DNA of 64,000 bases from IMG/VR virus record IMGVR_UViG_3300037189_023253, positions 38,608 to 102,607 of that record; one strand, written 5' to 3'. A model generated the notes under the pieces. The model saw only the letters and a list, made by a program, of their open reading frames with translations. It made no database searches and was not told the DNA's origin. Below, in pieces: positions 1 to 64,000 of the stretch. The DNA comes from a virus. How positions within the stretch are numbered: the first letter of the stretch is position 1; each line of letters begins with the position of its first letter. Made by a program: the position numbers and the translations under genes.

Positions 1-130
1 CGGATCCATAATAATCGTCATTGATATTATCCGTCGAATGAGCACCAACGTAAAACTTGTTGTTAATCAAATTGACGGTTTTATAGACTATATGATATTT
101 TCGTTTGAGTTGTAATGTTGTGTTTGCCAT
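1..130 (-). CDS. GIY-YIG homing endonuclease, N-terminal part (runs off window)
   Basis: The reverse strand from 130 down to the window edge encodes 43 codons with no stop. They include HIVYKTVNLINNKFYVGAHS near residues 13-32, which fits the first two strands of a GIY-YIG nuclease (here VYK and FYVG). This is the N-terminal part only; the rest lies outside the window. Phage genes of this kind are usually free-standing homing endonucleases. A late-type ACATAAATAC box (reverse strand, near 170) and an AAAGG ribosome site lie upstream. The family call is good; the gene's target is unknown. Confidence 0.7.
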   Translation of the reverse strand, partial: MANTTLQLKRKYHIVYKTVNLINNKFYVGAHSTDNINDDYYGS

Positions 131-137
131 TGACTAG

Positions 138-165
138 TTGACCTTTAAAATGCGTGTGCTATAAG
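138..165 (+). promoter_or_regulatory. sigma70-like promoter for the UV endonuclease gene
   Basis: TTGACC (138-143), a 16-base spacer and TATAAG (160-165) lie 30-50 bases before the uvsE start, with AAAAGG at 186-191 as ribosome site. Early-type promoter by pattern only. Confidence 0.6.
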
Positions 166-193
166 TATTTATGTATTTGCTTGCAAAAGGTGT

Positions 194-1222
194 ATGATGA
201 TTAATCAAAGAATTGGATTTTGTTGCAAATGGCTGAATTCCACCACTGAAAGCAAGGACAAGAAGATCCGTGCGGCGGAACGGGAACTCAACACCTCCAG
301 TACCACAGTAGCATGGCTCAATCGACAACCGGTATCAGTAGCCGAGGATCGCCTGTGGGAGGTGATGCAGCACAATCTGCAAAGCGTGAAGAACGTTCTT
401 GCCCGCGTTGCAACCTTGGACAAAAGGTTGCACATGATGCGATTGTCCTCAGACCTCTTGCCGATGTACACCGAATCCACATGGGGATATTTTTGGAAGA
501 AATCTGATGTTCGATCATTTTATGAAAAACAATTTGCCGAGATTGGTGAATTCGCACGTGCCAATGACATCCGGTTGAGTTTCCATCCTGGACAGTTCTG
601 CGTGCTAGCATCAAGTGATCTGCAGATCGTCATGCGCAGCATCGAGGAATTTGAATACCATGTAGACATGGCACGCATGATGGGATATGGATCCTCCTGG
701 CATGACCACGGATTCAAGATCAACGTCCACATCAGCGGGCGCGAAGGACCATTTGGTATCCGTGGTGCATTGCATGCCATGTCTCCCGAGGCTCGCAATC
801 TCATCACCATCGAAAACGAGGAAATGAAGTGGGGCATCGATGACTGCCTCGAGCTAGAAAAGGATGTTGCGCTGGTGCTTGACATCCATCATCACCTGAT
901 CCATACCGGCGGAGAATACATGGATCCCAAGGATGATCGATGGAAGCGTGTAGTTGCCAGCTGGCGCGGTGTTCGCCCTACGATCCATTACAGCCTCAGC
1001 CGAGAAGATGTTTTGGTAAATCACTGTGTCAATACCCTGCCAGATGTTAACACTCTGCTGGAAAACAAGATATCCAACAAGTCTAGATTGCGTGCCCATA
1101 GTGATGATGCTTGGAACACCGCCGTAAATACATGGGCATTGGGATTCTGGCCCGATGCGGACATCATGCTGGAGGCTAAGTGGAAGAACATGGCAGCAAA
1201 AACCCTGCTCGAACAGATTTGA
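194..1222 (+). CDS. uvsE: UV DNA damage endonuclease (UvsE/UVDE family)
   Basis: The 342-residue protein is a TIM-barrel apurinic/UV endonuclease of the UvdE family, which nicks DNA 5' of UV photoproducts and starts alternative excision repair. Visible family signatures are GFCCKW near residue 8, the metal-site FHPGQF near 130-135, ENEE near 206 and LDIHHH near 228-233. The length suits the family, which is about 300-350 residues. Two ATG codons are adjacent (194 and 197), preceded by AAAAGG. A phage copy would repair its own genome in sunlit water. The family is clear; the exact start is uncertain by one codon. Confidence 0.92.
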   Translation: MMINQRIGFCCKWLNSTTESKDKKIRAAERELNTSSTTVAWLNRQPVSVAEDRLWEVMQHNLQSVKNVLARVATLDKRLHMMRLSSDLLPMYTESTWGYFWKKSDVRSFYEKQFAEIGEFARANDIRLSFHPGQFCVLASSDLQIVMRSIEEFEYHVDMARMMGYGSSWHDHGFKINVHISGREGPFGIRGALHAMSPEARNLITIENEEMKWGIDDCLELEKDVALVLDIHHHLIHTGGEYMDPKDDRWKRVVASWRGVRPTIHYSLSREDVLVNHCVNTLPDVNTLLENKISNKSRLRAHSDDAWNTAVNTWALGFWPDADIMLEAKWKNMAAKTLLEQI

Positions 1223-1254
1223 GATATCGTACCACCGATATATCAAAGCTGACC

Positions 1255-1455
1255 ATGAGCAACTGGAATCCGGTATGGGTCAGCAGAGTCTACGATCCAT
1301 TGGTCAACAACCAATGGATCGAACATCGACAAATGGCAGAATGGTGTGAGAGAAACTGCTCCGATGAGTGGTCAGAGGGCTGGTGGCAAGAAGATCTAGC
1401 ATTTTGGTTCAAGTCACAATTTGATGCAATCCTCTTCAGGATGGTATGGCGATAA
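1255..1455 (+). CDS. small tryptophan-rich phage protein
   Basis: A 66-residue ORF starts at ATG 1255, 32 bases after the uvsE stop. It is very rich in tryptophan and charged residues (for example WCERNCSDEWSEGWW). No ribosome site is obvious, so it may be read through from uvsE. No family recognised. It looks like coding sequence, but its function cannot be inferred. Confidence 0.5.
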   Translation: MSNWNPVWVSRVYDPLVNNQWIEHRQMAEWCERNCSDEWSEGWWQEDLAFWFKSQFDAILFRMVWR

Positions 1456-1458
1456 ATA
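1451..1458 (+). promoter_or_regulatory. T4-late-type promoter box GATAAATA
   Basis: GATAAATA lies 30 bases before the ATG at 1489, with GGAG at 1476-1479 between them. In T4 the sole late-promoter element is TATAAATA at -10. This is the cleanest plus-strand example in the window of the nATAAATA boxes that recur ahead of many genes. Confidence 0.6.
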
Positions 1459-1488
1459 TCGCAAACATATTAATTGGAGTGTAGCTCA

Positions 1489-2427
1489 ATGAAGCTCAGC
1501 ACGATTTCTACCCGATCAAATCCACTGATTGATCGGTCCAGGATTGACATCGACGTGACATCTAGATTGGGCCCTGCGATACAGCAGCATTTATCAGGGC
1601 TAGAAGAGCTATGCAAGATACTGCCAAACTGCGCAGATCTACAAGAAAAGCTCAATGAACTCAAAGCGTTGTTTTCTTCGGTCGTAACCTTGGGCACCAA
1701 TGTATTAGAAGCAGATAATACCGCACCCCGGGTGTATAATTATGACGAATCAAAGCCGTTCAGCCAACAGATGGTGAGAACCGGTGCCGGTGCTGAACGC
1801 ATTGGATACCTGCCAACCAAGATCATAAACGAAGCTGGTCGCGTTGAGAGCCTTGTCAAGGATGTCGACATGATTGAACGCATGTCAAGGGAAAATAAGG
1901 GCATGCAAGCCGACGATGTGCAGGACTCGATCGACAAACTTTTGCATTTTAACAAGCAGCTGATCAACAGCGTGCAGGTATTCAACGAAGCCGTAACCGA
2001 GATGAAAACCATGCTTGGTCCAAAGACCGAGATCGGAGAAGGATCAACGCTGCTTGACAACAGCGTAACCAAGCTCGAAAATAGGTTACATACAATGGTT
2101 AAAAACGGATCAACCTTGGATTACAAGGCCATTGATGAGATAATGCAGCAGATCTGCCGAGAAGACGGTTGTGCTCCGAGCGATCTACACAATCATTTCT
2201 CTGAGAAGAACAACAGCAGTCCAGATGCCTGGGTTCGAAACTTGGAAGAAGGGTTAATGTCGGTGATCAAGGAGTCACATGTGATGGAGCTCTATCAAAC
2301 CATGAAAATCGGTCTTGGAGAAAAAGCCTGGGTTGCAATTTCCAAGAGATTGAGGGCACAAGGGATGGAACCTAAAATAATTGAACAGATCATTAATCGC
2401 GCCGTGATCAATAGCCAATCATTATAG
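1489..2427 (+). CDS. conserved-type phage protein, unknown function (helical)
   Basis: A 312-residue protein beginning MKLSTISTRSNPL. The ATG at 1489 is chosen over an upstream TTG because GGAG sits 9 bases before it and a late-type box is at 1451. The sequence is predicted largely helical with charged, coiled-coil-like stretches (residues about 25-55 and 115-165), with no catalytic motif. Late-type expression suggests a structural or assembly role, which is inference. Its stop overlaps the end of the convergent oxygenase gene by 6 bases. Confidence 0.75.
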   Translation: MKLSTISTRSNPLIDRSRIDIDVTSRLGPAIQQHLSGLEELCKILPNCADLQEKLNELKALFSSVVTLGTNVLEADNTAPRVYNYDESKPFSQQMVRTGAGAERIGYLPTKIINEAGRVESLVKDVDMIERMSRENKGMQADDVQDSIDKLLHFNKQLINSVQVFNEAVTEMKTMLGPKTEIGEGSTLLDNSVTKLENRLHTMVKNGSTLDYKAIDEIMQQICREDGCAPSDLHNHFSEKNNSSPDAWVRNLEEGLMSVIKESHVMELYQTMKIGLGEKAWVAISKRLRAQGMEPKIIEQIINRAVINSQSL

Positions 2428-3111
2428 GTCAACGAGATCAAATAGCTCAAGTGGATGGATTTTTTCAAAGAATGGATTTGGTTTCCATTCGCCGTCCACT
2501 TGATCAAACCAGGTAACAAAGCTTAGAATCAAATGCGTTCGATCGAGATCACTTGCATCGTTTGAATATACCCGATGAAATCGGCTTTGATCAAACGCAT
2601 ATGCGTGCCCCGGTATCAATGACATGGGGGCAGAATTGTCCATTTGGAATTGATAGGTAAGGTCACTTGACAGGGGTATTACCACCCTGAGAACCTCAAA
2701 CGGTGATTCATCTCGATGCCAATCGAGATGACCTCGTATCCGTGCTCCCAGGCTTTTTCCGGATAGCTGCGTGATCTTGCATCGTACCATCGGAAATGAT
2801 CCAAATCCATCTAACAGCCCGGGTACAACTTCTTGATCATAGGACAGTGTATCCTGATAATCGGCCCGATTATCACTATTACCACAAAGCTGTTTTGAAT
2901 ACGGTATGATACCACAGCTTTGGCTATAATGCAATCCTGTGCCGGTGTACCAGGGTTGATTCGGCCATTCGTGCCGATCAGCATCTTGCCAATACTTTAA
3001 AAATCTTTCCAGGATGCTGGTACGGTTAATAGGTCTCGATCTAATTGTTGATCCACGTAATTTAATTGGTTTGAAACTATATTTCTTTCGAAGCTGCTCA
3101 AACACCGGCAT
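2422..3111 (-). CDS. 2-oxoglutarate/Fe(II) oxygenase, aspartyl-hydroxylase-like
   Basis: The 229-residue protein carries a facial-triad pattern: HLDWHRDE at residues 128-135, the distal histidine in RFHRVYSND (H179), and an arginine (R191) in the final strand that would bind 2-oxoglutarate. The layout resembles aspartyl/asparaginyl beta-hydroxylases and other double-stranded beta-helix oxygenases common in phages. The substrate is unknown; protein or nucleic-acid hydroxylation are both possible. It sits on the minus strand between oppositely directed phage genes and abuts the next minus-strand gene, so the two are probably co-transcribed. Confidence 0.75.
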   Translation of the reverse strand: MPVFEQLRKKYSFKPIKLRGSTIRSRPINRTSILERFLKYWQDADRHEWPNQPWYTGTGLHYSQSCGIIPYSKQLCGNSDNRADYQDTLSYDQEVVPGLLDGFGSFPMVRCKITQLSGKSLGARIRGHLDWHRDESPFEVLRVVIPLSSDLTYQFQMDNSAPMSLIPGHAYAFDQSRFHRVYSNDASDLDRTHLILSFVTWFDQVDGEWKPNPFFEKIHPLELFDLVDL

Positions 3112-3114
3112 GGA

Positions 3115-3651
3115 TCACCAATAACCACCCTTGACCTTTGAACTTGGTGCTCGGCAGCTCCAGTACCTTGCGGTCTTTGGATCTTTTGCGGTTGCGCAAT
3201 GATGACGCGCGGCAAAACTCTTGCGGCGTTTAGCATCTCCCTTGCGGACGCGCAGCTTGCTGCCCTTTTCACTGCCAAATTCAACCTTTTTAGCCACCGT
3301 TCGACCTTGGGCATCTTTGCGGCCACTGTTAACATAGACCTTGTGACGCTTGACACTGCCCTTCATGACTTTTCTCAAAGGCACCGTTTTACCTTGGTAA
3401 ACGGCTTCTTCAATCACATCAGAATCCTCAATCCATCCGTACCTAAGGAAGAAATGCTCATCGTCCTCATAGCTTTCCTCAAGTATTTCGCTCCAGTTAT
3501 CATCGTAGAATCCCTCTTGCCATCCGGTGATCCATAGCGTTTCGGCTAGGCTGTCAGGACGGTAGGGACAATGTATAAGCTCAGACTTAGTACTGTATGC
3601 TGAACGGCCTTCGGATATGATGTGATCGGTGTTGATGTCGTCGTACTTCAT
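3115..3651 (-). CDS. RMF-like domain plus basic C-terminal domain protein
   Basis: The N-terminal third (GRSAY, CPYRPDS, TLWITGWQEGF) resembles the short ribosome-modulation-factor-like motif found in some phage proteins. The C-terminal third (KHKVYV-like start, RRKSFAARHHC, ARYWSCR) matches a small basic domain seen in T4-like phage and algal virus structural proteins. I chose ATG 3651; an upstream ATG at 3678 would add nine residues but has no better ribosome site. Still longer starts would run into the divergent gene at 3710. The role is unknown, perhaps a virion or ribosome-binding protein. Confidence 0.6.
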   Translation of the reverse strand: MKYDDINTDHIISEGRSAYSTKSELIHCPYRPDSLAETLWITGWQEGFYDDNWSEILEESYEDDEHFFLRYGWIEDSDVIEEAVYQGKTVPLRKVMKGSVKRHKVYVNSGRKDAQGRTVAKKVEFGSEKGSKLRVRKGDAKRRKSFAARHHCATAKDPKTARYWSCRAPSSKVKGGYW

Positions 3652-3675
3652 GTTGATATTTATATCCGTGCAGGC

Positions 3676-3683
3676 CATAAATA
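3676..3683 (+). promoter_or_regulatory. T4-late-type promoter box CATAAATA
   Basis: CATAAATA lies 26 bases before the ATG at 3710, with GGAG at 3693-3696 between. Same spacing logic as the box at 1451. Confidence 0.5.
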
Positions 3684-3709
3684 CACCACGATGGAGAAAC
3701 CGTAAGACA

Positions 3710-4066
3710 ATGCTGATCAAAGATCTTGTTGAATCCACACATAGGGTCGACTTTCCAAAAACCGCAACGGATGCGATGCCAAACGCCATCACATCTCCTG
3801 GCATGGATCAGTATTACGAATACTATCGATTCCTCGTGGCGGTTGCTGGTTTTCCATCCAGCAACATACCTACCGATGGTCCGATACATAACGGTCCATT
3901 GATGGTACCATATACCGACGTTGAGCGCGAGCACTCGATAAACGTTTTGAAAAAAATGGGAAAAAATGTCAAGCATTTGGTCAATCAACCGAGCAAAGAA
4001 TCTAAAAATCGAAATGTTGTGAGCCCAGTGAGAAAATTTATTGATCCAGATGGAGACAACCGATGA
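3710..4066 (+). CDS. small phage protein with MxIKDL leader, paralogue of next gene
   Basis: A 118-residue protein starting MLIKDLVES. It shares three features with the following gene: the I-K-D-(L/I) amino terminus, a central YEYYRFLVA/YRQYRHLVA block, and a carboxy-terminal (V/A)SPVRKF. ATG 3710 follows GGAG and a late-type box. It overlaps the next start by the ATGA arrangement, so translation is probably coupled. Such short paralogues are scattered in T4-like aquatic phages; function not known. Confidence 0.7.
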   Translation: MLIKDLVESTHRVDFPKTATDAMPNAITSPGMDQYYEYYRFLVAVAGFPSSNIPTDGPIHNGPLMVPYTDVEREHSINVLKKMGKNVKHLVNQPSKESKNRNVVSPVRKFIDPDGDNR

Positions 4067-4446
4067 AAATCAAGGACATATTAGAAGGTTACGAGATACG
4101 AAACGGTCTAAAATTTACCTTGCCCCCGACTTATATCATGACAGATCTTCCAAATAATGATGCATATCGCCAATATAGGCATCTCGTAGCATTGGCTGCT
4201 GCTAGGGCAAATTCAGAAAAGGATACTGATACTCCAATGACCGATGAAAGTGCTTGGGGAGAAAATCAAACCGTGGTATGCTACGTGCCAGAGGATTATG
4301 AAACACTGGTGCTTGCTAATAAGATCATGGGTGTTGACAAAAAGGCATTAACAGCAACACCGAGCCAAGAAGCTCCGTGGAGAGATGTTGCTAGTCCGGT
4401 TCGAAAGTTTGTCGACATAATCGAAGCGGCACAAAAACAAAAATAA
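4063..4446 (+). CDS. small phage protein with MKIKDIL leader, paralogue of previous gene
   Basis: A 127-residue protein starting MKIKDILEG. It shares the YRQYRHLVA-type central block and the ASPVRKFVD tail with the preceding gene, to which it is joined by a four-base ATGA overlap. It looks like a tandem duplication with divergence. The common N-terminal leader also resembles the start of the gene at 5871 (MKLSEFID). Function unknown; structural or scaffold-related use is only a guess. Confidence 0.7.
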   Translation: MKIKDILEGYEIRNGLKFTLPPTYIMTDLPNNDAYRQYRHLVALAAARANSEKDTDTPMTDESAWGENQTVVCYVPEDYETLVLANKIMGVDKKALTATPSQEAPWRDVASPVRKFVDIIEAAQKQK

Positions 4447-4483
4447 TGACCATTTTTAGAAAATCAACCATAATATAACGATC

Positions 4484-4948
4484 ATGGGACAGCAACTATA
4501 TGAAAATCACGCGCACGGTACAATAGCCAAGTTATGTCTCAGTGATGCAAGCGCGACAAACTTATCACAGTGGTGCTTTGAAAACGGTGTACCGTGCATC
4601 GATGAAAGAAAGCTACATTGCACGGTGCTGTTCAGTAAAAAACCGGTTATCCATCTAACGAGATTAAACGACGCTAGACTGATGGTTCCGGCAAAAATCA
4701 TTGGATGGAAAAAGCTTGGCCCGGCCCTAACGCTGGAATTGTATGCACCAAAGGCCACAAGGTTACATAAGTGGATGATCGAGCAAGGCGGTACCCATGA
4801 ATATCCGGATTTTATTGCCCACACGTCAGTGACGTACGATTGGCCAGTTGATACAACTCCGCGGCGATTTCCCGAAATGGTTCTCGAATTTACCAAATTG
4901 GCTGTGCAAGGCATAGATCCAGAATTTTCTCCAAACACATCATCGTAA
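4484..4948 (+). CDS. acb1: Acb1-like 2H phosphoesterase (anti-CBASS candidate)
   Basis: The 154-residue protein has the two H-x-T/S motifs of 2H phosphoesterases: HCT at residues 45-47 (in KLHCTVLFSKKP) and HTS at 113-115 (in AHTSVTYD). Length, motif spacing and the GGTHEYPDF block before the second motif fit phage T4 Acb1 (gene 57B). T4 Acb1 cleaves cyclic di- and trinucleotides and so silences CBASS immunity; as I recall, its catalytic histidines are at nearly the same positions. Other 2H enzymes act on RNA ends, so substrate is inferred from the overall resemblance. It lies downstream of the late-type paralogue pair. Confidence 0.75.
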   Translation: MGQQLYENHAHGTIAKLCLSDASATNLSQWCFENGVPCIDERKLHCTVLFSKKPVIHLTRLNDARLMVPAKIIGWKKLGPALTLELYAPKATRLHKWMIEQGGTHEYPDFIAHTSVTYDWPVDTTPRRFPEMVLEFTKLAVQGIDPEFSPNTSS

Positions 4949-4966
4949 TTCAAAAGGATTAATTTA

Positions 4967-5293
4967 ATGACGGTAACATATACATGGATTTTTAGCCAAT
5001 TTGATACCAAGCCGAGCTACGACGGTTTAACCGATGTTGTATCGGTGGTACACTGGAGATATACAGGTGTCGATGACACGGGAGTTTCGGCGTCGAACTA
5101 CGGAACAACTTCTATGCCGGATCCGAATCCGACCGAATTTGTTCCGTATGCAGACATTACCGAGGAAATGACCGAGCAGTGGATGGAATCTACAATGGAT
5201 GTACCGGCACTGCAAGCTAATATCGCGTCTCAGATCGAATACATCAAAAATCCGCCGATCGTTGCGATGACGCCGCCGTTCGAAGCGGCTTAA
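4967..5293 (+). CDS. conserved small phage protein (TWIFSQFDTKP type)
   Basis: A 108-residue acidic protein, starting MTVTYTWIFSQFDTKP with GLTDVVSVVHWRYTG near residues 20-35. It resembles a short conserved protein of T4-like cyanophages that appears to begin with beta strands and ends in a proline-rich tail. AAAGG-like sequence precedes ATG 4967. A strong hairpin follows. No function known; possibly a minor virion protein. Confidence 0.65.
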   Translation: MTVTYTWIFSQFDTKPSYDGLTDVVSVVHWRYTGVDDTGVSASNYGTTSMPDPNPTEFVPYADITEEMTEQWMESTMDVPALQANIASQIEYIKNPPIVAMTPPFEAA

Positions 5294-5304
5294 TATTACT
5301 AGGG

Positions 5305-5339
5305 CTGGATCTTCTGCCTATTCTTGGCAGAAGATCCAG
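5305..5339. terminator. bidirectional hairpin between convergent genes
   Basis: A perfect 14-bp stem (5305-5318 with 5326-5339) and 7-base loop lie between the plus-strand stop at 5293 and the minus-strand stop at 5346. No long T run follows, but placement between convergent genes argues for a terminator. Confidence 0.65.
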
Positions 5340-5345
5340 AAGACG

Positions 5346-5708
5346 TTAAGCCTGCCTGGTTAGGTAGGTAACCCGGACCGATTGGGCTCCGAAGAACTCC
5401 TTAACCGTGTCTATGACGGTTTGATTGTCGTAAGGTTTACAGCTGAACACATCAAGATACATGGTATTGTCTAGTTCGACAAAATGTGCAGCAATGTTAG
5501 AGGTTTCTATAAGCTGCATCATCGAATAACCGGCTTTAGCCGGGTCGTGCGTAGCAAAATGCTCGATAATAGTATCACCGTATGCTACCATATCGATTCG
5601 TTTGATCAGTTCGTCAGTAAACGCCTTGATGTTTTCGCGGCTGGATATCTTTTGGTGATCGCAACCGCCGCAGTCTAAAACTAGGTGATAACCCCAATAC
5701 TTGCTCAT
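5346..5708 (-). CDS. speD: S-adenosylmethionine decarboxylase (SpeD-like)
   Basis: The 120-residue protein matches the small viral AdoMet decarboxylase type. It starts WGYHLVLDCGGC, has IEHFATHDPAKAGYSMMQLIETSNIAAHF in mid-sequence (read here in parts), then the DVFSCKPYD block near the end. In this family the serine of the IETS motif would be the self-cleavage site that becomes the pyruvoyl cofactor. The product, decarboxylated AdoMet, is the aminopropyl donor for spermidine. Isolated phage copies may boost polyamines or feed a nucleobase modification. GGAGG precedes the start at 5708. Confidence 0.8.
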   Translation of the reverse strand: MSKYWGYHLVLDCGGCDHQKISSRENIKAFTDELIKRIDMVAYGDTIIEHFATHDPAKAGYSMMQLIETSNIAAHFVELDNTMYLDVFSCKPYDNQTVIDTVKEFFGAQSVRVTYLTRQA

Positions 5709-5870
5709 TTGTCCTCCAATTTAAATACACGAGCACATATTATAAACGTCTACAACCTTTGGTGCCAATATCATAAATATCAGCATGATCCGCAAACATG
5801 CTCGAATGGCCAACCAATTTTGACATTCAACGCATGGGTGTTGGGACCTTTAAACTGATGAGAGAACAAA

Positions 5871-6419
5871 ATGAAGTTATCAGAATTCATTGATCAACCG
5901 AGCCTCGATCAAAAGACCCCGTCTCCCGAAGGATTGGCATACCGGTACGGACTCTCGTTGGATGAGATGTTTGATAAAACGTTTGTTGGGATAATAGTCG
6001 AGCTAGAACACACCAGCAACGTCATGATTGCAATGGAAATTGCGCTTGATCATCTCGGCGAACGCATCGACTATTACGACGAGCTATCAAAAATGGAAGT
6101 CGGGCCATCCTCAGAAGTTGATGGTCCAACAACTCCGCTGACCACCGATGATGATGACGATGTTGACGAAGCTCGCACTAGAATGGGCGAGCCGGGTAAG
6201 AAACGCCGAAAGGTATATCCTGGACAAAGCTCTGCAACCTTGGCAAACTATGTTGCACGGAAATACGGTGGTGAAATTGGATGCGGTCGAGCAGCCCAGA
6301 TAATCAATGACCCAGACGTTAACAACAACATTAAAAAGAGGGCCGTTTGGTACAAGAGCTTGCACTGCCGGGGGCGCAAGCAGGTTCGAGAAGAAGATCC
6401 AAATTCCCGCGAAATCTAG
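5871..6419 (+). CDS. phage protein with DUF5661-like domain and basic C-terminus
   Basis: A 182-residue protein. Residues about 20-75 contain ELEHTSNVMIAMEIALDHL followed by DYYDELSKME, which matches a small helical phage domain (DUF5661 type). A very acidic linker (DDDDDVDEA) follows. Residues about 105-175 are basic with MGEPGKKRRKVYPGQ and several cysteines. The MKLSEFID start echoes the genes at 3710 and 4063. A CATAAATA box lies about 90 bases upstream. Function unknown; a DNA- or capsid-associated role is possible. Confidence 0.65.
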   Translation: MKLSEFIDQPSLDQKTPSPEGLAYRYGLSLDEMFDKTFVGIIVELEHTSNVMIAMEIALDHLGERIDYYDELSKMEVGPSSEVDGPTTPLTTDDDDDVDEARTRMGEPGKKRRKVYPGQSSATLANYVARKYGGEIGCGRAAQIINDPDVNNNIKKRAVWYKSLHCRGRKQVREEDPNSREI

Positions 6420-6456
6420 GGTTGCATACCAAGACATAGACACTATTAAATAGTGT

Positions 6457-7059
6457 ATGGATCTAAATTTACCGTCCCAGGGATCAACATTGACCATATG
6501 GGATATCGACGATACCTTGTTTAAAACCACAGCCAGGGTTATAGTTCGTAAAAAACACGGACCTCCCATCGAACTGACCGGATCTGAGTTTAATAGCTAT
6601 GAGTTAGCACCGGATGAGGAATTCGATTTCTGCCAATTCGATGACGCTCGGTTGTTTTATGCCACCAGCATACCAATAGAAAACATTTGGAAAACCGCCC
6701 AAAATACCCTGGATAACATCGGCAAGCATCCGGGATCAAGAATGGTCATAGTCACAGCTAGGCGCGATCTAGACGATAGGGATCTATTCCTTGATACCTT
6801 TAGAAGACACGGTCTTAACATGGACAAGGTACATGTGTTTCGTGCTGGTAATCTCAACCACGGTAGCTCAGCTGCCAACAAGCAGGTCATAATCAGGGAT
6901 CTTTTAATCAATAGTGATTATACCGAAGCAAGATTGTTTGATGACCATTTGGATAATCTCCGTGCATTCTTGGAACTAAAACAGGAATTCCCGCACATCA
7001 CGTTCAAGGCATTTCCGGTCGGCCATGCAGGTAAGATTGGAAACGCAATTATTGTTTGA
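6457..7059 (+). CDS. HAD-superfamily phosphatase (RNA-repair type)
   Basis: The 200-residue protein has the HAD nucleophile motif DIDDTL near residue 16, a second motif in IVTARRD near 90, and a late acidic motif in LFDDHLDNL near 155. Its plan resembles HAD domains linked to nucleic-acid end repair in phages, including the 3'-phosphatase half of polynucleotide kinase. An ATTAAATA box inside a short palindrome ends only 4 bases before ATG 6457 and no ribosome site is seen. It may act with the kinase at 47247 and RNA ligase at 43448-45297. Confidence 0.65.
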   Translation: MDLNLPSQGSTLTIWDIDDTLFKTTARVIVRKKHGPPIELTGSEFNSYELAPDEEFDFCQFDDARLFYATSIPIENIWKTAQNTLDNIGKHPGSRMVIVTARRDLDDRDLFLDTFRRHGLNMDKVHVFRAGNLNHGSSAANKQVIIRDLLINSDYTEARLFDDHLDNLRAFLELKQEFPHITFKAFPVGHAGKIGNAIIV

Positions 7060-7109
7060 TTGCCTAATAGGAGCTATTCTTTGGTATCTTTCCAAAGGAG
7101 GAAATCCCT

Positions 7110-7598
7110 ATGACAATATTGATCGCACATCGTGGATTGATAACCGGTCCAGATCCCAGCATTGAAAATCATCCAGAAACCATTCAACTGGCTAGATCAC
7201 TTGGCTACGACGTTGAGATAGATCTGTGGTTTTCAAACCAAAATTGGTACTTAGGCCACGACGGCCAGCAACATGAAATCAGCATTGATTGGTTAGCATC
7301 GGTTGATCGCAACAACTACTTGGATAGACACCATTTATGGATTCATGCTAAAAATATCGAAGCGTTGTATCAACTGAAAAAGCTAAAATGGGAAGGCCAT
7401 TTATTTTATCATCAAACCGATGATGTTGTTATAACCAGCACCGGCTATCTGTGGACCTATCCGGGCAAGCTTTTAACACCGCTGTCAGTATGCGTGATGC
7501 CGGAATGGTGTGGTCAGTTAGAGAATGCCGGATCGATCAGCGTTTATGGATATTGCACCGATTATGTGGAGCTCTTAGCTGGCACGAGTTCTAGCTGA
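7110..7598 (+). CDS. glycerophosphodiester phosphodiesterase-like protein
   Basis: The 162-residue protein begins TILIAHRGL, contains IENHPETI near residues 22-30, DVEIDLWF near 36-43 and LGHDG near 50. These are the hallmark positions of the GDPD TIM-barrel family (HRG, EN, E-x-D, HD). At 162 residues it is shorter than the usual 230-250, so the barrel may be minimal or the activity altered. Its best ribosome site in the area is AAAGGAGG just before ATG 7110. Possible roles are host lipid turnover or processing of a phosphodiester in surface glycans; both are inferred. Confidence 0.65.
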   Translation: MTILIAHRGLITGPDPSIENHPETIQLARSLGYDVEIDLWFSNQNWYLGHDGQQHEISIDWLASVDRNNYLDRHHLWIHAKNIEALYQLKKLKWEGHLFYHQTDDVVITSTGYLWTYPGKLLTPLSVCVMPEWCGQLENAGSISVYGYCTDYVELLAGTSSS

Positions 7599-7606
7599 GC
7601 ACCGTC

Positions 7607-7614
7607 GGTAAATA
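7607..7614 (+). promoter_or_regulatory. late-type box GGTAAATA abutting the start codon
   Basis: GGTAAATA ends 8 bases before ATG 7622 and no ribosome site lies between. If used as a T4-type late promoter, the transcript would start at or next to the ATG. Confidence 0.4.
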
Positions 7615-7621
7615 TCACATC

Positions 7622-8599
7622 ATGAAGAAAACGCTCATCACCGGAGTTTTATACCAACCGTTTAGAAGTTGGCCAGCCGTTAGCCAAAGCGACGACGGGG
7701 TTATCTGGGATACCCCCTCCTCGCCGTTTGAGGTTGGTGATGCACCGACCGGTATCGCAACTAACGGCACCATAGTTGCGGTGTCAAATGGACGAGGTTA
7801 TGTTGCAACCTCGTATGACATGCTGAATTATTCAGCCAATGAGGTCAGTGACGGATTTGGAATACAGGATATTTCCCATAAAAATGGTCGATGGTTAGCC
7901 GTCGGCCAGCGCATATACACGTCTTCGTATGGTCCATACGGTGCCATGAGCGAAGTGTCGCAGATCCACCTAGCAACCGCAGCGGACGGTGCGTGGTCAA
8001 TGGCATGGAGCAATCCAGAGGTTAATAGCCAGCTGTATCAAGTAAGGTGGTTTCAATCGGCGCCGATATCCAACACCGTGTTGTCAAACGTGTGGGTGAC
8101 GGTCGGTGCCGTTGGTTCATCCGCAAATGCATGGTATAGCCTAGATAGCGGTAACAGTTGGACCCAAGTGATAATTCCGGCTGGTATTGGTCGTATTTTC
8201 AGCGTCGGTCTGGTAACCATCGGTACAATTGATTACTGGTATTGGGGAAGCTCTGGCAAAATATTTAAATCAGCTACATTGAACTCTTCCGAGTGGAATC
8301 AGGTTTCCATTGACGGCACCGGTCCGATAACCGATATCAATTATCAAAATGGGTCACTGGTTATCGCAGGCACTGATAGGATCTACAGCAGCCAGGATAG
8401 TTTATATCTCAACTCGTGGTCATATCCCGGCTATGTGTTTGATCGCATCGGTTACATTGAAAACGATGGCGGCGGACAATGGATGGCATTTGCCAAAAGC
8501 AATCTAACCCAGTACACCCAATGGACCAGCACTGACTTGATTTCATGGACACCGTCCAATAACGGTCTACACGTTTCCGGATTCGCCGGCAACGCATAA
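7622..8599 (+). CDS. beta-propeller-like (BNR/sialidase-type) phage protein
   Basis: The 325-residue protein has repeated blade-like segments. YSLDSGNSWTQV near residues 172-183 fits an Asp-box, with weaker copies around QSDDGVIWDT, SSGKIFKSATL, YSSQDSLYLNSW and TSTDLISWTP. It is rich in S, T, G, W and Y, as virion-surface proteins are. No enzyme active site was recognised. Likely a virion decoration or receptor-binding protein, or a secreted glycan-binding protein. The upstream late-type box supports late expression. Confidence 0.55.
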   Translation: MKKTLITGVLYQPFRSWPAVSQSDDGVIWDTPSSPFEVGDAPTGIATNGTIVAVSNGRGYVATSYDMLNYSANEVSDGFGIQDISHKNGRWLAVGQRIYTSSYGPYGAMSEVSQIHLATAADGAWSMAWSNPEVNSQLYQVRWFQSAPISNTVLSNVWVTVGAVGSSANAWYSLDSGNSWTQVIIPAGIGRIFSVGLVTIGTIDYWYWGSSGKIFKSATLNSSEWNQVSIDGTGPITDINYQNGSLVIAGTDRIYSSQDSLYLNSWSYPGYVFDRIGYIENDGGGQWMAFAKSNLTQYTQWTSTDLISWTPSNNGLHVSGFAGNA

Positions 8600-8663
8600 T
8601 TTGACAGCACTCGACTGGAGCAACAATGCTAGTTTTGCATAAACGCTTAAAGGAGCATGTTAA

Positions 8664-8936
8664 ATGTCAATTGGTTCACTTTCCACTGCTGACAAAGCCC
8701 GTCTAAAGATGTTGCTAGACGACGGGGTTCAGACACTTACTGATATCTCCACGATGAGAGAAGGTCTCAAGGAAACCATTGAAGGCATTGCCGAAGAGAT
8801 GGAACTAAAGAAGACCGTGCTTAACAAGGCCCTTCAGATCGCCTATAAGAACAGCCAAAACAAGGACAAGCTAACGGAAAGCCGAGAGGAGCTTGACGAA
8901 GTTGAGCAGGTACTGATGGCTGCAGGACGCGCGTAA
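8664..8936 (+). CDS. dsbA: DsbA-like double-stranded DNA-binding / late transcription protein
   Basis: A 90-residue, all-helical, charged protein close in size to T4 DsbA (89 residues), with a similar plan: a helical N-terminus, a central EGIAEEMELKKTVLNKAL helix-turn region and an acidic C-terminal helix. T4 DsbA binds late-promoter DNA and assists late transcription. AAAGGAG precedes ATG 8664, and a sigma70-like TTGACA is at 8601. The assignment rests on size and residue pattern, not on catalytic signatures. Confidence 0.55.
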   Translation: MSIGSLSTADKARLKMLLDDGVQTLTDISTMREGLKETIEGIAEEMELKKTVLNKALQIAYKNSQNKDKLTESREELDEVEQVLMAAGRA

Positions 8937-8937
8937 C

Positions 8938-9213
8938 ATGGCTAACCGCCTGATCGATCAATGGATCATCGATTGGCGCTGTAATAAAACACTATTTTGT
9001 TTTGAATTGATCGGGACCGCAAGCAGCATCTGTGCTTCGGTCCTGGTTAGCTTTTGGCCAAACGTGATCGACCTTTCTTGGGTCTTTATTTTTTGGATGA
9101 TCGGCAGCGTGTTCTTAGCCACCAGCGCATGGATGAGAGCAACAGCGTGGCCGATGTTTTTAATGGTAACTTATACGATTTTTAACGCGGTTGGGTTGTA
9201 TAATACCTTATGA
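8938..9213 (+). CDS. small integral membrane protein
   Basis: A 91-residue hydrophobic protein with three likely membrane spans (residues about 18-40, 44-64 and 70-90) after a short charged head. It begins one base after the preceding stop and overlaps the next start by four bases (ATGA). No family recognised with confidence. Its place in the replication-side operon gives no clear hint of role. Confidence 0.6.
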   Translation: MANRLIDQWIIDWRCNKTLFCFELIGTASSICASVLVSFWPNVIDLSWVFIFWMIGSVFLATSAWMRATAWPMFLMVTYTIFNAVGLYNTL

Positions 9214-10214
9214 CCAAATGGATCTTCATAACCGGAGGGTGTGGCTATATTGGTAGCCACATTGCTGCCCATCTAAAAAGCACCACCGATCACAGCGTGA
9301 TGCTGATCGACAAAAAAGCAGCGGTGTTACCGCATATTACAAAATACTGTGATTTGTTTGCCGACGAAGATCTAACCAGCAATGTGGTATTACAGGCCAT
9401 AAGCAGCTATCGACCGGATACCATCATACACTGTGCGGAGGAGTTAGGCCCGACAAAATCCCTGCTTGATCCAATATCGATCTGGGAAAACAACGTTATC
9501 AAATCGGTTGAGCTGTTAAAATACGCAGCAGAATTTGGTATCAATAAATTCATATTCTTCAGCACCGCCGATGTATATGCTAATTTAGATTCTCCTAAAA
9601 ATGAAAATTGTCAGCTCTTACCGTTGAAATCAAACAGCCGATCAAAGCTCAGCATCGAATATCTACTGCGCGATTGTTACATTGCGCATGGAATTAGCAG
9701 CATAAGTTTTAGAACTTTTAATGTTTCCGGTTCTCACAATCTGTACGATCTAGGTCACCTACAGAACGCACCGTTTTTGGTACCAAAAATGATGGAAAGT
9801 GCAGCATTTGGTAAGAAACTTGAGATCTTTGGAAATGATTTCAACACAAAGGATGGCACAGCAATTCGAGATTATCTCCATGTCATGGATCTTGCCGAAG
9901 CCGTTGAGCAATCCATAGATTGGTTAGATTCCAATCCAGGTGCCTATGCAATGAATCTCGGTAGCGGCGCTGGCACTAGCGTGCAGGAAATGGTCGATCT
10001 ATCGGAATCACTGCTGGGAAAAAATCTACCATACTTTTATGGTGATTGGCGCACCGGTGATCCTCCGATTAGCATTGCTGATATTTCTGCCATCGGTGAT
10101 TCAATTGGATGGAAACCAAAAAGAACCAATACTGATATAATATTAGATTCATATAAATGGTACAGCAGCAGAACCTATCAGGAAACGATAGCAGCTGGTC
10201 TCCATTACCATTGA
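9210..10214 (+). CDS. UDP-glucose 4-epimerase-like extended SDR protein, catalytic Tyr absent
   Basis: The 334-residue protein has the extended short-chain dehydrogenase fold of GalE. The NAD-binding TGGCGYIGSH lies at residues 8-17, FFSTADVY holds the serine-region motif, and the substrate half carries RDYLHVMDLA and LGSGAGTSV. The usual YxxxK catalytic pair is altered: lysine 146 is present in RSKL, but position 142 is asparagine instead of tyrosine. It may therefore bind nucleotide sugar without normal epimerase chemistry, or use another residue. It could supply sugar to the nearby glycosyltransferases. A short hairpin follows the gene. Confidence 0.75.
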   Translation: MTKWIFITGGCGYIGSHIAAHLKSTTDHSVMLIDKKAAVLPHITKYCDLFADEDLTSNVVLQAISSYRPDTIIHCAEELGPTKSLLDPISIWENNVIKSVELLKYAAEFGINKFIFFSTADVYANLDSPKNENCQLLPLKSNSRSKLSIEYLLRDCYIAHGISSISFRTFNVSGSHNLYDLGHLQNAPFLVPKMMESAAFGKKLEIFGNDFNTKDGTAIRDYLHVMDLAEAVEQSIDWLDSNPGAYAMNLGSGAGTSVQEMVDLSESLLGKNLPYFYGDWRTGDPPISIADISAIGDSIGWKPKRTNTDIILDSYKWYSSRTYQETIAAGLHYH

Positions 10215-10218
10215 TCAG

Positions 10219-10236
10219 AAGACCCTTAGTGGTCTT
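10219..10236 (+). terminator. short hairpin after the epimerase-like gene
   Basis: AAGACC (10219-10224) pairs with GGTCTT (10231-10236) around a 6-base loop, just after the stop at 10214 and before the polymerase gene. Weak but well placed. Confidence 0.4.
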
Positions 10237-10289
10237 ATTGATGATATCAAACAAAACAAGTATTTTAAACTCATTATAGGAGTTATCCA

Positions 10290-12536
10290 ATGTATGTAGA
10301 TGCGTTCTTGGAACGAGAAAAAAATCAGATACTTGTTGCCGAACGGGACAAGAACGGGAATCGCCAGTTTCGTGAATACCCGGCAAAATACATAGCATAT
10401 TGGCCCAGCCCACGGGGGAAGATTCCCAATATACATGGACAGCTTTGCGATAAATTCCAGACCAACAAGCTCAAGGAATTCCAGCGCGAAACCAGCATGC
10501 TGGCAAAAAGCCAGTTACATGAGAGCGACATCAATCCAATATTCCGCTGCTTGTATGACAACTACAAGGGAGCACCAAGTCCCGATCTGCATCTTGCATT
10601 TTTCGACATTGAGGTTGACTTTGACCCGGAGCGCGGCTTCTCAAGCCCTGATGATGCATTTGCACCGATCACGGCTATCTCCGTGTATTTGAACTGGTTT
10701 GATCGCAACTTCACCATGGTGCTCAAGCCGAAAGGATTAAGCGTTGAGGATGCCCAGGAAATCGTTAGCAACTTTGACGACACGGTTTTGTGTGCCACAG
10801 AAAAGGAGATGTTGGAAGTATTCCTCAACTTGATTGAGGATGCTGACATCCTATCGGGCTGGAACTCCGAGGGCTTTGATATCCCTTACATACACAATCG
10901 AATCGTTCAACTGCTTGGTAAGGAAGAAACCCGCAAGCTGTGCCTGTGGAACAAACTTCCAAAGCGACGTGAGTACGAAAGCTACGGGCGAGATACCATT
11001 ACATATGATCTCGTCGGTCGGATACACATGGATTATCTACAGCTTTACCGCAAGAACACCTATCACGAGATGCATAGTTATCGGCTTGATTTCGTGGGAG
11101 AATATGAGGTCGGTGATAAGAAAATACACTATGAAGGTAGCTTAGATAAGCTTTATAACAATGATTTTGCAAAGTTTATCGAATACAATCGGCAGGATGT
11201 CATGCTGCTGGTTAAAATTGACCGAAAAAACAAATTCATTGAGCTCAGCAGCAACCTCGCACATGAAAATTGTGTGTTGTTAGGAACTACCATGGGTGCC
11301 GTAGCATTGATCGATCAGGCCATTGTTAATGAAGCACATGATCTAGGAATGGTGGTACCAAATCGCAAGAGAGACGAGTCTGAACGAGAAACGTATGGCG
11401 GTGGCGACGACGATGATAATGACGACAGTGACGTTGGCATTACCGGTGTGGCCGGCGCATACGTTGCCGATCCCAAGGAAGGCATGCACGACTGGATCGG
11501 TGGTGTTGATATCAACTCACTGTATCCGTCGGCGATTCGTGCCCTAAACATGAGCCCTGAAACAGTGATCGGCCATATACGTCCAGAATACACCGATAAG
11601 CTGATCTACAAGCGCATGAAGCAGGAAAAGAAAAGCTTTGCTGATGCATGGAGCGGTATGTTTGGCACATTGGAATACAACCAGGTGATGAACCAGGATC
11701 TCACGCCAATAACCGTGGATTTTGAGGACGGGTCAACATCCACGGTTTCGGCAAGTGAGCTGTATGATTTGGTATTTAAAAGCGGCAAGAGGCTGATCAT
11801 ATCAGCAAATGGCACGCTGTTTACGCTTGATAAAAAGGGCATCATACCCGGATTGTTGGCTAGATGGTATGCTGAGAGAAAGCAGCTACAGGCTGAAATG
11901 AAGAAATACGCCAAGATGGCAGACGAGGAGACCGATCCAGACAAGCGAGCGGAGTATAAAAAGCTTACGGATTTCTATGACCAACGACAGCTGATCAAGA
12001 AGATCCTGCTGAACAGCCTCTACGGCGCTATCGGTAATCCCGGTAGTCGATGGTATGATCCTAGAGTTGCACAAAGCGTTACGCTAAGTGGACGTTGCAT
12101 CGTCAAGCACATGCAGGGTAAGATCAACGAGATCATCACCGGTGATTACAACCATGTTGGTATTTCCTGCATCTATGGAGACACTGACTCGGTTGATTCT
12201 GCGTCAATCATCGAAACCTCAGTCGGAAAAAGAACCATCGAAGATCTGTTTCTGAATGGTAGTTTATTCTGGAATGACGGAGACAAAGAGTATTCTGTTA
12301 ATGACCAAATCAAATTAATTGGATATGATCATTCCTCGAAAACCACCGATTGGACCACGTATAATTACGTATATCGTCATAAGGTATCTAAAAAGAAATA
12401 TCGAGTTAATACCTCAGATGGCAAAAGCGTGATCGTCACTGCTGACCATTCGATCATGGTAGTCACCGACGATGGTCGGCTTGTTAGCAAGAAGCCAACG
12501 GAACTTTCGGTCGGTGATAAAATAATTTCGTTGTGA
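10290..12536 (+). CDS. polB: DNA polymerase B N-terminal part fused to split-intein N half
   Basis: Residues 1-633 are the N-extein of a T4 gp43-type family B polymerase. Exo I FDIEVDF is near 105, Exo II SGWNSEGFDIPYI near 190, Exo III YNRQDVML near 300, motif A DINSLYPS near 406, motif B KKILLNSLYG near 570 and motif C YGDTD at 629-633. From serine 634 (base 12189) the sequence becomes an intein N half of 115 residues, with an A-block (SIIETSVGKRTIEDLF) and a B-block (TADHSIMV). It then stops at 12536. The C half and remaining polymerase lie at 13615. Function requires trans-splicing. An RBS-like ATAGGAG precedes 10290. Confidence 0.93.
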   Translation: MYVDAFLEREKNQILVAERDKNGNRQFREYPAKYIAYWPSPRGKIPNIHGQLCDKFQTNKLKEFQRETSMLAKSQLHESDINPIFRCLYDNYKGAPSPDLHLAFFDIEVDFDPERGFSSPDDAFAPITAISVYLNWFDRNFTMVLKPKGLSVEDAQEIVSNFDDTVLCATEKEMLEVFLNLIEDADILSGWNSEGFDIPYIHNRIVQLLGKEETRKLCLWNKLPKRREYESYGRDTITYDLVGRIHMDYLQLYRKNTYHEMHSYRLDFVGEYEVGDKKIHYEGSLDKLYNNDFAKFIEYNRQDVMLLVKIDRKNKFIELSSNLAHENCVLLGTTMGAVALIDQAIVNEAHDLGMVVPNRKRDESERETYGGGDDDDNDDSDVGITGVAGAYVADPKEGMHDWIGGVDINSLYPSAIRALNMSPETVIGHIRPEYTDKLIYKRMKQEKKSFADAWSGMFGTLEYNQVMNQDLTPITVDFEDGSTSTVSASELYDLVFKSGKRLIISANGTLFTLDKKGIIPGLLARWYAERKQLQAEMKKYAKMADEETDPDKRAEYKKLTDFYDQRQLIKKILLNSLYGAIGNPGSRWYDPRVAQSVTLSGRCIVKHMQGKINEIITGDYNHVGISCIYGDTDSVDSASIIETSVGKRTIEDLFLNGSLFWNDGDKEYSVNDQIKLIGYDHSSKTTDWTTYNYVYRHKVSKKKYRVNTSDGKSVIVTADHSIMVVTDDGRLVSKKPTELSVGDKIISL

Positions 12537-12547
12537 GTCACAATACA

Positions 12548-12582
12548 GCTTCTATTGTGAATAAATAACTCATAATAGGAGC
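12548..12582 (+). promoter_or_regulatory. hairpin hiding the endonuclease RBS, late box in its loop
   Basis: Bases 12548-12560 pair with 12570-12582 as a 13-bp stem with two G-U pairs. The 3' arm contains the TAGGAG ribosome site of the gene at 12590. The 9-base loop plus the end of the 5' arm reads GAATAAATAAC, a T4-late-type box. A read-through transcript would fold and hide the site. One started from the late box would lack the 5' arm and be open. This matches the known scheme of T4 I-TevI. Confidence 0.65.
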
Positions 12583-12589
12583 GCACAAC

Positions 12590-13633
12590 ATGCCAAAGAA
12601 AATTGATAACATCAACGATGTAATAAACTCGGCTAGGTTTAGAGCGGCTACAAATCAACGATCATATTCTCAATGTGAGGTAGAAAAAATACATCTGTTG
12701 TATGATCATATGATATCAAACGGAGTGTCGTTGATTAACGGCTACTATAATACATTTTGTCATCTCGTATCATACGACTTAACTGACCTTGTTAAGAGAT
12801 TTGAGTTTCTACGACAAAACAGTACCAGACGGACAAAAGAAACATATCTAGCTAGATATGGCAACGAAATTGGCCTACAGAAATGGGAATCTTATCGAGA
12901 AAAACAAAGAGTCAAAAATCTTTATGAAACCAAGAAAGAAAAATACGGTTGGTCTGTTGAGGAATTTAACGAATTCAACCGGTCTCGTGCCGTAACTGAG
13001 GAAAAATGTATAGCTCGTCATGGAGAGCAGGTTGGCTTGCAAATATGGGAAAATTATGTTGAGAAACAACGATACACTAATAGTTTAGATTATTTTGAAA
13101 AGAAATATGGACTAGATGGATACCAAAAATGGATCGACTACAATCGAGAAAAAGGTAAATCTTCTAACATAGATTGGATAATGTCAAAATATTCAGTAGA
13201 TAAACCAACAGCTTTAGAGATTTTATCCAAAAGAAACAATAGAGGATATACTTCTAAAGCCGAACTCGCATTTATTGAATATGTAGAAAGTAGTCTCGGT
13301 GCATCACTTCAATATACAGTAAAGACCAATCAGTTTTGTATATGGAGCGATGTATTACAATCTCCATGTTTTTATGATATAACAGATAGCCAACGTATGA
13401 AAATTATCGAATTCAATGGCGATTATTGGCATTGTAACCCATTGATGTATGAATCTTCATTTTATCATCCTCATCTCAAAATGACAGCTAACAATATTTG
13501 GGCATATGATTATGCTAAGATAAAAGCTGCGACTACCAGGGGGTTTTCGTTAAAAATAATCTGGGAAACTGACTTTATAAAAGATGCAAACACTGTAATA
13601 AAAGAGGTTGTAAAATGGTGGAACATTACCTAA
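12590..13633 (+). CDS. free-standing homing endonuclease between split polymerase halves (Vsr/EDxHD-like)
   Basis: The 347-residue protein has three N-terminal repeats of the form (R/K)(Y/H)G...GLQKWE.Y..KQR (residues about 87-200), probably DNA-contacting. The C-terminal third contains KAELAFIEYVE, FYDITDS, EFNGDYWHCNP and LKIIWETDF. That order of E, D, H and E/D residues is like the Vsr-related nucleases found with fractured split-intein genes in marine metagenomes. No LAGLIDADG, GIY-YIG or HNH motif was seen. It overlaps the next start by 19 bases. Expression appears gated by the hairpin at 12548-12582. Confidence 0.75.
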   Translation: MPKKIDNINDVINSARFRAATNQRSYSQCEVEKIHLLYDHMISNGVSLINGYYNTFCHLVSYDLTDLVKRFEFLRQNSTRRTKETYLARYGNEIGLQKWESYREKQRVKNLYETKKEKYGWSVEEFNEFNRSRAVTEEKCIARHGEQVGLQIWENYVEKQRYTNSLDYFEKKYGLDGYQKWIDYNREKGKSSNIDWIMSKYSVDKPTALEILSKRNNRGYTSKAELAFIEYVESSLGASLQYTVKTNQFCIWSDVLQSPCFYDITDSQRMKIIEFNGDYWHCNPLMYESSFYHPHLKMTANNIWAYDYAKIKAATTRGFSLKIIWETDFIKDANTVIKEVVKWWNIT

Positions 13634-14628
13634 CAGAGATATCATCTGTTGAGGATCTTGGAGAATTTGAAGACGAATATGTATATGATGTAGGAATGGA
13701 TACGAATCATCCATATTTTTTTGCTAACGGATTACTAGTCCATAATTCTGGGTATTTCAGCGCATATCCAGTGATGAAGGATCAGCCAGAGTTCAAGGAC
13801 TTTGAGTGGACCAAGGAAAATGTCAGCAAGCTGTATGATAACATCGGCGACATGACCAACGACAGCTTTCCTGAGTTTATGAACCAAGCATTCAATTGTC
13901 CAGAAGAAAACGGTGCCATCATCCGTGCTGCTCGAGAATTGTGTGCATACAAGGGATTATTCATCACCAAGAAGCGTTATGCGGTGCTGATTTATGACAA
14001 GGAAGGCAAGCGCAAGGATCTCAACGGCAAGCCTGGCGAGATCAAGGCCATGGGATTGGATCTCAAGCGCAGTGATACTCCTAAGATCGTGCAAGACTTT
14101 CTCAGTGATATATTAACGGCAGTATTGACCGGATCGACAGAAGGTGACATTCATGAGAAGATACTGGCATTCCGTAAGGAATTCCGTAGCTGGCCTGGAT
14201 GGTTGAAAGGTTCACCGAAACGTGCTAACAAGATAACCCATTATCAAAACGTGATGGACTTACAGGGAAAGGTTGATTGGAAGGGCGGAGACCCAGGCAA
14301 GAAATCCATGATACCCGGGCATGTTCTTGCATCCATTAATTGGAACAGGCTCAAAAAAATCCATAATGATCATTACTCCATGCCAATCCAAGATGGATTT
14401 AAGGTTATCGTTTGCAAGCTTCGGCCAAATCCCAGCGGGTTAACTTCGGTGGCATATCCGGTCGATGAGCTTACCTTGCCAGAATGGTTCAAGCAGTTAC
14501 CATTTGATGATGAGGCCATGGAAGCCGCATTGATAGACAAGAAGGTAAAAAACCTCCTCGGCGTGCTGCGCTGGGATTTAGATTCAAACAAAGAAGCCAA
14601 CAGTTTTGGTGATCTATTCAGTTTTTAA
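13615..14628 (+). CDS. polB: split-intein C half fused to DNA polymerase B C-terminal part
   Basis: Residues 1-44 are the intein C half: DEYVYDVGMDTNHPYFFAN (F block) and GLLVHN with terminal asparagine 44. Serine 45 (base 13747) starts the C-extein with SGYFSAYPVMK. Joined to YGDTD of the N part, this restores YGDTDSGYFSAY, a normal motif C region. The C-extein is 293 residues and includes the KKRYAVLIYD palm/thumb segment. Total spliced polymerase would be 926 residues, near T4 gp43 (898). The start overlaps the endonuclease gene, so translation may be coupled. Confidence 0.92.
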   Translation: MVEHYLTEISSVEDLGEFEDEYVYDVGMDTNHPYFFANGLLVHNSGYFSAYPVMKDQPEFKDFEWTKENVSKLYDNIGDMTNDSFPEFMNQAFNCPEENGAIIRAARELCAYKGLFITKKRYAVLIYDKEGKRKDLNGKPGEIKAMGLDLKRSDTPKIVQDFLSDILTAVLTGSTEGDIHEKILAFRKEFRSWPGWLKGSPKRANKITHYQNVMDLQGKVDWKGGDPGKKSMIPGHVLASINWNRLKKIHNDHYSMPIQDGFKVIVCKLRPNPSGLTSVAYPVDELTLPEWFKQLPFDDEAMEAALIDKKVKNLLGVLRWDLDSNKEANSFGDLFSF

Positions 14629-14638
14629 TGGAGTCAAC

Positions 14639-14821
14639 ATGACCGACCTTGTAATGTTTTATCGTGTAGATCAGGGCTTTAGCGGCACGCTACTTAATAC
14701 CAAGATGACGGATCATCCAGATCTGTCATACGTACTTGTCCGTGATGCTGATATCGGAAAACTCATAGTCTACAGGGTATTAAAGAATAACCTGATATAC
14801 CTAAGAAAGGAACCCAAATGA
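14639..14821 (+). CDS. small phage protein downstream of polymerase
   Basis: A 60-residue protein with ATG 14639 preceded by GGAG, 10 bases after the polymerase stop, and an ATGA overlap with the next gene. It is probably a compact beta-rich fold (VLVRDADIGKLIVYRVL near residues 34-50). The slot between polymerase and clamp in T4 holds regA and clamp-loader genes, but this sequence resembles neither. Confidence 0.6.
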   Translation: MTDLVMFYRVDQGFSGTLLNTKMTDHPDLSYVLVRDADIGKLIVYRVLKNNLIYLRKEPK

Positions 14822-15030
14822 CCGCAAAAAATGTATCCAGGCCTCCGAAATATACTCCAGAGGAGCTCAAGATCCTGGTTGACGCGCTCAACGGAGCACC
14901 GTCATATTTGTCTAAACGCTTCATACTCAAGTATCTCTGCGGATGGAGCGACGAGCTCGTAGAAGAGAACATGAAACTGAAGATGCAAGAAGAACAACAG
15001 AAGAAGATCGGAGATATACAATGGCGTTAA
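14818..15030 (+). CDS. small helical phage protein before sliding clamp
   Basis: A 70-residue helical protein with a basic N-terminus (SRPPKYTPEELKILVDAL) and a charged coiled C-terminal helix (VEENMKLKMQEEQQKK). It overlaps the previous stop by four bases and the clamp gene start by ten, so it belongs to the polymerase-clamp operon. No family recognised. Confidence 0.6.
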   Translation: MTAKNVSRPPKYTPEELKILVDALNGAPSYLSKRFILKYLCGWSDELVEENMKLKMQEEQQKKIGDIQWR

Positions 15031-15764
15031 AAGATTACTTTAAGGATCTCACCACTTACGTTGCAACGGCTGGATTTTTTGAAAAGATCAAGGTTACCGC
15101 AACCGCAAAGGAGATTTCCGTTGAGGCGATGGAAAAGGAAAAGGAAGTTATCCTCAAGGGCAAATTCAGTAAGCCATTGGTGGATCTCGAGGGCGAGTTT
15201 GGCCTGAGCAATCTCAGCCTGTTGCAAACCATTTGCAATGACCCGGAATTTACCGCCAAGGAAAGCGTGATGACCGTGGTATATGAAACCAAGAATGCCG
15301 AACGCATACCAACCGAGCTGGCCTATGAGAATCGAAGCAAAAGCTACATCAACTATCGTTTCATGAGCAAGACCTTGGTTCCTGAGCAGCCTAAGTTCTT
15401 GGAACCCAAGTGGGACGTGGTCGTTACACCGACCAAGGCTAATGTTCAGCAGTTTGCATGGGCTGCTAATGGTCTCGCTGCGTATGAACAGTATTTCATT
15501 CCGAAGATCGTTGATGGCGATCTCAAGTTCTTCATTGGCGAGGACAATGCAGCCACCCAGCGAGGAGGTGTTGTGTTTGCTAGCGAACGTGCTGAAACGT
15601 TTGAAAGCCAGCACAAGTGGAAGATCCAGCAGGTCCTGGGAGTTCTCAAGGCAGCCGATACTTGTGATTGTGAAATGGCGTTTTCAACCAAAGGAGCCAT
15701 CCAGATCACGCTGAACACCGGTGTTGGTACCTATCGATACATCTTCCCGGCCAAGGTTCGCTGA
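15021..15764 (+). CDS. sliding clamp DNA polymerase accessory protein (gp45-like)
   Basis: A 247-residue protein, close to T4 gp45 (228). It starts with a helix and strand (DYFKDLTTYVATAGFFEKI), then has VDLEGEFGLSNLSLLQTI near residues 53-70. The latter matches the D-L-x-G-F-L-x-x-L-S-L-V region of gp45. The ring protein would tether the polymerase and, in T4-like phages, also activate late promoters. ATG 15021 follows CGGAG. It ends the replication operon and is followed by a clear terminator. Confidence 0.75.
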   Translation: MALKDYFKDLTTYVATAGFFEKIKVTATAKEISVEAMEKEKEVILKGKFSKPLVDLEGEFGLSNLSLLQTICNDPEFTAKESVMTVVYETKNAERIPTELAYENRSKSYINYRFMSKTLVPEQPKFLEPKWDVVVTPTKANVQQFAWAANGLAAYEQYFIPKIVDGDLKFFIGEDNAATQRGGVVFASERAETFESQHKWKIQQVLGVLKAADTCDCEMAFSTKGAIQITLNTGVGTYRYIFPAKVR

Positions 15765-15847
15765 TTAACCACAGGTTTATTCCCATCGCCCAAGCCTAAA
15801 TAACACGCATGGGCGAGAGTATATTAGACGTTATATTTGGTAGTCTA

Positions 15848-15878
15848 AAAAACGCCTGCTATATCGGCAGGCGTTTTT
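15848..15878 (+). terminator. rho-independent terminator after the clamp gene
   Basis: AAAACGCCTGC pairs with GCAGGCGTTTT around a 7-base loop (15860-15866) and ends in a T run. It sits 84 bases after the clamp stop. The rest of the 15765-15979 gap holds a weak 7-bp inverted repeat (TCGCCCA/TGGGCGA) around a CCTAAATAA box near 15796, and a TTGACA at 15955. Confidence 0.85.
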
Positions 15879-15979
15879 ACCATCCAAACTGCAATAAGCA
15901 TTCAATGGTGCAAATATACCGATCTCTCTGCGTCAATGATAGGTATGATTGTTGTTGACATAATCAAGACCGCTGTTGG

Positions 15980-16756
15980 ATGGGAAAAATGCAATATAGA
16001 TCAATCTGGATATCAGACATACATCTTGGTACGAAAGGTTGCAAAGCCGACCAGCTTTGCAACTTCCTCAAGAACAACAATTCGGATACATTATATCTTG
16101 TTGGGGATATCGTCGACGGGTGGAAGCTCTCAAGGGGGTGGCATTGGCCGCAAGAACACAGCAATGTTGTTCGCCGGCTTCTAACCAAAGCCAAGAGAGG
16201 CACAAAGATCCACTACATCATCGGAAACCATGACGAGTTCCTTCGTCCGTGGTTGAAGCATGGTCTTAAGACCGGAAATATCACCATATCAAATCAAATC
16301 ACACATGTTGATTTACATGGTAGAAAATGGCTTGTCACACACGGTGATCTATTCGATCAGGTAACACGGCATTGGAAATGGGTGAGCATTCTAGGTGATC
16401 GTGCATATACTGCCCTGTTGATGTGCAACGGTCTAATACATCGTATGAGAAAACTAGTTGGTCTTGGTTATTGGAGCCTCAGCAAATATGTCAAAGGTAG
16501 AACCAAGCAAGCACTTAATTTCATTTACAAATTTGAAGAACATTTGGCTGCACATGCCAAGAGCAATGGATTCCACGGTGTCATATGCGGACACATACAT
16601 ACTCCTGCCATAAAAGCAATAAATGGCGTGATTTATGCCAACGACGGCGATTGGGTAGAAACATGCTCGGTTCTTGTCGAAACGCATGATGGCGAATTTC
16701 AGCTATTATTGTTGGAAGAGGACGGATCAATGAAGATCTATGAAACATACAAATGA
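15980..16756 (+). CDS. LpxH-like metallophosphoesterase
   Basis: The 258-residue protein shows the calcineurin-type metal motifs in order: SDIHLG near residue 12, GDIVDGW near 42, GNHDEF near 80, THGDLFD near 119, and GHIHTP near 198. The layout matches UDP-2,3-diacylglucosamine hydrolase relatives, which act in lipid A synthesis; many homologues have other phosphodiester substrates. It overlaps the following glycosyltransferase by four bases, so the pair probably acts on one envelope or glycan pathway. No strong ribosome site is seen at 15980; ATG 15992 is an alternative start. Confidence 0.75.
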   Translation: MGKMQYRSIWISDIHLGTKGCKADQLCNFLKNNNSDTLYLVGDIVDGWKLSRGWHWPQEHSNVVRRLLTKAKRGTKIHYIIGNHDEFLRPWLKHGLKTGNITISNQITHVDLHGRKWLVTHGDLFDQVTRHWKWVSILGDRAYTALLMCNGLIHRMRKLVGLGYWSLSKYVKGRTKQALNFIYKFEEHLAAHAKSNGFHGVICGHIHTPAIKAINGVIYANDGDWVETCSVLVETHDGEFQLLLLEEDGSMKIYETYK

Positions 16757-17760
16757 AACTAACAGTGGTAACAGACACCTGGGATAACGTAAACGGGGTG
16801 GTCACTACCTTGCGGGCCACTGTATTAGAAATGCAACAACGCGGATATGAGGTACAGGTCATAGAACCGGGACTTTTCCGTACCATTCCGATGCCAGGAT
16901 ATCCTGAGGTTAGATTATCATGGGATATTTGGAAAATTGGCAGATTGATAGAGAATTTTAATCCTGACTTCATACACATAGCCACTGAAGGGCCACTAGG
17001 TATCGCCGCAAGGTGGTATTGCAAGGTCAGGCACAGGAAGATACCGCACAATACCAGCTATCACACCAAGTTTCCCGAATATCTCAAGATACACCACGGA
17101 ATACCAGTCAGGGTGGGCTATTTTTTCATGCGAGTCTTCCACAAGTTCAGTCATCGAGTTTTAGTAACAACTGCTACCATGGAACAAGAGCTACGCAGCA
17201 AAGGATTCAACAATCTTGTGATATGGAGCCGAGGCGTCGATCATAACACTTTTAACACGGATCAGCGCAAAACAAATCTTGCTGGAAAACCGGTTCTACT
17301 TTGTGTTAGCCGCGCTAGTCCCGAAAAAGGACTTGATGACTTTTGCTCGATCAAAACACCGGGAACAAAGATACTAGTAGGTGATGGTCCGTATCTTGAA
17401 ACTCTTAAATCTAAATATCCCGATGTTATATTCGCTGGTTATAAAAAAGGGGCCAGCCTAGCGCGATATTATGCCAATGCAGACGTGTTTGTATTTCCCA
17501 GCCGATCCGACACATTCGGCGTGGTGATGCTTGAAAGCATGGCATGTGGCACCCCGGTAGCAGCATATCCGGTAACAGGTCCGATCGATATCATCACACC
17601 CGGAGTGGACGGGTGTATAGCTGACGATCTTTCCGAAGCCATAAACGTGTGCTTAAATCTTGATCGAAAGATGGTGGAGGAAAGCAGCAGGCGTTTCACA
17701 TGGAAAGCCTGCACTGATATCTTTGAAAAAAATCTAGTTTCGGTGCGTGCCAACAAGTAA
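16753..17760 (+). CDS. GT4-family glycosyltransferase
   Basis: The 335-residue GT-B enzyme has an N-terminal GVVTTL nucleotide-sugar pocket motif near residue 15 and HTKFPEYL near 98. The donor-site half has CVSRASPEKGLD near 180 and the E-x7-E motif in DTFGVVMLESMACGTPV near 255-272. It resembles bacterial GDP-mannose-dependent alpha-mannosyltransferases that often sit next to LpxH-like phosphoesterases, as here. It could build host lipid glycans or decorate phage components; the acceptor is unknown. Translation is coupled to the previous gene through ATGA. Confidence 0.82.
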   Translation: MKLTVVTDTWDNVNGVVTTLRATVLEMQQRGYEVQVIEPGLFRTIPMPGYPEVRLSWDIWKIGRLIENFNPDFIHIATEGPLGIAARWYCKVRHRKIPHNTSYHTKFPEYLKIHHGIPVRVGYFFMRVFHKFSHRVLVTTATMEQELRSKGFNNLVIWSRGVDHNTFNTDQRKTNLAGKPVLLCVSRASPEKGLDDFCSIKTPGTKILVGDGPYLETLKSKYPDVIFAGYKKGASLARYYANADVFVFPSRSDTFGVVMLESMACGTPVAAYPVTGPIDIITPGVDGCIADDLSEAINVCLNLDRKMVEESSRRFTWKACTDIFEKNLVSVRANK

Positions 17761-17761
17761 G

Positions 17762-17791
17762 TTGATAACCTCAGCTATGATACTCTATCAT
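17762..17791 (+). promoter_or_regulatory. sigma70-like promoter before 17819 gene
   Basis: TTGATA (17762-17767), an 18-base spacer and TATCAT (17786-17791) directly follow the glycosyltransferase stop; ATAAGGAG lies before ATG 17819. Confidence 0.5.
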
Positions 17792-17818
17792 CATTAAACA
17801 CGATAAGGAGCATTATAG

Positions 17819-18211
17819 ATGTCTATTGAACCTACCAGCCGTATGGTGTATGTGAAATTTAGCAAGGAAGGCATCCACAAGTATCCAGTGGCATTGACCG
17901 ATCCTGCGTTGGCAACTGGCGACGAATATGATGTCAGCTATCTTGGTTATCCCCATCGTCATATGTTTCATTTCAAGGTATGGATCAGTGTCGAGCATAA
18001 TGATCGAGATGTGGAATTTATTCAGGCAAAACGATACCTCGAGAAATTGTATTCTGATAAGGTATTGCAACTAGACTATCGTAGCTGCGAAATGATAGCT
18101 GAAGATCTATATGAAAAGATATCGGCTAAGTGGCCAAATAGAGACGTATGGATCGATGTGTCTGAAGACGACGAAAACGGAGCACTCATGAAGTGGGAGC
18201 ACTCTCGATAA
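17819..18211 (+). CDS. conserved phage protein of unknown function
   Basis: A 130-residue protein with DVSYLGYPHRHMFHFKVWI near residues 39-57 and HNDRDVEFIQAK near 61-72, then an acidic tail. The histidine-rich centre slightly recalls pterin-synthase folds, but the expected zinc triad is not present. Similar proteins seem widespread in T4-like aquatic phages. Its last 26 bases overlap the end of the minus-strand endonuclease gene, which may have been inserted here. Confidence 0.65.
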   Translation: MSIEPTSRMVYVKFSKEGIHKYPVALTDPALATGDEYDVSYLGYPHRHMFHFKVWISVEHNDRDVEFIQAKRYLEKLYSDKVLQLDYRSCEMIAEDLYEKISAKWPNRDVWIDVSEDDENGALMKWEHSR

Positions 18212-18926
18212 GAGAGTGAAGTTCATCTAAGGTGATAGAACATCTTATCCTTTTTGATCGATTAGATGATTTTGCAATCAAAGCTAGGTTAGCATGATGT
18301 CCTATCACCGTTGGATCAACTCCATGTATAAATCCATTATGCTTACTATATTTGTGATCTAGTTCATAATCGCTACCTCTAGTATATCCATTTGGATTGA
18401 TTAATGATTGATGTTTGATCCAAGAATTTCTAGTAATTTGGTCAACCTCTTCTTCGTAGAGCTCATATGCTGATTTTAGATCCTTTGAAATTGCGTTGCC
18501 GTTTGATATCTTTGTGTTAGTGGCTTTTTCATATGCGATATGATCTCTAGATGATGCCGCGGCCTTTAACTTATCAATGGTTCCAGATGAATGTTTCTTT
18601 CCATACATTGGATTATTTTTACCAATGTGACCGCCGCGTAGCTTAACCGCTTCTGAAATTTTTGATGATCTACGTTCTTTCCATTGTGGATCTTCACTGA
18701 GGTTCTTAATAGTTTCGTTAGCTTTTTGATTCATTCTCTTCATATGATCTCGTCTGTCATCGATTGACATTCTTGATTTCCGAGTTGCTTCAGCCTTAGC
18801 AGAAATGCCAGGACATTTGGTTATACTGCTAACACATCGATATTTCTTAGCGTTAACGCTCAAAAAATTAGCCGGTCTGTGACACCAGTTACAAACATGA
18901 TTATGTGGTTGAATCAATTCAGGCAT
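18186..18926 (-). CDS. HNH-type homing endonuclease with NUMOD3 motif
   Basis: The 246-residue protein starts with a zinc-finger-like CNWCHRP and CVSSITKC pair. It has the NUMOD3 DNA-binding motif GKNNPMYGKKHS near residues 99-110. It ends with YELDHKYSKHNGF, IGHHANLALI and SSNRSK, a DH/N pattern of HNH nucleases in phages. Its direction opposes all neighbours and its A/T content is higher, both signs of a mobile gene. A late-type GTAAATAC box and GGGAG lie upstream on its strand. It sits beside the deazaguanine locus. Confidence 0.75.
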   Translation of the reverse strand: MPELIQPHNHVCNWCHRPANFLSVNAKKYRCVSSITKCPGISAKAEATRKSRMSIDDRRDHMKRMNQKANETIKNLSEDPQWKERRSSKISEAVKLRGGHIGKNNPMYGKKHSSGTIDKLKAAASSRDHIAYEKATNTKISNGNAISKDLKSAYELYEEEVDQITRNSWIKHQSLINPNGYTRGSDYELDHKYSKHNGFIHGVDPTVIGHHANLALIAKSSNRSKRIRCSITLDELHSLIESAPTS

Positions 18927-18991
18927 AGCCTATCTCCCTATCGTTGTGTATTTACATTGACAGTCAGCCCGTAGGAAAGGTATCATAAGAA

Positions 18992-20113
18992 ATGACACGA
19001 ATATATATCGTACCAATTGAACCGATTGACACCAGATATACCAGGCAATGGTATGAACATATCCCTGTTTCCCTCGAGAAACAGGCCGCGGTCATGGGAA
19101 AGAAAATTGATATCATCGTCGTTGACGGTGAGCAAGTACCACCGGTTCCAACGCCCGGTGCATTTCTTGATTTTGGTGCAACAAACATCTACAAGAGCTC
19201 TCAGCTAGGTGCTATAGCTGCTGAATTCCAGCATGGTCGCGTTAAACCAGGTGATCGATTCCTCTTTACCGATGCGTGGAATCCATCGGTAATTTCGGTT
19301 CGATACATGAGCGAACTATTGAACATACCGGTTGAAATCCATGGTATGTGGCATGCTGGTAGTTATGATCCACAGGATTTCCTAGGTAGACTGATCGGTA
19401 ACGCACCCTGGGTTCGACATTCCGAAAAAGCCATGATGGCAGCGTATGATACCAATTGGTTTGCAACCAATTTTCATTTAGACATGTTCATAGAAAATCT
19501 ATGGGGACCATTCTACAATGAAGCATTTGCTCCGACGTTCGATGAGGTTAAGGCCAATTGGATCGTAAATCGCAAGGTCGATATCACCGGCTGGCCGATG
19601 GATTATCTAAAGAGCGTTCTAGAGCCATACACGGCCATGGAAAAGAAGAATCAAATCGCGTTTCCACATCGTCTTGCTCCAGAGAAGCAACTTGATATCT
19701 TTAAGGATCTTGCTAACCACATGCCAGAGTATGAATGGGTGGTATGCCAGGAACGCGAGCTATCCAAGCACGAATATCATACCATGCTCGGGCAAAGCAA
19801 GATGGTATTTTCTGCCAATCTGCAGGAAACGTATGGCATCAGCATGATAGAAGGTTTGATATGCGGCGCAATACCGTTGGTACCAAATCGACTGAGCTAT
19901 ACCGAGATGTATGATGCCGGGTTAAAATATCCAGAAGAATGGACCAAGGATTTTGCCAGCTACGAGCAGAATCGAGAAAAACTCATGGGAAAGATACGCA
20001 GCCTCATGGAGCATTCTGATAGCAATTTCATCAGAACTAGCATGTTAAGCCAGCTAGCAATGCTGGATAGATACATCAGGGCAACTCCGTTGATGAACGC
20101 CTTGTTATCTTAA
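18992..20113 (+). CDS. GT-B glycosyltransferase upstream of dpdA
   Basis: The 373-residue protein has a GT-B C-terminal half with FPHRLAPEKQLDIF near residues 225-238, a nucleotide-binding QSKMVFSANLQETYGISMIEGL near 270-290 (read in parts) and LICGAIPLVP. The N-terminal half opens MTRIYIVPIEP. It is expressed in the same direction as, and 50 bases before, dpdA. The context suggests that it may add sugar to DNA containing deazaguanine, or to another phage product; this is inference, as no acceptor motif is visible. TAGGAAAGG 12 bases before the ATG may be the ribosome site. Confidence 0.7.
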   Translation: MTRIYIVPIEPIDTRYTRQWYEHIPVSLEKQAAVMGKKIDIIVVDGEQVPPVPTPGAFLDFGATNIYKSSQLGAIAAEFQHGRVKPGDRFLFTDAWNPSVISVRYMSELLNIPVEIHGMWHAGSYDPQDFLGRLIGNAPWVRHSEKAMMAAYDTNWFATNFHLDMFIENLWGPFYNEAFAPTFDEVKANWIVNRKVDITGWPMDYLKSVLEPYTAMEKKNQIAFPHRLAPEKQLDIFKDLANHMPEYEWVVCQERELSKHEYHTMLGQSKMVFSANLQETYGISMIEGLICGAIPLVPNRLSYTEMYDAGLKYPEEWTKDFASYEQNREKLMGKIRSLMEHSDSNFIRTSMLSQLAMLDRYIRATPLMNALLS

Positions 20114-20115
20114 AA

Positions 20116-20144
20116 TTGACTCAGACCACCTAGATGATCATACT
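20116..20144 (+). promoter_or_regulatory. possible sigma70-like promoter before dpdA
   Basis: TTGACT (20116-20121), 17 bases, CATACT (20139-20144), followed by ACAAGGTAG before ATG 20164. The -10 box is imperfect. Confidence 0.4.
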
Positions 20145-20163
20145 AGGTACAAGGTAGAAAAAC

Positions 20164-21804
20164 ATGAATTTATTTTCCAAACAACTAGACTTGCATCCAC
20201 AAGCGTTGAACTTAGCCGAGTCACAAAAGGACTATGCCGTATTCCTTCCAAGCATCAGTGCGATCTATGCCAAGATCGTCAGCATGCCTGAATACACCGT
20301 TCGAGACCGGTTACCAGACGGACTTAATAACGATCGCATTGATTTGGACTTTTTAAACCAAAAGAACAGCCTGATGTATTATCCGGCGGCACTTTACTCA
20401 GCTGGTCATGCGTATCTTGATCCAGCAGACAGTGACATTTATGAAAGCATGGTGCAAAAGAGGGATAGATCCAACACGGTTATATTAGGAGACTCGGGCG
20501 GATTCCAAATTGCCACGGGTGTGTTGAAATGGCCGTGGACCAAAAAAGGCAAGCAAACAGATCAGGACTGGGAGCAGGACAAGGATAAGATGCGCATGAA
20601 AATCCTTCGGTGGCTCGAACACACCGCGGATTATTCCATGGTGCTCGATGTCCCTACATACGGTCTGGTTAAGTTTGGATTCGATCCGGTAACCGGGGAA
20701 AGCCTGCATCCTGGTATGAAGACCTTCAGGGACTGTTTGAACGTGTCGCTTGAAAACTACGATTTTTTCATCAAGCATCGCAAGGAAGGTGCTACCAAAT
20801 TCCTCAACGTGTTGCAGGGAAGAAACGAAGCCGAAGGCGACATTTGGTGGGATGCGGTCAAGGACCTTCCGTTTGAAACCTGGGCATTCTCCAACGTGCA
20901 AGCTTCGAACTTTGCCATCAATCTGCGTAGGTTGATCATCATGCGAGACGGCAAATATCTTGATGGCAGGGATTGGCTGCATTATCTAGGTAATGGCAAG
21001 ATCAAGGCCGGTTGCGCACTAACCACGCTGCAAAGAAACATCAGGCAGTTCATTAATCCAAACATCACCCTGAGCTTTGATGCAGCATCGCCGTTCGTGA
21101 TGACAGCCAAGGGTCAGATGTATTATGGATATGAAAACAGCCATCGCAACATGCGTTTCAAGGGCGGTTCAATCGTGGATGACAAGTCCCTAAAGAACAG
21201 CCAAATGCTGATCAATGATTGGGTCATTGCAAATGATCGCAAGGGTGTGATCATGCCCACGGAAATAGGCCGCCGTTGCACGGTTGGCGATATCTGTGTT
21301 CGAGGATACGACGATTTGGATTACAAGAAAATACCATTCTCCAAGAAGGAAATTGAAAGTGATTGGTATCCCTCCACTCCGGAAGGTCGATGCGGTGACA
21401 AGTTTCGATGGACGGACGCATACAAGGAGTACCTCGCACACGATCGAGGTAACGGGGGTCTATTTGATTTTGGAGGATCGTTTGATAAGGAATACGAAAA
21501 GTACCAGGTTAAATGGCCCAGCTCGATGGATGGATTCTCGTATTTGATCGCAATGCATCATAATGTTGAGCTGCATATACGGGCCATACAGGATGCTTGC
21601 CGATGGCAAGACCAACCGCTGTTAGAAGCGAATAACCATGTTACTCCCGATCTTCTTGAGTTTAAGGATTTGTGTCCAGAAATACTAACATCGGAGCGTC
21701 CAATGGATCTCATCAACAAGCATGAGAAGCTTCTGCGTAATATTACCGGGATGGATGCCGATAACAACGTCAGCATGGAAATGGAGGATTTTGATGAAGC
21801 GTGA
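20164..21804 (+). CDS. dpdA: DpdA, DNA 7-deazaguanine transglycosylase
   Basis: The 546-residue protein has the TGT-family signature GDSGGFQIATG at residues 109-119, with the nucleophile-region aspartate DVPTYG near 171, and LQGRNEAEGD near 218. It is far longer than tRNA-guanine transglycosylase (about 380) and lacks a clear tRNA-type zinc site, as in phage DpdA proteins. DpdA swaps guanine in DNA for a 7-deazaguanine base such as preQ0. FolE, QueD and QueE within 7 kb supply the precursor pathway. It overlaps the next gene by 11 bases. Family identity is strong; the final base is not known. Confidence 0.9.
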   Translation: MNLFSKQLDLHPQALNLAESQKDYAVFLPSISAIYAKIVSMPEYTVRDRLPDGLNNDRIDLDFLNQKNSLMYYPAALYSAGHAYLDPADSDIYESMVQKRDRSNTVILGDSGGFQIATGVLKWPWTKKGKQTDQDWEQDKDKMRMKILRWLEHTADYSMVLDVPTYGLVKFGFDPVTGESLHPGMKTFRDCLNVSLENYDFFIKHRKEGATKFLNVLQGRNEAEGDIWWDAVKDLPFETWAFSNVQASNFAINLRRLIIMRDGKYLDGRDWLHYLGNGKIKAGCALTTLQRNIRQFINPNITLSFDAASPFVMTAKGQMYYGYENSHRNMRFKGGSIVDDKSLKNSQMLINDWVIANDRKGVIMPTEIGRRCTVGDICVRGYDDLDYKKIPFSKKEIESDWYPSTPEGRCGDKFRWTDAYKEYLAHDRGNGGLFDFGGSFDKEYEKYQVKWPSSMDGFSYLIAMHHNVELHIRAIQDACRWQDQPLLEANNHVTPDLLEFKDLCPEILTSERPMDLINKHEKLLRNITGMDADNNVSMEMEDFDEA

Positions 21805-22324
21805 ATATGATACTGGTATTAGAAATGACGTGGAATTTTTCACCGGCATTGAGGTTGAACATACACCGGCATATGCAATGAAAACACTATTCGTTGTCGG
21901 TATCCACGATATCGGTTCGATCAAAGATCATGTTACAGCATCTGGATGTGATCATATCTATCTCGGTGCTAATCAAAGTTTCAATCCAGGAAATTGGCAT
22001 GACGGTACCAGTCTTGAAAGTGCAAGCTGGGACAAGATGATCAACGACGTGCTTGATCTTGGTTGCATGGTGACCCTTGATTTTGATGTCAAGCACGTCG
22101 ATTGGGTGTGCGAAGGTGGATACAGTGAAAAGACCAATTTCATTCCACAGATCTCGGTAAAAATACCCTACATTGGATTGCTTGGCTATAATGCCACATT
22201 GAAGATCGACGACAAAGATTTCAATGCTACCAATCCCGGTGTTTGGTGCCACGATCTCCATACGTTACAGGATCGAAAAGTCTTTACACCATGGAGAAAA
22301 TACTCGGAGGATACGCCACTATGA
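21794..22324 (+). CDS. unknown protein translationally coupled to dpdA
   Basis: The 176-residue protein, ATG 21794, overlaps dpdA by 11 bases and the next gene by four. Visible blocks are FFTGIEVEHTPAY near residue 14, LFVVGIHD near 32, HIYLGANQSF near 52, VTLDFDVKHV near 94, and KIDDKDFNATNPGVW near 136-150. The pattern suggests a small alpha/beta fold with conserved acidic residues. No known Que or Dpd family fits. Tight linkage to dpdA suggests a part in deazaguanine insertion or tailoring, which is inference. Confidence 0.7.
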   Translation: MKREYDTGIRNDVEFFTGIEVEHTPAYAMKTLFVVGIHDIGSIKDHVTASGCDHIYLGANQSFNPGNWHDGTSLESASWDKMINDVLDLGCMVTLDFDVKHVDWVCEGGYSEKTNFIPQISVKIPYIGLLGYNATLKIDDKDFNATNPGVWCHDLHTLQDRKVFTPWRKYSEDTPL

Positions 22325-22788
22325 ATGACGCAATTTTAGACTACTTTAAAGAATATCGGCAAACACGACAGGACTTGGATGACATTTCACGGCAAATGAA
22401 AACCGTGCGTGCTTCCATGGATGAGCTAACGGCCAAAGCACATGCCGTGCAGAAAGAACTTGACGGCATGCGAAAGATCATCACGGTGATGGTCGAAACC
22501 GGAATGGATCCCGTGGAGGCCAAGCTAAAGAATGATGTATCTGATCTATCATCGAGCTTATGGGTAGATACCCTTACGGACTCCATGACAATGGCCAGCA
22601 TTGCTCTAGCTCCAACGACCATCACATGGACGGGTGGCGGCGCTTCAGGTGGTTACACACCGTTGACCATCGGAGCAACCGGGGCAACCGGGGCAATCGG
22701 GGCAAGCATTGCAACGATGACATCCATTAGTACGTCATATCCGAACAGCAAGCCAATGCGAGTCCCTGGTGCAAACGGAACCGTCTAG
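22321..22788 (+). CDS. coiled-coil protein with short collagen-like tract
   Basis: The 155-residue protein starts at ATG 22321, inside the previous stop. Residues 1-75 form a long heptad-like helix (SRQMKTVRASMDELTAKA). A glycine-rich tail follows with GATGATGAIGASI (bases 22672-22707, a 9-base GGGGCAACC-type repeat). Coiled coil plus collagen-like tail is typical of trimeric phage fibre or spike attachments. The operon position among base-modification genes does not obviously fit, so the role is open. Confidence 0.6.
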   Translation: MNDAILDYFKEYRQTRQDLDDISRQMKTVRASMDELTAKAHAVQKELDGMRKIITVMVETGMDPVEAKLKNDVSDLSSSLWVDTLTDSMTMASIALAPTTITWTGGGASGGYTPLTIGATGATGAIGASIATMTSISTSYPNSKPMRVPGANGTV

Positions 22789-22797
22789 GAAAGATCT

Positions 22798-22827
22798 TGT
22801 GCTTACCAGCACGCTTTTAGCTATACT
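22798..22827 (+). promoter_or_regulatory. sigma70-like promoter for folE
   Basis: TTGTGC (22798-22803), an 18-base spacer and TATACT (22822-22827) precede GAAAGG and ATG 22849. Confidence 0.5.
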
Positions 22828-22848
22828 CCCTATAGAAAGGATACCAAC

Positions 22849-23520
22849 ATGACAACACCTAGCGAAACGATCCGTAATCGGCTCAAGGAAAGCGATAGCA
22901 GGTTTTACTGCAATGACAACATCAGCGAAGCGGTTGGGGACATTGATTTTGATGCCCTGATCGATGAGGTTACCGGAAAGATGCAGGGCGTGCTCGAAAG
23001 CCTCGTGATTGACACGGACAACGATCACAACACCCACGACACAGCAAGGCGTGTGGCAAAGATGTTTGTTCTAGAAACATTTGCCGGCCGCTACCTACCA
23101 AAGCCAAAGATCACCGCGTTTCCTAACGCCAATCAATATGATGAGGTGTATGTTACCGGTCCGATCAGCATACGCAGCACCTGTGCTCACCATTTCCAGG
23201 GTATCAGAGGCAAGTGCTACATCGGAGTCTTTCCAGGAAAGAACGTGATCGGGCTCAGCAAGTTTAACCGTTTGGTACATTGGATTTCAGCCCGGCCACA
23301 GATCCAAGAAGAAATGTCCGTACAGATTGCCGATGCAATAGTGGAAGCAACAGAAGCTGAAGGAATTGCAGTATTGGTACAAGCTGAGCACATGTGCATG
23401 ACCATGCGCGGTGTTATGGAGCACGATTCTGCGATGACCACATCTGTCATGAGAGGCGTGTTTAGGGAAGATCCTAGCCTAAAGCAGGAATTTTTCAACA
23501 TAGTGTCTAAGATGCCATAA
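22849..23520 (+). CDS. folE: GTP cyclohydrolase I (FolE), first step to 7-deazaguanine
   Basis: The 223-residue protein has the FolE zinc site: C112 and H115 in STCAHHFQG, and C183 in HMCMTMRG. It also has DTARRVAKMF near residue 64. It converts GTP to dihydroneopterin triphosphate, the entry compound for folate and for the QueD-QueE route. The gene is complete and ends FREDPSLKQEFFNIVSKMP. A second, diverged copy of this tail follows the downstream endonuclease (24423-24509), so the present 3' end was probably acquired together with that endonuclease. Confidence 0.92.
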   Translation: MTTPSETIRNRLKESDSRFYCNDNISEAVGDIDFDALIDEVTGKMQGVLESLVIDTDNDHNTHDTARRVAKMFVLETFAGRYLPKPKITAFPNANQYDEVYVTGPISIRSTCAHHFQGIRGKCYIGVFPGKNVIGLSKFNRLVHWISARPQIQEEMSVQIADAIVEATEAEGIAVLVQAEHMCMTMRGVMEHDSAMTTSVMRGVFREDPSLKQEFFNIVSKMP

Positions 23521-23535
23521 AACTGGATAAGCGAC

Positions 23536-23573
23536 ATGAGAACTAAATACCTTAAAAGGTATGAGGTTCTCAT
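23536..23573 (+). promoter_or_regulatory. hairpin sequestering RBS and start of GIY-YIG gene, late box inside
   Basis: ATGAGAAC (23536-23543) pairs with GTTCTCAT (23566-23573), and ATACCT (23547-23552) with AGGTAT (23557-23562). The 3' side covers the GAGG ribosome site (23563-23566) and two bases of the ATG at 23572. The 5' side contains CTAAATA (23543-23549). Late transcripts starting near 23556 would lose the 5' arm and expose the start. It has the same logic as the element at 12548. Confidence 0.65.
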
Positions 23574-24426
23574 GGTTGCGTATGTTTATAGTCTTCGATT
23601 TAAGATTACCGGACAATGGTATATTGGATGCAGATACGCAAAACATCTTACCGATGAAACAATTTCAAAAGATCTATGGATTCGATATTTTACATCGTCA
23701 AAGTTAGTTCGAACCTTGATAAAGGCATATGGTCACAATTCATTTGAACCAAAAATTAGACGGATATTTAATACTGCCGACGATGCCAAATCATACGAAA
23801 TTTCAGTTCTCAATCGGGTCAATGCTCGTATCAATCCGTTATTTTTAAATCAATGTAATTCGGTATTTGAAAATGCACCATCACTTTCTTGGATCACAAA
23901 TGGTGTTATAGATACCATGATAGCAAGTAATAAACCGTTAATACCAGGATTTTGGTATGGAAGATCGCAGAATAATAAAAATCGTAAGTACCAAGGATCT
24001 CCGTTGAGAGGTCGAATTCACGTGCTGGATTCAAATCTAGGACTACACCAAATGATACATGCTTTAGAGTATGATCCGTCTAAGCATGTAAGATTAAGCA
24101 ATGATTTCAATAGGGGACGTAGGTGGGTGCATAATCCATTTACTAATGAATGTAGGTTGATTAAAGACGGTGAAATGATTCCAAATGGCTGGAAGCATGG
24201 AAACCCACATAGATGTGCATCTTCATGGTTTTACAATCCGATTACCGGTGAACAAAAGCAAATACCTAAAAAGTCAAACCCGCCTCCTAATTTTATCAAA
24301 GGTAGACCGGTAACTCATGTATGGTTCACAAATCAAGATACTGGAAAGAATTTACTTTGCAAAATAGACGAACCCACTCCAACTGGTTATATTCGAGGAA
24401 GAACAATAAAAGGACGAAAAATATGA
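23572..24426 (+). CDS. GIY-YIG homing endonuclease inserted at the folE 3' end
   Basis: The 284-residue protein from ATG 23572 opens VAYVYSLRFKITGQWYIGC, a GIY-YIG signature (VYS...WYIG), with the conserved arginine region WIRYFTSSKL near 41. The C-terminal half has repeated W-(V/F)-x-N-(P/Q) modules (RRWVHNPFTNE, SWFYNPITGEQ, HVWFTNQDTGK) that look like DNA-binding minor-groove repeats. It follows folE directly and its TGA overlaps the ATG of a leftover folE tail. Its low G+C content differs from folE, which supports transfer. Confidence 0.82.
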   Translation: MVAYVYSLRFKITGQWYIGCRYAKHLTDETISKDLWIRYFTSSKLVRTLIKAYGHNSFEPKIRRIFNTADDAKSYEISVLNRVNARINPLFLNQCNSVFENAPSLSWITNGVIDTMIASNKPLIPGFWYGRSQNNKNRKYQGSPLRGRIHVLDSNLGLHQMIHALEYDPSKHVRLSNDFNRGRRWVHNPFTNECRLIKDGEMIPNGWKHGNPHRCASSWFYNPITGEQKQIPKKSNPPPNFIKGRPVTHVWFTNQDTGKNLLCKIDEPTPTGYIRGRTIKGRKI

Positions 24427-24509
24427 ATGCGTTGGGCATGCGCGGTAAGTTTCGAGAAGATCCGCATCTCAAGCAAGAATTCTTCAACATCGTTGCTAGA
24501 ATGAAGTGA
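24423..24509 (+). pseudogene. folE: displaced duplicate of the folE 3' end
   Basis: 28 codons read MRGKFREDPHLKQEFFNIV and two further matching residues. They match the intact FolE C-terminus (MRG-FREDP-LKQEFFNIV) at nearly every position, while the DNA differs at many third positions. It starts with ATG overlapping the endonuclease stop. The simplest reading is that the endonuclease cassette entered folE carrying its own recoded tail and left the original tail behind. Whether the 28-residue peptide is made is unknown. Confidence 0.82.
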
Positions 24510-24516
24510 TGACTCT

Positions 24517-24969
24517 ATGACCAAAGGAATTGGCTACCAAGAATATCGCAGCAATCGTATCATCAACGAAGGGCTGCGATCCGGGGATATAGAAAAACCT
24601 GGCAAGGAAAGATATCTTCTTTACTTTGGAAGAGCGCATGTTGTCGATCACGAAAGTAACAAAGAAGCACGTGGACCTCTCAAGATAGGTCGAGGTAAGT
24701 TTGCAACAGCGCTGATGCGGGGACGAAACCAACCTGGCATAGATTTTAGAATTTATGCTGAGATCATACTTGATACCAATGATGCTACATCTGACGCTGA
24801 GGAAATATCAAAAAATCTTCTCAGTAAATCTAGGATGGCGATGAATCAGAATCAACAAGAATGCTATGCTATCGAAGACCACGAGTTGATCAAAACAGTT
24901 GACATGGTTGCTGATCAAATAAGAAACAACACTGCTCACAAAATACACGAATTGAATATTTTCATTTGA
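24517..24969 (+). CDS. T5orf172/GIY-YIG-like phage protein
   Basis: The 150-residue protein has RYLLYFGRAHVVD near residue 32 and GPLKIGRGKFATALMRGRNQ near 53-72, followed by an IYAEIILD strand and an acidic helix. The K-I-G-R-x7-R order is like the T5orf172 branch of the GIY-YIG superfamily. The similarity is partial, so nuclease activity is uncertain. It lies between the folE remnant and queD with no mobile-element features, and could instead be a resident gene of the operon. Confidence 0.45.
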   Translation: MTKGIGYQEYRSNRIINEGLRSGDIEKPGKERYLLYFGRAHVVDHESNKEARGPLKIGRGKFATALMRGRNQPGIDFRIYAEIILDTNDATSDAEEISKNLLSKSRMAMNQNQQECYAIEDHELIKTVDMVADQIRNNTAHKIHELNIFI

Positions 24970-25069
24970 CGGAGGTTCCGTAAATACTATCCAAGTGGAC
25001 TATGGACTGTCTCAACCCACTTTAAACATTCTGCACAGTCATCAAACATCGCTCAACAGGAGACAAGAG

Positions 25070-25237
25070 ATGACACGAGTAATTAAGATACCAATTGTCA
25101 ATGATGCTGGTAAGCAGGCCAATATCGTTTTCCAGCAAAATGGAGACCAGTCATGGACTTCTATCGTATCCAATAGTATGATGCAAGATCTGTTTACATT
25201 TGGATATCTGCAAGGAAATCTTAACAATGACAACTGA
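25070..25237 (+). CDS. small phage protein overlapping queD start
   Basis: A 55-residue protein from ATG 25070 with AGGAG at 25058-25062 and a CGTAAATA box at 24979. It overlaps the queD start by 11 bases. Contents: KIPIVNDAGKQANIVFQQNG then a helical end. No family recognised; its strong ribosome site suggests it drives coupled queD translation. Confidence 0.6.
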   Translation: MTRVIKIPIVNDAGKQANIVFQQNGDQSWTSIVSNSMMQDLFTFGYLQGNLNNDN

Positions 25238-25730
25238 ACCAACCACATACAAATACGTTTCGACTAAAGAATATCACAATTCGTTCCCCTGTGCATATCG
25301 GCAATGGCGTGCCGACAGTCATTGCAATATGATTCACGGTTATGCATTTTCGATGAAGTTTTATTTTGGCACCAATGATCTAGATGTTAGAAACTGGGTA
25401 GCAGATTATGGCGGACTCAAGGAACTCAAGAAGATCCTTGAGGATCAATTTGACCATACTCTACTGGTATCCGCCGACGATCCGGAACTTGAAACGTTCA
25501 AGATGCTGGAAAGAAAAAAGATGGCTAAGCTGACGATTCTACCTCGTCTAGGCTGCGAAGGCCTGGCAGATATGCTTTATAAGTATGTCAATGGTGTTTA
25601 TGTACCGGAAATATGGGGTCCAGGCGAAGCTGCACGACTTTGGTGCTTCCGCGTTGAAGTACGAGAAACCGTGTCAAACATGGCGTATCGCGAAGGACAT
25701 CGCGAATGGAACGAGGATTTATTTTCATGA
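25227..25730 (+). CDS. queD: QueD, 6-carboxytetrahydropterin synthase
   Basis: The 167-residue protein has the pterin-synthase motif with catalytic C33 in SHCNMIHGYAF. Zinc ligands H32 or a nearby histidine and H37 are present, but the second histidine of the usual HGH is tyrosine 39. The DYGGLKELKK near residue 74 and DHTLL near 89 fit the family's D-F-x-x-L-K and D-H motifs. It makes 6-carboxytetrahydropterin from FolE product. The start ATG 25227 lies inside the upstream small gene. The Tyr variant may shift metal binding or simply mark the phage clade. Confidence 0.83.
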   Translation: MTTEPTTYKYVSTKEYHNSFPCAYRQWRADSHCNMIHGYAFSMKFYFGTNDLDVRNWVADYGGLKELKKILEDQFDHTLLVSADDPELETFKMLERKKMAKLTILPRLGCEGLADMLYKYVNGVYVPEIWGPGEAARLWCFRVEVRETVSNMAYREGHREWNEDLFS

Positions 25731-25897
25731 ACATTGAACCAAAAACCTATACCGCAAAGGTAGCCGAAGAAGATGGTGAGATCATCCTTGTTTTTGATCC
25801 GACGATGCTAAATGATCTTGGATGGACCGAAGGTGATGAAATCACCTGGGAAATACGAGATGATGCGGTGGTTGCACGCAAGGTCAATGACCACTAA
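25727..25897 (+). CDS. AbrB/SpoVT-like small protein
   Basis: A 56-residue protein overlapping the queD stop by four bases (ATGA). The LGWTEGDEITWEIRDDAVVARK segment (read in parts) fits a swapped-hairpin AbrB/MazE-type DNA-binding fold. It could be a small transcription regulator of the operon or an antitoxin-like remnant; no toxin gene is next to it. Confidence 0.55.
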   Translation: MNIEPKTYTAKVAEEDGEIILVFDPTMLNDLGWTEGDEITWEIRDDAVVARKVNDH

Positions 25898-26135
25898 GTG
25901 GATCTATGAAAGTCCCGACGGCGGTAAAACCATTTATCGCCGTCCTTTTGGCAAGCATGATCAAGATAGGCAAATACAGGTTGCACCAGATGTTTGGTTC
26001 TCCCTGGATCAACTACGAGAACTTGGGAAGCATGCATATCAACAACAGTGCCTTCGGTATGAATACCCTACTTTAGCCCAGCTTTGGGAAGAATACCATA
26101 CCATGCTGAAAATTGTTTCAAATCACGGAGAATAA
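25887..26135 (+). CDS. small conserved phage protein
   Basis: An 82-residue protein starting MTTKWIYESPDGGKTIYRRPFG at ATG 25887, overlapping the previous gene by 11 bases. Proteins with this opening seem common in T4-like aquatic phages. It is a mix of a beta-hairpin N-terminus and a helical C-terminus. Function unknown. Confidence 0.65.
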   Translation: MTTKWIYESPDGGKTIYRRPFGKHDQDRQIQVAPDVWFSLDQLRELGKHAYQQQCLRYEYPTLAQLWEEYHTMLKIVSNHGE

Positions 26136-26136
26136 A

Positions 26137-26496
26137 ATGTCCACGACCAGTCAAGGATCGGTATCAGTTCATACCAATCCATCTGCGTTTACCCTAAAGG
26201 CAGCCGGCGGCAGGCCTCTGCTAGAGATCACGTTTGATGGTGAGATCGCATGGCATGGCCCTCCAAGCCGAGGTTCTAGAGCATTAATTAGGTCATTTAG
26301 CTCAATATTAGATCTTGATACCATTGGAAATGCTGCTGCGGAGCGCATCTATCGGCGCGCAATGGAGAAGTGCTTGAAGATGGCAAAAATCATGGACAGC
26401 GACGAGTTTATTGACCGCCTCGACCAGGAGCTGCAAACTAGGATCAGCAAAGCCGTTCTGATGGAACTTAGGAGTGATAATGACAGGCTCGAATGA
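26137..26496 (+). CDS. phage protein of unknown function
   Basis: A 119-residue protein with ATG 26137 preceded by CGGAG. An N-terminal beta-rich part (LLEITFDGEIAWHGP near residue 36) leads to a helical C-terminus with many charged residues. It overlaps the next gene by 17 bases. No family recognised. Confidence 0.6.
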   Translation: MSTTSQGSVSVHTNPSAFTLKAAGGRPLLEITFDGEIAWHGPPSRGSRALIRSFSSILDLDTIGNAAAERIYRRAMEKCLKMAKIMDSDEFIDRLDQELQTRISKAVLMELRSDNDRLE

Positions 26497-26764
26497 TTTT
26501 GGTAGCGACGTGTTGTTACTTGATTGGCACAAGCTAACACCCGATGAAATAAACGAAAGAATAGATTGGTTACGGCACTCGTTAGATGCCGGTACGGATT
26601 GGGGTTATTGTGAGGAATTACTCACATGCGCGTTAAAAACAACCGCAGCATCAATGCTATACAAGCTGCGGTGGTTTGAATCCGAAGGACAGAAATTAAT
26701 AGACCGTCCGGCAATGATGTTGTCGACCAGAGCGGGAATAGCAAGCATGTTTGGAGATGAATGA
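26480..26764 (+). CDS. phage protein of unknown function
   Basis: A 94-residue protein; ATG 26480 chosen because GGAG lies 5 bases upstream, rather than GTG 26474. It contains WHKLTPDEINERIDWLRHSL near residues 16-35 and is mostly helical. It lies three bases before queE, in the deazaguanine operon. Unknown function. Confidence 0.6.
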   Translation: MTGSNDFGSDVLLLDWHKLTPDEINERIDWLRHSLDAGTDWGYCEELLTCALKTTAASMLYKLRWFESEGQKLIDRPAMMLSTRAGIASMFGDE

Positions 26765-26767
26765 TAG

Positions 26768-27595
26768 ATGTTTGGTAAAAATGAAATAGTCTCGCCCACG
26801 TTTTTCAAGAACATGGCCGAGAATGAACTGATGGTAACGTCAGTATTTGCAACCCTGCAAGGCGAGGGGCCGTTCAGCGGCGAGCCGGCGGTGTTTGTTC
26901 GTTTTAGCAAGTGCAATCGTGCTTGCACGTTCTGCGACACTTGGTTCGATAGCGGCGACGTGTTGACCTTTGACCAGGTGCTGGCCAAGATCCACGGTGC
27001 GGTGGACAAGGAAGTGGCAAGCAACGGGATCGTGCGTGAAAGCTTCATGGATCGGTTGCTGATCGTGGTCTCCGGCGGAGAGCCCATGCTGCAAAAGAAT
27101 CTAACCAGTTTCCTAGAATTCCTGCACGCACAGGGTTTCCGCACACAGATCGAAAGCAATGGCGACTTCCTTCGTCCGTTGCCCGCAGAAACCACCCTGG
27201 TGGTGAGTCCAAAGGCCAACGAAACCACCAATCGCTATGGTGACATCCGACCCGACGTGTTTGCACGGGCAAACGTGCTGAAGTTCGTGGTGAGCTCAGA
27301 CGCTGCTAGCAATCATCACGATGTTCCGGAGTTTGCGTATGAATTCCGTCGGCAAAAGGGTCCACGCAGCGTTTACGTGAGTCCCATGAACATCTACAAC
27401 CGTGCGCCGGAAAAGGTGGGCAACAACGCCAGCTTGGAGATGCGCAGCGAGGTTGATGAAAGAATTTCATTCTGGACACCGGGTCTCTTGGATCAAAGTA
27501 GCAATCAGGGCAATCATGAATATGCAGCACTGCTGGCCATGAGACATGGGTTCACTTTGCAGTTGCAACAGCACATCTATGCATCACTTCCTTAA
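26768..27595 (+). CDS. queE: QueE, 7-carboxy-7-deazaguanine synthase (radical SAM)
   Basis: The 275-residue protein has the QueE arrangement: FATLQGEGPFSG near residues 27-38, the radical-SAM cluster motif with C49, C53 and C56 in CNRACTFCDTW, the SAM-binding VVSGGEPMLQ near 98, and a late SPMN segment. It converts the QueD product to 7-carboxy-7-deazaguanine (CDG). With FolE and QueD, this gives a complete route from GTP to CDG in the window. Its G+C content is higher than neighbours, hinting at separate acquisition. Confidence 0.92.
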   Translation: MFGKNEIVSPTFFKNMAENELMVTSVFATLQGEGPFSGEPAVFVRFSKCNRACTFCDTWFDSGDVLTFDQVLAKIHGAVDKEVASNGIVRESFMDRLLIVVSGGEPMLQKNLTSFLEFLHAQGFRTQIESNGDFLRPLPAETTLVVSPKANETTNRYGDIRPDVFARANVLKFVVSSDAASNHHDVPEFAYEFRRQKGPRSVYVSPMNIYNRAPEKVGNNASLEMRSEVDERISFWTPGLLDQSSNQGNHEYAALLAMRHGFTLQLQQHIYASLP

Positions 27596-27606
27596 GGAGA
27601 CACATA

Positions 27607-27789
27607 ATGACAAAACAAGAAATCGCAGAATTGGCTGATGTGGCTATCAAACACAGTTTGTTCGAGCCGTTGGAGCCGGCAATAGTTGTGGAATCTCAAG
27701 GGGAGCCCAGACAGGTGGTTATACCACATGCATTCATATACAAGTTTGCAGAGCTACTCTTGGAAACTACCAATAAGGAAAAGAAATGA
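27607..27789 (+). CDS. small phage protein
   Basis: A 60-residue protein with AAGGAG before ATG 27607 and an ATGA overlap with the next gene. Helical ends flank a short beta segment (AIVVESQG near residue 26). No family recognised. Confidence 0.6.
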   Translation: MTKQEIAELADVAIKHSLFEPLEPAIVVESQGEPRQVVIPHAFIYKFAELLLETTNKEKK

Positions 27790-28376
27790 AGAAACCATTG
27801 ATACCATTTGGATGGATGCCAGGACACTGGGGTCTCAAAGGCACGACTAGAGAGATCGCCAAGGCTGAATACGAGCTGACCGGCATCGATCTTGAACTTG
27901 CGCTAGCCGAAATACGCATCCCAGATGCGATCGATCGAGAACGAGAAAAGCTCGCGATCCTACGCAGTTATGGTCGCATCACCCTGGAAGAGTTTGCTCG
28001 CAAGATAATCGACTTAGCGCCAATTGATGATAATCAACGAAAGCTCGAGCATCTCGAACAGGACTTGAAATCTGGTAAGATCACGCAAGAGCAACATGAT
28101 CGGCGACGAGCTGACGTTGTCGGCGAACCCTGGGTTAGCATGCCAAGGATACATTGGAACCCGGCTGGCAAGGCTCGCGCGTATTTTGAGCTTGAATACA
28201 ACGATCATTTCCTCAAGCAGCTACGTGACAACGGTTACGAAGGTGACGATGCAGCCGTGGTTAATCAATGGATGAACGAAATATGCGAATCCGTTATAAC
28301 CGAATCATATGGAAACGAGGAGTCATTTGTTTCGTCTGCTCGCCGGTCCGGTGGACCAAACCCCGACGACGAGTGA
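27786..28376 (+). CDS. conserved phage protein, GWMPGHWGLKG type
   Basis: A 196-residue protein opening PLIPFGWMPGHWGLKGTTRE, a strikingly conserved start in T4-like aquatic phages as far as I recall. A helical middle (residues about 20-130) is followed by GKARAYFELEYNDHFLKQLRDNGY and an acidic end. It lies at the end of the queE operon and is followed by a small hairpin (28378-28397). Function unknown. Confidence 0.65.
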   Translation: MKKPLIPFGWMPGHWGLKGTTREIAKAEYELTGIDLELALAEIRIPDAIDREREKLAILRSYGRITLEEFARKIIDLAPIDDNQRKLEHLEQDLKSGKITQEQHDRRRADVVGEPWVSMPRIHWNPAGKARAYFELEYNDHFLKQLRDNGYEGDDAAVVNQWMNEICESVITESYGNEESFVSSARRSGGPNPDDE

Positions 28377-28394
28377 CCAAGTCCGTAAAAAGAC

Positions 28395-28423
28395 TTGATC
28401 ATTGACGACACCTGCTGTAAAGT
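28395..28423 (+). promoter_or_regulatory. sigma70-like promoter for the RNase H gene
   Basis: TTGATC (28395-28400), a 17-base spacer and TAAAGT (28418-28423). The -35 overlaps the 3' arm of a short hairpin CAAGTC/GACTTG (28378-28383, 28392-28397) that may terminate the previous operon. Confidence 0.5.
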
Positions 28424-28451
28424 CAGTTAGAACATTCAAAGGCAAAGATTA

Positions 28452-29447
28452 ATGCACACCTACCTGGTCATAGACTGTCAGAACCTTTTCATGCGGGTTC
28501 GGCACGGTGTTCGGGCCCCCGACACCGATCAACAGCTAGCCCTGGCGCTGCACATCATCATGAGCAGCATCAAGAAGGTGTGGAATCAGTTTGATGGTAG
28601 CCATACGGTTTTCTGTCTCGAAGGACGAAGCTGGCGTAAAAACGTCTATGCGCCGTACAAGGCAAACCGCAAGGTCACGGCAGCCAAGCGTACACCTCGA
28701 GAAGTTGAGGACGACAATACCTTCTTTGAAGTGATGGATCACTTCATCAAGTTCATCGGCACGCAGACCAACTGCACCGTGTTGCGCCATCCGGAAGCCG
28801 AGGCCGACGACATGGTTGCACGATGGATTGCGTTACATCCAAATGATCAACATGTTGTTATCAGCAGCGACAGTGATTTTCAGCAGCTGATTTCAAAAAA
28901 CGTCAAGATCTATAATGGCATCGCTGCGTTGCTTTACACAGATACCGGCATCTATGACAAGGACGGGCACATTGCTAAAAACAAGCATGGTAATGAGCTA
29001 CCGGTTCCGGATCCGGATTGGCTGCTGTTTGAAAAATGCCTGCGCGGCGATGACGGTGATAACGTGATGAGCGCATTCCCTGGCGTTCGAACAAAGAAGC
29101 TACAGGAAGCGTATGCCGACCGTGCAACCAAGGGATTTGCATGGAACAACCTAATGCTGAGCAAATGGACCGACCACGAAGGTGTCGAGCACCGAGTTAA
29201 GGATGATTTCGAACGCAATCGACTGTTGATCGACCTAACCCAGCAGCCGGCTGATCTCATGGAAAAATTTGATGCATCCATAATCGAGTCCATCATCAAG
29301 GAACCTAGAAGGCAGGTTGGATTGGCCCTTATGCGATTCTGCAACACCCACGGGTTGGTGAAGATCGAAAAAAGCAGCGGAGAATTTAGCCCATGTCTCA
29401 GCACGACGTATCCAGGTAACCTAAACAAGGATCTTTCCGATAAATAA
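28452..29447 (+). CDS. rnh: RNase H / 5'-3' exonuclease (T4 Rnh, FEN-like)
   Basis: The 331-residue protein shows the FEN/PIN nuclease metal-site residues: D8 in VIDCQNL, an E-A-D-D motif in HPEAEADDMVARW near 115-127, and SSDSDFQQL near 142-150. A later RGDDGDNV near 197-204 marks the H3TH region. T4 Rnh removes Okazaki primers and trims flaps. The length and motif order match. It belongs with the polymerase and clamp functionally, although it is 13 kb away. Confidence 0.88.
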   Translation: MHTYLVIDCQNLFMRVRHGVRAPDTDQQLALALHIIMSSIKKVWNQFDGSHTVFCLEGRSWRKNVYAPYKANRKVTAAKRTPREVEDDNTFFEVMDHFIKFIGTQTNCTVLRHPEAEADDMVARWIALHPNDQHVVISSDSDFQQLISKNVKIYNGIAALLYTDTGIYDKDGHIAKNKHGNELPVPDPDWLLFEKCLRGDDGDNVMSAFPGVRTKKLQEAYADRATKGFAWNNLMLSKWTDHEGVEHRVKDDFERNRLLIDLTQQPADLMEKFDASIIESIIKEPRRQVGLALMRFCNTHGLVKIEKSSGEFSPCLSTTYPGNLNKDLSDK

Positions 29448-30008
29448 TTGGTGCTGGACCGAGAGCTTGATTCCGCTTTAACCGCAATCGAGGATTGCTA
29501 CAATCCCGAGATATACCACTATCAACATGGTAAACATCCAGGGCTAAAATGGTACATAAAGACCATTTTGCCCAGTCCTCGCATGTTAAATGACGATACT
29601 TGTGTGTTGTTTAACTTTTGGAAATCCGTCGAAGCTCGCCATATGAAGCATGTTTGCTTGACAAATGTTGCATACGGATGGTCAGGACAGCCAATACCAA
29701 ATTGGTGGACCATATGGCTTGATAGCAAGATTGACATTGTCTGGTCATGGAGCCGAGAACACGGATTCGACTACGAACTTGTAGATTACAACATCGGGCT
29801 TAACCTCAGCGGTAACAGCCTCGAATCCGCAATAGAAATCAACGATACTAGACACACCGGTTCTAGTGCGGTAAGCTATGAAAAATGCACAAACATAGCC
29901 AACTTCTTAAAAACCTACACAAGCGATCAGAGAAGCCGGCAGAAACGTTCACTGATGAAGGTCATCGAAAATGACGAAGTTTTCCCTAAAGCCGCTGACG
30001 GAAACTAG
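29448..30008 (+). CDS. unknown protein with non-ATG start
   Basis: A frame of 186 codons begins right after the RNase H stop with TTG (29448), then GTG (29451); the first ATG is residue 46. A GATAAATA box at 29439-29446 lies immediately before. The protein has several tryptophans (IPNWWTIWLDSK near residue 86) and mixed structure. Start choice is unresolved: TTG, GTG or an internal ATG. No family recognised. It overlaps the next gene by 38 bases. Confidence 0.6.
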   Translation: MVLDRELDSALTAIEDCYNPEIYHYQHGKHPGLKWYIKTILPSPRMLNDDTCVLFNFWKSVEARHMKHVCLTNVAYGWSGQPIPNWWTIWLDSKIDIVWSWSREHGFDYELVDYNIGLNLSGNSLESAIEINDTRHTGSSAVSYEKCTNIANFLKTYTSDQRSRQKRSLMKVIENDEVFPKAADGN

Positions 30009-30447
30009 CTGGATATTAATTTCAAACGGTAGCCGTGTTGGGCTTGTTAGCCAGCTAGATGAAAAACTCAAGGTCATCGGCCCAATCTCACCAGGAATCC
30101 ACGATGACATGCAGTCGCTAGCCACATCCCTGGGCGGAAAAATCACCATCGAGCAGCCAATCGAGCTTGCTCCGGAGAAAGAACAGGGGTCGGTGGGAGG
30201 CTATCCGATCAAGCACACCGAATGGTTTAACATCCTAGAGGACCCGGTGCCAAGCTACACGAGAACCTCTAAGAGCGAGAATCGATATGCAGCCGGTTAC
30301 TACGGACTTAGATTTCCAAACGGATGGACACAGAGTTTTTGTCCAAAATTGGTTACGTTAACCGAGTACGAATACATCGGACCATTTACGACCAAACTGG
30401 AAATGCAGCATCAGATCTCTTCCAGGAACAAGACGATCAATGTCTGA
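29971..30447 (+). CDS. conserved phage protein
   Basis: A 158-residue protein with ISNGSRVGLVSQLDEKLKVIG near residues 18-38 and a well-formed end containing NGWTQSFCPKLVTL. Strong beta-pattern alternation suggests a compact fold. Similar proteins seem conserved in T4-like aquatic phages. It overlaps the NADAR gene by 8 bases. Function unknown. Confidence 0.65.
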   Translation: MTKFSLKPLTETSWILISNGSRVGLVSQLDEKLKVIGPISPGIHDDMQSLATSLGGKITIEQPIELAPEKEQGSVGGYPIKHTEWFNILEDPVPSYTRTSKSENRYAAGYYGLRFPNGWTQSFCPKLVTLTEYEYIGPFTTKLEMQHQISSRNKTINV

Positions 30448-30967
30448 GATCAAGGAATTTTCTGGTATCTATCATTTCCTCAGCAATTTCCATCCGGCTG
30501 CTGTTAGCTTCGAGGGTCAGATTTATCCAAGTGTTGAGCATGCTTACCAGGCAGCTAAAACATTAGATCCTGAAGAGCGAGAGATCATTCGTGGTTCTAC
30601 AACGCCGGGCATGGCCAAGAAGCTGGGCAAGCATGTTACGCTAAGATCCGGCTGGATATCAGAGGATGTGCGGGACCGTGTCATGGCAGAATTGGTTTGG
30701 AAGAAATTCTCCACGCATCCAAGGTTGGCACAGAAATTGTTAGATACCGGCGATGCTAACTTGGTCGAAGGCAATATCTGGGGCGACACATATTGGGGTG
30801 TGTGCCGTGGCATGGGCGAAAACATGCTCGGTGAAATATTAATGCAAGTTAGGCAACATCTGAGGAGGATGCATGAGCACGGCACCATTGGAAACCTTTA
30901 TCAAAAAGTATCAAACGGCCAGGAATTACAACAGCAAGGAAATACGATTAACCATGTTGGAAGCTGA
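30440..30967 (+). CDS. NADAR-family N-glycosidase (YbiA-like)
   Basis: The 175-residue protein matches NADAR in order: FSGIYHFLSNFHPAAV (residues 6-21), YPSVEHAYQAAKT (about 30-42), a central WKKF segment and NIWGDTYWG near 112-120. Bacterial YbiA cleaves an N-glycosidic bond in riboflavin intermediates. Other NADAR proteins remove ADP-ribose from guanine in DNA, and act against DarT-type toxins. A phage copy might reverse host ADP-ribosylation or save NAD. The last 30 codons overlap the next gene and are probably not part of the domain. Confidence 0.8.
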   Translation: MSEIKEFSGIYHFLSNFHPAAVSFEGQIYPSVEHAYQAAKTLDPEEREIIRGSTTPGMAKKLGKHVTLRSGWISEDVRDRVMAELVWKKFSTHPRLAQKLLDTGDANLVEGNIWGDTYWGVCRGMGENMLGEILMQVRQHLRRMHEHGTIGNLYQKVSNGQELQQQGNTINHVGS

Positions 30968-31097
30968 AGAGCTCAGCACAGCAATCGCGCTGCTGTTGAC
31001 CAGCACGGTTGGTCTACACGAACGTATAATATCCCTGCAAGATCAGCTATTGGCTGATCGCAACGACGTGGAGGTTACCGGTGGAAGTTTCACTTGA
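30873..31097 (+). CDS. small helical phage protein
   Basis: A 74-residue protein with GAGGAGG immediately before ATG 30873, one of the best ribosome sites here. It overlaps the NADAR 3' end by 95 bases. It has helical, coiled-coil-like content (EAEELSTAIALLLTST near residue 30). No family recognised. Confidence 0.6.
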   Translation: MSTAPLETFIKKYQTARNYNSKEIRLTMLEAEELSTAIALLLTSTVGLHERIISLQDQLLADRNDVEVTGGSFT

Positions 31098-31121
31098 CGA
31101 CCAATCTGCTTGTCATATCAT
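31094..31121 (+). promoter_or_regulatory. possible sigma70-like promoter
   Basis: TTGACG (31094-31099), a 16-base spacer and TATCAT (31116-31121) lie just before ATG 31128. Transcripts would start at or inside the start codon, so use for this gene is doubtful. Confidence 0.3.
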
Positions 31122-31127
31122 GGCGCT

Positions 31128-31775
31128 ATGACAGACAGAGTTTTAAAACCGATCGCTGATAAAGAGATTAAAGCAATCGCACAGATAGTCGGAGGATTGG
31201 ATCTTAACAACGGTCCATGGATCGCCGGTGGATGTGCTCGCAGATTATGGTACGGATTGACGTGGAAATACCACGATGTGGACGTCTTTTTCCCAACTCA
31301 ATCCTCATTTGATGCTGCATGCTTGAGACTCAACAATCATATAACCAAGATTGAACCTCACGGTAGCAACGAGCTTAGGCTCGAAGCCAGCCAGAGGGAA
31401 AATCCCTATGTAACCGAACATGCGCGCACCTATCAGATACAAATCGGCCGAGTTTCTCCTAACATAGCAACGGTACAAGCCGTTTGCAAAACCTGGCACG
31501 GATCGATGGATGCGATCTTTAACAAGTTTGACATGACCGTTTGTAAATTTGCAACGGATGGTACAACGCTTGTGGCCGCGCAGGATGCCATAAGAGATTG
31601 CGATGCTAACATCCTGCGCTCGAATCGAGAACTGGATCGATCTCCTGGTGCAAGCAGGATCGTAAAATACTCCATATACGGCTTTGAACCAACCAAGGAT
31701 ATCATGATCAATCTACTAGAATCACATCGCAATGGGTCGTTAATTGGGGAACTGATGCAAAATGACGACTACTGA
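31128..31775 (+). CDS. nucleotidyltransferase-fold protein
   Basis: The 215-residue protein has IAGGCARRLWYG near residues 31-42 followed by HDVDVFFPT near 48-56. This GG...D-x-D order is that of the polymerase-beta-like nucleotidyltransferase fold. The third carboxylate could be in FDMTVCKF near 136. The substrate is unknown; tRNA, protein or small-molecule nucleotidylation are all known in the superfamily. ATG 31128 is preferred over an upstream TTG. It overlaps the next gene by 14 bases. Confidence 0.5.
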   Translation: MTDRVLKPIADKEIKAIAQIVGGLDLNNGPWIAGGCARRLWYGLTWKYHDVDVFFPTQSSFDAACLRLNNHITKIEPHGSNELRLEASQRENPYVTEHARTYQIQIGRVSPNIATVQAVCKTWHGSMDAIFNKFDMTVCKFATDGTTLVAAQDAIRDCDANILRSNRELDRSPGASRIVKYSIYGFEPTKDIMINLLESHRNGSLIGELMQNDDY

Positions 31776-32133
31776 GATCGATCCGCAAATGGAAGACGCT
31801 AGACTATTTTCAAAGCTCAGTGAGCGTGTATATCACTTCGAATCCAACGGTCGGCGATACACCAGCTTTTCTGATCTCATAGTACCATATAACATTGGCG
31901 CGGTTCTCATCGTCTGGGCATTGACCAAATCCGTCATATACCATCGCTTGATGGAAGATCATCTTGATCGAGAGTTGATCATGTCATTGAATCCAGATAG
32001 CTTGGAAATTAGGAAGCCTGATTTGAAAATACCGTATTTCATGTTCAAAAAGATGACTACCATCATGGAAACCTGGGAACCCAGCAACTTCGACGACGTG
32101 GTTCCGATGTTCGAGGACACCGTGGCCGCCTAA
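31762..32133 (+). CDS. phage protein of unknown function
   Basis: A 123-residue acidic protein, ATG 31762 inside the previous gene. A hydrophobic stretch (IGAVLIVWALTKSVIYHRLM, residues about 45-64) could be a membrane or buried helix. The C-terminus is acidic. No family recognised. Confidence 0.6.
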   Translation: MTTTEIDPQMEDARLFSKLSERVYHFESNGRRYTSFSDLIVPYNIGAVLIVWALTKSVIYHRLMEDHLDRELIMSLNPDSLEIRKPDLKIPYFMFKKMTTIMETWEPSNFDDVVPMFEDTVAA

Positions 32134-32146
32134 ATCGGGCCCTCCT

Positions 32147-32154
32147 GATAAATA
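32147..32154 (+). promoter_or_regulatory. late-type box GATAAATA
   Basis: GATAAATA lies 14 bases before ATG 32169 (2 before the alternative ATG 32157), with GGAGG at 32159-32163. Confidence 0.5.
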
Positions 32155-32168
32155 TCATGGAGGACACG

Positions 32169-32459
32169 ATGAGCAGGCCGAAACCAACAGTATTGTTAGA
32201 TCACACGGATCCGAAAACTTACAAAAGTGAGCAGATCCTTGCGGCCGATGGCATCTACGCGGTGTTCATGGATGGCAAGCCCATTAACCTTCGAAGCTTG
32301 AACAAGCTGTTGGACTATCCTGGGCCAAAGTATCGCAAGGTGAGCTTTTCCAATCCAGGTCATGCACACAATCTAGCCGAAAAGCTCAATGCCTTGTTCA
32401 AGACAACGGTGTTTAGTGTGCATCTTCTCACAAATGGCTCGGTTATCTCTGAAAAGTAA
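32169..32459 (+). CDS. conserved small phage protein
   Basis: A 96-residue protein; ATG 32169 is preferred because GGAGG lies 5 bases upstream, over ATG 32157. It contains YKSEQILAADGIYAVFMDGK and PGPKYRKVSFSNPGHAHNLA, both strongly patterned and familiar from T4-like aquatic phages. A small alpha/beta fold is likely. It overlaps the next gene by 26 bases. Confidence 0.65.
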   Translation: MSRPKPTVLLDHTDPKTYKSEQILAADGIYAVFMDGKPINLRSLNKLLDYPGPKYRKVSFSNPGHAHNLAEKLNALFKTTVFSVHLLTNGSVISEK

Positions 32460-32835
32460 GCATGATCTCAATGACCTGCCAACGGGTTGGTCATCGAGAC
32501 AGGAGCTGCTCTCCCATCTATGCAGCATAGCAGTGGATACCGATATATCCATGCAGATCAATCTACACCGATCTAAGATCTTCGCCGGTACCAGTTGGCA
32601 ACTATCCGCAATTGGACGTGACATGCTTGGGAGGCTATACAAAACATACGTCATCAAGCATGAGGCCAACGCCAGGGTCAACGGACGCGTGTTGATGAAC
32701 ATCGGACGCATCATCAATGGTCCGTGGCATGTAAACAACACTGCCATGTTTGTATGGGACCAATCGGTATATTTTGAGCTGTCGATGTTCGATGGCGATC
32801 TGCATCGTTTCGTTGATTTCCGTTCGCCAAAATAA
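32434..32835 (+). CDS. conserved phage protein
   Basis: A 133-residue protein from ATG 32434 (MARLSLKSKHDLNDLP). It contains WSSRQELLSHLCSIAVDTD near residue 18 and KIFAGTSWQLSAIG near 50. Helical N-terminus and beta-rich C-terminus. Similar proteins occur beside MoxR-type ATPase genes in related phages as far as I recall. Function unknown. Confidence 0.6.
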   Translation: MARLSLKSKHDLNDLPTGWSSRQELLSHLCSIAVDTDISMQINLHRSKIFAGTSWQLSAIGRDMLGRLYKTYVIKHEANARVNGRVLMNIGRIINGPWHVNNTAMFVWDQSVYFELSMFDGDLHRFVDFRSPK

Positions 32836-32839
32836 ACAC

Positions 32840-32868
32840 TTGACGTCCGAGAAAACCCACGGCATAAC
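32840..32868 (+). promoter_or_regulatory. sigma70-like promoter for the MoxR ATPase gene
   Basis: TTGACG (32840-32845), a 17-base spacer and CATAAC (32863-32868), 36 bases before ATG 32904. An AAGGAAC ribosome site follows. Confidence 0.55.
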
Positions 32869-32903
32869 ACAGCATCATTTACAAGCAAACAAGGAACTGC
32901 TTC

Positions 32904-34109
32904 ATGGCGTCTAATAGTTCACGCAACAAGGTTCTGGAGCTGAGCTCCGTCAATCCAAGTCGATTGAAGCTGGCTATCAAGCACAGCATCTCTCGCAAGC
33001 GTCCCCTGTTCATCTGGGGCCAGCCTGGCATCGGCAAGAGCGACATCGTGGCAGAAGTTGCCCGCGCACAAGGTCGTCCGCTGATTGATATCCGTTTGCC
33101 GCTGATGGAACCCACTGACATCCGCGGTATCCCCTATCTGGCAGATATCAAGGTCTACGACAAGGATGGTAATCTCGTTCGCGACGACAACGGCGTTCCG
33201 ATCACTGATAAGCAGTTTCGTTGGAGCACGCCGAGCGATCTCCCCACGGACGAAATGAGCCGTGCGTTGGTGTTTTTCGATGAAATGAGCGCAGCACCTC
33301 CCAGCGTGCAGGCAGCAACCTATCAGATCATCCTGAATCGCCGCATTGGCAACTATGTTATGCCAAAGGACGTGGTGATCGTGGCAGCTGGTAACCGAGT
33401 CAAGGACAAGGGTGTGGCATACAACATGCCGATGCCGTTGGCCAATCGCTTTACTCATCTCACCCTTGAAGTTGACAAGGATGACTGGCTGGAATGGGCC
33501 ACGTTGAATCGGGTACACAAGGATGTGGTCGGTTATATCAACTTCCAGGGCGGCGATCTCAATCAGTTCAATCCCAGCATGGAAGGTTATGCGTTTGCAA
33601 CACCTCGTAGCTGGTACTTCGCCAGCGAGCTGCTGCAAGAGGAAGGTACGGACGGTCGATTGATTGATACCTCCCTTCCGAGCGACGTGCTCGGTGACAT
33701 GATCAAGGGCACCATTGGTGAGGGTGTTGGTGTCAAGTTCATGACATATCGCAACCAGGCTGCCAATCTACCGCATGCGCGAGACGTGCTGCTTGGCAAG
33801 GTTACCAAGCTCAACACCAAGCAGATCGACGTCATGTATGCATTGGTGACCGCACTGTGCTACGAACTGAAAGACCAGTCGGAGCGCGGGCTTCGAGCAC
33901 AGAAGGATGGTGATCGCAAGCCCATGGATGAATTCCAGAGGCAGGTCGATACGTTCTTCCGGTTCGTGATGGATAACTTCGAGGACGAGATGGCGGTCTT
34001 TGGTAGCAAGACCATCCTTGGTACTTATAAGCTGCCGATCGAAGCCCCTGCACTGACGAACTGGAAAGAGTTTGTCAAGCGGTATGCGGAATTGCTCCCA
34101 AATGTTTAA
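32904..34109 (+). CDS. MoxR-type AAA+ ATPase
   Basis: The 401-residue protein has Walker A GQPGIGKS near residues 39-46, a Walker B LVFFDEMS near 121-128, sensor-type AAGNRVKDKG near 163, and an arginine-rich LANRFTHL near 178. MoxR ATPases remodel partners that carry VWA domains. Here the VWA protein is the next gene, behind its own terminator and promoter. Pairs of this kind (RavA-ViaA and relatives) load metals or act as chaperones; a phage role in host takeover or virion assembly is inference. Confidence 0.87.
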   Translation: MASNSSRNKVLELSSVNPSRLKLAIKHSISRKRPLFIWGQPGIGKSDIVAEVARAQGRPLIDIRLPLMEPTDIRGIPYLADIKVYDKDGNLVRDDNGVPITDKQFRWSTPSDLPTDEMSRALVFFDEMSAAPPSVQAATYQIILNRRIGNYVMPKDVVIVAAGNRVKDKGVAYNMPMPLANRFTHLTLEVDKDDWLEWATLNRVHKDVVGYINFQGGDLNQFNPSMEGYAFATPRSWYFASELLQEEGTDGRLIDTSLPSDVLGDMIKGTIGEGVGVKFMTYRNQAANLPHARDVLLGKVTKLNTKQIDVMYALVTALCYELKDQSERGLRAQKDGDRKPMDEFQRQVDTFFRFVMDNFEDEMAVFGSKTILGTYKLPIEAPALTNWKEFVKRYAELLPNV

Positions 34110-34136
34110 TGCGGGAACCGTGCGATTGATGTGATG

Positions 34137-34171
34137 AAAAAGGCGCTGGGATTTTTTCCCAGCGCCTTTTT
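34137..34171 (+). terminator. rho-independent terminator after MoxR
   Basis: A 15-bp stem (34137-34151 with 34157-34171) with a 5-base T loop; the 3' arm ends in TTTTT. Strong and classical. Confidence 0.9.
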
Positions 34172-34182
34172 GGGCAATCGCA

Positions 34183-34210
34183 TTGACGTATCTAAATCGT
34201 TTGGTATAAT
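34183..34210 (+). promoter_or_regulatory. sigma70 promoter for the VWA gene
   Basis: TTGACG (34183-34188), 16 bases, perfect TATAAT (34205-34210), then GAAGGAT before ATG 34239. Strongest -10 box in the window. Confidence 0.75.
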
Positions 34211-34238
34211 CTAACAATAATATGAAGGATCAGTAATC

Positions 34239-35513
34239 ATGCTCTCTAAGCGAGATCCAGTTGAAACGAAAATCAAGCAAGCTCGAATCAAGTTGCTATT
34301 TGGGCAGCCGTTCTTTGGTACCTTGATCATGCATCTACCGTTGGTAGATGCCACTGATGCAGGATGGTGTCCAACGGCAGCGGTAGATGGTCGTTACATC
34401 TACTATAATCGGGATTTCTTCAAGAAGCTCGACGTCGACGAGATCCAGTTTGTGCTTTGCCATGAGGTCCTGCACGTTGCATTTGACCACTTTGGTCGTC
34501 GAAGCCATCGCGACGCCGGTTGGTGGAACATGGCCAATGACTATGTGATCAATGCCACACTGATGCAGGACAAGATCGGCAAGATGCCCAAGGAGCGTGT
34601 TGCTGTTGAGGAAAACGACGAAAGCGGTCGCAAGACCAAGACCCAGCGAGTTGGACTATACGACGAGCGATATACCAAGCCAAAGATCTGGAGCTCAGAG
34701 TCCGTTTACGACGATCTTGAAAAGCGCAAGGTCAAGAAGGAACTCACCCTCGACGTGCATCTTGAGATGGGCAAGGATGGATCTGGCGGAAAGAACGCCA
34801 AGAACGGTATCCCAATCGAGGTGTCTGATGAGGATCTCAAGAAAATCCGAGAAGAGATGAAGGGCAAGGTCCTGCAGGCTGCCAACGCGGCTGCCGGCAA
34901 GATGCCGGCCAGTCTCCGCCGATTGATCGATGATTTAGTTGAGCCCAAGGTCAACTGGCGCGATCTGCTCAAGCAGAGCATCCAGAGCTGCATCACCGAC
35001 GACTTTACCTGGATGCGCCCAAATCGCAAGCACATGTATAGCGGGATCTTCCTTCCTACCCTTGACAAGGATGAGACCATTGATTTGGAAATTGCCATCG
35101 ACATGAGTGGTTCGATTTCCGACGCCATGGGCAAGGATTTCCTCAGCGAGGTCTATGGTATCATGGGCATGTATTCTGATTTTAGGATTGGTGTGCTGAC
35201 CTTTGATACACAGGTTTACAATCATCGTACCTTTACCAAGGATACCATGGATGATCTGTTGAAGTACAAGCTCGGCGGCGGTGGTGGCACGGACTTTGGA
35301 TGCTTCTGGAATCACTGGAAGAATGAGCAGATCGAGCCCAAGCTAGCAATGGTATTCACCGACGGATTCCCCTGCGGTGATTGGGGTCCCAGCAACTATT
35401 GCGATACTCTATGGGTGATCACCGAGGGTGCAAAGACCCGGGTGAAACCTCCGTTTGGTGCCTTTGCTTATTATTCGACAGGCGTTGGTGTGAACGAAGT
35501 CGGGGCCGCTTGA
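34239..35513 (+). CDS. VWA-domain metallopeptidase-like protein, MoxR partner
   Basis: The 424-residue protein has an N-terminal zinc-peptidase-like helix HEVLHVAFDH (residues 75-84; HExxH plus a later H), a basic linker, and a C-terminal VWA domain. The MIDAS motif is DMSGSIS near residue 288, with the threonine in GGGGTDFG near 348 and FTDGFP near 370. This domain pair (DUF2201 type) is typically encoded with MoxR ATPases, as here. The two proteins probably form one remodelling complex. The HExxH motif is intact, so peptidase activity is possible. Confidence 0.85.
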   Translation: MLSKRDPVETKIKQARIKLLFGQPFFGTLIMHLPLVDATDAGWCPTAAVDGRYIYYNRDFFKKLDVDEIQFVLCHEVLHVAFDHFGRRSHRDAGWWNMANDYVINATLMQDKIGKMPKERVAVEENDESGRKTKTQRVGLYDERYTKPKIWSSESVYDDLEKRKVKKELTLDVHLEMGKDGSGGKNAKNGIPIEVSDEDLKKIREEMKGKVLQAANAAAGKMPASLRRLIDDLVEPKVNWRDLLKQSIQSCITDDFTWMRPNRKHMYSGIFLPTLDKDETIDLEIAIDMSGSISDAMGKDFLSEVYGIMGMYSDFRIGVLTFDTQVYNHRTFTKDTMDDLLKYKLGGGGGTDFGCFWNHWKNEQIEPKLAMVFTDGFPCGDWGPSNYCDTLWVITEGAKTRVKPPFGAFAYYSTGVGVNEVGAA

Positions 35514-35590
35514 CGCCACGCCTCATAAAGATCTTCCAGCGCCCTGTCTGATTTCGATCCCTTGGATGAATTATGTGTTTTTAGAATCAT
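35471..35590 (-). CDS. possible 39-residue minus-strand peptide
   Basis: A 39-codon frame from ATG 35590 reads SSKGSKSDRALEDLYEAW in its middle. It overlaps the VWA 3' end. A GGATAAATAC late-type box on the same strand lies about 60 bases upstream (35650-35657), and a 9-codon frame with a GGAG site ends in an ATGA overlap with it. Low confidence, but this gap (35514-35725) also holds an unusual inverted repeat, listed separately. Confidence 0.3.
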   Translation of the reverse strand: MILKTHNSSKGSKSDRALEDLYEAWRQAAPTSFTPTPVE

Positions 35591-35627
35591 TCTAAGATTG
35601 GTTCAATGGCACAAAACATCCAAGGGA
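35558..35627. repeat. 11-bp inverted repeat enclosing an inner hairpin
   Basis: TCCCTTGGATG (35558-35568) pairs with CATCCAAGGGA (35617-35627). Inside, TTAGA/TCTAA (35581-35585, 35591-35595) forms a small hairpin. It lies in the 212-base gap between the VWA gene and 35726, and could be a structured leader or small RNA on either strand. Confidence 0.5.
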
Positions 35628-35661
35628 ACTCCGGCGGCAAACGCACATTAGTATTTATCCG

Positions 35662-35689
35662 ATTGACGTACCGACATATTCTACTATCA
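35662..35689 (+). promoter_or_regulatory. sigma70-like promoter before 35726 gene
   Basis: TTGACG (35662-35667), 16 bases, TATCAT (35684-35689), then AAGGGAC before ATG 35726. Confidence 0.6.
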
Positions 35690-35725
35690 TTCGTGTATTA
35701 ATCAATGATAAGGGACAAATAACAC

Positions 35726-36058
35726 ATGCGGATCAACCTCAGTCGGCGGACCCAAAAGGGTCTAGCCGACAAGTTCGTCAAGGAAATGGTTCGAGATTTT
35801 ACCGAGGAATTTGATTTTCAAAATCAAGCATCGGCTATGCAATACATTTCGGTCGGTCGTCAAGGTCTAACCGCGTTTGTCTCATTCATCGCTTCTCGAG
35901 GATACCAAGCACAGATATATCATCTAGATCCAAACAGGGATCTGTTGATCGATGTTGGTGAAAACTGGCAAGCCATTTCGCGAAACAGTCCCAGCTTTGG
36001 ATTCTCAATACCTGAGAACGATCCCAGGTTGGTGGAATTTAAGCTCCGTTATGGATGA
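35726..36058 (+). CDS. phage protein of unknown function
   Basis: A 110-residue basic-to-neutral protein with RRTQKGLADKFVKEMVRDF at the start (helical) and LIDVGENWQAIS in the centre. It stands alone with its own promoter at 35662. No family recognised. Confidence 0.6.
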   Translation: MRINLSRRTQKGLADKFVKEMVRDFTEEFDFQNQASAMQYISVGRQGLTAFVSFIASRGYQAQIYHLDPNRDLLIDVGENWQAISRNSPSFGFSIPENDPRLVEFKLRYG

Positions 36059-36159
36059 GATTTGAACGGACGGGTGCTTTTTAAGCGTCTGATTATTGAA
36101 AATATCTCCAAAATAATACTTACTAGCATGAATCAATAATTACAATAAGGTATTGACAC

Positions 36160-36435
36160 ATGCAAACACCCGGGGATTTTAATGCACAGCTAGGTGATCT
36201 AGCCGTTAGATTAGCTGGTATGGTAGCCGAACGTCTAGCATGGTGGAGCCGAGACATGGATCCGTCCGAAAGAAAACGCATTCTTGATATGATCGAGGGC
36301 CAGCTTCCTGACATCATAGCTAATTCCATAGCTAAAGCGCCTAGCTTGCACAGCCCAAGCGGGGTTGAGTATTTTGAAGAAAATCTTGAAAGCTATGCCG
36401 ATGCATACGCGAAGAAATTCCTAGGTAAGATGTAA
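36160..36435 (+). CDS. small helical phage protein
   Basis: A 91-residue, largely helical protein (QLGDLAVRLAGMVAERLAWW near residues 9-28) with ATAAGG about 9 bases before ATG 36160. No family recognised. The 101-base gap upstream holds no clear signal beyond A/T-rich sequence. Confidence 0.6.
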   Translation: MQTPGDFNAQLGDLAVRLAGMVAERLAWWSRDMDPSERKRILDMIEGQLPDIIANSIAKAPSLHSPSGVEYFEENLESYADAYAKKFLGKM

Positions 36436-36440
36436 GGGTC

Positions 36441-36683
36441 GTGGATGATCTAAGGTTGAGAACGGTAAGTTTAGTATTCCAGCCGGAGCAAAGCAAAACA
36501 TCGTTCTATCCAAGCAGGGATCGAGAGGCGTGGATATCCATGATCGAAATGGTACTTTCAAGCGATTACAAGGATTACACCATCACAATGACCCAGGATT
36601 CATATTCTCAAACCACCGAAGCTATCATTCTGTTTTCTTCGATCGAGGACGCAACCTTCTTTCGATTGCAACACGGTCGATAA
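36441..36683 (+). CDS. phage protein with GTG start
   Basis: An 80-residue protein starting at GTG 36441 just after AAGGG; no in-frame ATG is near. Two strands and helices (SLVFQPEQSK, DYTITMTQDSYSQTTEAIILF) suggest a small alpha/beta fold. It follows the preceding stop by five bases. Start is uncertain. Confidence 0.5.
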   Translation: MDDLRLRTVSLVFQPEQSKTSFYPSRDREAWISMIEMVLSSDYKDYTITMTQDSYSQTTEAIILFSSIEDATFFRLQHGR

Positions 36684-36796
36684 GCTATGTATTAACCGCA
36701 TGGCTACAGCGTAGCTAACGCACTTGTGCAATTCTCTGTTTCGTGGTAAGTATGTTGCAGCGCACAACACAGACTAGAACGGAAAGGCCAAAGACA

Positions 36797-36970
36797 ATGA
36801 GAATCATCGAAACAATCACTAACTGGATCATAGCGATCCGAGATGCTAAAAATGCTGGCATCATCAACGATGCGGGAACCATGCAGTTCTTCCGCAGCGA
36901 ATACAAGAAGGACCCAACCAGTGCGTATGAGTACTGGATCAACAATCACCGGTTGCCAACTGCCGAGTAA
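36797..36970 (+). CDS. small conserved phage protein
   Basis: A 57-residue protein from ATG 36797 with GGAAAGG upstream. AGIINDAGTMQFFRSEYKKD (residues 20-39) is a familiar small block of T4-like aquatic phages. A terminator follows. The 113-base gap before it holds TTGTGC...TAAGTA promoter-like boxes only. Confidence 0.65.
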   Translation: MRIIETITNWIIAIRDAKNAGIINDAGTMQFFRSEYKKDPTSAYEYWINNHRLPTAE

Positions 36971-36990
36971 ACTACCAAGATACGAGAAGC

Positions 36991-37020
36991 ATAAACCCTG
37001 CCGGGCATGGCAGGGTTTAT
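36991..37020 (+). terminator. hairpin terminator
   Basis: A perfect 12-bp stem (36991-37002 with 37009-37020) with a 6-base loop just after the stop at 36970. The T run is short (TTTAT). Confidence 0.7.
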
Positions 37021-37030
37021 CATGATTAAA

Positions 37031-37059
37031 TTGCGTGCTTCACCTTCCTTTGGTATGCT
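37031..37059 (+). promoter_or_regulatory. sigma70-like promoter for MazG gene
   Basis: TTGCGT (37031-37036), a 17-base spacer and TATGCT (37054-37059), followed by GAGGAG before ATG 37089. Confidence 0.6.
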
Positions 37060-37088
37060 ATGGCAACATACACATTGAGGAGATAACA

Positions 37089-37499
37089 ATGACCGTGGAT
37101 CTAAATCTTTACGAGCAATTCGTAGAAAAGGTCACCAGCCAGCCAAGCAACGACATAAACGAGCTGATCTATCGACTGCGAGACCTCAGCACACAGGAAC
37201 CCAAGCTAAACGTCAGCCTGTTGCTGACGGCAGGTATTGGTCTCGCATCGGAGGCCGGTGAATTTGACGAGATCATCAAGAAGATGGTTTTCCAAGGTAA
37301 GCCGTGGAACGAGGACGCCAAGTTCCATCTTTTCCGTGAGCTGGGTGACATCGCTTGGTATTGGGTAAACGCCTGCAGGGCCATTGGAGTTGATCCAAAC
37401 GCCGTCATCGAGGAAAACGTCCGCAAACTGGAAAGCCGCTATCCGGGCGGCACGTTCAATGTGCATAGCAGCGAGAACCGCAAGGACGGCGACCTCTAA
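37089..37499 (+). CDS. MazG-like nucleotide pyrophosphohydrolase
   Basis: The 136-residue protein has GLASEAGEFDEIIKKM near residues 51-66 and ELGDIAWYW near 86-94, matching the EExxE...ExxD metal-binding helices of MazG. These enzymes hydrolyse nucleoside triphosphates, including (p)ppGpp-related or damaged nucleotides. Many T4-like aquatic phages carry one, proposed to alter the host stress response. Starts a short operon with its own promoter; a frameshifted small gene starts right at its stop. Confidence 0.82.
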   Translation: MTVDLNLYEQFVEKVTSQPSNDINELIYRLRDLSTQEPKLNVSLLLTAGIGLASEAGEFDEIIKKMVFQGKPWNEDAKFHLFRELGDIAWYWVNACRAIGVDPNAVIEENVRKLESRYPGGTFNVHSSENRKDGDL

Positions 37500-37620
37500 A
37501 TGGGCCTAGGGCCTCCGGTTTGTTTGCCATGCAAGACCGTAGCATTCTATACAACCGATGACGAGCGATGGCGAGCGATGGCGAGATTACTGCTCGTCAT
37601 GCGGCGATAGAAAAATCTAG
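37500..37620 (+). pseudogene. frameshifted zinc-ribbon mini-protein (10-bp duplication)
   Basis: ATG 37500 follows the MazG stop directly. The frame encodes MGLGPPVCLPCKTVAFYTTD, then reaches an exact 10-base tandem duplication (37563-37572 and 37573-37582) and runs into a stop at 37608-37610. Removing one copy restores a frame ending DYCSSCGDRKI with stop at 37618-37620, giving CxxC and CxxC, a small zinc ribbon of about 36 residues. It is therefore a recently broken gene, or a sequencing artefact. Confidence 0.7.
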
Positions 37621-37658
37621 GAAGTCTATGGGAATTTGATCAGGTTTTGCAGGAAGAA

Positions 37659-37913
37659 ATGACCGGTAATTTTAAATTCTGGCAGGCGATAAAACAAGGG
37701 AAAGACATGATAGAACAAGAAAAGAAGATGATCACCGAGAAGCAAGGCGAAGGCAAGATCGATATTGATGCCGACATTGCATATTTCAAGAAAAAGCTAG
37801 AGCAAGGATTAGCCGACCGAGAGGATGTCACCGAGCTGCAACGGCAAATTGATCTGCTTGAGGACTCGGCGAAAGTTTATCAATTAACAACTCCGCCGCG
37901 CAATAAGAATTGA
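37659..37913 (+). CDS. small coiled-coil phage protein
   Basis: An 84-residue, highly charged helical protein. ATG 37659 is preferred over TTG 37647 because AGGAAG sits just upstream. KMITEKQGEGKIDIDADIAYFKKKLEQ (read in parts) and ELQRQIDLLED are heptad-like. No family recognised. Confidence 0.55.
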   Translation: MTGNFKFWQAIKQGKDMIEQEKKMITEKQGEGKIDIDADIAYFKKKLEQGLADREDVTELQRQIDLLEDSAKVYQLTTPPRNKN

Positions 37914-37957
37914 ATCCGTTCATAACAAGAAATAATTGAAACTTGAAAGATATGACA

Positions 37958-37984
37958 TTGCGAGTTTTGTATGTGTGTTATAAT
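37958..37984 (+). promoter_or_regulatory. possible sigma70 promoter with perfect TATAAT
   Basis: TATAAT at 37979-37984 with TTGCGA at 37958-37963 (a short 15-base spacer), in the 142-base gap before the HAD gene at 38056. The rest of that gap holds nothing else clear. Confidence 0.45.
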
Positions 37985-38055
37985 CCACTGCAAATGAACG
38001 ACGATATACTGCACACAAAATCCAATGAACGTCTGTAAATGAGAAAGAGAGTTGT

Positions 38056-38517
38056 ATGATGTGGAATACGCCTATCTGTACAATCTGGGACATCGACGGC
38101 ACGCTAGCCAACTGCGAGCACAGGACCCACTGGGTACGCAGCAAGCCCAAGAACTGGCCGGCCTTTAATCGTGGCATGAAGCATGATACTGCACACGCAG
38201 ACATCGTGTGGATGTTACGAACCTTCCACGCAGCTGGTTGCACTATCCTAATCGCCAGCGGTAGAAGTGAGGACGATCGAGAAGTCACCGAAACTTGGTT
38301 ACGTGATGTGGCCGGAATCGAAGGCCTCTATTCAAAGCTCTACATGCGTCCGAGCCGAGACAGCCGATCTGATGACATCGTCAAGGGCGAAATCCTTGAT
38401 CAGATGCAGGAGGATGGTTACGATCCCACCATGGTAGTGGATGATCGACAGCGGGTCGTAGATATGTTCAGGAGCAGAGGTCTCAGGGTTCTCCAGGTAG
38501 CTCCTGGCAATTTTTGA
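38056..38517 (+). CDS. HAD phosphatase, polynucleotide 3'-phosphatase-like
   Basis: The 153-residue protein has the HAD nucleophile motif IWDIDGTLAN near residues 10-19, ILIASGRSEDD near 65, a lysine in the SDDIVKGEIL stretch near 105, and DDRQRVVDM near 132. The form matches the 3'-phosphatase domain of T4 polynucleotide kinase and similar phage proteins. With the PNK-like kinase at 47247 and the RNA ligase, it would complete an RNA end-healing set. ATG 38059 is an alternative start. Confidence 0.75.
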   Translation: MMWNTPICTIWDIDGTLANCEHRTHWVRSKPKNWPAFNRGMKHDTAHADIVWMLRTFHAAGCTILIASGRSEDDREVTETWLRDVAGIEGLYSKLYMRPSRDSRSDDIVKGEILDQMQEDGYDPTMVVDDRQRVVDMFRSRGLRVLQVAPGNF

Positions 38518-38543
38518 TAGCCAACATAAAGGACTGTGAACGC

Positions 38544-38696
38544 ATGAAATTTCTACTGATTTGCTTAATTCTAGGTCTTTTGATCGGATTTGGAACCTTA
38601 TTCAAGCTACTGGCATTTTCTGTGATTGCCGTCTTTGGATTGCCGTTGATAGCGCTGTTGGTTGTTGCACTGCTATGTTATGCAGCCGTCAGATAA
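38544..38696 (+). CDS. 50-residue membrane protein
   Basis: Starts at ATG 38544 with AAAGGA upstream. Two hydrophobic spans (residues about 3-22 and 27-47) with almost no polar residues. Small phage membrane proteins of this size are often holin- or lysis-accessory-like, but no such claim can be supported from sequence. Confidence 0.55.
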   Translation: MKFLLICLILGLLIGFGTLFKLLAFSVIAVFGLPLIALLVVALLCYAAVR

Positions 38697-38702
38697 TTTA
38701 GG

Positions 38703-38730
38703 TTGACCATAGCGTAAGGTGTGTTATGCT
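38703..38730 (+). promoter_or_regulatory. sigma70-like promoter
   Basis: TTGACC (38703-38708), 16 bases, TATGCT (38725-38730). It lies 31 bases before ATG 38761, which supports that start over ATG 38737. Confidence 0.65.
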
Positions 38731-38760
38731 GTGTTTATGAGCGAATCAGGACCGTTAAAC

Positions 38761-39804
38761 ATGGACGACCGAATCTCAAAGCTAGACCATGCGTCGTCTA
38801 GCTTTGCTGCCGAGTATGCTTCAATCCTCAATTTGATACATCAAACCATCGATGCTTCACAGCTGAAGGAAGAGCTGATCACATATGCAAGCAGCGTGGG
38901 CAAAGCCGAGGCTGCTGCGCTGATCCCTAACAACTTGATCGGTGTTGAGGGTAAGATCGCATATTGCCTCAATAGGGGTGCTAAACTGTCGTTAACGTCC
39001 ATCGACCGGGTCAACGAGGTACTTGATCGAGCATATACCAAGGACGCTGGTGCATCAACGGAGTGGGAATACCTCCCGGAGACCGTTCGAACCAGGGCAA
39101 TCAAGGCATATGTAAACTGCTATAGTCGCATCGACAACCTCAAGACCCTGGTATTGCGCGGAAAACTTGATCGGCGAGAACTGGCAGGTGAGGTGCGCAA
39201 GATCGTGCAAACCTATTCGCAGTCCAAGACCGCCATTGTCAAGCAACTGGTTGAACACTACAAGGATGCATACCTAGAGGCCCGGCAAGAGGAGTCGACC
39301 AAGGACTGGATCAAGCCTCTGGCTACCATCTCCGAGACTCTTAACCTCATGCTCAACAACCGGGCAAGCATCCGTGCCGGTGCAAAGGGTGCAAAAGCAC
39401 GTAGGTTGACCAGCACGGTAGCTACCATGGATCGCAAGGGTGAAAAAGCTGCTAGCAAGGTGTCCTACAAGGAAGAGGACGACGATCTCGGCATCCACAG
39501 CGTTGACCCAACCAATCTCGTTGGTGCGGATGCAGCCGTTGTGTTCAATACCAAGAATCGACACTGCGAGGTTTACATGGCCAAACCCGGAGCAAAGCTC
39601 AGCGTCCAGGGTGCTCGTATCGTTAACTTTGACGAAACTACCAGCACCGGACGAACAATACGCAAGCCCGAAAGCGATCTACAGCATTGGATTCGAGCAA
39701 CCACGCTCAAGCGGCTCGAGGTATTGATCGGCGGCATCAAGGGCAAGACCTGGGAGGTCAATGGCAAGCTCAACAAAAACTGCATAATCGTCAAGGTGCT
39801 GTGA
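38761..39804 (+). CDS. conserved phage protein of unknown function
   Basis: The 347-residue protein from ATG 38761 begins with a long helical domain (residues about 1-200) with GVEGKIAYCLNRGAKLSL near 60-77. A basic linker near 230-250 follows (GAKGAKARRL) and a beta-rich C-terminal domain: VVFNTKNRHCEVYM near 275, TSTGRTIRKPESDL near 305 and IKGKTWEVNGKLNKN near 330. The last part is familiar from T4-like aquatic phages. Function is unknown; the basic linker suggests nucleic-acid contact. Confidence 0.7.
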   Translation: MDDRISKLDHASSSFAAEYASILNLIHQTIDASQLKEELITYASSVGKAEAAALIPNNLIGVEGKIAYCLNRGAKLSLTSIDRVNEVLDRAYTKDAGASTEWEYLPETVRTRAIKAYVNCYSRIDNLKTLVLRGKLDRRELAGEVRKIVQTYSQSKTAIVKQLVEHYKDAYLEARQEESTKDWIKPLATISETLNLMLNNRASIRAGAKGAKARRLTSTVATMDRKGEKAASKVSYKEEDDDLGIHSVDPTNLVGADAAVVFNTKNRHCEVYMAKPGAKLSVQGARIVNFDETTSTGRTIRKPESDLQHWIRATTLKRLEVLIGGIKGKTWEVNGKLNKNCIIVKVL

Positions 39805-39998
39805 TGGACAACGCTGAGGTTAATGCACTGATGCGCGAGCTCGATTTAGCCATCTCCGCCGTAACGGCCACGGAAGGTGAATTGGCCGCGTGCGATTCAA
39901 GCTATTATTGGAACAGCGTCTACGCCAAAACATACGAGCCACGTCGCCGGCTGGATCTAGCCATGAAGAACATTCGAGAAGCATTGGAGAAGAAATGA
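39804..39998 (+). CDS. small helical phage protein
   Basis: A 64-residue helical protein whose ATG shares the last base of the previous stop. It overlaps the CreA gene by four bases (ATGA). No family recognised. Confidence 0.6.
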   Translation: MDNAEVNALMRELDLAISAVTATEGELAACDSSYYWNSVYAKTYEPRRRLDLAMKNIREALEKK

Positions 39999-40465
39999 AC
40001 AAGCGTATTTTAGCCGCGGCAGCCATGGCGTTGATTGCCTTGCCTGCACTGGCGCAGCAGAGGATCGGAGAGGTCTCGACCACCTGGCGCATGCTAGGGT
40101 CAAACGATCAAGTGGTGGTCGAGCGATTCGACGATCCAAAGGTCGAAGGAGTGAGTTGCTATCTCAGCCGGGCAGAAGCCGGAGGGCTTGCAGGAATGGT
40201 AGGTTTGGCAGAGGACCCAAGCCGATTTAGCATTGCATGCCGGGCTACCGGACCGATACGCATCACAGGAAACATCAACCGAAGCCGGGTCGGTGAGCTG
40301 GTATTCACCGAACGAACCTCGGTATTTTTCAAGGAAACCAGGATCACCCGATTCTTCGATTCTCAGAGAAACGTTCTGGTTTACCTGGTATGGAGTACCA
40401 AGCTTATCAACGGTAGTCCGTTCAATGCCGTGACAGCCATCGCTCTTAACGGCACTTTGCCGTGA
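39995..40465 (+). CDS. creA: CreA family periplasmic protein
   Basis: The 156-residue protein has a cleavable signal peptide (KRILAAAAMALIALPALAQ) and then the CreA pattern: STTWRMLGSNDQVVVERFDDPKV (read in parts), VSCYLSRAEAGGLAGMVGLAEDPS and FFKETRITRFFD. CreA proteins are small secreted proteins of proteobacteria, with no agreed function. Length equals the bacterial protein, so it is not truncated. It points to a proteobacterial host and to lateral transfer. Its higher G+C content than many neighbours agrees. Confidence 0.88.
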   Translation: MNKRILAAAAMALIALPALAQQRIGEVSTTWRMLGSNDQVVVERFDDPKVEGVSCYLSRAEAGGLAGMVGLAEDPSRFSIACRATGPIRITGNINRSRVGELVFTERTSVFFKETRITRFFDSQRNVLVYLVWSTKLINGSPFNAVTAIALNGTLP

Positions 40466-40481
40466 TCGATGATCAAAGGTC

Positions 40482-40510
40482 TTGCATGATCATTTGTCGT
40501 GTGCTAAAGT
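40482..40510 (+). promoter_or_regulatory. sigma70-like promoter
   Basis: TTGCAT (40482-40487), a 17-base spacer and TAAAGT (40505-40510), then ATAGGAG before ATG 40531. Confidence 0.55.
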
Positions 40511-40530
40511 AAACTATAGGAGAACTATTC

Positions 40531-40806
40531 ATGGAACCAGAAGATCCTTCGAATTTCCGCCCAAAGATCATCTACATCCGCATGGATCAACCGGAAAATC
40601 CGGAAATTGATCCTGAGATGATGAAGTGGCTAACCTCATTTGTCGAACGCATGGGAGCCGAGTCGTTTATGTTTGAAAACTTCAATGCCATCGAACCCAG
40701 TGAAATTGACGAGCTAGAATACATTGATTCAACCGTTCAGGGAGAGGACCATCCGGAGGCATTGAAAATGATCATGGATGCCTATTACAAGCATCAGGAG
40801 GACTAA
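40531..40806 (+). CDS. small acidic phage protein
   Basis: A 91-residue very acidic protein (PENPEIDPEMMKWL near residues 22-35) with a strong AGGAG site. It ends directly at the next ATG. No family recognised; acidity suggests a protein-binding or nucleic-acid-mimic role, unproven. Confidence 0.6.
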   Translation: MEPEDPSNFRPKIIYIRMDQPENPEIDPEMMKWLTSFVERMGAESFMFENFNAIEPSEIDELEYIDSTVQGEDHPEALKMIMDAYYKHQED

Positions 40807-41037
40807 ATGCTTTCCAAGCGAGCACAGGACAAGATTTCAAGCTCATTGAGTGGTTGGTACACGTCAGAATGGAACACCGGCGACATCGTCTGGTCCAACG
40901 ATCGACTGATGGTCAAGAGTGAGCAAATTGCTGATGAAATCGCGTACAATCTCAAGCAGGATCTTGGACGAGAAATCGTGTTATCTCCATCCGATCATGG
41001 GGAATTCAACCAATGGACGGAAGTTGTTTTCCAGTGA
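40807..41037 (+). CDS. small phage protein
   Basis: A 76-residue protein starting on the base after the previous stop. Helical, with SEQIADEIAYNLKQDLGREIV near residues 38-58. It overlaps the Nudix gene by 25 bases if that starts at 41013. Unknown function. Confidence 0.6.
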   Translation: MLSKRAQDKISSSLSGWYTSEWNTGDIVWSNDRLMVKSEQIADEIAYNLKQDLGREIVLSPSDHGEFNQWTEVVFQ

Positions 41038-41441
41038 TTGAACAGCCACAGGCCCGGATCGGTGTCGGCGTGATGGTGCTTTGCCAACAGAGCGTGGTAT
41101 TGCTCAAGAGGCGGGGCAGCCATGGTGCCGGCGAATGGAGCTTCCCAGGCGGTCATCTAGAGTTTGGAGAACTGGTGTTCGACTGTGCTCGGCGCGAGGT
41201 TTTTGAAGAACTCGGAGTATCCCTTGATTGGTGCAATAATGACGGGATCTTTACCGAGGATTTCTTCCCAGGCAAGCACTACATCACCCTGTATTGTTAC
41301 GGACGGACCATGCAGACCCCGAGGATCATGGAGCCCAACAAGGCCAGTGATATCATGTTTGTTCGTGATTTTCACGCATTGCCTGAACCTCTTTTCAGCG
41401 GAGTCAGCCATGCCTGGAAAGAATTGTTCCATAGATTTTGA
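41013..41441 (+). CDS. Nudix hydrolase
   Basis: The 142-residue protein contains the complete Nudix box GGHLEFGEL...REVFEEL (residues about 46-67; GX5EX7REUXEEXGU). An N-terminal MVLCQQSVVLLKRRG strand precedes it. Nudix enzymes hydrolyse nucleoside diphosphates linked to other groups, such as ADP-ribose, dNTPs or caps. GTG 41034 is an alternative start that would avoid the overlap. Phage Nudix enzymes may clean the nucleotide pool; the substrate cannot be told. Confidence 0.85.
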   Translation: MDGSCFPVIEQPQARIGVGVMVLCQQSVVLLKRRGSHGAGEWSFPGGHLEFGELVFDCARREVFEELGVSLDWCNNDGIFTEDFFPGKHYITLYCYGRTMQTPRIMEPNKASDIMFVRDFHALPEPLFSGVSHAWKELFHRF

Positions 41442-41466
41442 CACCGCCAAGTATGATAGGTATCAT
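41438..41466 (+). promoter_or_regulatory. sigma70-like promoter
   Basis: TTGACA (41438-41443), 17 bases, TATCAT (41461-41466). It ends 6 bases before ATG 41472, so transcripts would be nearly leaderless. Confidence 0.45.
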
Positions 41467-41471
41467 GCATA

Positions 41472-41723
41472 ATGACCGATCTAGTAAACAGGATCCGTGC
41501 TAACATTGCTGCGGTTGGCGGCAGCGAAGCCAGGGCCATTGCCACCAACGAGAGCCTCAAGGTCATGTGGAATGACAAGCAAGCGCTGCTTGCCGAGATG
41601 AATCAAGCAAAGAAGGCTGCTGCCTCGGCAGCAGCCAAACCGTATCTTGAATTGATTGAAGAGTTGGATCAACAATACGCCTTTCTTTTGCAGATGATCG
41701 GCGACAACGGAGATGACGAATAA
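41472..41723 (+). CDS. small helical phage protein
   Basis: An 83-residue helical protein with an alanine-rich centre (KKAAASAAAKPYLELIEEL) and acidic end. It shares the last base of its stop with the next ATG. No family recognised. Confidence 0.55.
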   Translation: MTDLVNRIRANIAAVGGSEARAIATNESLKVMWNDKQALLAEMNQAKKAAASAAAKPYLELIEELDQQYAFLLQMIGDNGDDE

Positions 41724-42904
41724 TGTCAAGCGTTACCATACCGAATAAGCACTACGTGGGCATGGTGGTTCGAAATGAATCCAAGATACCCTTGGGATTC
41801 ATCACACCCTGGGGCGAGGACAAGGCCGCACAGAAGCGCATGGCAACCGTGGATTCTTGGTGCTCGAACACACGAAAAGGATCCTTACCAACTTCAGTGA
41901 TTGAAAATACGCCTATGCTAGGATTCAAGATGAGCGGCGATATCCGCCGCGGCATGCAAGGTGGACAGGACAAGTGGCGCATCGAGGATCCGCGAGGATT
42001 TGAGCTGGAGATCTCCAGCGGTAATCTCTGCATGCTGCTGGCCGACACCACGCTGGAAAAGGGCGAGATCCTGGACAAATGCGTGTGGGCACGCCAGGGC
42101 GGACAAAACGTTCTCCTCACCGTGGAAAGCGAGGAATACATCGAAGCCGTTAGAATGACCAGCATTGCCACCAGCACTGCATCCTGGAAGGATGTTGAGA
42201 TCGGCTATAACATCGTGTTGCAAAACGGGTTCGAGGGCATGTACCTGGGCCGCATGCATGTTCTACAGGAAAAATCCAGGGACTCGTCAAAATCAAAAGA
42301 TAACATGATTGAATGTCCAAACAAGCTGATGCATGTGATACTCAAGCCAACAACCGATCGGACATACCTTCCTGGCGTTTGTCGAGAGCTGCATTTTTTT
42401 GGCAGCCCTAAGCTCAGCAGAGTGATTGGTGGTACCGAGATTACCGTTGCTGAGGCAGAGATCATCGCCAACGAAGCCATCCAAAATTCTGATTGTGTGC
42501 TATCCCACAGTGGGTATCGAGATATCCTGCTAGCGGTTGCAAATCCTATCAAAGATCAGAGCTGGCGACTTGTCCTGATCAACGCTAGCAATGATGTCGA
42601 CCCGTGGAAACGCACTTATGTTGACAAAACTTGCCTAATACGGTTGAAAGATGGCAGTATAGGCCTACCTCATGTTGGCAATGATGGAATCAAGAACATC
42701 ATGATGATTAAGGAAGCTGAACTAGCAACCGGGATCTATGATTTGGATGCAACTCTGCACACACGGGATAGATATTACACATCTGGTGGAAAATATTGGG
42801 ACGGGACGTTGATACCCATCAATGTAAAAGACGTGGTTAGTGTGCATCATCTTAGGGTTGAGCTGGACTCCAAGGCCGGTAACACCGTTTGGGGTATCGT
42901 CTGA
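41723..42904 (+). CDS. large phage protein of unknown function
   Basis: The 393-residue protein starts at ATG 41723, one base inside the previous stop. It opens KHYVGMVVRNESKIPLGFIT and is beta-rich with repeated segments, for example IVLQNGFEGMYLGRMHV and LVLINASNDVDPW. There is no enzyme motif or signal peptide. Together with the next gene (start inside its stop) it forms a coupled pair. Its size and beta content suggest a structural or binding protein. Confidence 0.65.
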   Translation: MSSVTIPNKHYVGMVVRNESKIPLGFITPWGEDKAAQKRMATVDSWCSNTRKGSLPTSVIENTPMLGFKMSGDIRRGMQGGQDKWRIEDPRGFELEISSGNLCMLLADTTLEKGEILDKCVWARQGGQNVLLTVESEEYIEAVRMTSIATSTASWKDVEIGYNIVLQNGFEGMYLGRMHVLQEKSRDSSKSKDNMIECPNKLMHVILKPTTDRTYLPGVCRELHFFGSPKLSRVIGGTEITVAEAEIIANEAIQNSDCVLSHSGYRDILLAVANPIKDQSWRLVLINASNDVDPWKRTYVDKTCLIRLKDGSIGLPHVGNDGIKNIMMIKEAELATGIYDLDATLHTRDRYYTSGGKYWDGTLIPINVKDVVSVHHLRVELDSKAGNTVWGIV

Positions 42905-43206
42905 TGCCAACGGTATATCGCATCAAGCATCTACCTTCCGGTATGTATTTTTGCCACAGTCGCAACGTTAGGGTCAAGCTCTCGGATGATTCTTCCGTTT
43001 ATGAGCTGATCCCGCGATACATCAAGAGCAATCTCAGCAAGGACGGCAAGGCATATACCAGACGGCCGAGCCTGAAGCAGATTGGAACGCATTATTACAC
43101 GCACCATCTAGTCAATAGTGCCAAGGATCTCGATCACGGTATCATCGGAGAATACAAAATGCTTGAGGTGGTGCTTGATGAATGGATCATAGAGGAGATC
43201 ACGTGA
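42904..43206 (+). CDS. conserved small phage protein
   Basis: A 100-residue basic protein from ATG 42904, overlapping the previous stop. VYRIKHLPSGMYFCHSRNVRVKLSD (read in parts) at the start and MLEVVLDEWIIEEIT at the end are well patterned. It ends at the ATG of the IMPDH remnant. Unknown function. Confidence 0.6.
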   Translation: MPTVYRIKHLPSGMYFCHSRNVRVKLSDDSSVYELIPRYIKSNLSKDGKAYTRRPSLKQIGTHYYTHHLVNSAKDLDHGIIGEYKMLEVVLDEWIIEEIT

Positions 43207-43344
43207 TGGAGATCACCATCAAGGAAGCGTTGGCATTTGACGATGTGCTGCTTGAACCGGCGTATCACCGGGGCCGGACTTCGTGAAAGCCACATACATG
43301 ATGTGCAGGTCACCAAGAGCGCACCAAACTACAGCCAGGACTGA
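43206..43344 (+). pseudogene. guaB: guaB (IMP dehydrogenase) remnant with internal deletion
   Basis: From ATG 43206 the frame gives [18 protein letters not shown], the typical start of IMP dehydrogenase. After about 20 codons a different frame gives [17 protein letters not shown] and APNYSQD with a stop at 43342-43344, the typical end of IMPDH. Roughly 430 middle codons are missing and the ends are out of frame. Only 139 bases remain. It follows the preceding stop with a TGATG overlap, so the ancestor was an operon member. Confidence 0.85.
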
Positions 43345-43395
43345 TGCAGTTTTGTAACCCACTGTAATACAAGGAAGAAAACCCGTAAAATACCA

Positions 43396-43423
43396 TTGAC
43401 TTGTATCGGGTCGATGCTAATAT
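43396..43423 (+). promoter_or_regulatory. sigma70-like promoter for RNA ligase
   Basis: TTGACT (43396-43401), 16 bases, TAATAT (43418-43423), 25 bases before ATG 43448. Confidence 0.6.
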
Positions 43424-43447
43424 GCAGTATCAAAAGAGGGCTGCAAC

Positions 43448-44068
43448 ATGCGTTACGAATTTCCCAAGCTACAGCATCTAGATGAGGTCCGAGCCGTGGT
43501 CAAGGACGCCAAGGAGTTCATCATTGCCGAGCGAGAATGGGGCTTTGTGGTGAACTACCTGGTGAGCGGTCCTGACACCTTTCCGGGCGTCCATACCGCT
43601 GGTGGCTCGCCGCGCATGCGTGCTGAGGCTACCCGTGCCAAGGCCATCCGGCGTGAATGCCGTGGCCTGATCTTTGACAAGTCTGGCCAGTTGATCTCTC
43701 GCCCGTATCACAAGTTCTTCAACGTGAACGAGCGCGACGAAACCCAGATTGATCGCATTGATCTTGGTCAACCGCATGTGATCCTGGAAAAGCTGGATGG
43801 CAGCATGGTCCGCCCGGTTCCCATCGGTGACGCATATCGCCTGGGCACCAAGATGGGCGTCACCGATGTCAGCATGCAGGCTGAGGTGTGGCTCGTGGAT
43901 CATCCGAACTATGATCAGTTCATCCGTGAATGCCTATCAAATGGATTGACCCCAATTTTTGAATGGGTCTCAAGGAAGCAACGGATTGTAATTGATTATC
44001 CAGAAGATAATCTCATCCTGACTGCCATCAGGAACAACTTTACTGGAGAATATCTTCCTTACGAATGA
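43448..44068 (+). CDS. rnlA: RNA ligase N-terminal part (T4 Rnl1-like), split gene
   Basis: The 206-residue protein has the ligase nucleotidyl motif with K115 in LEKLDGSM, an upstream CRGLIFDKSG and SRPYHKFFNVNE, and motif IIIa-like PIFEWVS near 170. It ends TGEYLPYE at 44068. The rest of the enzyme, motifs IV and V, is encoded from 44692. The gap is filled by an oppositely directed endonuclease gene. Known Rnl1 enzymes are one chain of about 370 residues; here the two parts total 407. Activity would need the two chains to associate. Confidence 0.88.
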   Translation: MRYEFPKLQHLDEVRAVVKDAKEFIIAEREWGFVVNYLVSGPDTFPGVHTAGGSPRMRAEATRAKAIRRECRGLIFDKSGQLISRPYHKFFNVNERDETQIDRIDLGQPHVILEKLDGSMVRPVPIGDAYRLGTKMGVTDVSMQAEVWLVDHPNYDQFIRECLSNGLTPIFEWVSRKQRIVIDYPEDNLILTAIRNNFTGEYLPYE

Positions 44069-44663
44069 TAGCGCGGCCAAAGAAATGTATTATCGCAGCC
44101 TCGGATATGGGTGAATTGTTTGCAATGATACCTTGTTGCCTAGAAAGCTTGATTGTGGAGTCATTAATAGTTTCGTAATGACTCCACAATCTATTCATAA
44201 GATTGAGTATTCTCGTTTTCATAATATTAGTTGTTTGGCTTCTAGACTGACAACCTCTAGAAAATTTCTTACCCCTGTTCCAGGTAGTTTTACCTTTGTT
44301 CTTTCCCTGCATTCCTAGAGAAATCTTCCGTCGTGTTTCCAAAGTTTGAAATTTTTTCTTTGGGGGACGACTATCTTCACAGATGTTCATTAAAATTCCG
44401 TTTGGATCATAGTCTTTTCTACCATATCTAGAAATCAATGATTTCTCTAATTCGTATGCAGCGTCCTCGTCAAGCTGATCCTGTATAATACCAACTATTG
44501 GTTCTTGACCACGCTTGCGTATTGACGAGATTTTATCCCTAACCCGTTTTGATTTAGCATCTTTGGATGTATGTGACCATGCCCGTTTCTTTGAACCTTT
44601 CCCGATATAAAACGGTTGACAGGTTAATGGGTCTGTTATAGAGTACACGTAGTAACTGTTCAT
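44040..44663 (-). CDS. GIY-YIG homing endonuclease with NUMOD3 motif, splitting the RNA ligase gene
   Basis: The 207-residue protein has the GIY-YIG core YYVYSITDPLTCQPFYIGKG (residues 4-23), the conserved R28 and E83-region helix ELEKSLISRYG, and a NUMOD3-like SLGMQGKNKGKTTW. It is in the reverse orientation and overlaps the end of the ligase N part by 29 bases. A CTAAATAC box and GAGAGG precede it on its strand. The insert fills 44069-44691 with no room for a self-splicing intron. Confidence 0.85.
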   Translation of the reverse strand: MNSYYVYSITDPLTCQPFYIGKGSKKRAWSHTSKDAKSKRVRDKISSIRKRGQEPIVGIIQDQLDEDAAYELEKSLISRYGRKDYDPNGILMNICEDSRPPKKKFQTLETRRKISLGMQGKNKGKTTWNRGKKFSRGCQSRSQTTNIMKTRILNLMNRLWSHYETINDSTIKLSRQQGIIANNSPISEAAIIHFFGRAIIRKEDILQ

Positions 44664-44691
44664 ACAACACCTCTCAAAGAGTATTTAGCAG

Positions 44692-45297
44692 ATGATGACC
44701 ATGAAGACCCTTGCCAACAGGTACAATATTCCTGTAGTGCGTCAGTATCCCGGCACCACCGCCAGCATGGAGCACCTGCTGGCGGAAACCCATGATCTCC
44801 AGGGCCAGGAAGGCTGGATCATCCGCTTTGATGACGGCCACATGCTCAAGCTCAAGGGCAAGGAGTACGTGACCATCCACAAGGCCAAGGATCAGATCCT
44901 GCGCGAGAACGGCGTGATCGAGATGATCCTCGACGAGAAGCTTGACGATGTCAAGGCATTCCTGCCCGAGGATGATCGGCGCAATCTCGAGCGTTTCGAG
45001 GGTGCGTTCTGGCATGGCGTGCAGGATACTGCTGGACGCTGGCAGCTGGCGTATATCGGTGCCAAGAACGTGTTTGGTGCTGATCGCAAGGCGTTTGCCA
45101 TGGAGTGGGCGCCTGGGTTTGAGCAGAATCTGCGCAGCGTGATCTTCCGAGCCTGGGACGCTTCGGACTTTGATTTTCACGCAGCAGTGGTTGACACGGT
45201 TCGCAAGAACCTCGGCACGCAGACCCGGGTCAACGAAGCGCGGCATCTCTGGGGAGATGCCGCGTGGGGTTATCGAGACAATGGAGCTGAATCATGA
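44692..45297 (+). CDS. rnlA: RNA ligase C-terminal part (motifs IV and V)
   Basis: The 201-residue protein starts MMTMKTLANRYNIPVV. This joins naturally to the N part (TGEYLPYE + helix + NRYNIPVV), as in intact Rnl1 proteins. EGWIIRF (40-46) is motif IV, and KLKGKEY (53-59) with K53 and K55 is motif V; a helical C-terminal domain follows. A stop codon lies immediately upstream in frame, so it is made as a separate chain. The ribosome site is weak (AAAGAG). It overlaps the next gene by four bases. Confidence 0.85.
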   Translation: MMTMKTLANRYNIPVVRQYPGTTASMEHLLAETHDLQGQEGWIIRFDDGHMLKLKGKEYVTIHKAKDQILRENGVIEMILDEKLDDVKAFLPEDDRRNLERFEGAFWHGVQDTAGRWQLAYIGAKNVFGADRKAFAMEWAPGFEQNLRSVIFRAWDASDFDFHAAVVDTVRKNLGTQTRVNEARHLWGDAAWGYRDNGAES

Positions 45298-45659
45298 AAC
45301 TATATATTGCAGTGCTGGATGAGTTTCCCGATCACATGACGCCCACCTTGGTGGCACATGCGGTATTGGGCGCACATCTAGCACATTCAGGAGACGAAAA
45401 TTATGATGCCTGGCTCAAGAACAGCTTCAAGAAGTGTGTGGTCAGGGTAAACCGCAAGGAATTCGAGAAGATCGCGGCCTTGCCAGGTGTGTATTTGGGG
45501 CATGAGAACAAGACGCTGAACGGCGAAAAAAGCTGTGCGGTGCCTGTGCCCTGTGAAAATGAGCAGCTACCAAACGTGCTGAAGTTCGCCAAGCTGTGGA
45601 AGCCTATACAGGTGGAACCCCCACCTGTTAGGCAGGATACATCAGTCCAGAGCTCCTAG
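45294..45659 (+). CDS. peptidyl-tRNA hydrolase (PTH2)-like phage protein
   Basis: The 121-residue protein opens LYIAVLDEFPDHMTPTLVAHAVLGAHLAH, which resembles the strand-helix start of PTH2 enzymes (VVR...AQ..HA). VVRVNRKEFEKI and HENKTLNGEKSCAVPVP follow in mid-sequence. Residues after 105 (EPPPVRQDTSVQSS) look non-native. Coupled to the RNA ligase by ATGA. The family assignment is tentative, since catalytic residues could not be checked. Confidence 0.45.
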   Translation: MKLYIAVLDEFPDHMTPTLVAHAVLGAHLAHSGDENYDAWLKNSFKKCVVRVNRKEFEKIAALPGVYLGHENKTLNGEKSCAVPVPCENEQLPNVLKFAKLWKPIQVEPPPVRQDTSVQSS

Positions 45660-45879
45660 CAGAGCTGCAAGCTTATGGTGACTCCTTGGACAAGACCAAG
45701 ATCAACGAATTCCTGGAATTGTATCGCAATACCTCGAGCACAAATGGTAACAAATGATCAAGCATGATCACATGTGCATCTAAGTGTGCAAGGATGACCT
45801 CAAGTTGATCCAATGCTGAACGATTACCACTATCCAATGAGCGCGGTAGTGCGCATAGTAACAGAAAAGGACGAGTAAA
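45660..45879 (+). other. 220-base gap with a coding-like fragment
   Basis: The frame 45632-45757 reads GYISPELLAELQAYG and then DKTKINEFLELYRNTS, ending at TGA 45755-45757, without an ATG. It looks like the end of a lost gene, or a frame-shifted extension of the PTH2-like protein. The remainder (45758-45879) has no ORF; it contains GCGC...GCGC near 45840 and a weak promoter-like TTGATC near 45803. Confidence 0.4.
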
Positions 45880-46227
45880 ATGGGCGTTTCCACACACATC
45901 TACGGATTCCTCGGGGCACGATTCCCTTGGGATGCCGAATTGTTTGAGATCTTTGAAGAGTATCTCGAAAATGATCGAGAGCAGGATCTTCCTTCGCATA
46001 TGTTTGATTACATGTCAGGCGAATATCACGTGCTTGGTATCAAGCTCTATAACAGCGGGGATTTCCGCTGGGGCATGGAAGGCGGTGATGTCTACAAGGA
46101 GATTGATGTCACGAAGTTTGCAGAGATGGAAGCCGGCTACAAGGCCAAATTCCTGAAGAAGATGCCGCAGTTTGCCCATTACATGGAGAAGCCGTTCACC
46201 ATGATCATGTTCACGCACTATAGCTGA
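45880..46227 (+). CDS. phage protein of unknown function
   Basis: A 115-residue protein with AAAGGACGAG before ATG 45880. It contains THIYGFLGARFPWDAELF near residues 5-22 and an acidic, aromatic centre. No family recognised. Followed by the next gene after 7 bases. Confidence 0.6.
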   Translation: MGVSTHIYGFLGARFPWDAELFEIFEEYLENDREQDLPSHMFDYMSGEYHVLGIKLYNSGDFRWGMEGGDVYKEIDVTKFAEMEAGYKAKFLKKMPQFAHYMEKPFTMIMFTHYS

Positions 46228-46234
46228 GGATACC

Positions 46235-46606
46235 ATGAACGATATCGCAAACAAACTGGAGATTGCAAAAGCCACCGCACCGTATGTGATCGAAAAAGAG
46301 CGGTATCAGATGGCAATCGACGAGATCAATCGGCTGCAAGCCCGCCTAGACGGGATACTGGGAGACGACGATCCTGATGACTGGAAAAAGACCACGTATG
46401 GCGGCGAGCCCTGGTATGCTGATGAAAACGGGCACAATGTTCGAGTGTTTTGCGAATATGCCCAAGTGTTCAAGGCGCCTAAGAAAGGAACGCCTTATGC
46501 TGAGTATTGGCCCAACCCTGAGATGCTCAAGTGGATGCTGCGGGTGATGAACGAGGCTGAACAGCGAGGGGATCAGTCCCCTCCGGCTGCATTGCAGCGG
46601 GATTGA
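46235..46606 (+). CDS. phage protein of unknown function
   Basis: A 123-residue protein with GAGGATACC before ATG 46235. An N-terminal coiled-coil-like helix (YQMAIDEINRLQARLDGIL) precedes a tryptophan-containing acidic part (DDDPDDWKK, GGEPWYAD). Unknown function. Confidence 0.55.
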   Translation: MNDIANKLEIAKATAPYVIEKERYQMAIDEINRLQARLDGILGDDDPDDWKKTTYGGEPWYADENGHNVRVFCEYAQVFKAPKKGTPYAEYWPNPEMLKWMLRVMNEAEQRGDQSPPAALQRD

Positions 46607-46609
46607 ATC

Positions 46610-46939
46610 GTGTCTAGCTGCGCACAATGTACCAAGCGGTGCCGTAAACCTCCATACACCTGTTCGGGCAAACCGGAGCCGGATTTTCTCACCGCAAAAC
46701 AACGTGCTGCCCATCAGCGTGCGTTTAAACGCAGAGAGACGAATTGGAGCTCTCCGTTTGAACCGTGGGTAGTACGATCGTGGGCAAAACACATAGATGA
46801 AACCGGTGCATTTGAACGTGTTGATCGCATGCGAGAAAACATGAGGATTAACAACGAAATACTCAGCGATCCCACGCTTACGCATCGAGAGAAGATCAAG
46901 AAGCTGACCAACAGGAACAGGAGCAGGAAACGCACATGA
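46610..46939 (+). CDS. basic protein with GTG start and N-terminal cysteines
   Basis: A 109-residue basic protein starting at GTG 46610. The N-terminus has four cysteines (SSCAQCTKRCRKPPYTCSG) that could bind zinc. The rest is helical and arginine-rich, ending NRNRSRKRT. It may bind nucleic acid. It overlaps the next gene by ATGA. No family recognised. Confidence 0.55.
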   Translation: MSSCAQCTKRCRKPPYTCSGKPEPDFLTAKQRAAHQRAFKRRETNWSSPFEPWVVRSWAKHIDETGAFERVDRMRENMRINNEILSDPTLTHREKIKKLTNRNRSRKRT

Positions 46940-47232
46940 TACAGCTACAGTGGCACAACACGGATCCCGCCAAGGCGGAAGAGATCCTGGATCAAACCAT
47001 GGAGGATCTCTCACGGCTCATGGAGGATCTCGGCGGCAATCCCAGCAAGCTGATCTTCCATCACATCTTCCTCACCAGGGACATGAACGGCCCTTGCGTG
47101 TTCGTGTGGGGCGAAGAAGGCAGCGATGCATTCCACTGCGAGTATTGCGAGGAGACCGAATGGAAGACCTCAGAAGAATTGGATGCCGAGAAAAATAGCT
47201 CGACAGATGCCGTTGATGATATTAAAGTATGA
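46936..47232 (+). CDS. phage protein of unknown function
   Basis: A 98-residue protein coupled to the previous gene by ATGA. It has a helical N-terminus (ILDQTMEDLSRLMEDL) and a later HCEYCEETEW that might be a half zinc site. Unknown function. Confidence 0.55.
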   Translation: MIQLQWHNTDPAKAEEILDQTMEDLSRLMEDLGGNPSKLIFHHIFLTRDMNGPCVFVWGEEGSDAFHCEYCEETEWKTSEELDAEKNSSTDAVDDIKV

Positions 47233-47246
47233 TCAAGGAGAATCAC

Positions 47247-47714
47247 ATGTCCACGCTGTACATGCTCATCGGAATCCCTGCCGCAGGAAAAAGCACCTGG
47301 CTTGCCAAGCAATCGTTTGATTGGACCAACACCCGTGTGATCAGTACGGATAATGTCATCGAACGCAAGGCGCAGGAACAGGGCAAGACCTATTCAGAGG
47401 TCTTCCAGAAGGAGATCAAAGGTGCTACGCATCAGATGAACCGAGAGCTCAAGCAGGCCATCAAGGATGGTGCTAACATCGTCTGGGACCAAACGAATCT
47501 AACGAAGAAAAGCCGAGCAAGCAAGCTGGCCGAGATCCCTGAGAACTATCGCAAGGTAGCTGTTTTCTTTGCTACTCCTGATGATGACGAGCTCAAACGT
47601 AGGTTGGCATCTCGGCCAGGAAAAAACATCCCAGCTAACGTGGTGCTTGGTATGAAGAGCCAGCTGGAACGTCCAAGCAAGGACGAGGGCTTTGATGAGG
47701 TAACTACGGCATGA
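47247..47714 (+). CDS. P-loop kinase, polynucleotide-kinase-like
   Basis: The 155-residue protein has Walker A GIPAAGKST (residues 9-17), ISTDNVIERKA near 33 and VWDQTNLTKKSR near 81-92. These match the T4 Pnk 5'-kinase D-x-x-R/T-N-x-T layout. ATG 47247 follows AAGGAG. The kinase would rephosphorylate 5' ends for the split RNA ligase, and HAD phosphatases in the window could clear 3' phosphates. It overlaps the MazG gene by ATGA. Confidence 0.8.
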   Translation: MSTLYMLIGIPAAGKSTWLAKQSFDWTNTRVISTDNVIERKAQEQGKTYSEVFQKEIKGATHQMNRELKQAIKDGANIVWDQTNLTKKSRASKLAEIPENYRKVAVFFATPDDDELKRRLASRPGKNIPANVVLGMKSQLERPSKDEGFDEVTTA

Positions 47715-48010
47715 ATTCTCTGGATATGCAAGCCCTAGACATACTACAAGAGGAATGTGCCGAGGTCATCCAAGCAGCATCCAAGATCAAGCGTTGGGGA
47801 CCGGATTCGACCAATAGGGGCCAAAATCCCCATTCTAACCGAGATCTCCTTGCCATGGAGATCGGTGATGTGCTGGCCATGATTGATATAGTGCAAGAAC
47901 GATTTGGTATCAGCTCGTATGAGCTCAATCTGCACAGGATGAAAAAGAAAGAAAAGCTCAAGATCTACAGCCAGCTGTTTGACGACGAAAAATCATCTCC
48001 AAATAAATAG
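47711..48010 (+). CDS. MazG-like pyrophosphohydrolase
   Basis: The 99-residue protein has LQEECAEVIQAASKI near residues 12-26 and EIGDVLAMIDI near 50-60, the paired acidic helices of MazG/dUTPase-like NTP pyrophosphatases. It is distinct from the MazG-type gene at 37089 and smaller. Coupled to the kinase gene. Role in nucleotide pool cleaning is inferred. Confidence 0.75.
   Translation: MNSLDMQALDILQEECAEVIQAASKIKRWGPDSTNRGQNPHSNRDLLAMEIGDVLAMIDIVQERFGISSYELNLHRMKKKEKLKIYSQLFDDEKSSPNK
48002..48009 (+). promoter_or_regulatory. late-type box AATAAATA abutting the next start
   Basis: AATAAATA overlaps the previous stop and ends 5 bases before ATG 48015, with no ribosome site between. Confidence 0.4.
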
Positions 48011-48014
48011 GTTG

Positions 48015-48578
48015 ATGAACCGTATTACATTAAACGAAGATAGTCCGAACACATTTGAAGGGTCTTTTACCAAGGATCTTGTTTTTAGCAAAATGTGGCT
48101 ATGCCAAGAAATTGTCAATGCCATGGATAAGAAGCAGATCTGCGGATTTGAAGCCATTGTGGTCCTAGGAGCTTGGTACGGCAACATCGGCCTCATCCTG
48201 TCGCGCTATAACATAGCGTTTGAATCATTGATCATCAACGACATCAACCCAGAACATACACGCATCAGCCAGATGTTGCTCGGTTATCTAGGTGATCGTG
48301 TTAGCATAGTAACTGCCGATGCCAATCATCTAATGTACCAGCAACCCATTAATCAGCTGTTGGTAATAAACACCAGTTGCAACGATATCAACGGTATCGA
48401 GTGGTTTGACCGCATTCCGATGAATTCCCTGGTTGCGTTGCAATCAAGAAGTGATCACGAAAGCCTTCTACAAATGAACGAAAGGTTTCCAATGCGAGAA
48501 ACCCTGTATCTAGGAACCAAGAAGTTTACGGATCCGGCCGAGACCTACCATCGGCATTCAAAGATCGGCATGAAATAA
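48015..48578 (+). CDS. SAM-methyltransferase-like protein
   Basis: The 187-residue protein has a Rossmann-like IVVLGAWYGNIGLIL near residues 47-61 and IINDINPEH near 72-80, fitting methyltransferase motifs I and II. Later VSIVTADANHL near 95 could be motif III. It lacks an obvious target-recognition motif such as NPPY. ATG 48015 is right behind a late-type box. The substrate is unknown; tRNA or protein are possible. The end overlaps the minus-strand sulfotransferase by 21 bases. Confidence 0.6.
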   Translation: MNRITLNEDSPNTFEGSFTKDLVFSKMWLCQEIVNAMDKKQICGFEAIVVLGAWYGNIGLILSRYNIAFESLIINDINPEHTRISQMLLGYLGDRVSIVTADANHLMYQQPINQLLVINTSCNDINGIEWFDRIPMNSLVALQSRSDHESLLQMNERFPMRETLYLGTKKFTDPAETYHRHSKIGMK

Positions 48579-49334
48579 TCGCCTAGAATCCGAATATAGT
48601 ACCTCGGCTATCAGCCGATTATTCTTGTTAATCCGATCAACATGCAGACGTTCCTCGATGGTTAGAGCATTCTTCCGTCCGATTGGACTGGAGATCAAGG
48701 CTTCAGAAGGAGGTGCCGAATAACTTGTCGGATCGCTGCTATATGAGCTGAAAATCTGTTCTTGTCCGATCAAGCTGATCGGTTCGATCGGCAACCCGAG
48801 ATATGAATGCACCAATGCCATGGTATCGTGTGGACGATGTATTAGATCCTCGAGGTGCACGATCTTTATGTCTGGCAAATCTCGAAGGCTCGATGCGGAC
48901 AGTGTTATCAATCGATCAACCATTCCGATGGTCCATCCACCGTGCCTGGTTGTGTTCCAACCCTTAACGCTTGCATACCAATCAGCTAGATCTCGCACGA
49001 TCACCACGATACGATCGTTTGGAAACACATGTCGTAGCCATTGGTAGGAAGAAAAATTTGTAAACTTAACGGCAGCATATGGATGATCGTGCGGATTGAT
49101 CAAATCGTCGGTAAAATTCCTAATTTTGTCCAATATCTCCGGCTTCCCTGCGCTTTGACCATGGGGGCCGAGATCTCTGATCCATCTCGGCACATGATCA
49201 AGAACGTTGAGCATGGCACCGAGCTCAATCATTTCTACGAGCGGAGAATGATTTAAATAGCTGTGTTGTCCGAGGAGCCATGATAGTATGCTGCTACCAC
49301 CTTTTACCACCGGTGTTGTGACAAAAATTCTCAT
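48558..49334 (-). CDS. sulfotransferase-family protein
   Basis: The 258-residue protein from minus-strand ATG 49334 starts MRIFVTTPVVKGGSSILSWLL, the 5'-phosphosulfate loop of PAPS-dependent sulfotransferases. It has RIVVIVRDLADWYASVKG near residues 105-122, matching the 3'-phosphate-binding segment with R and S. It would transfer sulfate from PAPS to a sugar or other acceptor. An APS kinase gene at 51994 could supply PAPS. Longer starts upstream are rejected because they lack family sequence. Confidence 0.75.
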   Translation of the reverse strand: MRIFVTTPVVKGGSSILSWLLGQHSYLNHSPLVEMIELGAMLNVLDHVPRWIRDLGPHGQSAGKPEILDKIRNFTDDLINPHDHPYAAVKFTNFSSYQWLRHVFPNDRIVVIVRDLADWYASVKGWNTTRHGGWTIGMVDRLITLSASSLRDLPDIKIVHLEDLIHRPHDTMALVHSYLGLPIEPISLIGQEQIFSSYSSDPTSYSAPPSEALISSPIGRKNALTIEERLHVDRINKNNRLIAEVLYSDSRRLFHADL

Positions 49335-49366
49335 GATTTTACAAGTATAAGATTTTATCAAAAAAA

Positions 49367-49374
49367 CATAAATA
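49367..49374 (+). promoter_or_regulatory. late-type box CATAAATA
   Basis: CATAAATA lies 26 bases before ATG 49401, with GGAG at about 49385 between. Confidence 0.55.
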
Positions 49375-49400
49375 ATTTTTATATGGAGTAAGGTCTCACG

Positions 49401-49589
49401 ATGCATTGGGTATTTCAAAAGCTCGTCATATTTTTGGCCGTATTTTTTGCATTTTGCATTGCAGGATATCTAGCATCAAGCATTGAGAACATCTACGAAA
49501 GCTTGATTGCAAGCACAGCAGTCTTTGGGGTTAGCTTTGTAAGCATCATCGGCGGGGCCATTAAGCTATGGTATGATATCTTCAGTTAA
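49401..49589 (+). CDS. small membrane protein
   Basis: A 62-residue protein with two membrane spans (residues about 8-26 and 37-55), GGAGTAAGG upstream and a late-type box. Small late membrane proteins are often envelope- or lysis-linked, but nothing specific can be shown. Confidence 0.6.
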   Translation: MHWVFQKLVIFLAVFFAFCIAGYLASSIENIYESLIASTAVFGVSFVSIIGGAIKLWYDIFS

Positions 49590-49594
49590 TATCG

Positions 49595-49622
49595 TTGACA
49601 TGCGTGTGTTTGACACTATAGT
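49595..49622 (+). promoter_or_regulatory. sigma70-like promoter for the HNH gene
   Basis: TTGACA (49595-49600), 16 bases, TATAGT (49617-49622), then GAAGAAAC before ATG 49652. Confidence 0.65.
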
Positions 49623-49651
49623 TAGTGTACATGTAGAATGGTAGAAGAAAC

Positions 49652-50206
49652 ATGCCTGCAACCCTGGTCTTAAACGCAGATTACAATCCTCTTAGCATCA
49701 TACCCATCAGCAGCATCAGCTGGAAGGACGCGATCAGGATCTCGTTCCTCGGGCATGCCAAGCCGGTAGAATTTTATGAGGATTGGATGGTACACAGCCC
49801 AAGCACCAGCATGCCAGTGCCAGCTGTGATCATATCGTCCACCTTCATCAAGAAGAAGCACGGTGTTAGGTTCAGCCGCACCAACCTGTTGATCCGAGAC
49901 AACTTCACTTGCCAGTACTGTGACAAAACGTTGGGAAGCCACGACCTCACAATCGACCACGTGATACCACGGGTCAAGGGCGGTAAGACCAAGTGGGAGA
50001 ACGTGGTCTGTGCTTGCTATGTCTGCAACAGCATCAAGGGGCACAAGAATACCATGAAGCCTCGCACGGTACCAGTGAAGCCGGATTACTATAGGCTATT
50101 GGACAACGCAAAGAAGATGCCGATCAGGGTTCCCAGCGAGAAATGGTTGCAGTATCTAAACTGGGACGACCGACTGGTAACCGTAATCCGTCCGGATCGT
50201 AATTAG
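49652..50206 (+). CDS. HNH endonuclease
   Basis: The 184-residue protein belongs to the HNH type starting ATLVLNADYNPLSIIP. A zinc-binding CQYC at residues 89-92 and CYVCN near 128-132 flank the HNH core LTIDHVIPRVKGG and WENVVCACYVCN. This family is a common resident phage nuclease rather than a clear homing enzyme: it has its own early promoter and matching codon use. The target is unknown; host DNA degradation or packaging-related cutting are options. Confidence 0.82.
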   Translation: MPATLVLNADYNPLSIIPISSISWKDAIRISFLGHAKPVEFYEDWMVHSPSTSMPVPAVIISSTFIKKKHGVRFSRTNLLIRDNFTCQYCDKTLGSHDLTIDHVIPRVKGGKTKWENVVCACYVCNSIKGHKNTMKPRTVPVKPDYYRLLDNAKKMPIRVPSEKWLQYLNWDDRLVTVIRPDRN

Positions 50207-50207
50207 G

Positions 50208-50237
50208 TTGACATTAGGTGATCTCCTTGGCTATGCT
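50208..50237 (+). promoter_or_regulatory. sigma70-like promoter
   Basis: TTGACA (50208-50213), 18 bases, TATGCT (50232-50237), then AAGGAG before ATG 50261. Confidence 0.6.
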
Positions 50238-50260
50238 TGATGGAGCCAAGGAGATCATCA

Positions 50261-50587
50261 ATGTCTACCATATCTACCGAATTACAACAACCAATTCGAG
50301 TCTCAGAACCAGCCTCAGGTCCAAACTTGAGCCTGCAGGATTTGCAAAATCTACTGATAATCGTGGATATAGCAACTCAGCGCGGTGCGTTTAAGGGCAA
50401 CGAACTAGGACAGATCGGATCCGTATTCGATCGAGTTTCTCAGTTTTTACAGACCACCGTGCCGGCACCCGCATCAAATGATGCAGCGGAACCAGTTGCG
50501 CCAATGGCACCCCAGCCGATGGCGCCAATGACACCTCAGCCGATGGCGCCAATGTCGCCGCCATTTGTACCAAAGGTGGGAGCGTAA
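50261..50587 (+). CDS. small protein with proline-rich PMAP repeat tail
   Basis: A 108-residue protein. The N-terminal 70 residues include LSLQDLQNLLIIVDIATQRG and are helical. The end is PQPMAPMTPQPMAPMSPP, a repeat (DNA repeat at 50513-50554). AAGGAG precedes ATG 50261. It resembles linker-tailed small phage proteins; function unknown. Confidence 0.6.
   Translation: MSTISTELQQPIRVSEPASGPNLSLQDLQNLLIIVDIATQRGAFKGNELGQIGSVFDRVSQFLQTTVPAPASNDAAEPVAPMAPQPMAPMTPQPMAPMSPPFVPKVGA
50513..50554 (+). repeat. two 18-bp direct repeats, 24 bp apart
   Basis: CAGCCGATGGCGCCAATG occurs at 50513-50530 and 50537-50554, coding the P-M-A-P-M/T proline-rich tail. Confidence 0.8.
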
Positions 50588-50591
50588 TACC

Positions 50592-51359
50592 ATGAGCGAT
50601 TTTCAAGGAATGGTCAAGCACGTTGGCGTGCTTAATAACACGGGTAAAAATGTCGTGGTCGTGTTCATGCGGCTTCCCGGGGATCCAAATCATGCATTGG
50701 TCATAGACACCGATGCGCTGCCAGACCAATACAACGAAGCCGTTCGAAAGGTGGTGGAAAGCGTCGAAGGGCAGCAAAGCAAGAACCTAGCAGACGTCTT
50801 GGGACGTCGGCCGTGCCCAGACGGATCAAACATGACGCTTCTACAAAAATTTCATTCGGCCGATCGACTCGAAAAGGTTCCTGTAAATCTAGTAATCATG
50901 ACACCGCGACGCGGTGTTCGCTGGCCGTTGGTCGAAGTTCTCAAGGCCATGGACATAACAACGGCCGACGAACCGACTGGTTTTGACGAGCTTGATCCAG
51001 AGACACGTGCAGCAGTTGCGGCCGATCTACAGAGATTTAATGTGCATGCTAACAACATGCAGGGAGAAGCCAGTGCCAATGCCAAGGAACAGGCTGTTAG
51101 CCTCGTTCGGCAGGCTGAACTCATGGAAGCCGACGCGCATAACATGCGACTGAAGGCGTATCGGATTGATCCAAATCTAGCCCCCAAGGTCAAGGCACCT
51201 AAGCTAGAAGCATCGTATCAACCAACAGAAATTGTAGATGATTATCCCGTATCTTTATCCATCGATTCTAAACCAAAAAAGATCATCGAATCAAAGAAAC
51301 CATCTTCATCAAAGCCTGCAGCAGCTAAGAAGCCAGCGGCTAAGAAGGTCTCTGGTTAA
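50592..51359 (+). CDS. phage protein with histone-like lysine-alanine tail
   Basis: The 255-residue protein from ATG 50592 has a globular beta-containing N-terminus (VVVVFMRLPGDPNHALVIDTD near residues 21-41), a helical middle and a C-terminal tail rich in K, P, A and S (KKPSSSKPAAAKKPAAKK). The start region is familiar from T4-like aquatic phages. The tail would bind DNA or acidic surfaces. The function is unknown; virion-associated DNA binding is a guess. Confidence 0.6.
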   Translation: MSDFQGMVKHVGVLNNTGKNVVVVFMRLPGDPNHALVIDTDALPDQYNEAVRKVVESVEGQQSKNLADVLGRRPCPDGSNMTLLQKFHSADRLEKVPVNLVIMTPRRGVRWPLVEVLKAMDITTADEPTGFDELDPETRAAVAADLQRFNVHANNMQGEASANAKEQAVSLVRQAELMEADAHNMRLKAYRIDPNLAPKVKAPKLEASYQPTEIVDDYPVSLSIDSKPKKIIESKKPSSSKPAAAKKPAAKKVSG

Positions 51360-51360
51360 A

Positions 51361-51639
51361 ATGACCGATACCAGGGAAACGATACTTGACGAGATATCAG
51401 GAGAACGAGATCGTCAATTTAATCTTCCTGGTAGCGAATTTGATCAACTACACTCAATGAATGATTGGATCGCCATCGCCGCTCAATATCTAACTCGCAG
51501 CGCAGATCGTAAGCATACCAAAAGTGATCGCGCTGAGCAGCGAGAATCATTGATAAAAGCGGCAGCCGTAATTATTGCTGCCGTAGAACACCTAGATCGA
51601 CCAAAGCCGGCGATGATCATAAAAGAAATGGGCCTTTAA
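51361..51639 (+). CDS. conserved small phage protein (ERDRQF type)
   Basis: A 92-residue helical protein, ATG 51361, one base after the previous stop. ISGERDRQFNLPGSEFD near residues 12-28, NDWIAIAAQYLTRSA and LIKAAAVIIAAVEHLD fit a widespread small phage family of unknown function. Its last five residues (KEMGL) and stop are coded by the palindromic terminator at 51621-51654. Confidence 0.65.
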   Translation: MTDTRETILDEISGERDRQFNLPGSEFDQLHSMNDWIAIAAQYLTRSADRKHTKSDRAEQRESLIKAAAVIIAAVEHLDRPKPAMIIKEMGL

Positions 51640-51654
51640 AGGCCCATTTCTTTT
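51621..51654. terminator. perfect 34-bp palindrome, bidirectional terminator coding both C-termini
   Basis: Two 17-base arms (51621-51637 and 51638-51654) form an exact inverted repeat ending in TTTCTTTT. It lies where two convergent genes meet. Read on either strand it encodes K-E-M-G-L and a TAA, so both proteins end in the same five residues. Confidence 0.85.
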
Positions 51655-51992
51655 CTTACTTTGGTTGCCGAAATGGATTCTATCTGTTCTCCAAGGTCAA
51701 CTTTTTCGATCAAATATCCAACATCCCTGCCATACACGATATTGGTAATGTTTGGCACCAACATGATCGCATAGCGCCCTTCATATCCGATCAGTTTTTC
51801 TTCGATCCGGGCTTTGACAAACTCAAAATCAAACGGATTCTTTTCGTCAGTTCCTGCCGTATCCCTGACAGCAATCAACACTTGATCGGTTCGATCAAGT
51901 GCGGCCTTGAACAGGGCCAGGTGACCGTCATGGAATGGCTGATATCTTCCCAACATGAGTGATGTCGGTGCCTTGTTGTCCCAGTTGTGCAT
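51636..51992 (-). CDS. nucleotidyltransferase, NMNAT/cytidylyltransferase-like
   Basis: The 118-residue protein has the HxGH-type motif in GRYQPFHDGHLALFKAAL (residues 15-32) and the C-terminal ISATKVRKEM (106-115), matching the ISxTxxR loop of nicotinamide-nucleotide and related adenylyl/cytidylyltransferases. It is short but complete for this fold. It is followed after one base by the APS kinase gene, with which it is co-transcribed. NAD metabolism and sulfur/nucleotide activation are both possible. Confidence 0.75.
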   Translation of the reverse strand: MHNWDNKAPTSLMLGRYQPFHDGHLALFKAALDRTDQVLIAVRDTAGTDEKNPFDFEFVKARIEEKLIGYEGRYAIMLVPNITNIVYGRDVGYLIEKVDLGEQIESISATKVRKEMGL

Positions 51993-51993
51993 G

Positions 51994-52446
51994 TCAATTT
52001 ACCTCAAAGATGTTTGGCAACAGTTCACGTTGCAGCTGATTGTAGATGTACTCGGCATGATTTTCAGCATCAAGATCTAATATCACAAGATTATACCATT
52101 CGGACGCAGGGCGTTCAAACAACTTGTTGGTATCATCGAACCGACCTTCCTTGATGGTATTCATCCAAATAACATATGCCGGTCCGAATGCAGTTCGCGT
52201 GTCCGCCGTGGGACAAACAAAGTCTGCTATTGCCCACTGGTTGGCTTTAACCACCTGATCACACAGCCAGCCCATGCGGCGCGCATGTTCTATGCGATCA
52301 GCTATAGAAAATCCTAGATCCTTGTTGATGTTGCTGCGCACCTCGTCTGCGTTGAAGTGTACAGCGTTGAGTTTCATTGCCAGGTGGCGTGCCAGCGTGG
52401 TTTTACCACTGCCTGGCAGGCCCATGATTAGTATTTTCTTGTTCAT
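51994..52446 (-). CDS. cysC: adenylylsulfate (APS) kinase-like protein
   Basis: The 150-residue protein has Walker A GLPGSGKTT (residues 9-17), NADEVRSNINKDLGFS near 34-49, DRIEHARRMG near 52-61 and AIADFVCPT near 73-81. These match CysC, which phosphorylates APS to PAPS. The start ATG 52446 has GGAG 6 bases upstream. Paired with the sulfotransferase at 48558 it suggests phage-directed sulfation. Related P-loop kinases exist, so the substrate is inferred from the CysC-like blocks. Confidence 0.8.
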   Translation of the reverse strand: MNKKILIMGLPGSGKTTLARHLAMKLNAVHFNADEVRSNINKDLGFSIADRIEHARRMGWLCDQVVKANQWAIADFVCPTADTRTAFGPAYVIWMNTIKEGRFDDTNKLFERPASEWYNLVILDLDAENHAEYIYNQLQRELLPNIFEVN

Positions 52447-53372
52447 ATCAATCTCCAAGTAGCTTCAAATTCGCCAAGCTCTCGTTTGTTCATGCCATAC
52501 TTGGTCCACAGTGCTTTCTTGTCTCCGGCCTGCTTAGTTAACCAGTCGTATGCTTCGGCAAACGGCAGTTTAATTTGGTTGCTGCATTCAATGGTGTCAG
52601 CAAGCAGATTCTTCTCCAGTCGACTAACCGTAATAGCATGCTGCCAGTAATCCTCAAACGCTTCCCAGGCAACTGGACAACGCTGCTTGACAAAATGTCC
52701 GATAGCATTGGCCAGATCCTGTATTTCCTTCTGCGCATGATGGTCTGCACGCAGCTTGATGTAGTGGAACAGGTTCTTGAGATCGATCTTCCAATAAAGT
52801 TCGGTGTAGTTGTTCACCGGCAACACCATACGTGCAAGCTCTCTGGCAAGGCCTTGCCGATTTTCGATGTCGTAATCTCGACCACCTTCCTCATTGATGA
52901 GGCTGAGATAATCCATGTAGTTCTCAGAGCTGATGCGCTGGATGGTATTGTGGGCCATTTCCATCTCATCACCTTCAAGTTGATCGCCACTGCCTTGCTT
53001 GTTGATGGAGCTTTGTGACTGCAGGCGAGCAGGTTCTGGAATGTAGAATTCGTCGGTCATCACCGAGTAGCGCCCACTGTATTCATTGATGCTAGCCATG
53101 CGATGCCTTACATGCTGCCGCATGACGAAAATGGGCATCTTGAGATGGAACTTGAATACCACCATTTCAAACGGAGTGCTGTGCTGATGCCGCATGAGAT
53201 ATCGGATCAATCCTCGATCCTCATTGACACTCTTGGTACCATCACCATAGCTAGTCCGTGCAGCCTCGACGATGGCATTGTCGTTTCCCATCACATCCTT
53301 GAGTCCCACGAAACCGTGATCAAGTAGTGGGAGATAATATGGGTCGTGTTTGACCTGAGATCTAAGAGTCAT
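52443..53372 (-). CDS. thyX: flavin-dependent thymidylate synthase (ThyX)
   Basis: The 309-residue protein has the ThyX signature RHRMASINEYSGRYS at residues 89-103. An upstream LMRHQHSTPFEM and a downstream YWKIDLKNLFHYIKLR support the flavin and dUMP sites. It makes dTMP from dUMP using methylene-tetrahydrofolate and FAD, supplying thymidine for phage replication. At 309 residues it is longer than most ThyX (about 220-250), as in other T4-like aquatic phages. It overlaps the cysC start by four bases. Confidence 0.93.
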   Translation of the reverse strand: MTLRSQVKHDPYYLPLLDHGFVGLKDVMGNDNAIVEAARTSYGDGTKSVNEDRGLIRYLMRHQHSTPFEMVVFKFHLKMPIFVMRQHVRHRMASINEYSGRYSVMTDEFYIPEPARLQSQSSINKQGSGDQLEGDEMEMAHNTIQRISSENYMDYLSLINEEGGRDYDIENRQGLARELARMVLPVNNYTELYWKIDLKNLFHYIKLRADHHAQKEIQDLANAIGHFVKQRCPVAWEAFEDYWQHAITVSRLEKNLLADTIECSNQIKLPFAEAYDWLTKQAGDKKALWTKYGMNKRELGEFEATWRLI

Positions 53373-53421
53373 GCTAGCATCCTTTAAAGCTTATTCGCAA
53401 TGATGCCAGTGTCGCTAGGAT

Positions 53422-53778
53422 TCAGTCAACCTTCTTTCGAGAGGGTCGGGTTTTCTTTTTTGCTGCTTCTTCGACCACCATTCTGGCCGCTTCTTCCTCG
53501 ATAACGTCGATGAACTTGTTTGTCCATCTGTTAACGTCTCGCTTGATCCTTGCAAAATCAATGCTAAGTGAGCAGCTCTGTATGTCACTTTGGTCGGGAT
53601 CTAAATGTTTTTCTCTAGCGACAATATCGATAAAATCATCTGGAGACACCCTGAAACGGGCGCCGTTTTTTGTGATGATCAAAGCATCCTTGATGTATCG
53701 AACCGGCGGTTCATTTTCAAGTATGAGATCATCAAAAATCTGATCCCAAGCATCTTGGTTGGTCCTAGATCTAGACAT
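53422..53778 (-). CDS. conserved phage protein
   Basis: The 118-residue protein from minus ATG 53778 (upstream TTG rejected; GAGG-like site present). VRYIKDALIITKNGARFRVSPDDF near residues 26-49 and DIQSCSLSIDFARIKRDVNRW near 65-85 are familiar blocks from T4-like aquatic phages. The end is lysine-rich. A GGTAAATA late-type box lies upstream at 53809-53816. Function unknown; possibly virion-linked. Confidence 0.65.
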   Translation of the reverse strand: MSRSRTNQDAWDQIFDDLILENEPPVRYIKDALIITKNGARFRVSPDDFIDIVAREKHLDPDQSDIQSCSLSIDFARIKRDVNRWTNKFIDVIEEEAARMVVEEAAKKKTRPSRKKVD

Positions 53779-53808
53779 CAATGCCCACCTCTTCAATTTT
53801 TACTGTGA

Positions 53809-53816
53809 TATTTACC
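53809..53816 (-). promoter_or_regulatory. late-type box GGTAAATA (minus strand)
   Basis: Reverse complement reads GGTAAATA, about 30 bases before the minus-strand start at 53778. Confidence 0.45.
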
Positions 53817-53884
53817 ATCTCAATATCAGGACATGGCGCTAGAAATCGTTGAGTATTTGATCATAAAACATCAAACAATAATAA

Positions 53885-53916
53885 GAGCTTATATCCTGGA
53901 CCAAGGATATAAGCTC
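53885..53916 (-). terminator. hairpin terminator for the minus-strand glycosyltransferase
   Basis: A perfect 13-bp stem (53885-53897 with 53904-53916) with a 6-base loop overlaps the stop codon of the minus-strand gene 53889-54572. On that strand it is followed by a T-rich stretch. Confidence 0.75.
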
Positions 53917-54572
53917 GAAAATTTGTGCTTCAACCAACCAAAATCATTGATCATAGCAAGATGGCTAGTAGGCTGGGTACCCCACAATAATGCATCAAAG
54001 GCGCCAAAATTACACCATTTTGAAAAGTCTGCACCACTAACGGTATATTGCCATGCGGTTAATCTAGCTAATGACTCAGCGTCGGCTGGATTATTTTTGA
54101 GATTTTTATCTAACTTCACACATTCCCTAAACGCACTTTTCCATGATTCAAACGGGGATGTGTTAAACATCGTGGTGGCAATGGTTTGCTCCACAATCTT
54201 GATGTTACCCACGCTGGTGGTAAAGTCTAACCAAGGCCCAACATGCTTTAATACCTGTTGCTTAGGCCAAAGCTTAACCGATCCGTATCCATAGCTTAAC
54301 CCGTTAACAGGATTGCGACTATACCATAAGTGTAGATAGGTCCTATCCCATTCGGGCGGGAGATATGAGAAATCCCAGGAATCGTCGACGATGGTATCGC
54401 CGTCAACCGTCCAAAACATGCTGGTAAAAGAATTCGTTGCACAATGTTTGTGTGCCTCATTGATTCCCTTGATTCCGTGTACTCTCTTAGCATGTGGGAA
54501 CCTGTCTTTGATTTTTGCCCAATTTAAATTGGCATTCGGTTCTTCATACGTTACGAAAAACAGATCATACAT
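53889..54572 (-). CDS. GT-A-type glycosyltransferase-like protein (paralogue 1)
   Basis: The 227-residue protein opens LFFVTYEEPNANLNW, has RVHGIKGINEAHKHCA near residues 31-46, WTVDGDTIVDDSWDF near 54-68 and SRNPVNGLSYGYGSVKLWP near 85-103. D-G-D is the probable metal-binding DxD motif. The next upstream gene (54565-55479) has the same blocks in the same order, so the two are tandem paralogues. The sugar and acceptor are unknown; position before fibre genes suggests glycan or virion decoration. It overlaps that gene by 8 bases. Confidence 0.65.
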   Translation of the reverse strand: MYDLFFVTYEEPNANLNWAKIKDRFPHAKRVHGIKGINEAHKHCATNSFTSMFWTVDGDTIVDDSWDFSYLPPEWDRTYLHLWYSRNPVNGLSYGYGSVKLWPKQQVLKHVGPWLDFTTSVGNIKIVEQTIATTMFNTSPFESWKSAFRECVKLDKNLKNNPADAESLARLTAWQYTVSGADFSKWCNFGAFDALLWGTQPTSHLAMINDFGWLKHKFSSLYPWSRI

Positions 54573-55479
54573 ACCTGTACGCCATGAAATGCGCGATCTT
54601 TTCCGGTGGAATCACGGGTCTTGGTAGATTCATGTACACTCGTTTAAAAAATCTAGAGTCATCCGGAGACAATAGCGATATATCCAGTCCGAGCTTGATC
54701 CTGAGTTGTTCGCCTAGATTTGCACATTCTTGATAGGGATCCTTATTGGAAACCTCGTTCCATATGCGCTCCATTCCCGTATAATCGCTGATAACCCCAT
54801 GGTCGTTGTCAGTTAGCACTGCTAGATGGCAGCCCATCCTAGCTCCATATATTGCCCATATCCCGTTTTCCACGTCTTGGCCTATGCTGGCCCATATGCA
54901 AAGCCGAGTTATGTTGCCAAACCAAACTCGATCATTAAACTCGTGCGGTCTAACACGGTTGCCTTGATCAAGGCACATCTTAACACCTTCTCGAAATCCG
55001 CTGCGCCATGCTTGATATGGAGTGGCATTGATCATGCTAGTGCTGTAACATCCAAACAGATCGTGATATTTGGTATCCCAACAAAAATCAACTGATTTAG
55101 CCGAATCGTTTGCGTTTTCGTGGCTTTGCATGTTGTAGACGAATTTCTTGCTCCATAGCTTTAATCCGCCGTTGCCGTACACCAAGCCGTTGACATGATT
55201 ACGTCCAGACCATGTCCATGCGTGATCGTGTTGATCATCATGGATATCAATTTCCATGTCTAGGAACTCTGGATAAACGAGATTATCACCATCAACGGTT
55301 ATGAAGAAATCAGTATCAGCGGTGTCGGCGCATTTTCGATGAGCAGCATCAAATCCTTTTACACCATGTACCCGTTTGCACCATGGAACCATGTCGAGAA
55401 AATCGGCATATAGTTGTTCAGCGTTCGGTTCATCAAAGCTGAGAAATACAAAATCAAAATCTGATATTTTATTCTTCAT
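54565..55479 (-). CDS. GT-A-type glycosyltransferase-like protein (paralogue 2)
   Basis: The 304-residue protein shares with its neighbour FVFLSFDEPNAEQLYADF, CKRVHGVKGFDAAHRKCA, FFITVDGDNLVYPEF and GRNHVNGLVYGNGGLKLW, all in the same order. The VDGDN block is the likely DxD. A C-terminal extension of about 75 residues is absent from the first paralogue. It looks like a duplication followed by loss or gain of the tail. It overlaps the upstream gene by 11 bases, so the cluster is translated as one operon. Confidence 0.65.
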   Translation of the reverse strand: MKNKISDFDFVFLSFDEPNAEQLYADFLDMVPWCKRVHGVKGFDAAHRKCADTADTDFFITVDGDNLVYPEFLDMEIDIHDDQHDHAWTWSGRNHVNGLVYGNGGLKLWSKKFVYNMQSHENANDSAKSVDFCWDTKYHDLFGCYSTSMINATPYQAWRSGFREGVKMCLDQGNRVRPHEFNDRVWFGNITRLCIWASIGQDVENGIWAIYGARMGCHLAVLTDNDHGVISDYTGMERIWNEVSNKDPYQECANLGEQLRIKLGLDISLLSPDDSRFFKRVYMNLPRPVIPPEKIAHFMAYRYV

Positions 55480-55933
55480 TGGCGTTGCTCATGTAAAAGC
55501 TATGTTGATCAGCATTTGGCCAGTTAATGGTAACATGCCCGTCTAACACTTCAAATTCTCGGAGATTCCATGTTTTTATCAACCATGATGGGGCATTTTT
55601 TAGCGTTGCAAACAGATTCGCAACGCTAGGTAGATTTTCCATTCGGACCACAATTGTATCATTGGATACGACGATCTCTGCGTTATCCGGAATTATCTCG
55701 GCTTCGCGTAGATTCCAAAATTCAGGTAATACAGGTTCCTCATTTAACGGTCGCAGACAATATACACCGTTGTCCTCAATGACCGTAAATCCGACCATTC
55801 GTAAATCACCGGACATAAAGGATTCGGCTAGTGATCTGGGTATTTCCGCAGAAACAATGCCAGTTGGTTTTTCCCAGAATATACCGGTAAGGTCGCCGGT
55901 CTCTGGATTGAAACATGCCCACGCATTATCCAC
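55469..55933 (-). CDS. unknown protein within glycosyltransferase cluster
   Basis: The 154-residue protein has no obvious enzyme motif. MDNAWACFNPETGDLTGIFWEK at the start and two tryptophan-containing leucine-rich patches (FWNLREAEIIPDNAEI and TWNLREFEVLDG) look like an internal repeat. It overlaps both neighbours, so it is tightly linked with glycosyltransferase-like genes. It may be an adaptor or fibre-associated protein. Confidence 0.55.
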   Translation of the reverse strand: MDNAWACFNPETGDLTGIFWEKPTGIVSAEIPRSLAESFMSGDLRMVGFTVIEDNGVYCLRPLNEEPVLPEFWNLREAEIIPDNAEIVVSNDTIVVRMENLPSVANLFATLKNAPSWLIKTWNLREFEVLDGHVTINWPNADQHSFYMSNANEE

Positions 55934-56807
55934 GGCCGACTAGCCTTTCATATACATGTATCATGTCATCAGTTAACCATTCCTTGATATGATAGTGCAG
56001 TGGATATACCTGCCGATGATTACCAATTTTGCATTCAGCATTTGGTGTAAAAAACGTTCGAAGATATTGCTGCCAATCCTCGGATATCGAATGATTGTTC
56101 CAACCTTGCAACTGGCTTTTCATGTGCGTGAATGTAGGTACCATATGGGGTGTATAATCATTTTGATCGATGTCCGTTAATTTCATCGCCAGGGCAAATA
56201 TCACATCGGTGCTGGGATTTGTTGGGCGATAGCTAGCATGGAAAAATTGATCAAAAAACGTTTCCCAGTTCCAGCTTATAATCTTAGCAAGATCGAACAC
56301 CTCATATGCTGCATCGGTCTTGCGAAAATATCCCAACCCTGTATAGATGTTTGGAAGCTTATCCTTGGTAAAAAGCTTTCGATAGTAGTCGCTGGTTATG
56401 TTTAGACCTTTCCAATCTTTCACCACATTGGTCCATACGACATCCCTGGGTTGATTCGCAAGAGCTGACCACCACTCGCTAATATCCGTAAAGAACAGCA
56501 TGTCGCTTTCGACCTTAATGGTTTCGTCGTATGGGCTCATCCATATGGATTTCCATTCATTCTCCAGCTTCCACTCGCTTGCAGCAGCCTGATCTCCCCA
56601 GGGTATCTCCACAATGTTATCAAACGCCCATGCATATTTCTCATCGACCTCGGTGCCAGGAGTTATTGCCACGGTTAGGTAGGGTACCTCTCGCTGGCTG
56701 TGCTTAAGGCTTAAGGCAAGACCGTATGCAAGCCTAACATAGTCAACCTTGCTGTTATTTTGTGCAATGGTAAAAAATCCCTGCTTTCTCGCATTAATTG
56801 GTCGCAT
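55926..56807 (-). CDS. GT8-like glycosyltransferase-related protein (A)
   Basis: The 293-residue protein has a nucleotide-sugar GT-A pattern: LAYGLALSLKHSQREVPYLTVAITP near residues 27-51 (read in parts), WMSPYDETIKVESDMLFF near 89-106 (a D-x-D-like ESD), and a NIYTGLGYFRKTD block near 152-164. The neighbour 56794-57672 has the same blocks. It resembles GT8 proteins, although the DxD is atypical. It overlaps both neighbours, in one operon with the other glycosyltransferase-like genes. Confidence 0.6.
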   Translation of the reverse strand: MRPINARKQGFFTIAQNNSKVDYVRLAYGLALSLKHSQREVPYLTVAITPGTEVDEKYAWAFDNIVEIPWGDQAAASEWKLENEWKSIWMSPYDETIKVESDMLFFTDISEWWSALANQPRDVVWTNVVKDWKGLNITSDYYRKLFTKDKLPNIYTGLGYFRKTDAAYEVFDLAKIISWNWETFFDQFFHASYRPTNPSTDVIFALAMKLTDIDQNDYTPHMVPTFTHMKSQLQGWNNHSISEDWQQYLRTFFTPNAECKIGNHRQVYPLHYHIKEWLTDDMIHVYERLVGRG

Positions 56808-57672
56808 AAGAAATTATCCTCGATGCCATGCGCAAAATGCTCCATTTGTTCATCACATGAACATTCGACATTACCTTGTGCATTTGGTGTTGTCCTTGCT
56901 CGAACTCGCTTAGAAAGATCGCCTGATTATCCTTAAATTCAACCATGTCGTCAAGCTCGGTTGCAACCAACATGTCAGGTTCTGGCAAGCTAATTACCGT
57001 TTGATTTTCCAATTGCCCATTCATCATGTGCAGTGCGATGCTCAATGCATAGTCATTGCGAAAATATCCGCTTGGGGAAAACTGATAGAGATTTCTGTAA
57101 TAGCTGTAATTTTCTTTTACAAATCTCATTAAATCAAACATCGTCTTAGCCCTGTCGGTCTTTTTAAAATAAACCACCGTGGCCCAGTAAAGAGGTATGC
57201 TCATTTCGTTAAATCTAGCATCAAATCCGGCCGAATTAACGGTGTGTCTTAGATCTCGAACCGATTTATTGACCATCAGCTCCTCGACCGACCCCCATGT
57301 TGAATCCAGTGAATTGTCCAGGACCAAGTAATCGGCGTCGATTAGTATCGTCTCATCAAACGGGCTTAATTGAAAACTATCAACTCGATTGGTATTGAAA
57401 TACGGTTGTACTTTGCTGGAGTACCTAGTATCTCGAAAGGTACGACTAGCAGCATCGTAGTCCTTATCGGTTATGATGATGTGATCAAACGCTGAATTGA
57501 TCAACTCTCCACTGTGCTGATTATTCAGCCAATCCAGGGTATCGTTGCTGGTTACGATAGCCGTTTGATTTATCTTTAGATTTTTCTTGATCAAAAGTGC
57601 TGAGCATAATGCCATGGATCCATAGTCAATTTCCATGTTATTGTAAGCATGGAGCAAGTATCCCTGGGTCAT
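56794..57672 (-). CDS. GT8-like glycosyltransferase-related protein (B)
   Basis: The 292-residue protein is the paralogue of the previous one. It has YGSMALCSALLIKKNLKI near residues 17-34, QLSPFDETILIDADYLVLD near 100-118 with D-A-D as a proper DxD, and YWATVVYFKKTDRAKTMFD near 162-180. The intact DxD makes it the better enzyme candidate of the pair. It overlaps the previous gene by 14 bases and begins one base after the next upstream gene's stop. Confidence 0.65.
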   Translation of the reverse strand: MTQGYLLHAYNNMEIDYGSMALCSALLIKKNLKINQTAIVTSNDTLDWLNNQHSGELINSAFDHIIITDKDYDAASRTFRDTRYSSKVQPYFNTNRVDSFQLSPFDETILIDADYLVLDNSLDSTWGSVEELMVNKSVRDLRHTVNSAGFDARFNEMSIPLYWATVVYFKKTDRAKTMFDLMRFVKENYSYYRNLYQFSPSGYFRNDYALSIALHMMNGQLENQTVISLPEPDMLVATELDDMVEFKDNQAIFLSEFEQGQHQMHKVMSNVHVMNKWSILRMASRIISYATN

Positions 57673-58038
57673 TTAGCTATCCTCTGAAAATATTTCCTTG
57701 AACTGATCCGCAACGCTTCTAGCTGCTTTCAATTTTGTGTATTCAACGTGATAATAATTGTTTGCTTGGAAATACCGATCCATGAGATTCTCATAGAACT
57801 GTTGCAACTCCGCAATCTCAATTGGATTACCGTTGATATCAATAAAAACCGCCGACGATCGGCCAGAATCAATGATCAATTTTACAAAGCTGATCAGCGC
57901 CGGAGAAGATTTAAACAATCCTCCATTGATAGCATATCCAAGCATGCTATCAACCTTGAGCTTGATATTTTCCTTGAGATTGAATAAGCTCAAGCGATAA
58001 TTTGAAAACTCTAGTGCTTTTTGAATTCGTTCGTCCAT
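57673..58038 (-). CDS. phage protein heading the glycosyltransferase cluster
   Basis: The 121-residue protein starts at minus 58038 with AAGGAG upstream. It is helical with ALEFSNYRLSLFNLKENIKL near residues 8-27 and NPIEIAELQQFYENLMDRYF near 70-89. Unknown; similar helical proteins occur near tail genes in T4-like aquatic phages. It leads the run of genes down to 53889. Confidence 0.6.
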   Translation of the reverse strand: MDERIQKALEFSNYRLSLFNLKENIKLKVDSMLGYAINGGLFKSSPALISFVKLIIDSGRSSAVFIDINGNPIEIAELQQFYENLMDRYFQANNYYHVEYTKLKAARSVADQFKEIFSEDS

Positions 58039-58085
58039 GACAGATCTCCTTCCATATTATTATCGCAATCGGTGCGATGACGCAA

Positions 58086-59042
58086 TTAAAGTGGGGTGGT
58101 TGTTGCGTAAATTGGAGATGCCACGGTTAGAACACCGCCGGCTTTTAGCTGGGAAATTGAGCTAGTTAGCGTTCCATCCAGCGTGTACGAGTAAGACACG
58201 CCCGTAGCAAACACCGCTTGGAATCTAATACGAGAACCGTTACCACCATTTACGCCCAGCACGTTTTCTGCCCGAGCCTTAAGAGTGTAGCTTATGTTGC
58301 TGTATCCATATGAATACGAATAGCTACCGCCGGTATGCACAAACAGAGTTTGATAACTTCCGGTTAATCCGTAATACCCTATCGGATAAACGGTACCCCC
58401 GGTTCCGGTGTATGTTGTTGCATTTGATCCAACCTTGATGGTCCCCATGTTGGATAGCATCACCGTCATCGCGTTGTTAATCGCGCTGCTGGTACCGCCG
58501 GTCCTGCTTGCGGCCGCGTAGATCTGCCCACCTGTATTGAAAAAATACCGTGCATCATTCTCGGTTGGAAATGTCACGGTAAATTCGTGCGTAACTTGTG
58601 TTGTCCAAGATGAGGTGCGAGCGCTGCTTAGTTGCGAGGTCAGGGCCATCTGTCCGATTGCATAAAGGGCTCGATTGGAATCAAGCGTAGTTATCAACGT
58701 TGAGAGATCAGGCCGACTGAATGAGCCATTCAGTGCTTGTATCGCATTACCAGCCAGTACAGATGCCGGCAATGTCAGCGCACTACCGGTGTGAGTATTA
58801 ATCAAACCCATGGCCGAAAACAACGAGTTCCATGTGTTTGCTGTCACAACATCGCCAACTGAAACCCCGGTTAGCGGTGTTGAGATCTGGCCGTAACCGC
58901 GGTTACCATATCCGACACCTACCAGGGCAGCTACCTTATTTGCAGCGTTCACTAGGCTTGGATACGGAGAGCTCGGAGCTATCGATCCCCTAAATGCCGT
59001 GAAATCGTCCGCTAATATCAGTTGCCCGGGGCTATAAGTCAT
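58086..59042 (-). CDS. virion structural / tail-fibre-like protein
   Basis: The 318-residue protein is rich in S, T, G, A and Y, with low charge and many short beta segments (for example SYSYSYGYSNISYTLKARAE). Such composition is typical of phage fibres and decorations. An N-terminal SPGQLILADDFTAFRG motif may be the virion-anchoring part. No catalytic motif. It follows the paralogous fibre gene by two bases, so both are in one late operon. Confidence 0.6.
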   Translation of the reverse strand: MTYSPGQLILADDFTAFRGSIAPSSPYPSLVNAANKVAALVGVGYGNRGYGQISTPLTGVSVGDVVTANTWNSLFSAMGLINTHTGSALTLPASVLAGNAIQALNGSFSRPDLSTLITTLDSNRALYAIGQMALTSQLSSARTSSWTTQVTHEFTVTFPTENDARYFFNTGGQIYAAASRTGGTSSAINNAMTVMLSNMGTIKVGSNATTYTGTGGTVYPIGYYGLTGSYQTLFVHTGGSYSYSYGYSNISYTLKARAENVLGVNGGNGSRIRFQAVFATGVSYSYTLDGTLTSSISQLKAGGVLTVASPIYATTTPL

Positions 59043-59043
59043 G

Positions 59044-60198
59044 TTAGTTCTTGCCTACAACGATCTCTATTAAATCAACTCCGTGTGTCGTTTTTTCGAC
59101 AAGGGTTCTGCCAATTATCGCAAGGATTCCAAACGCCGGATCCCACGCACATGCAACACCTTCCATGGAGCTAGCCATCAATCGCTGATGTTTCTTAACC
59201 TGGCCAACGACCTTACATGGTACACGTCCGGTTAATGCAACGGCTGGATGTGTGTCATCGTCCCCGGCACCCGAATTCATCAAGTGTGCGGGTGATGTCG
59301 AAATGACCCCAAACACCGAATCATCACCCGGTTGATTAGATGCAGTAATCTCCTTTGCCCCGCCTAGACACACAACCGTCCCGGATGGATAAACTCGATC
59401 AGCTTCATATCTTTCCGCAAGGTCAGCATACCTTGCTGACGTAGCAACCCCGTCAAACAGAGTTGCATACATGTTAGCAAATCTATAGGTCGAGCTACCC
59501 ATATCATAAACATTGTTTGATATAGGTAGGTTATTTTGATTGTTCTTAAACAGTGCGGTGTCGCCGGTGATACCGACACCCGCTACGTTGGTGTTGAAAT
59601 TGATACCCGGATTAAGCTGCGCGAATCCAGATATTGACGGATTAGGAACGAACGATGCATCCTTGCTGATGATAGCGAAGACGGTATTTCCGATGGTTAT
59701 CCTCCAAATTGGATGATTTGTCGTACCATCAGATATTCTTGCTGAATCAATCCTACTGTAGGTTGGGTTGGTGGGATTCAACGGATCCAAATTATCGCTA
59801 GCCCCCAGTGGACCTAGAAGCAACCAGGCCGTTCCGGACCAAACGTGTAACTGATTTTTGGTTGTATCGTACCAAAGCGCACCGACATTTGAACCAGTGA
59901 TCGGTGCCGTGCTTGATCTGACAACGCCGCCAACTGACACCCATGCTAAGGCTGTTGAGTCGTAGACCTTGATCAATTTTGTCGATGTATCATACCAGAG
60001 CTGACCGTTTGTTGGGTTAGCCGGCGACGATCCAGACGCAAAGTTTTGTAAGATCCACAGAAGATCCTCGTTGACCGGTGCACCGTAATTTACATAGCCT
60101 CGGCCCGGAAACTTTATGCTGGCGCTGGTGGTATCGATACTACCATCAGGGACCGTTGCGAGCAACGTTCCATCGTAGTTATAAATGTTGGTAGCCAT
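59044..60198 (-). CDS. tail-fibre protein with C-terminal chaperone-like domain (paralogue A)
   Basis: The 384-residue protein shares its first 220 residues with the gene 60267-62036: DTTSASIKFPGRGYVNYG, then two GxLWYDTxxxxLxVxxGTxW repeats. After residue about 265 it diverges: ARYADLAERYEADRVYPSG, GDDSVFGVISTSPAHL and TGRVPCKVVGQVKKHQ match the self-cleaving intramolecular chaperone type (Peptidase G2-like) found at phage fibre ends. That domain may trim itself after trimer folding. A GGATAAATA box precedes the gene. Confidence 0.75.
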   Translation of the reverse strand: MATNIYNYDGTLLATVPDGSIDTTSASIKFPGRGYVNYGAPVNEDLLWILQNFASGSSPANPTNGQLWYDTSTKLIKVYDSTALAWVSVGGVVRSSTAPITGSNVGALWYDTTKNQLHVWSGTAWLLLGPLGASDNLDPLNPTNPTYSRIDSARISDGTTNHPIWRITIGNTVFAIISKDASFVPNPSISGFAQLNPGINFNTNVAGVGITGDTALFKNNQNNLPISNNVYDMGSSTYRFANMYATLFDGVATSARYADLAERYEADRVYPSGTVVCLGGAKEITASNQPGDDSVFGVISTSPAHLMNSGAGDDDTHPAVALTGRVPCKVVGQVKKHQRLMASSMEGVACAWDPAFGILAIIGRTLVEKTTHGVDLIEIVVGKN

Positions 60199-60225
60199 TC
60201 GTAATTACCCTTGTCTATGTTGAGT

Positions 60226-60233
60226 TATTTATC
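60226..60233 (-). promoter_or_regulatory. late-type box GATAAATA (minus strand)
   Basis: Reverse complement GGATAAATAAC, 28 bases before the minus-strand start at 60198, with AAGGG between: the normal spacing for a T4-type late gene. Confidence 0.6.
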
Positions 60234-60266
60234 CATGAAGTTTGAACGGTGCGGATGCTGTGACAT

Positions 60267-62036
60267 TTACGCAAGCCGTTCTATCACAACCGTACCGGTC
60301 ATGACGCTGCTCGGCGATGCAGACGGTTCGAACCGAATCACTCCCAGGCTGGTCCACGCTGTTGTGGTATTAAGCCGTGCCGATCCGGAACCTGTACCGA
60401 TTCCATTCAACCACATGCTGTTATTGATGCTTGATCCAAGCGCAATAATCGTCGATGCTTTAATCATCTTAGCCGCTGTATATGTGCTGGCGATAAATTC
60501 CGCCATGAACGGCCCCTTGTCAGATACCGCATCATTTGGTCCATTTACTAAATCAAAATAAAATGCACCAGGCTTTTTGTTGTTCTGAGCAATGGGCGTT
60601 GTGCTAAATCCTCCACTGGCGGTATTCGTCAAGATACCGGTGGTCTCAAACTCATCTGAAATAGCACTCGGTGTCAACACGCTGTTTGGGAACCATTCAA
60701 TGGTAACGTTTGGAGAATTGGTTTGGGTGCATACCAAATAGACCTTATAGATACCCTGGGAGCAAGCGGTGTACAGCGGTAAATTTGTTAGATTGGTAAA
60801 ATTCAATATGATCTTTTGTCCAATAGATAGATTGATGTTCGAAGGCGGAGGTGACGAATTTAGATTATACCCCGTACCCGGGATATAGGCTGTGCTTTGC
60901 ATCGTGCCGTCGCCGAACGTCAACGATCCGGCTGCACCTGCTGCTTGATTCAATCCAATAGACGAGAATCGAACTGAGCTAGCCGGAGCTATGCTTTGCG
61001 GAAGGCTTAATACGGCATTAGCTGTTCCGGTGACGATGACCTGATTCGCCGTGCCGGATATGCTAACTATGTTACCCGTGCTCAATGATACGCCATTGAG
61101 CACTAAGTTTCCGGCATACACGGTTTTCCATTGTTGTGATTGGCTACCAAGATCATATGCTAGATTAGTGTCTGGTATGTTATGTTGATTCGTCCTGAGG
61201 AATTTTGACGCGTCAATGCCGCCCAATTGATCGCTGTTCTGTGCAATGGTAGCTGTACCTGCGGAAGTGGCCACTTCCGCACTGGTTGCTATGCCGTTAA
61301 ATTTAGTAGCATAGACCGTTTTAAAACGACTGCTGCTAGTTCCAAGATCGTATGTATCCGTTGCACTCGGTACATTATCGGAATTGTTTCGAAACAATGT
61401 TAAATCGCCGGTAATGCTAACCCCAGCAACTGATCCATTGAGATTCAGCCCAGGCTTGATCGTCGAAAATCCGGAAATATTTGGAATTGGGATAAATTCG
61501 GTATCAACGCTCATTATAGCAAGCAGGATGCCCCCGAGGCTGAGACGCCATACCGAATGGGTTGTGGTGCCATCCGAAATTCGGGCAGCATCTATCATGT
61601 TATAGGTCGGTATAGCAGGATTAACGGGATCGGTATTGTTAGCACTACCAAGCGGACCAACCAACAACCAAGACGATCCAGAATAGACATTAAGCTGCTT
61701 GTTGACGGTATCAAACCAAAGAGACCCGGAATCAGCCGGCGATACAGGCTGGGTCGGTCCGGTTGATATACCGGTTGCATCCGTCCAATTTGTTCCATCA
61801 AAGACCTTTAGGGACACAGCCGACGTGTCGTACCATGTTTGTCCCAAGGTTGGATTTGTCGGTGGTGTCGATCCTGCAAAATTTTGCATGATCCACAGCA
61901 TGTTTTCATTTACGGCCTCGCCGTAGTTGATATATCCGTAACCGGGAAATTTAATACTCGCGCTGGTAGTATCAATGCGACCATCCGGGACCGTGGTTAG
62001 TTTTGTTCCGTTATAGTTGAATATGTTTGTAGCCAT
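60267..62036 (-). CDS. tail-fibre protein (paralogue B, long form)
   Basis: The 589-residue protein has the same N-terminal domain as 59044-60198 (NIFNYNGTKLTTVPDG, DTTSASIKFPGYGYINYG, then the LWYDT/LWFDT repeat pair), so it probably attaches to the same virion site. Its C-terminal half differs: a beta-rich region with SGTANQVIVTGTANAVLSLPQS and a distinct end without the chaperone-like domain. This looks like a fibre gene duplicated at its anchor and re-equipped at its receptor end. Confidence 0.75.
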   Translation of the reverse strand: MATNIFNYNGTKLTTVPDGRIDTTSASIKFPGYGYINYGEAVNENMLWIMQNFAGSTPPTNPTLGQTWYDTSAVSLKVFDGTNWTDATGISTGPTQPVSPADSGSLWFDTVNKQLNVYSGSSWLLVGPLGSANNTDPVNPAIPTYNMIDAARISDGTTTHSVWRLSLGGILLAIMSVDTEFIPIPNISGFSTIKPGLNLNGSVAGVSITGDLTLFRNNSDNVPSATDTYDLGTSSSRFKTVYATKFNGIATSAEVATSAGTATIAQNSDQLGGIDASKFLRTNQHNIPDTNLAYDLGSQSQQWKTVYAGNLVLNGVSLSTGNIVSISGTANQVIVTGTANAVLSLPQSIAPASSVRFSSIGLNQAAGAAGSLTFGDGTMQSTAYIPGTGYNLNSSPPPSNINLSIGQKIILNFTNLTNLPLYTACSQGIYKVYLVCTQTNSPNVTIEWFPNSVLTPSAISDEFETTGILTNTASGGFSTTPIAQNNKKPGAFYFDLVNGPNDAVSDKGPFMAEFIASTYTAAKMIKASTIIALGSSINNSMWLNGIGTGSGSARLNTTTAWTSLGVIRFEPSASPSSVMTGTVVIERLA

Positions 62037-62066
62037 TTAACAATCATTCCTTATAGAAATCACAGA

Positions 62067-62669
62067 TCACACCGTTTGTATTCTTATGGTATAGACTATG
62101 GCTAGCTGCCGATTCAAACTCTTTTGTACCGGACTAAAAATCACATGGCTAAGCAACCGCCCTTGGGCTGGTCCTCGAGGATCGTATGCTTTCAATCCAA
62201 TTTCATTGAAAACATATGGACCAGTTAATGTGGTTGCATTATCAAATGCATCCTGTCCGGATGGTTCTCCAACTCCAAGATTACAAGTGATGATAACATC
62301 ACTGTATGTCGTACCATTGATGTGTGCGGTGGTAATGTAATTAGAGGACGGGTCTAAATTTAATGGACTAATATCGTCCACACATTTTGAATATGTTTCA
62401 TTATAAAGCTGTGCTGATGCACCGACCACATTTGGTGGGAGATACGTTATGGTACCTGTGCCACTTACCGTCGCAGCACCGTTTCCAAAAACCATGTCTT
62501 GTATCCAGCTATCGGTACGATTTGCGATGGTTCTCGTCAAGCTGATGGAAAAATTTTCATAGTTAATGGCATTGTATTTGTCGACCAGTGTTTCTCCGGT
62601 AGCAACATCCGTTATTAAAACGTGACCTCTTACAAAGCTCGCTAGGGTATCATTCATTTCGTTTCTCAT
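62067..62669 (-). CDS. virion protein with GHVLITDVATGETLVDK motif
   Basis: The 200-residue protein from minus ATG 62669 has RGHVLITDVATGETLVDKYNA near residues 14-34 and INYENFSISLTR. A beta-rich region follows, ending in a conserved-looking YTIRIQTV. Blocks of this type occur in small tail or baseplate proteins of T4-like aquatic phages. Its start codon shares its first base with the stop of the short minus-strand gene 62669-62821, whose end shows the same motif. Confidence 0.6.
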   Translation of the reverse strand: MRNEMNDTLASFVRGHVLITDVATGETLVDKYNAINYENFSISLTRTIANRTDSWIQDMVFGNGAATVSGTGTITYLPPNVVGASAQLYNETYSKCVDDISPLNLDPSSNYITTAHINGTTYSDVIITCNLGVGEPSGQDAFDNATTLTGPYVFNEIGLKAYDPRGPAQGRLLSHVIFSPVQKSLNRQLAIVYTIRIQTV

Positions 62670-62821
62670 CAAGCTCTCTTGTTTACCAACACTTCTCCCG
62701 TAGACACATCGAATATCTTGAGATTACCATAAACCATAACACCAAGTTTTTCATCGGTGCTCGATTCTGGTTGATCCGCTGTGTTAGGAGTCGATCGATC
62801 CTGGCCGTTGTTATTAACCAT
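62669..62821 (-). CDS. 50-residue protein sharing a motif with its neighbour
   Basis: The 50-codon frame from minus ATG 62821 to a stop at 62669-62671 ends GNLKIFDVSTGEVLVNKRA, which matches GHVLITDVATGETLVDKYNA of the next gene in pattern. It is too short for most gene callers. A GGATAAATA late-type box (62826-62833) ends 4 bases before the ATG, with no ribosome site. It could be a small virion protein or a truncated duplicate of the neighbour's N-terminus. Confidence 0.6.
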   Translation of the reverse strand: MVNNNGQDRSTPNTADQPESSTDEKLGVMVYGNLKIFDVSTGEVLVNKRA

Positions 62822-62825
62822 CAGC

Positions 62826-62833
62826 TATTTATC
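62826..62833 (-). promoter_or_regulatory. late-type box GATAAATA (minus strand)
   Basis: Reverse complement GATAAATA lies 4 bases before the minus-strand ATG at 62821, inside the end of the preceding gene. Confidence 0.45.
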
Positions 62834-64000
62834 CGCTAGATTGGTGGTTTAGAATGAACATGGCTTGATCACTCTTGCTATACTGCAATCCACGAGGTGC
62901 CGGTTCCCAAGCATAAGGAGTTGGGAATCTAACCATTGTACCGGCATCAATGACCGTGCTGAGAACAACATGGCTGACATTTGTTTCAATGCTATCACGA
63001 TTTAGATTGGATATCTTTACATTTCTGTATCCGGCCGATGGTGGAGATAAGAATTTCACATATTCACCTACCAACGGCGGAGAAGACATTATCACAAACT
63101 CGTAATCAACTCCCTCAACTTGCAACACCTCGTTAACCCAAACGGTCCTTGATATCGCTTGATTAAATGCCTCTGTTGCAAAATACACGGTGCTGTTGTC
63201 GCCGTCATAGAACTGCACGTTATACAATGTTGTTGGTGATCCGGAGGTTCCCATTCGATTTCTCTGCAATCCTGTTAGGAATGCCCGCTTTGGGTTAGCC
63301 ATGCTAGGGGACGATTGTATCCCCGTGAATCCAATTAATTCGTTGTTTATATAAACATACCCAGGATCAGTGAGAGTTGGTGCTGTTAACGTTGTATAAT
63401 CAGCAATCTCAATGGTTGAACTGAATGTAAACACATTGCTGAGGAGTATGGTTTCTCTAGTCGAATCCAACGCAGTCGTTAGGCTAGCGGTTTCGGTGGT
63501 CAATGTCCTCCATGCAACAGCCGGGCGTTCTGGCAACCCAACCATGTATGTTACAACCACTTGATCAGCAGTGACCAAGGATTCACCGATCTTCACGACA
63601 TCTCGATCGTCTGTCGGCACGTCCCAACCCCATTGATCCCACGATGTTATATCCCACCCGCTATTAGCCGGATCAAATTCAATCGTGTAATCCTTCATTG
63701 GTACCAACAGCTTGCCGTCCTGCCATACACGTATAGAATTCCTATCATACGGTATCTTGGTAAGAGGATAGCGATTGGTCACACTTGGTTCAAACTCCTC
63801 CGTATGGAATTCATAGTCAAGATCCTGATTGTAGGAAGTAACTATGATTTGATCTCCGTTGGAAATTGCAGAGCCGTTGAATATGATGGTCGAACCACTA
63901 ATGGTGTATTCAGTTGTTGATTTGATGCAAAGTACCTGTATGTCAGCATCGTTAGCGTTTGGAGATGCAAATATTAAACGGTTATCTCCGTCGATGATAT
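62829..64000 (-). CDS. large virion/tail protein, C-terminal part (runs off window)
   Basis: The minus-strand frame stays open from 64000 down to the stop at 62829-62831, so the window holds only the last 390 codons. The internal GTG at 63782 is not a start: upstream codons continue the same protein (EFHTEEFEPSVTNRY). The sequence is beta-rich with repeated hairpins (IRVWQDGKLLVPMKDYTIEFD, VVVTYMVGLPERP, VWVNEVLQVEGVDYEF, similar D-Y-x-(I/F) units about 140 residues apart). Large repeated beta proteins of this kind are tail fibres or baseplate components. Confidence 0.7.
   Translation of the reverse strand, partial: IIDGDNRLIFASPNANDADIQVLCIKSTTEYTISGSTIIFNGSAISNGDQIIVTSYNQDLDYEFHTEEFEPSVTNRYPLTKIPYDRNSIRVWQDGKLLVPMKDYTIEFDPANSGWDITSWDQWGWDVPTDDRDVVKIGESLVTADQVVVTYMVGLPERPAVAWRTLTTETASLTTALDSTRETILLSNVFTFSSTIEIADYTTLTAPTLTDPGYVYINNELIGFTGIQSSPSMANPKRAFLTGLQRNRMGTSGSPTTLYNVQFYDGDNSTVYFATEAFNQAISRTVWVNEVLQVEGVDYEFVIMSSPPLVGEYVKFLSPPSAGYRNVKISNLNRDSIETNVSHVVLSTVIDAGTMVRFPTPYAWEPAPRGLQYSKSDQAMFILNHQSSG

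What the first reader, a model, noticed from the sequence alone, without database searches (positions are those of the whole stretch)
10290..14628. DNA polymerase fractured at motif C by a split intein with a free endonuclease gene between the halves
The first ORF ends after YGDTD plus a 115-residue intein N half. A 347-codon endonuclease gene follows. The third ORF is a 44-residue intein C half ending in HN, then SGYFSAY. Rejoining gives a normal polymerase of 926 residues. Splicing in trans must therefore make the replicase. Split inteins with an intervening endonuclease are known from metagenomic fractured genes and this is an apparently complete example in the replicative polymerase, at its catalytic motif.
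Basis: partly seen in the sequence, partly recalled or inferred. Interest (0 to 1): 0.85.

Follow-up and report, generated by a model that had tools for sequence, protein, structure and literature searches.

The report
Split-intein DNA polymerase of jumbo phage
A large phage carries its copying enzyme in two pieces that a self-splicing protein element should join, with the gene that spreads the element lying between them; close relatives of this arrangement are already described, so it is a good new example of a known kind.

Summary
ORF 1 (10290-12536) is a T4-type PolB up to YGDTD plus a 115-aa intein N half. ORF 2 (12590-13633) is a 347-aa endonuclease. ORF 3 (13615-14628) is a 44-aa intein C half ending HN, then the rest of PolB. 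Five relatives, 87-94% identical beside the site, have it empty with 0 nt missing, so rejoining to 926 aa is right. The class-1 "cysteine-less" intein motifs are present. The nearest solved structure is the Aes123 PolB1 split intein, whose trans-splicing is published. The nuclease domain has the Vsr/I-Bth0305I fold. A 452.8-kb contig with the identical locus shows no other complete polymerase of four families searched. One relative shares the module at 98.8% DNA identity with flanks at 85% and 76%, the edges at the splice junctions: the mark of recent homing. The arrangement is known (Aeromonas Aes phages, Campylobacter CP21, Pseudomonas MIJ3). I add many IMG/VR cases, two insertion points two codons apart, copies without endonuclease, contiguous copies, and inverse charge covariation of the halves. 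Splicing in this virus is inferred, not shown. Verdict: real and well explained; a new member of a known kind.

The parts
10290..12188 (+). PolB N extein (633 aa), ends at motif C YGDTD
   Evidence: empty-site relatives join here with 0 nt gap
12189..12536 (+). Intein N half, 115 aa plus stop; Ser1, NX motif R63-H64, N3 T84-A-D-H87; no cysteine
12537..12589 (+). Spacer with Shine-Dalgarno-like TAGGAG before the endonuclease ATG
12590..13633 (+). Free-standing endonuclease, 347 aa: mostly helical first part with repeated sequence pattern, then C-terminal Vsr-like nuclease domain (about 217-347) with invariant D263, E274, D278, H281, K310
13615..13746 (+). Intein C half, 44 aa, ends LLVHN; overlaps the endonuclease ORF by 19 nt
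13747..14628 (+). PolB C extein (293 aa, +1 Ser) plus stop

Best explanation
The phage's replicative PolB is encoded in two pieces. The 115-aa and 44-aa ends associate (probably helped by opposite charge), fold into one class-1, cysteine-free intein and trans-splice: Ser1 attacks after YGDTD, Ser+1 of SGYF takes over the acyl group, the terminal Asn cyclises, and a 926-aa polymerase is released. The endonuclease between the halves is a homing enzyme with a Vsr-like nuclease domain. It should cut intein-free PolB alleles of co-infecting relatives at the motif-C codons, so that repair copies the whole 1,558-nt module (IntN, endonuclease, IntC). Shown here by sequence or model: exact junctions, motifs, predicted fold of the nuclease, empty sites, a recently transferred module, purifying selection. 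Inferred: splicing, cutting and its site.
For: Empty sites with 0 nt gap in 8 loci from 5 contigs, 87-94% identical to the window's anchors beside the site (L093/L172, L094/L176, L095, L169/L171, L174). Motifs in unique relatives (56 unique, 3 odd or distant ones dropped): Ser1 53 of 53, N3 TxxH 53 of 53, NX-type His (after R, K or N) 51 of 53, terminal HN 50 of 53 (KN in 3), +1 Ser or Thr 53 of 53. 9HTH: E 1.3e-10 for IntN alone, 2.1e-18 for the joined halves. Aes512 has the same junctions, DTD|S...HN|S. Trans-splicing of the natural Aes123 PolB1 and of the LCGC14 PolB2 split inteins is published (passages). Endonuclease C-terminal domain: Foldseek top three are Vsr twice and I-Bth0305I (prob 0.96-0.99); VIA Z 11.8, 10.5. 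L096: module 18 mismatches in 1,558 nt, no indel; last upstream extein mismatch 12185, first downstream 13755; flanks 85.3% (95 nt), 75.7% (PolC), 75.9% (downstream). dN/dS window versus L181: IntN 0.07, HE 0.14, IntC 0.06. HE and IntC 34% GC against 46-47% for PolB. Charge of IntN residues 59-end against IntC: r -0.91 in 51 unique split inteins, -0.64 by contrasts on a tree.
Against: No splicing, cutting or expression data for this virus. Natural Aes123 splices only about 30% in vitro, because of aggregation. Foldseek E-values for the nuclease are weak (0.1-0.24; none under 0.001), VIA rows for mitochondrial ribosome and FASTKD4 proteins follow closely (Z 9.2-10.0), and phmmer against PDB found no relative of the endonuclease. 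Charges are of opposite sign in only 32 of 51 split inteins (10 same sign, 9 with a zero), and six contiguous inteins show the same trend (r -0.79, p 0.06), so the charge result is no proof of a trans reaction. Contigs are metagenomic, and G001 is not shown to be complete.
Confidence: 0.93

Rival explanations
1. The two polymerase pieces work as a non-covalent two-subunit enzyme and the intein is dead or only a docking aid.
For: Aeromonas gp43 is also split at a second place (gp43A / gp43B) with a GIY-YIG gene between and no intein annotated there; Atu_ph07 PolB is annotated as two ORFs with 18 nt between.
Against: The splice-junction residues are kept in relatives and both halves are under purifying selection; YGDTD, the metal-binding motif (recalled), would be left with intein attached on both sides.
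Confidence: 0.04
2. A second, intact polymerase does the copying and this locus is only a parasite's platform.
For: G001 is not shown to be complete; it has a 173-aa DnaE-like ORF.
Against: No other match of PF00136, PF00476 or PF03175 in 452.8 kb; the DnaE match is a short piece; PolB exteins are conserved.
Confidence: 0.02
3. Assembly chimera or sequencing error broke one polymerase gene.
For: Metagenomic contigs.
Against: Same layout in diverged contigs and in isolated phages.
Confidence: 0.01

Closest known systems
Aeromonas phage Aes123/Aes508/Aes512 PolB1 (gp43B1 - VSR endonuclease - gp43B2)
   Same: Same gene order in Aes512 and same junctions DTD|S...HN|S; related endonuclease (28.6% aa); IntN 32%; splicing and crystal of Aes123 published.
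   Different: Aes512 polymerase has an extra gp43A/B split; the window's PolB is of a jumbo-phage lineage.
Pseudomonas phages MIJ3 / PA5oct PolB split intein (PMC6892783, passages)
   Same: MIJ3: same site YGDTD|S, split intein, PolB 48% identical.
   Different: 562-aa intervening ORF called HNH; IntN / IntC charge polarity reversed (-9 / +4 against +5 / -9).
Campylobacter CP21 PolB1 and Klebsiella KP13-7 / phiKp_21 PolB
   Same: Split PolB with a related endonuclease between (29-34% aa).
   Different: CP21 PolB is annotated in more fragments; KP13-7 uses the YGD|TDS site.
Fractured genes of Dassa et al. 2009 (paper not held; recalled, cited in papers read)
   Same: Split intein with a free endonuclease gene between the halves; I recall that I-Bth0305I belongs to the endonuclease family described there.
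   Different: Other host genes, as far as I recall.
Nanoarchaeum Neq Pol split intein (passage)
   Same: Naturally split cysteine-less intein in a DNA polymerase.
   Different: Thermophilic; archaeal and without an intervening endonuclease, as I recall.

Membership tests
Class-1 Ser1 ('cysteine-less') intein | Ser1, N3 TxxH, penultimate His and terminal Asn, Ser/Thr +1 | tested here: met
Class-1 Ser1 ('cysteine-less') intein | NX-motif His preceded by Arg/Lys (PMC10189870, passages) | tested here: met
   R63-H64 of IntN
Class-1 Ser1 ('cysteine-less') intein | Protein splicing | not testable with these tools
   In print for homologues only
Fractured gene with split intein | Two genes, each with one intein half, flanking a free endonuclease gene | tested here: met
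Fractured gene with split intein | Exteins rejoin to a normal host protein | tested here: met
   0-nt gap in empty alleles
Vsr-like (I-Bth0305I / EDxHD) homing endonuclease | Vsr-like nuclease fold | tested here: met
   AlphaFold2 model, Z 11.8 Vsr and 10.5 I-Bth0305I over residues 220-347; Foldseek E weak
Vsr-like (I-Bth0305I / EDxHD) homing endonuclease | Conserved acidic/His catalytic set | tested here: inconclusive
   D263, E274, D278, H281, K310 invariant in 32 of 32, E225 nearly so; not superposed on the I-Bth0305I catalytic residues
Vsr-like (I-Bth0305I / EDxHD) homing endonuclease | Cuts the empty PolB allele | not testable with these tools
   Transfer tract is indirect evidence
Aes123 PolB1 insertion allele | Insertion between Asp and Ser of DTD|S | tested here: met
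   Window; Aes512 junctions read (Aes123 itself not read; its Asp-1 is in PMC13014065 passages)

The most novel reading that the evidence does not exclude
Motif C of jumbo-phage PolB is the seat of a turning wheel: empty site, split intein with endonuclease, split intein with decayed or no endonuclease, and contiguous mini-intein all occur among relatives, at two points two codons apart. The charges of the two halves drift together in inverse proportion and even swap sign between lineages, so that alleles become mutually orthogonal and co-infecting phages do not cross-splice their replicases.
Probability: 0.15. Interest if true: 0.6.

Novelty: new member of a known kind. Interest (0 to 1): 0.38.

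Why it matters
It adds a complete, intact case in a jumbo phage, with empty sister alleles and a recently transferred sister module. Homing of a whole fractured-gene module, and the dependence of replication on trans-splicing, could therefore be tested directly. It is also a candidate cysteine-free split intein for protein engineering, and the charge covariation suggests a rule for choosing mutually orthogonal pairs.

Tried and rejected
Rejected: (1) assembly error - same layout in diverged contigs and isolates. (2) Contiguous intein with nested endonuclease - stop at 12534 and a separate start for the C half. (3) Group I intron in the window - none at Rfam gathering scores, though 8 of 11 relatives scanned carry one. 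(4) Charge pairing as proof of the split state - six contiguous inteins show the same trend. (5) A second polymerase - only a 173-aa DnaE-like ORF.

Led nowhere: Pfam found nothing for the window's endonuclease; phmmer against PDB found no relative of it; a scan with the Salicola intein found nothing; a paper search on charge, orthogonality and coevolution gave one unrelated paper. In one search the PolN rows for L181 and L183 are invalid, because a group I intron lies just upstream there and breaks the frame; they were not used. Counts include several loci from one contig; unique-intein counts come. In 'window-type' at the YGDTD|S site (19) also takes in inserts of about 2.2 kb with a longer ORF that the window's endonuclease did not match (I read the ORFs of L260, L263, L274, L278 and MIJ3), because any hit of the pooled endonucleases counted. 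In one search the label 'splitT+HE' includes endonuclease remnants. L006, L008, L009 and L087 were left out of motif, charge or tree counts, because their anchors were broken or distant.

Full report
OBSERVATION. ORF 1 is PolB to YGDTD (633 aa) plus 115 aa; ORF 2 is 347 aa; ORF 3 is 44 aa ending HN plus 293 aa of PolB. Exteins total 926 aa. The C-half start overlaps the end of the endonuclease ORF by 19 nt. In relatives 76 of 83 endonuclease ORFs measured (loci, not unique) also overlap the nearest C-half start; the other 7 are 1 to 889 nt apart. This suggests translational coupling. Pfam recognises DNA_pol_B and Intein_splicing in ORF 1 over the cut-offs, and in ORF 3 below them.

WHERE IT IS. 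The window is 38608-102607 of a 102,607-base virus record. Bases 9000-16500 are identical to part of a 452,799-base IMG/VR contig, G001 (L092). Among phage records the best PolB matches are in jumbo phages: Pseudomonas MIJ3/PA5oct and kin, Salicola SCTP-2, Sinorhizobium Phosso, Agrobacterium Atu_ph07 (40 of 2,584 records listed). G001 has only the split PolB, no PolA match, and one 173-aa ORF resembling a piece of DnaE. Its only matches to the Pfam intein model are the two halves.

INTEIN. The marks of a class-1 Ser1 intein are present: Ser1, R63-H64 (the NX motif described in PMC10189870, passages), T84-A-D-H87, terminal HN and +1 Ser; neither half contains a cysteine. The best solved relative is 9HTH, the Aes123 PolB1 intein. 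Aes123 PolB1 is a natural split intein of Aeromonas phage PolB; trans-splicing is published, with about 30% efficiency for the natural pair (PMC11923092, passages). PMC12707363 (passages) tested split PolB inteins of CP21 and of marine metagenomes and reports near-complete splicing for LCGC14; I did not see a splicing yield for CP21. PMC6892783 (passages) reports the split PolB intein of MIJ3 from its sequence.

ENDONUCLEASE. An alignment of 32 relatives has invariant D263, E274, D278, H281 and K310 and repeated Gly/Trp/Tyr/Gln patterns around residues 82-118 and 136-172. The AlphaFold2 model (mean pLDDT 86; about 46-60 in the first 60 residues) matches Vsr and I-Bth0305I over residues 220-347 (Foldseek prob 0.96-0.99 but E 0.1-0.24; VIA Z 11.8 and 10.5, with mitochondrial ribosome and FASTKD4 proteins at 9.2-10.0). 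The part before residue 217 was barely tested by that search. Endonuclease and C half are 34% GC against 46-47% for the polymerase.

MOBILITY. Scanning IMG/VR with the endonuclease gave 259 relatives; of the best 80 kept, 80 had an IntN match and a PolN match. Of 284 loci from all scans and named phages, 257 had both polymerase anchors: 83 empty, 167 split, 7 contiguous (several loci share a contig). Five contigs 87-94% identical to the window beside the site are empty with 0 nt gap. On a quick tree of 143 different PolC proteins, well-supported branches alone force 12 changes between empty and occupied; the window's row lies in an unresolved trio with an empty allele (L093, the shortest distance) and L010. 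L096 (same contig as L010) carries the module at 98.8% DNA identity (18 of 1,558 differ, no indel), but its flanks are 85.3% (PolN, 95 nt available), 75.7% (PolC) and 75.9% (downstream). The last upstream extein mismatch is 4 nt before the intein's first base; the first downstream one is the ninth base of the C extein. This is the pattern expected of recent homing.

SELECTION. Against L181, dN/dS is 0.07 (IntN), 0.14 (endonuclease) and 0.06 (IntC). These are single-pair estimates, and dS for IntN is above 1.

VARIETY. Relatives use two points two codons apart: YGDTD|S with Ser+1 (window, MIJ3, and Aes512) and YGD|TDS with Thr+1. Among 84 unique inteins: at YGDTD|S, 19 with a long endonuclease ORF and 3 with no trace; at YGD|TDS, 45 with a long ORF, 9 with a remnant, 2 with no trace, 6 contiguous (L196, counted there as 'no trace', had a weak remnant at E 2e-4). 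L183 is a split intein with 155 nt between the N-half stop and the C-half ATG and no trace of an endonuclease.

CHARGE. In 51 unique split inteins the net charge of IntN residues 59-end and that of IntC covary inversely (r -0.91; independent contrasts -0.64, sign-flip p 0.0001). The signal is strongest in residues about 52-91. Extein controls are flat (contrasts -0.14 to 0.06), but IntN residues 1-58 show a weaker trend too (raw -0.51, contrasts -0.32, p 0.04). With 78 inteins r is -0.90, contrasts -0.58. The sign differs by lineage: the window is +5 / -9, MIJ3 -9 / +4; 32 of 51 pairs have opposite sign, 10 the same, 9 a zero. Six contiguous inteins show the same trend (r -0.79, p 0.06), so the pairing may serve folding in general.

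VERDICT. A real, intact, recently mobile split-intein polymerase with its presumed homing gene; a new member of a documented kind. Splicing here is inferred from motifs and from published homologues.

Noticed in passing
L183:7963-8174, L181:8910-9128, L054:5168-5382, L088:5029-5245, L020:4903-5141, L182:9264-9477, L177:9066-9280, L179:3386-3600: Group I introns (RF00028) in 8 of 11 relatives scanned, downstream of where the PolN match breaks (about residues 544-583) in those I compared; L183, L181, L054, L088 and L020 also carry the split intein at motif C. The window has none.
   Followed up: partly
L004:7399-9087 (Pseudomonas MIJ3): ORF annotated as HNH endonuclease carries zinc-ribbon-like repeats and an EYNGLYWH core like the Vsr-type enzymes, so the HNH label looks doubtful; read by eye only.
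   Followed up: partly
L183, L196, L236, L197, L199, L200, L202, L212, L226, L222: Split inteins whose endonuclease is lost (L183) or reduced to a remnant; 8 of the 9 remnants are from its C-terminal part, L222 from its start.
   Followed up: partly
L285:1958-4927 (Agrobacterium phage Atu_ph07): PolB annotated as two ORFs separated by 18 nt, no intein annotated; could be a true split or a sequencing error.
   Followed up: no
G001:421711-421911: 173-aa ORF matching part of DNA_pol3_alpha in the 452.8-kb contig.
   Followed up: partly
window 12590-13746: Endonuclease and C half are 34% GC against 46% for the window.
   Followed up: yes
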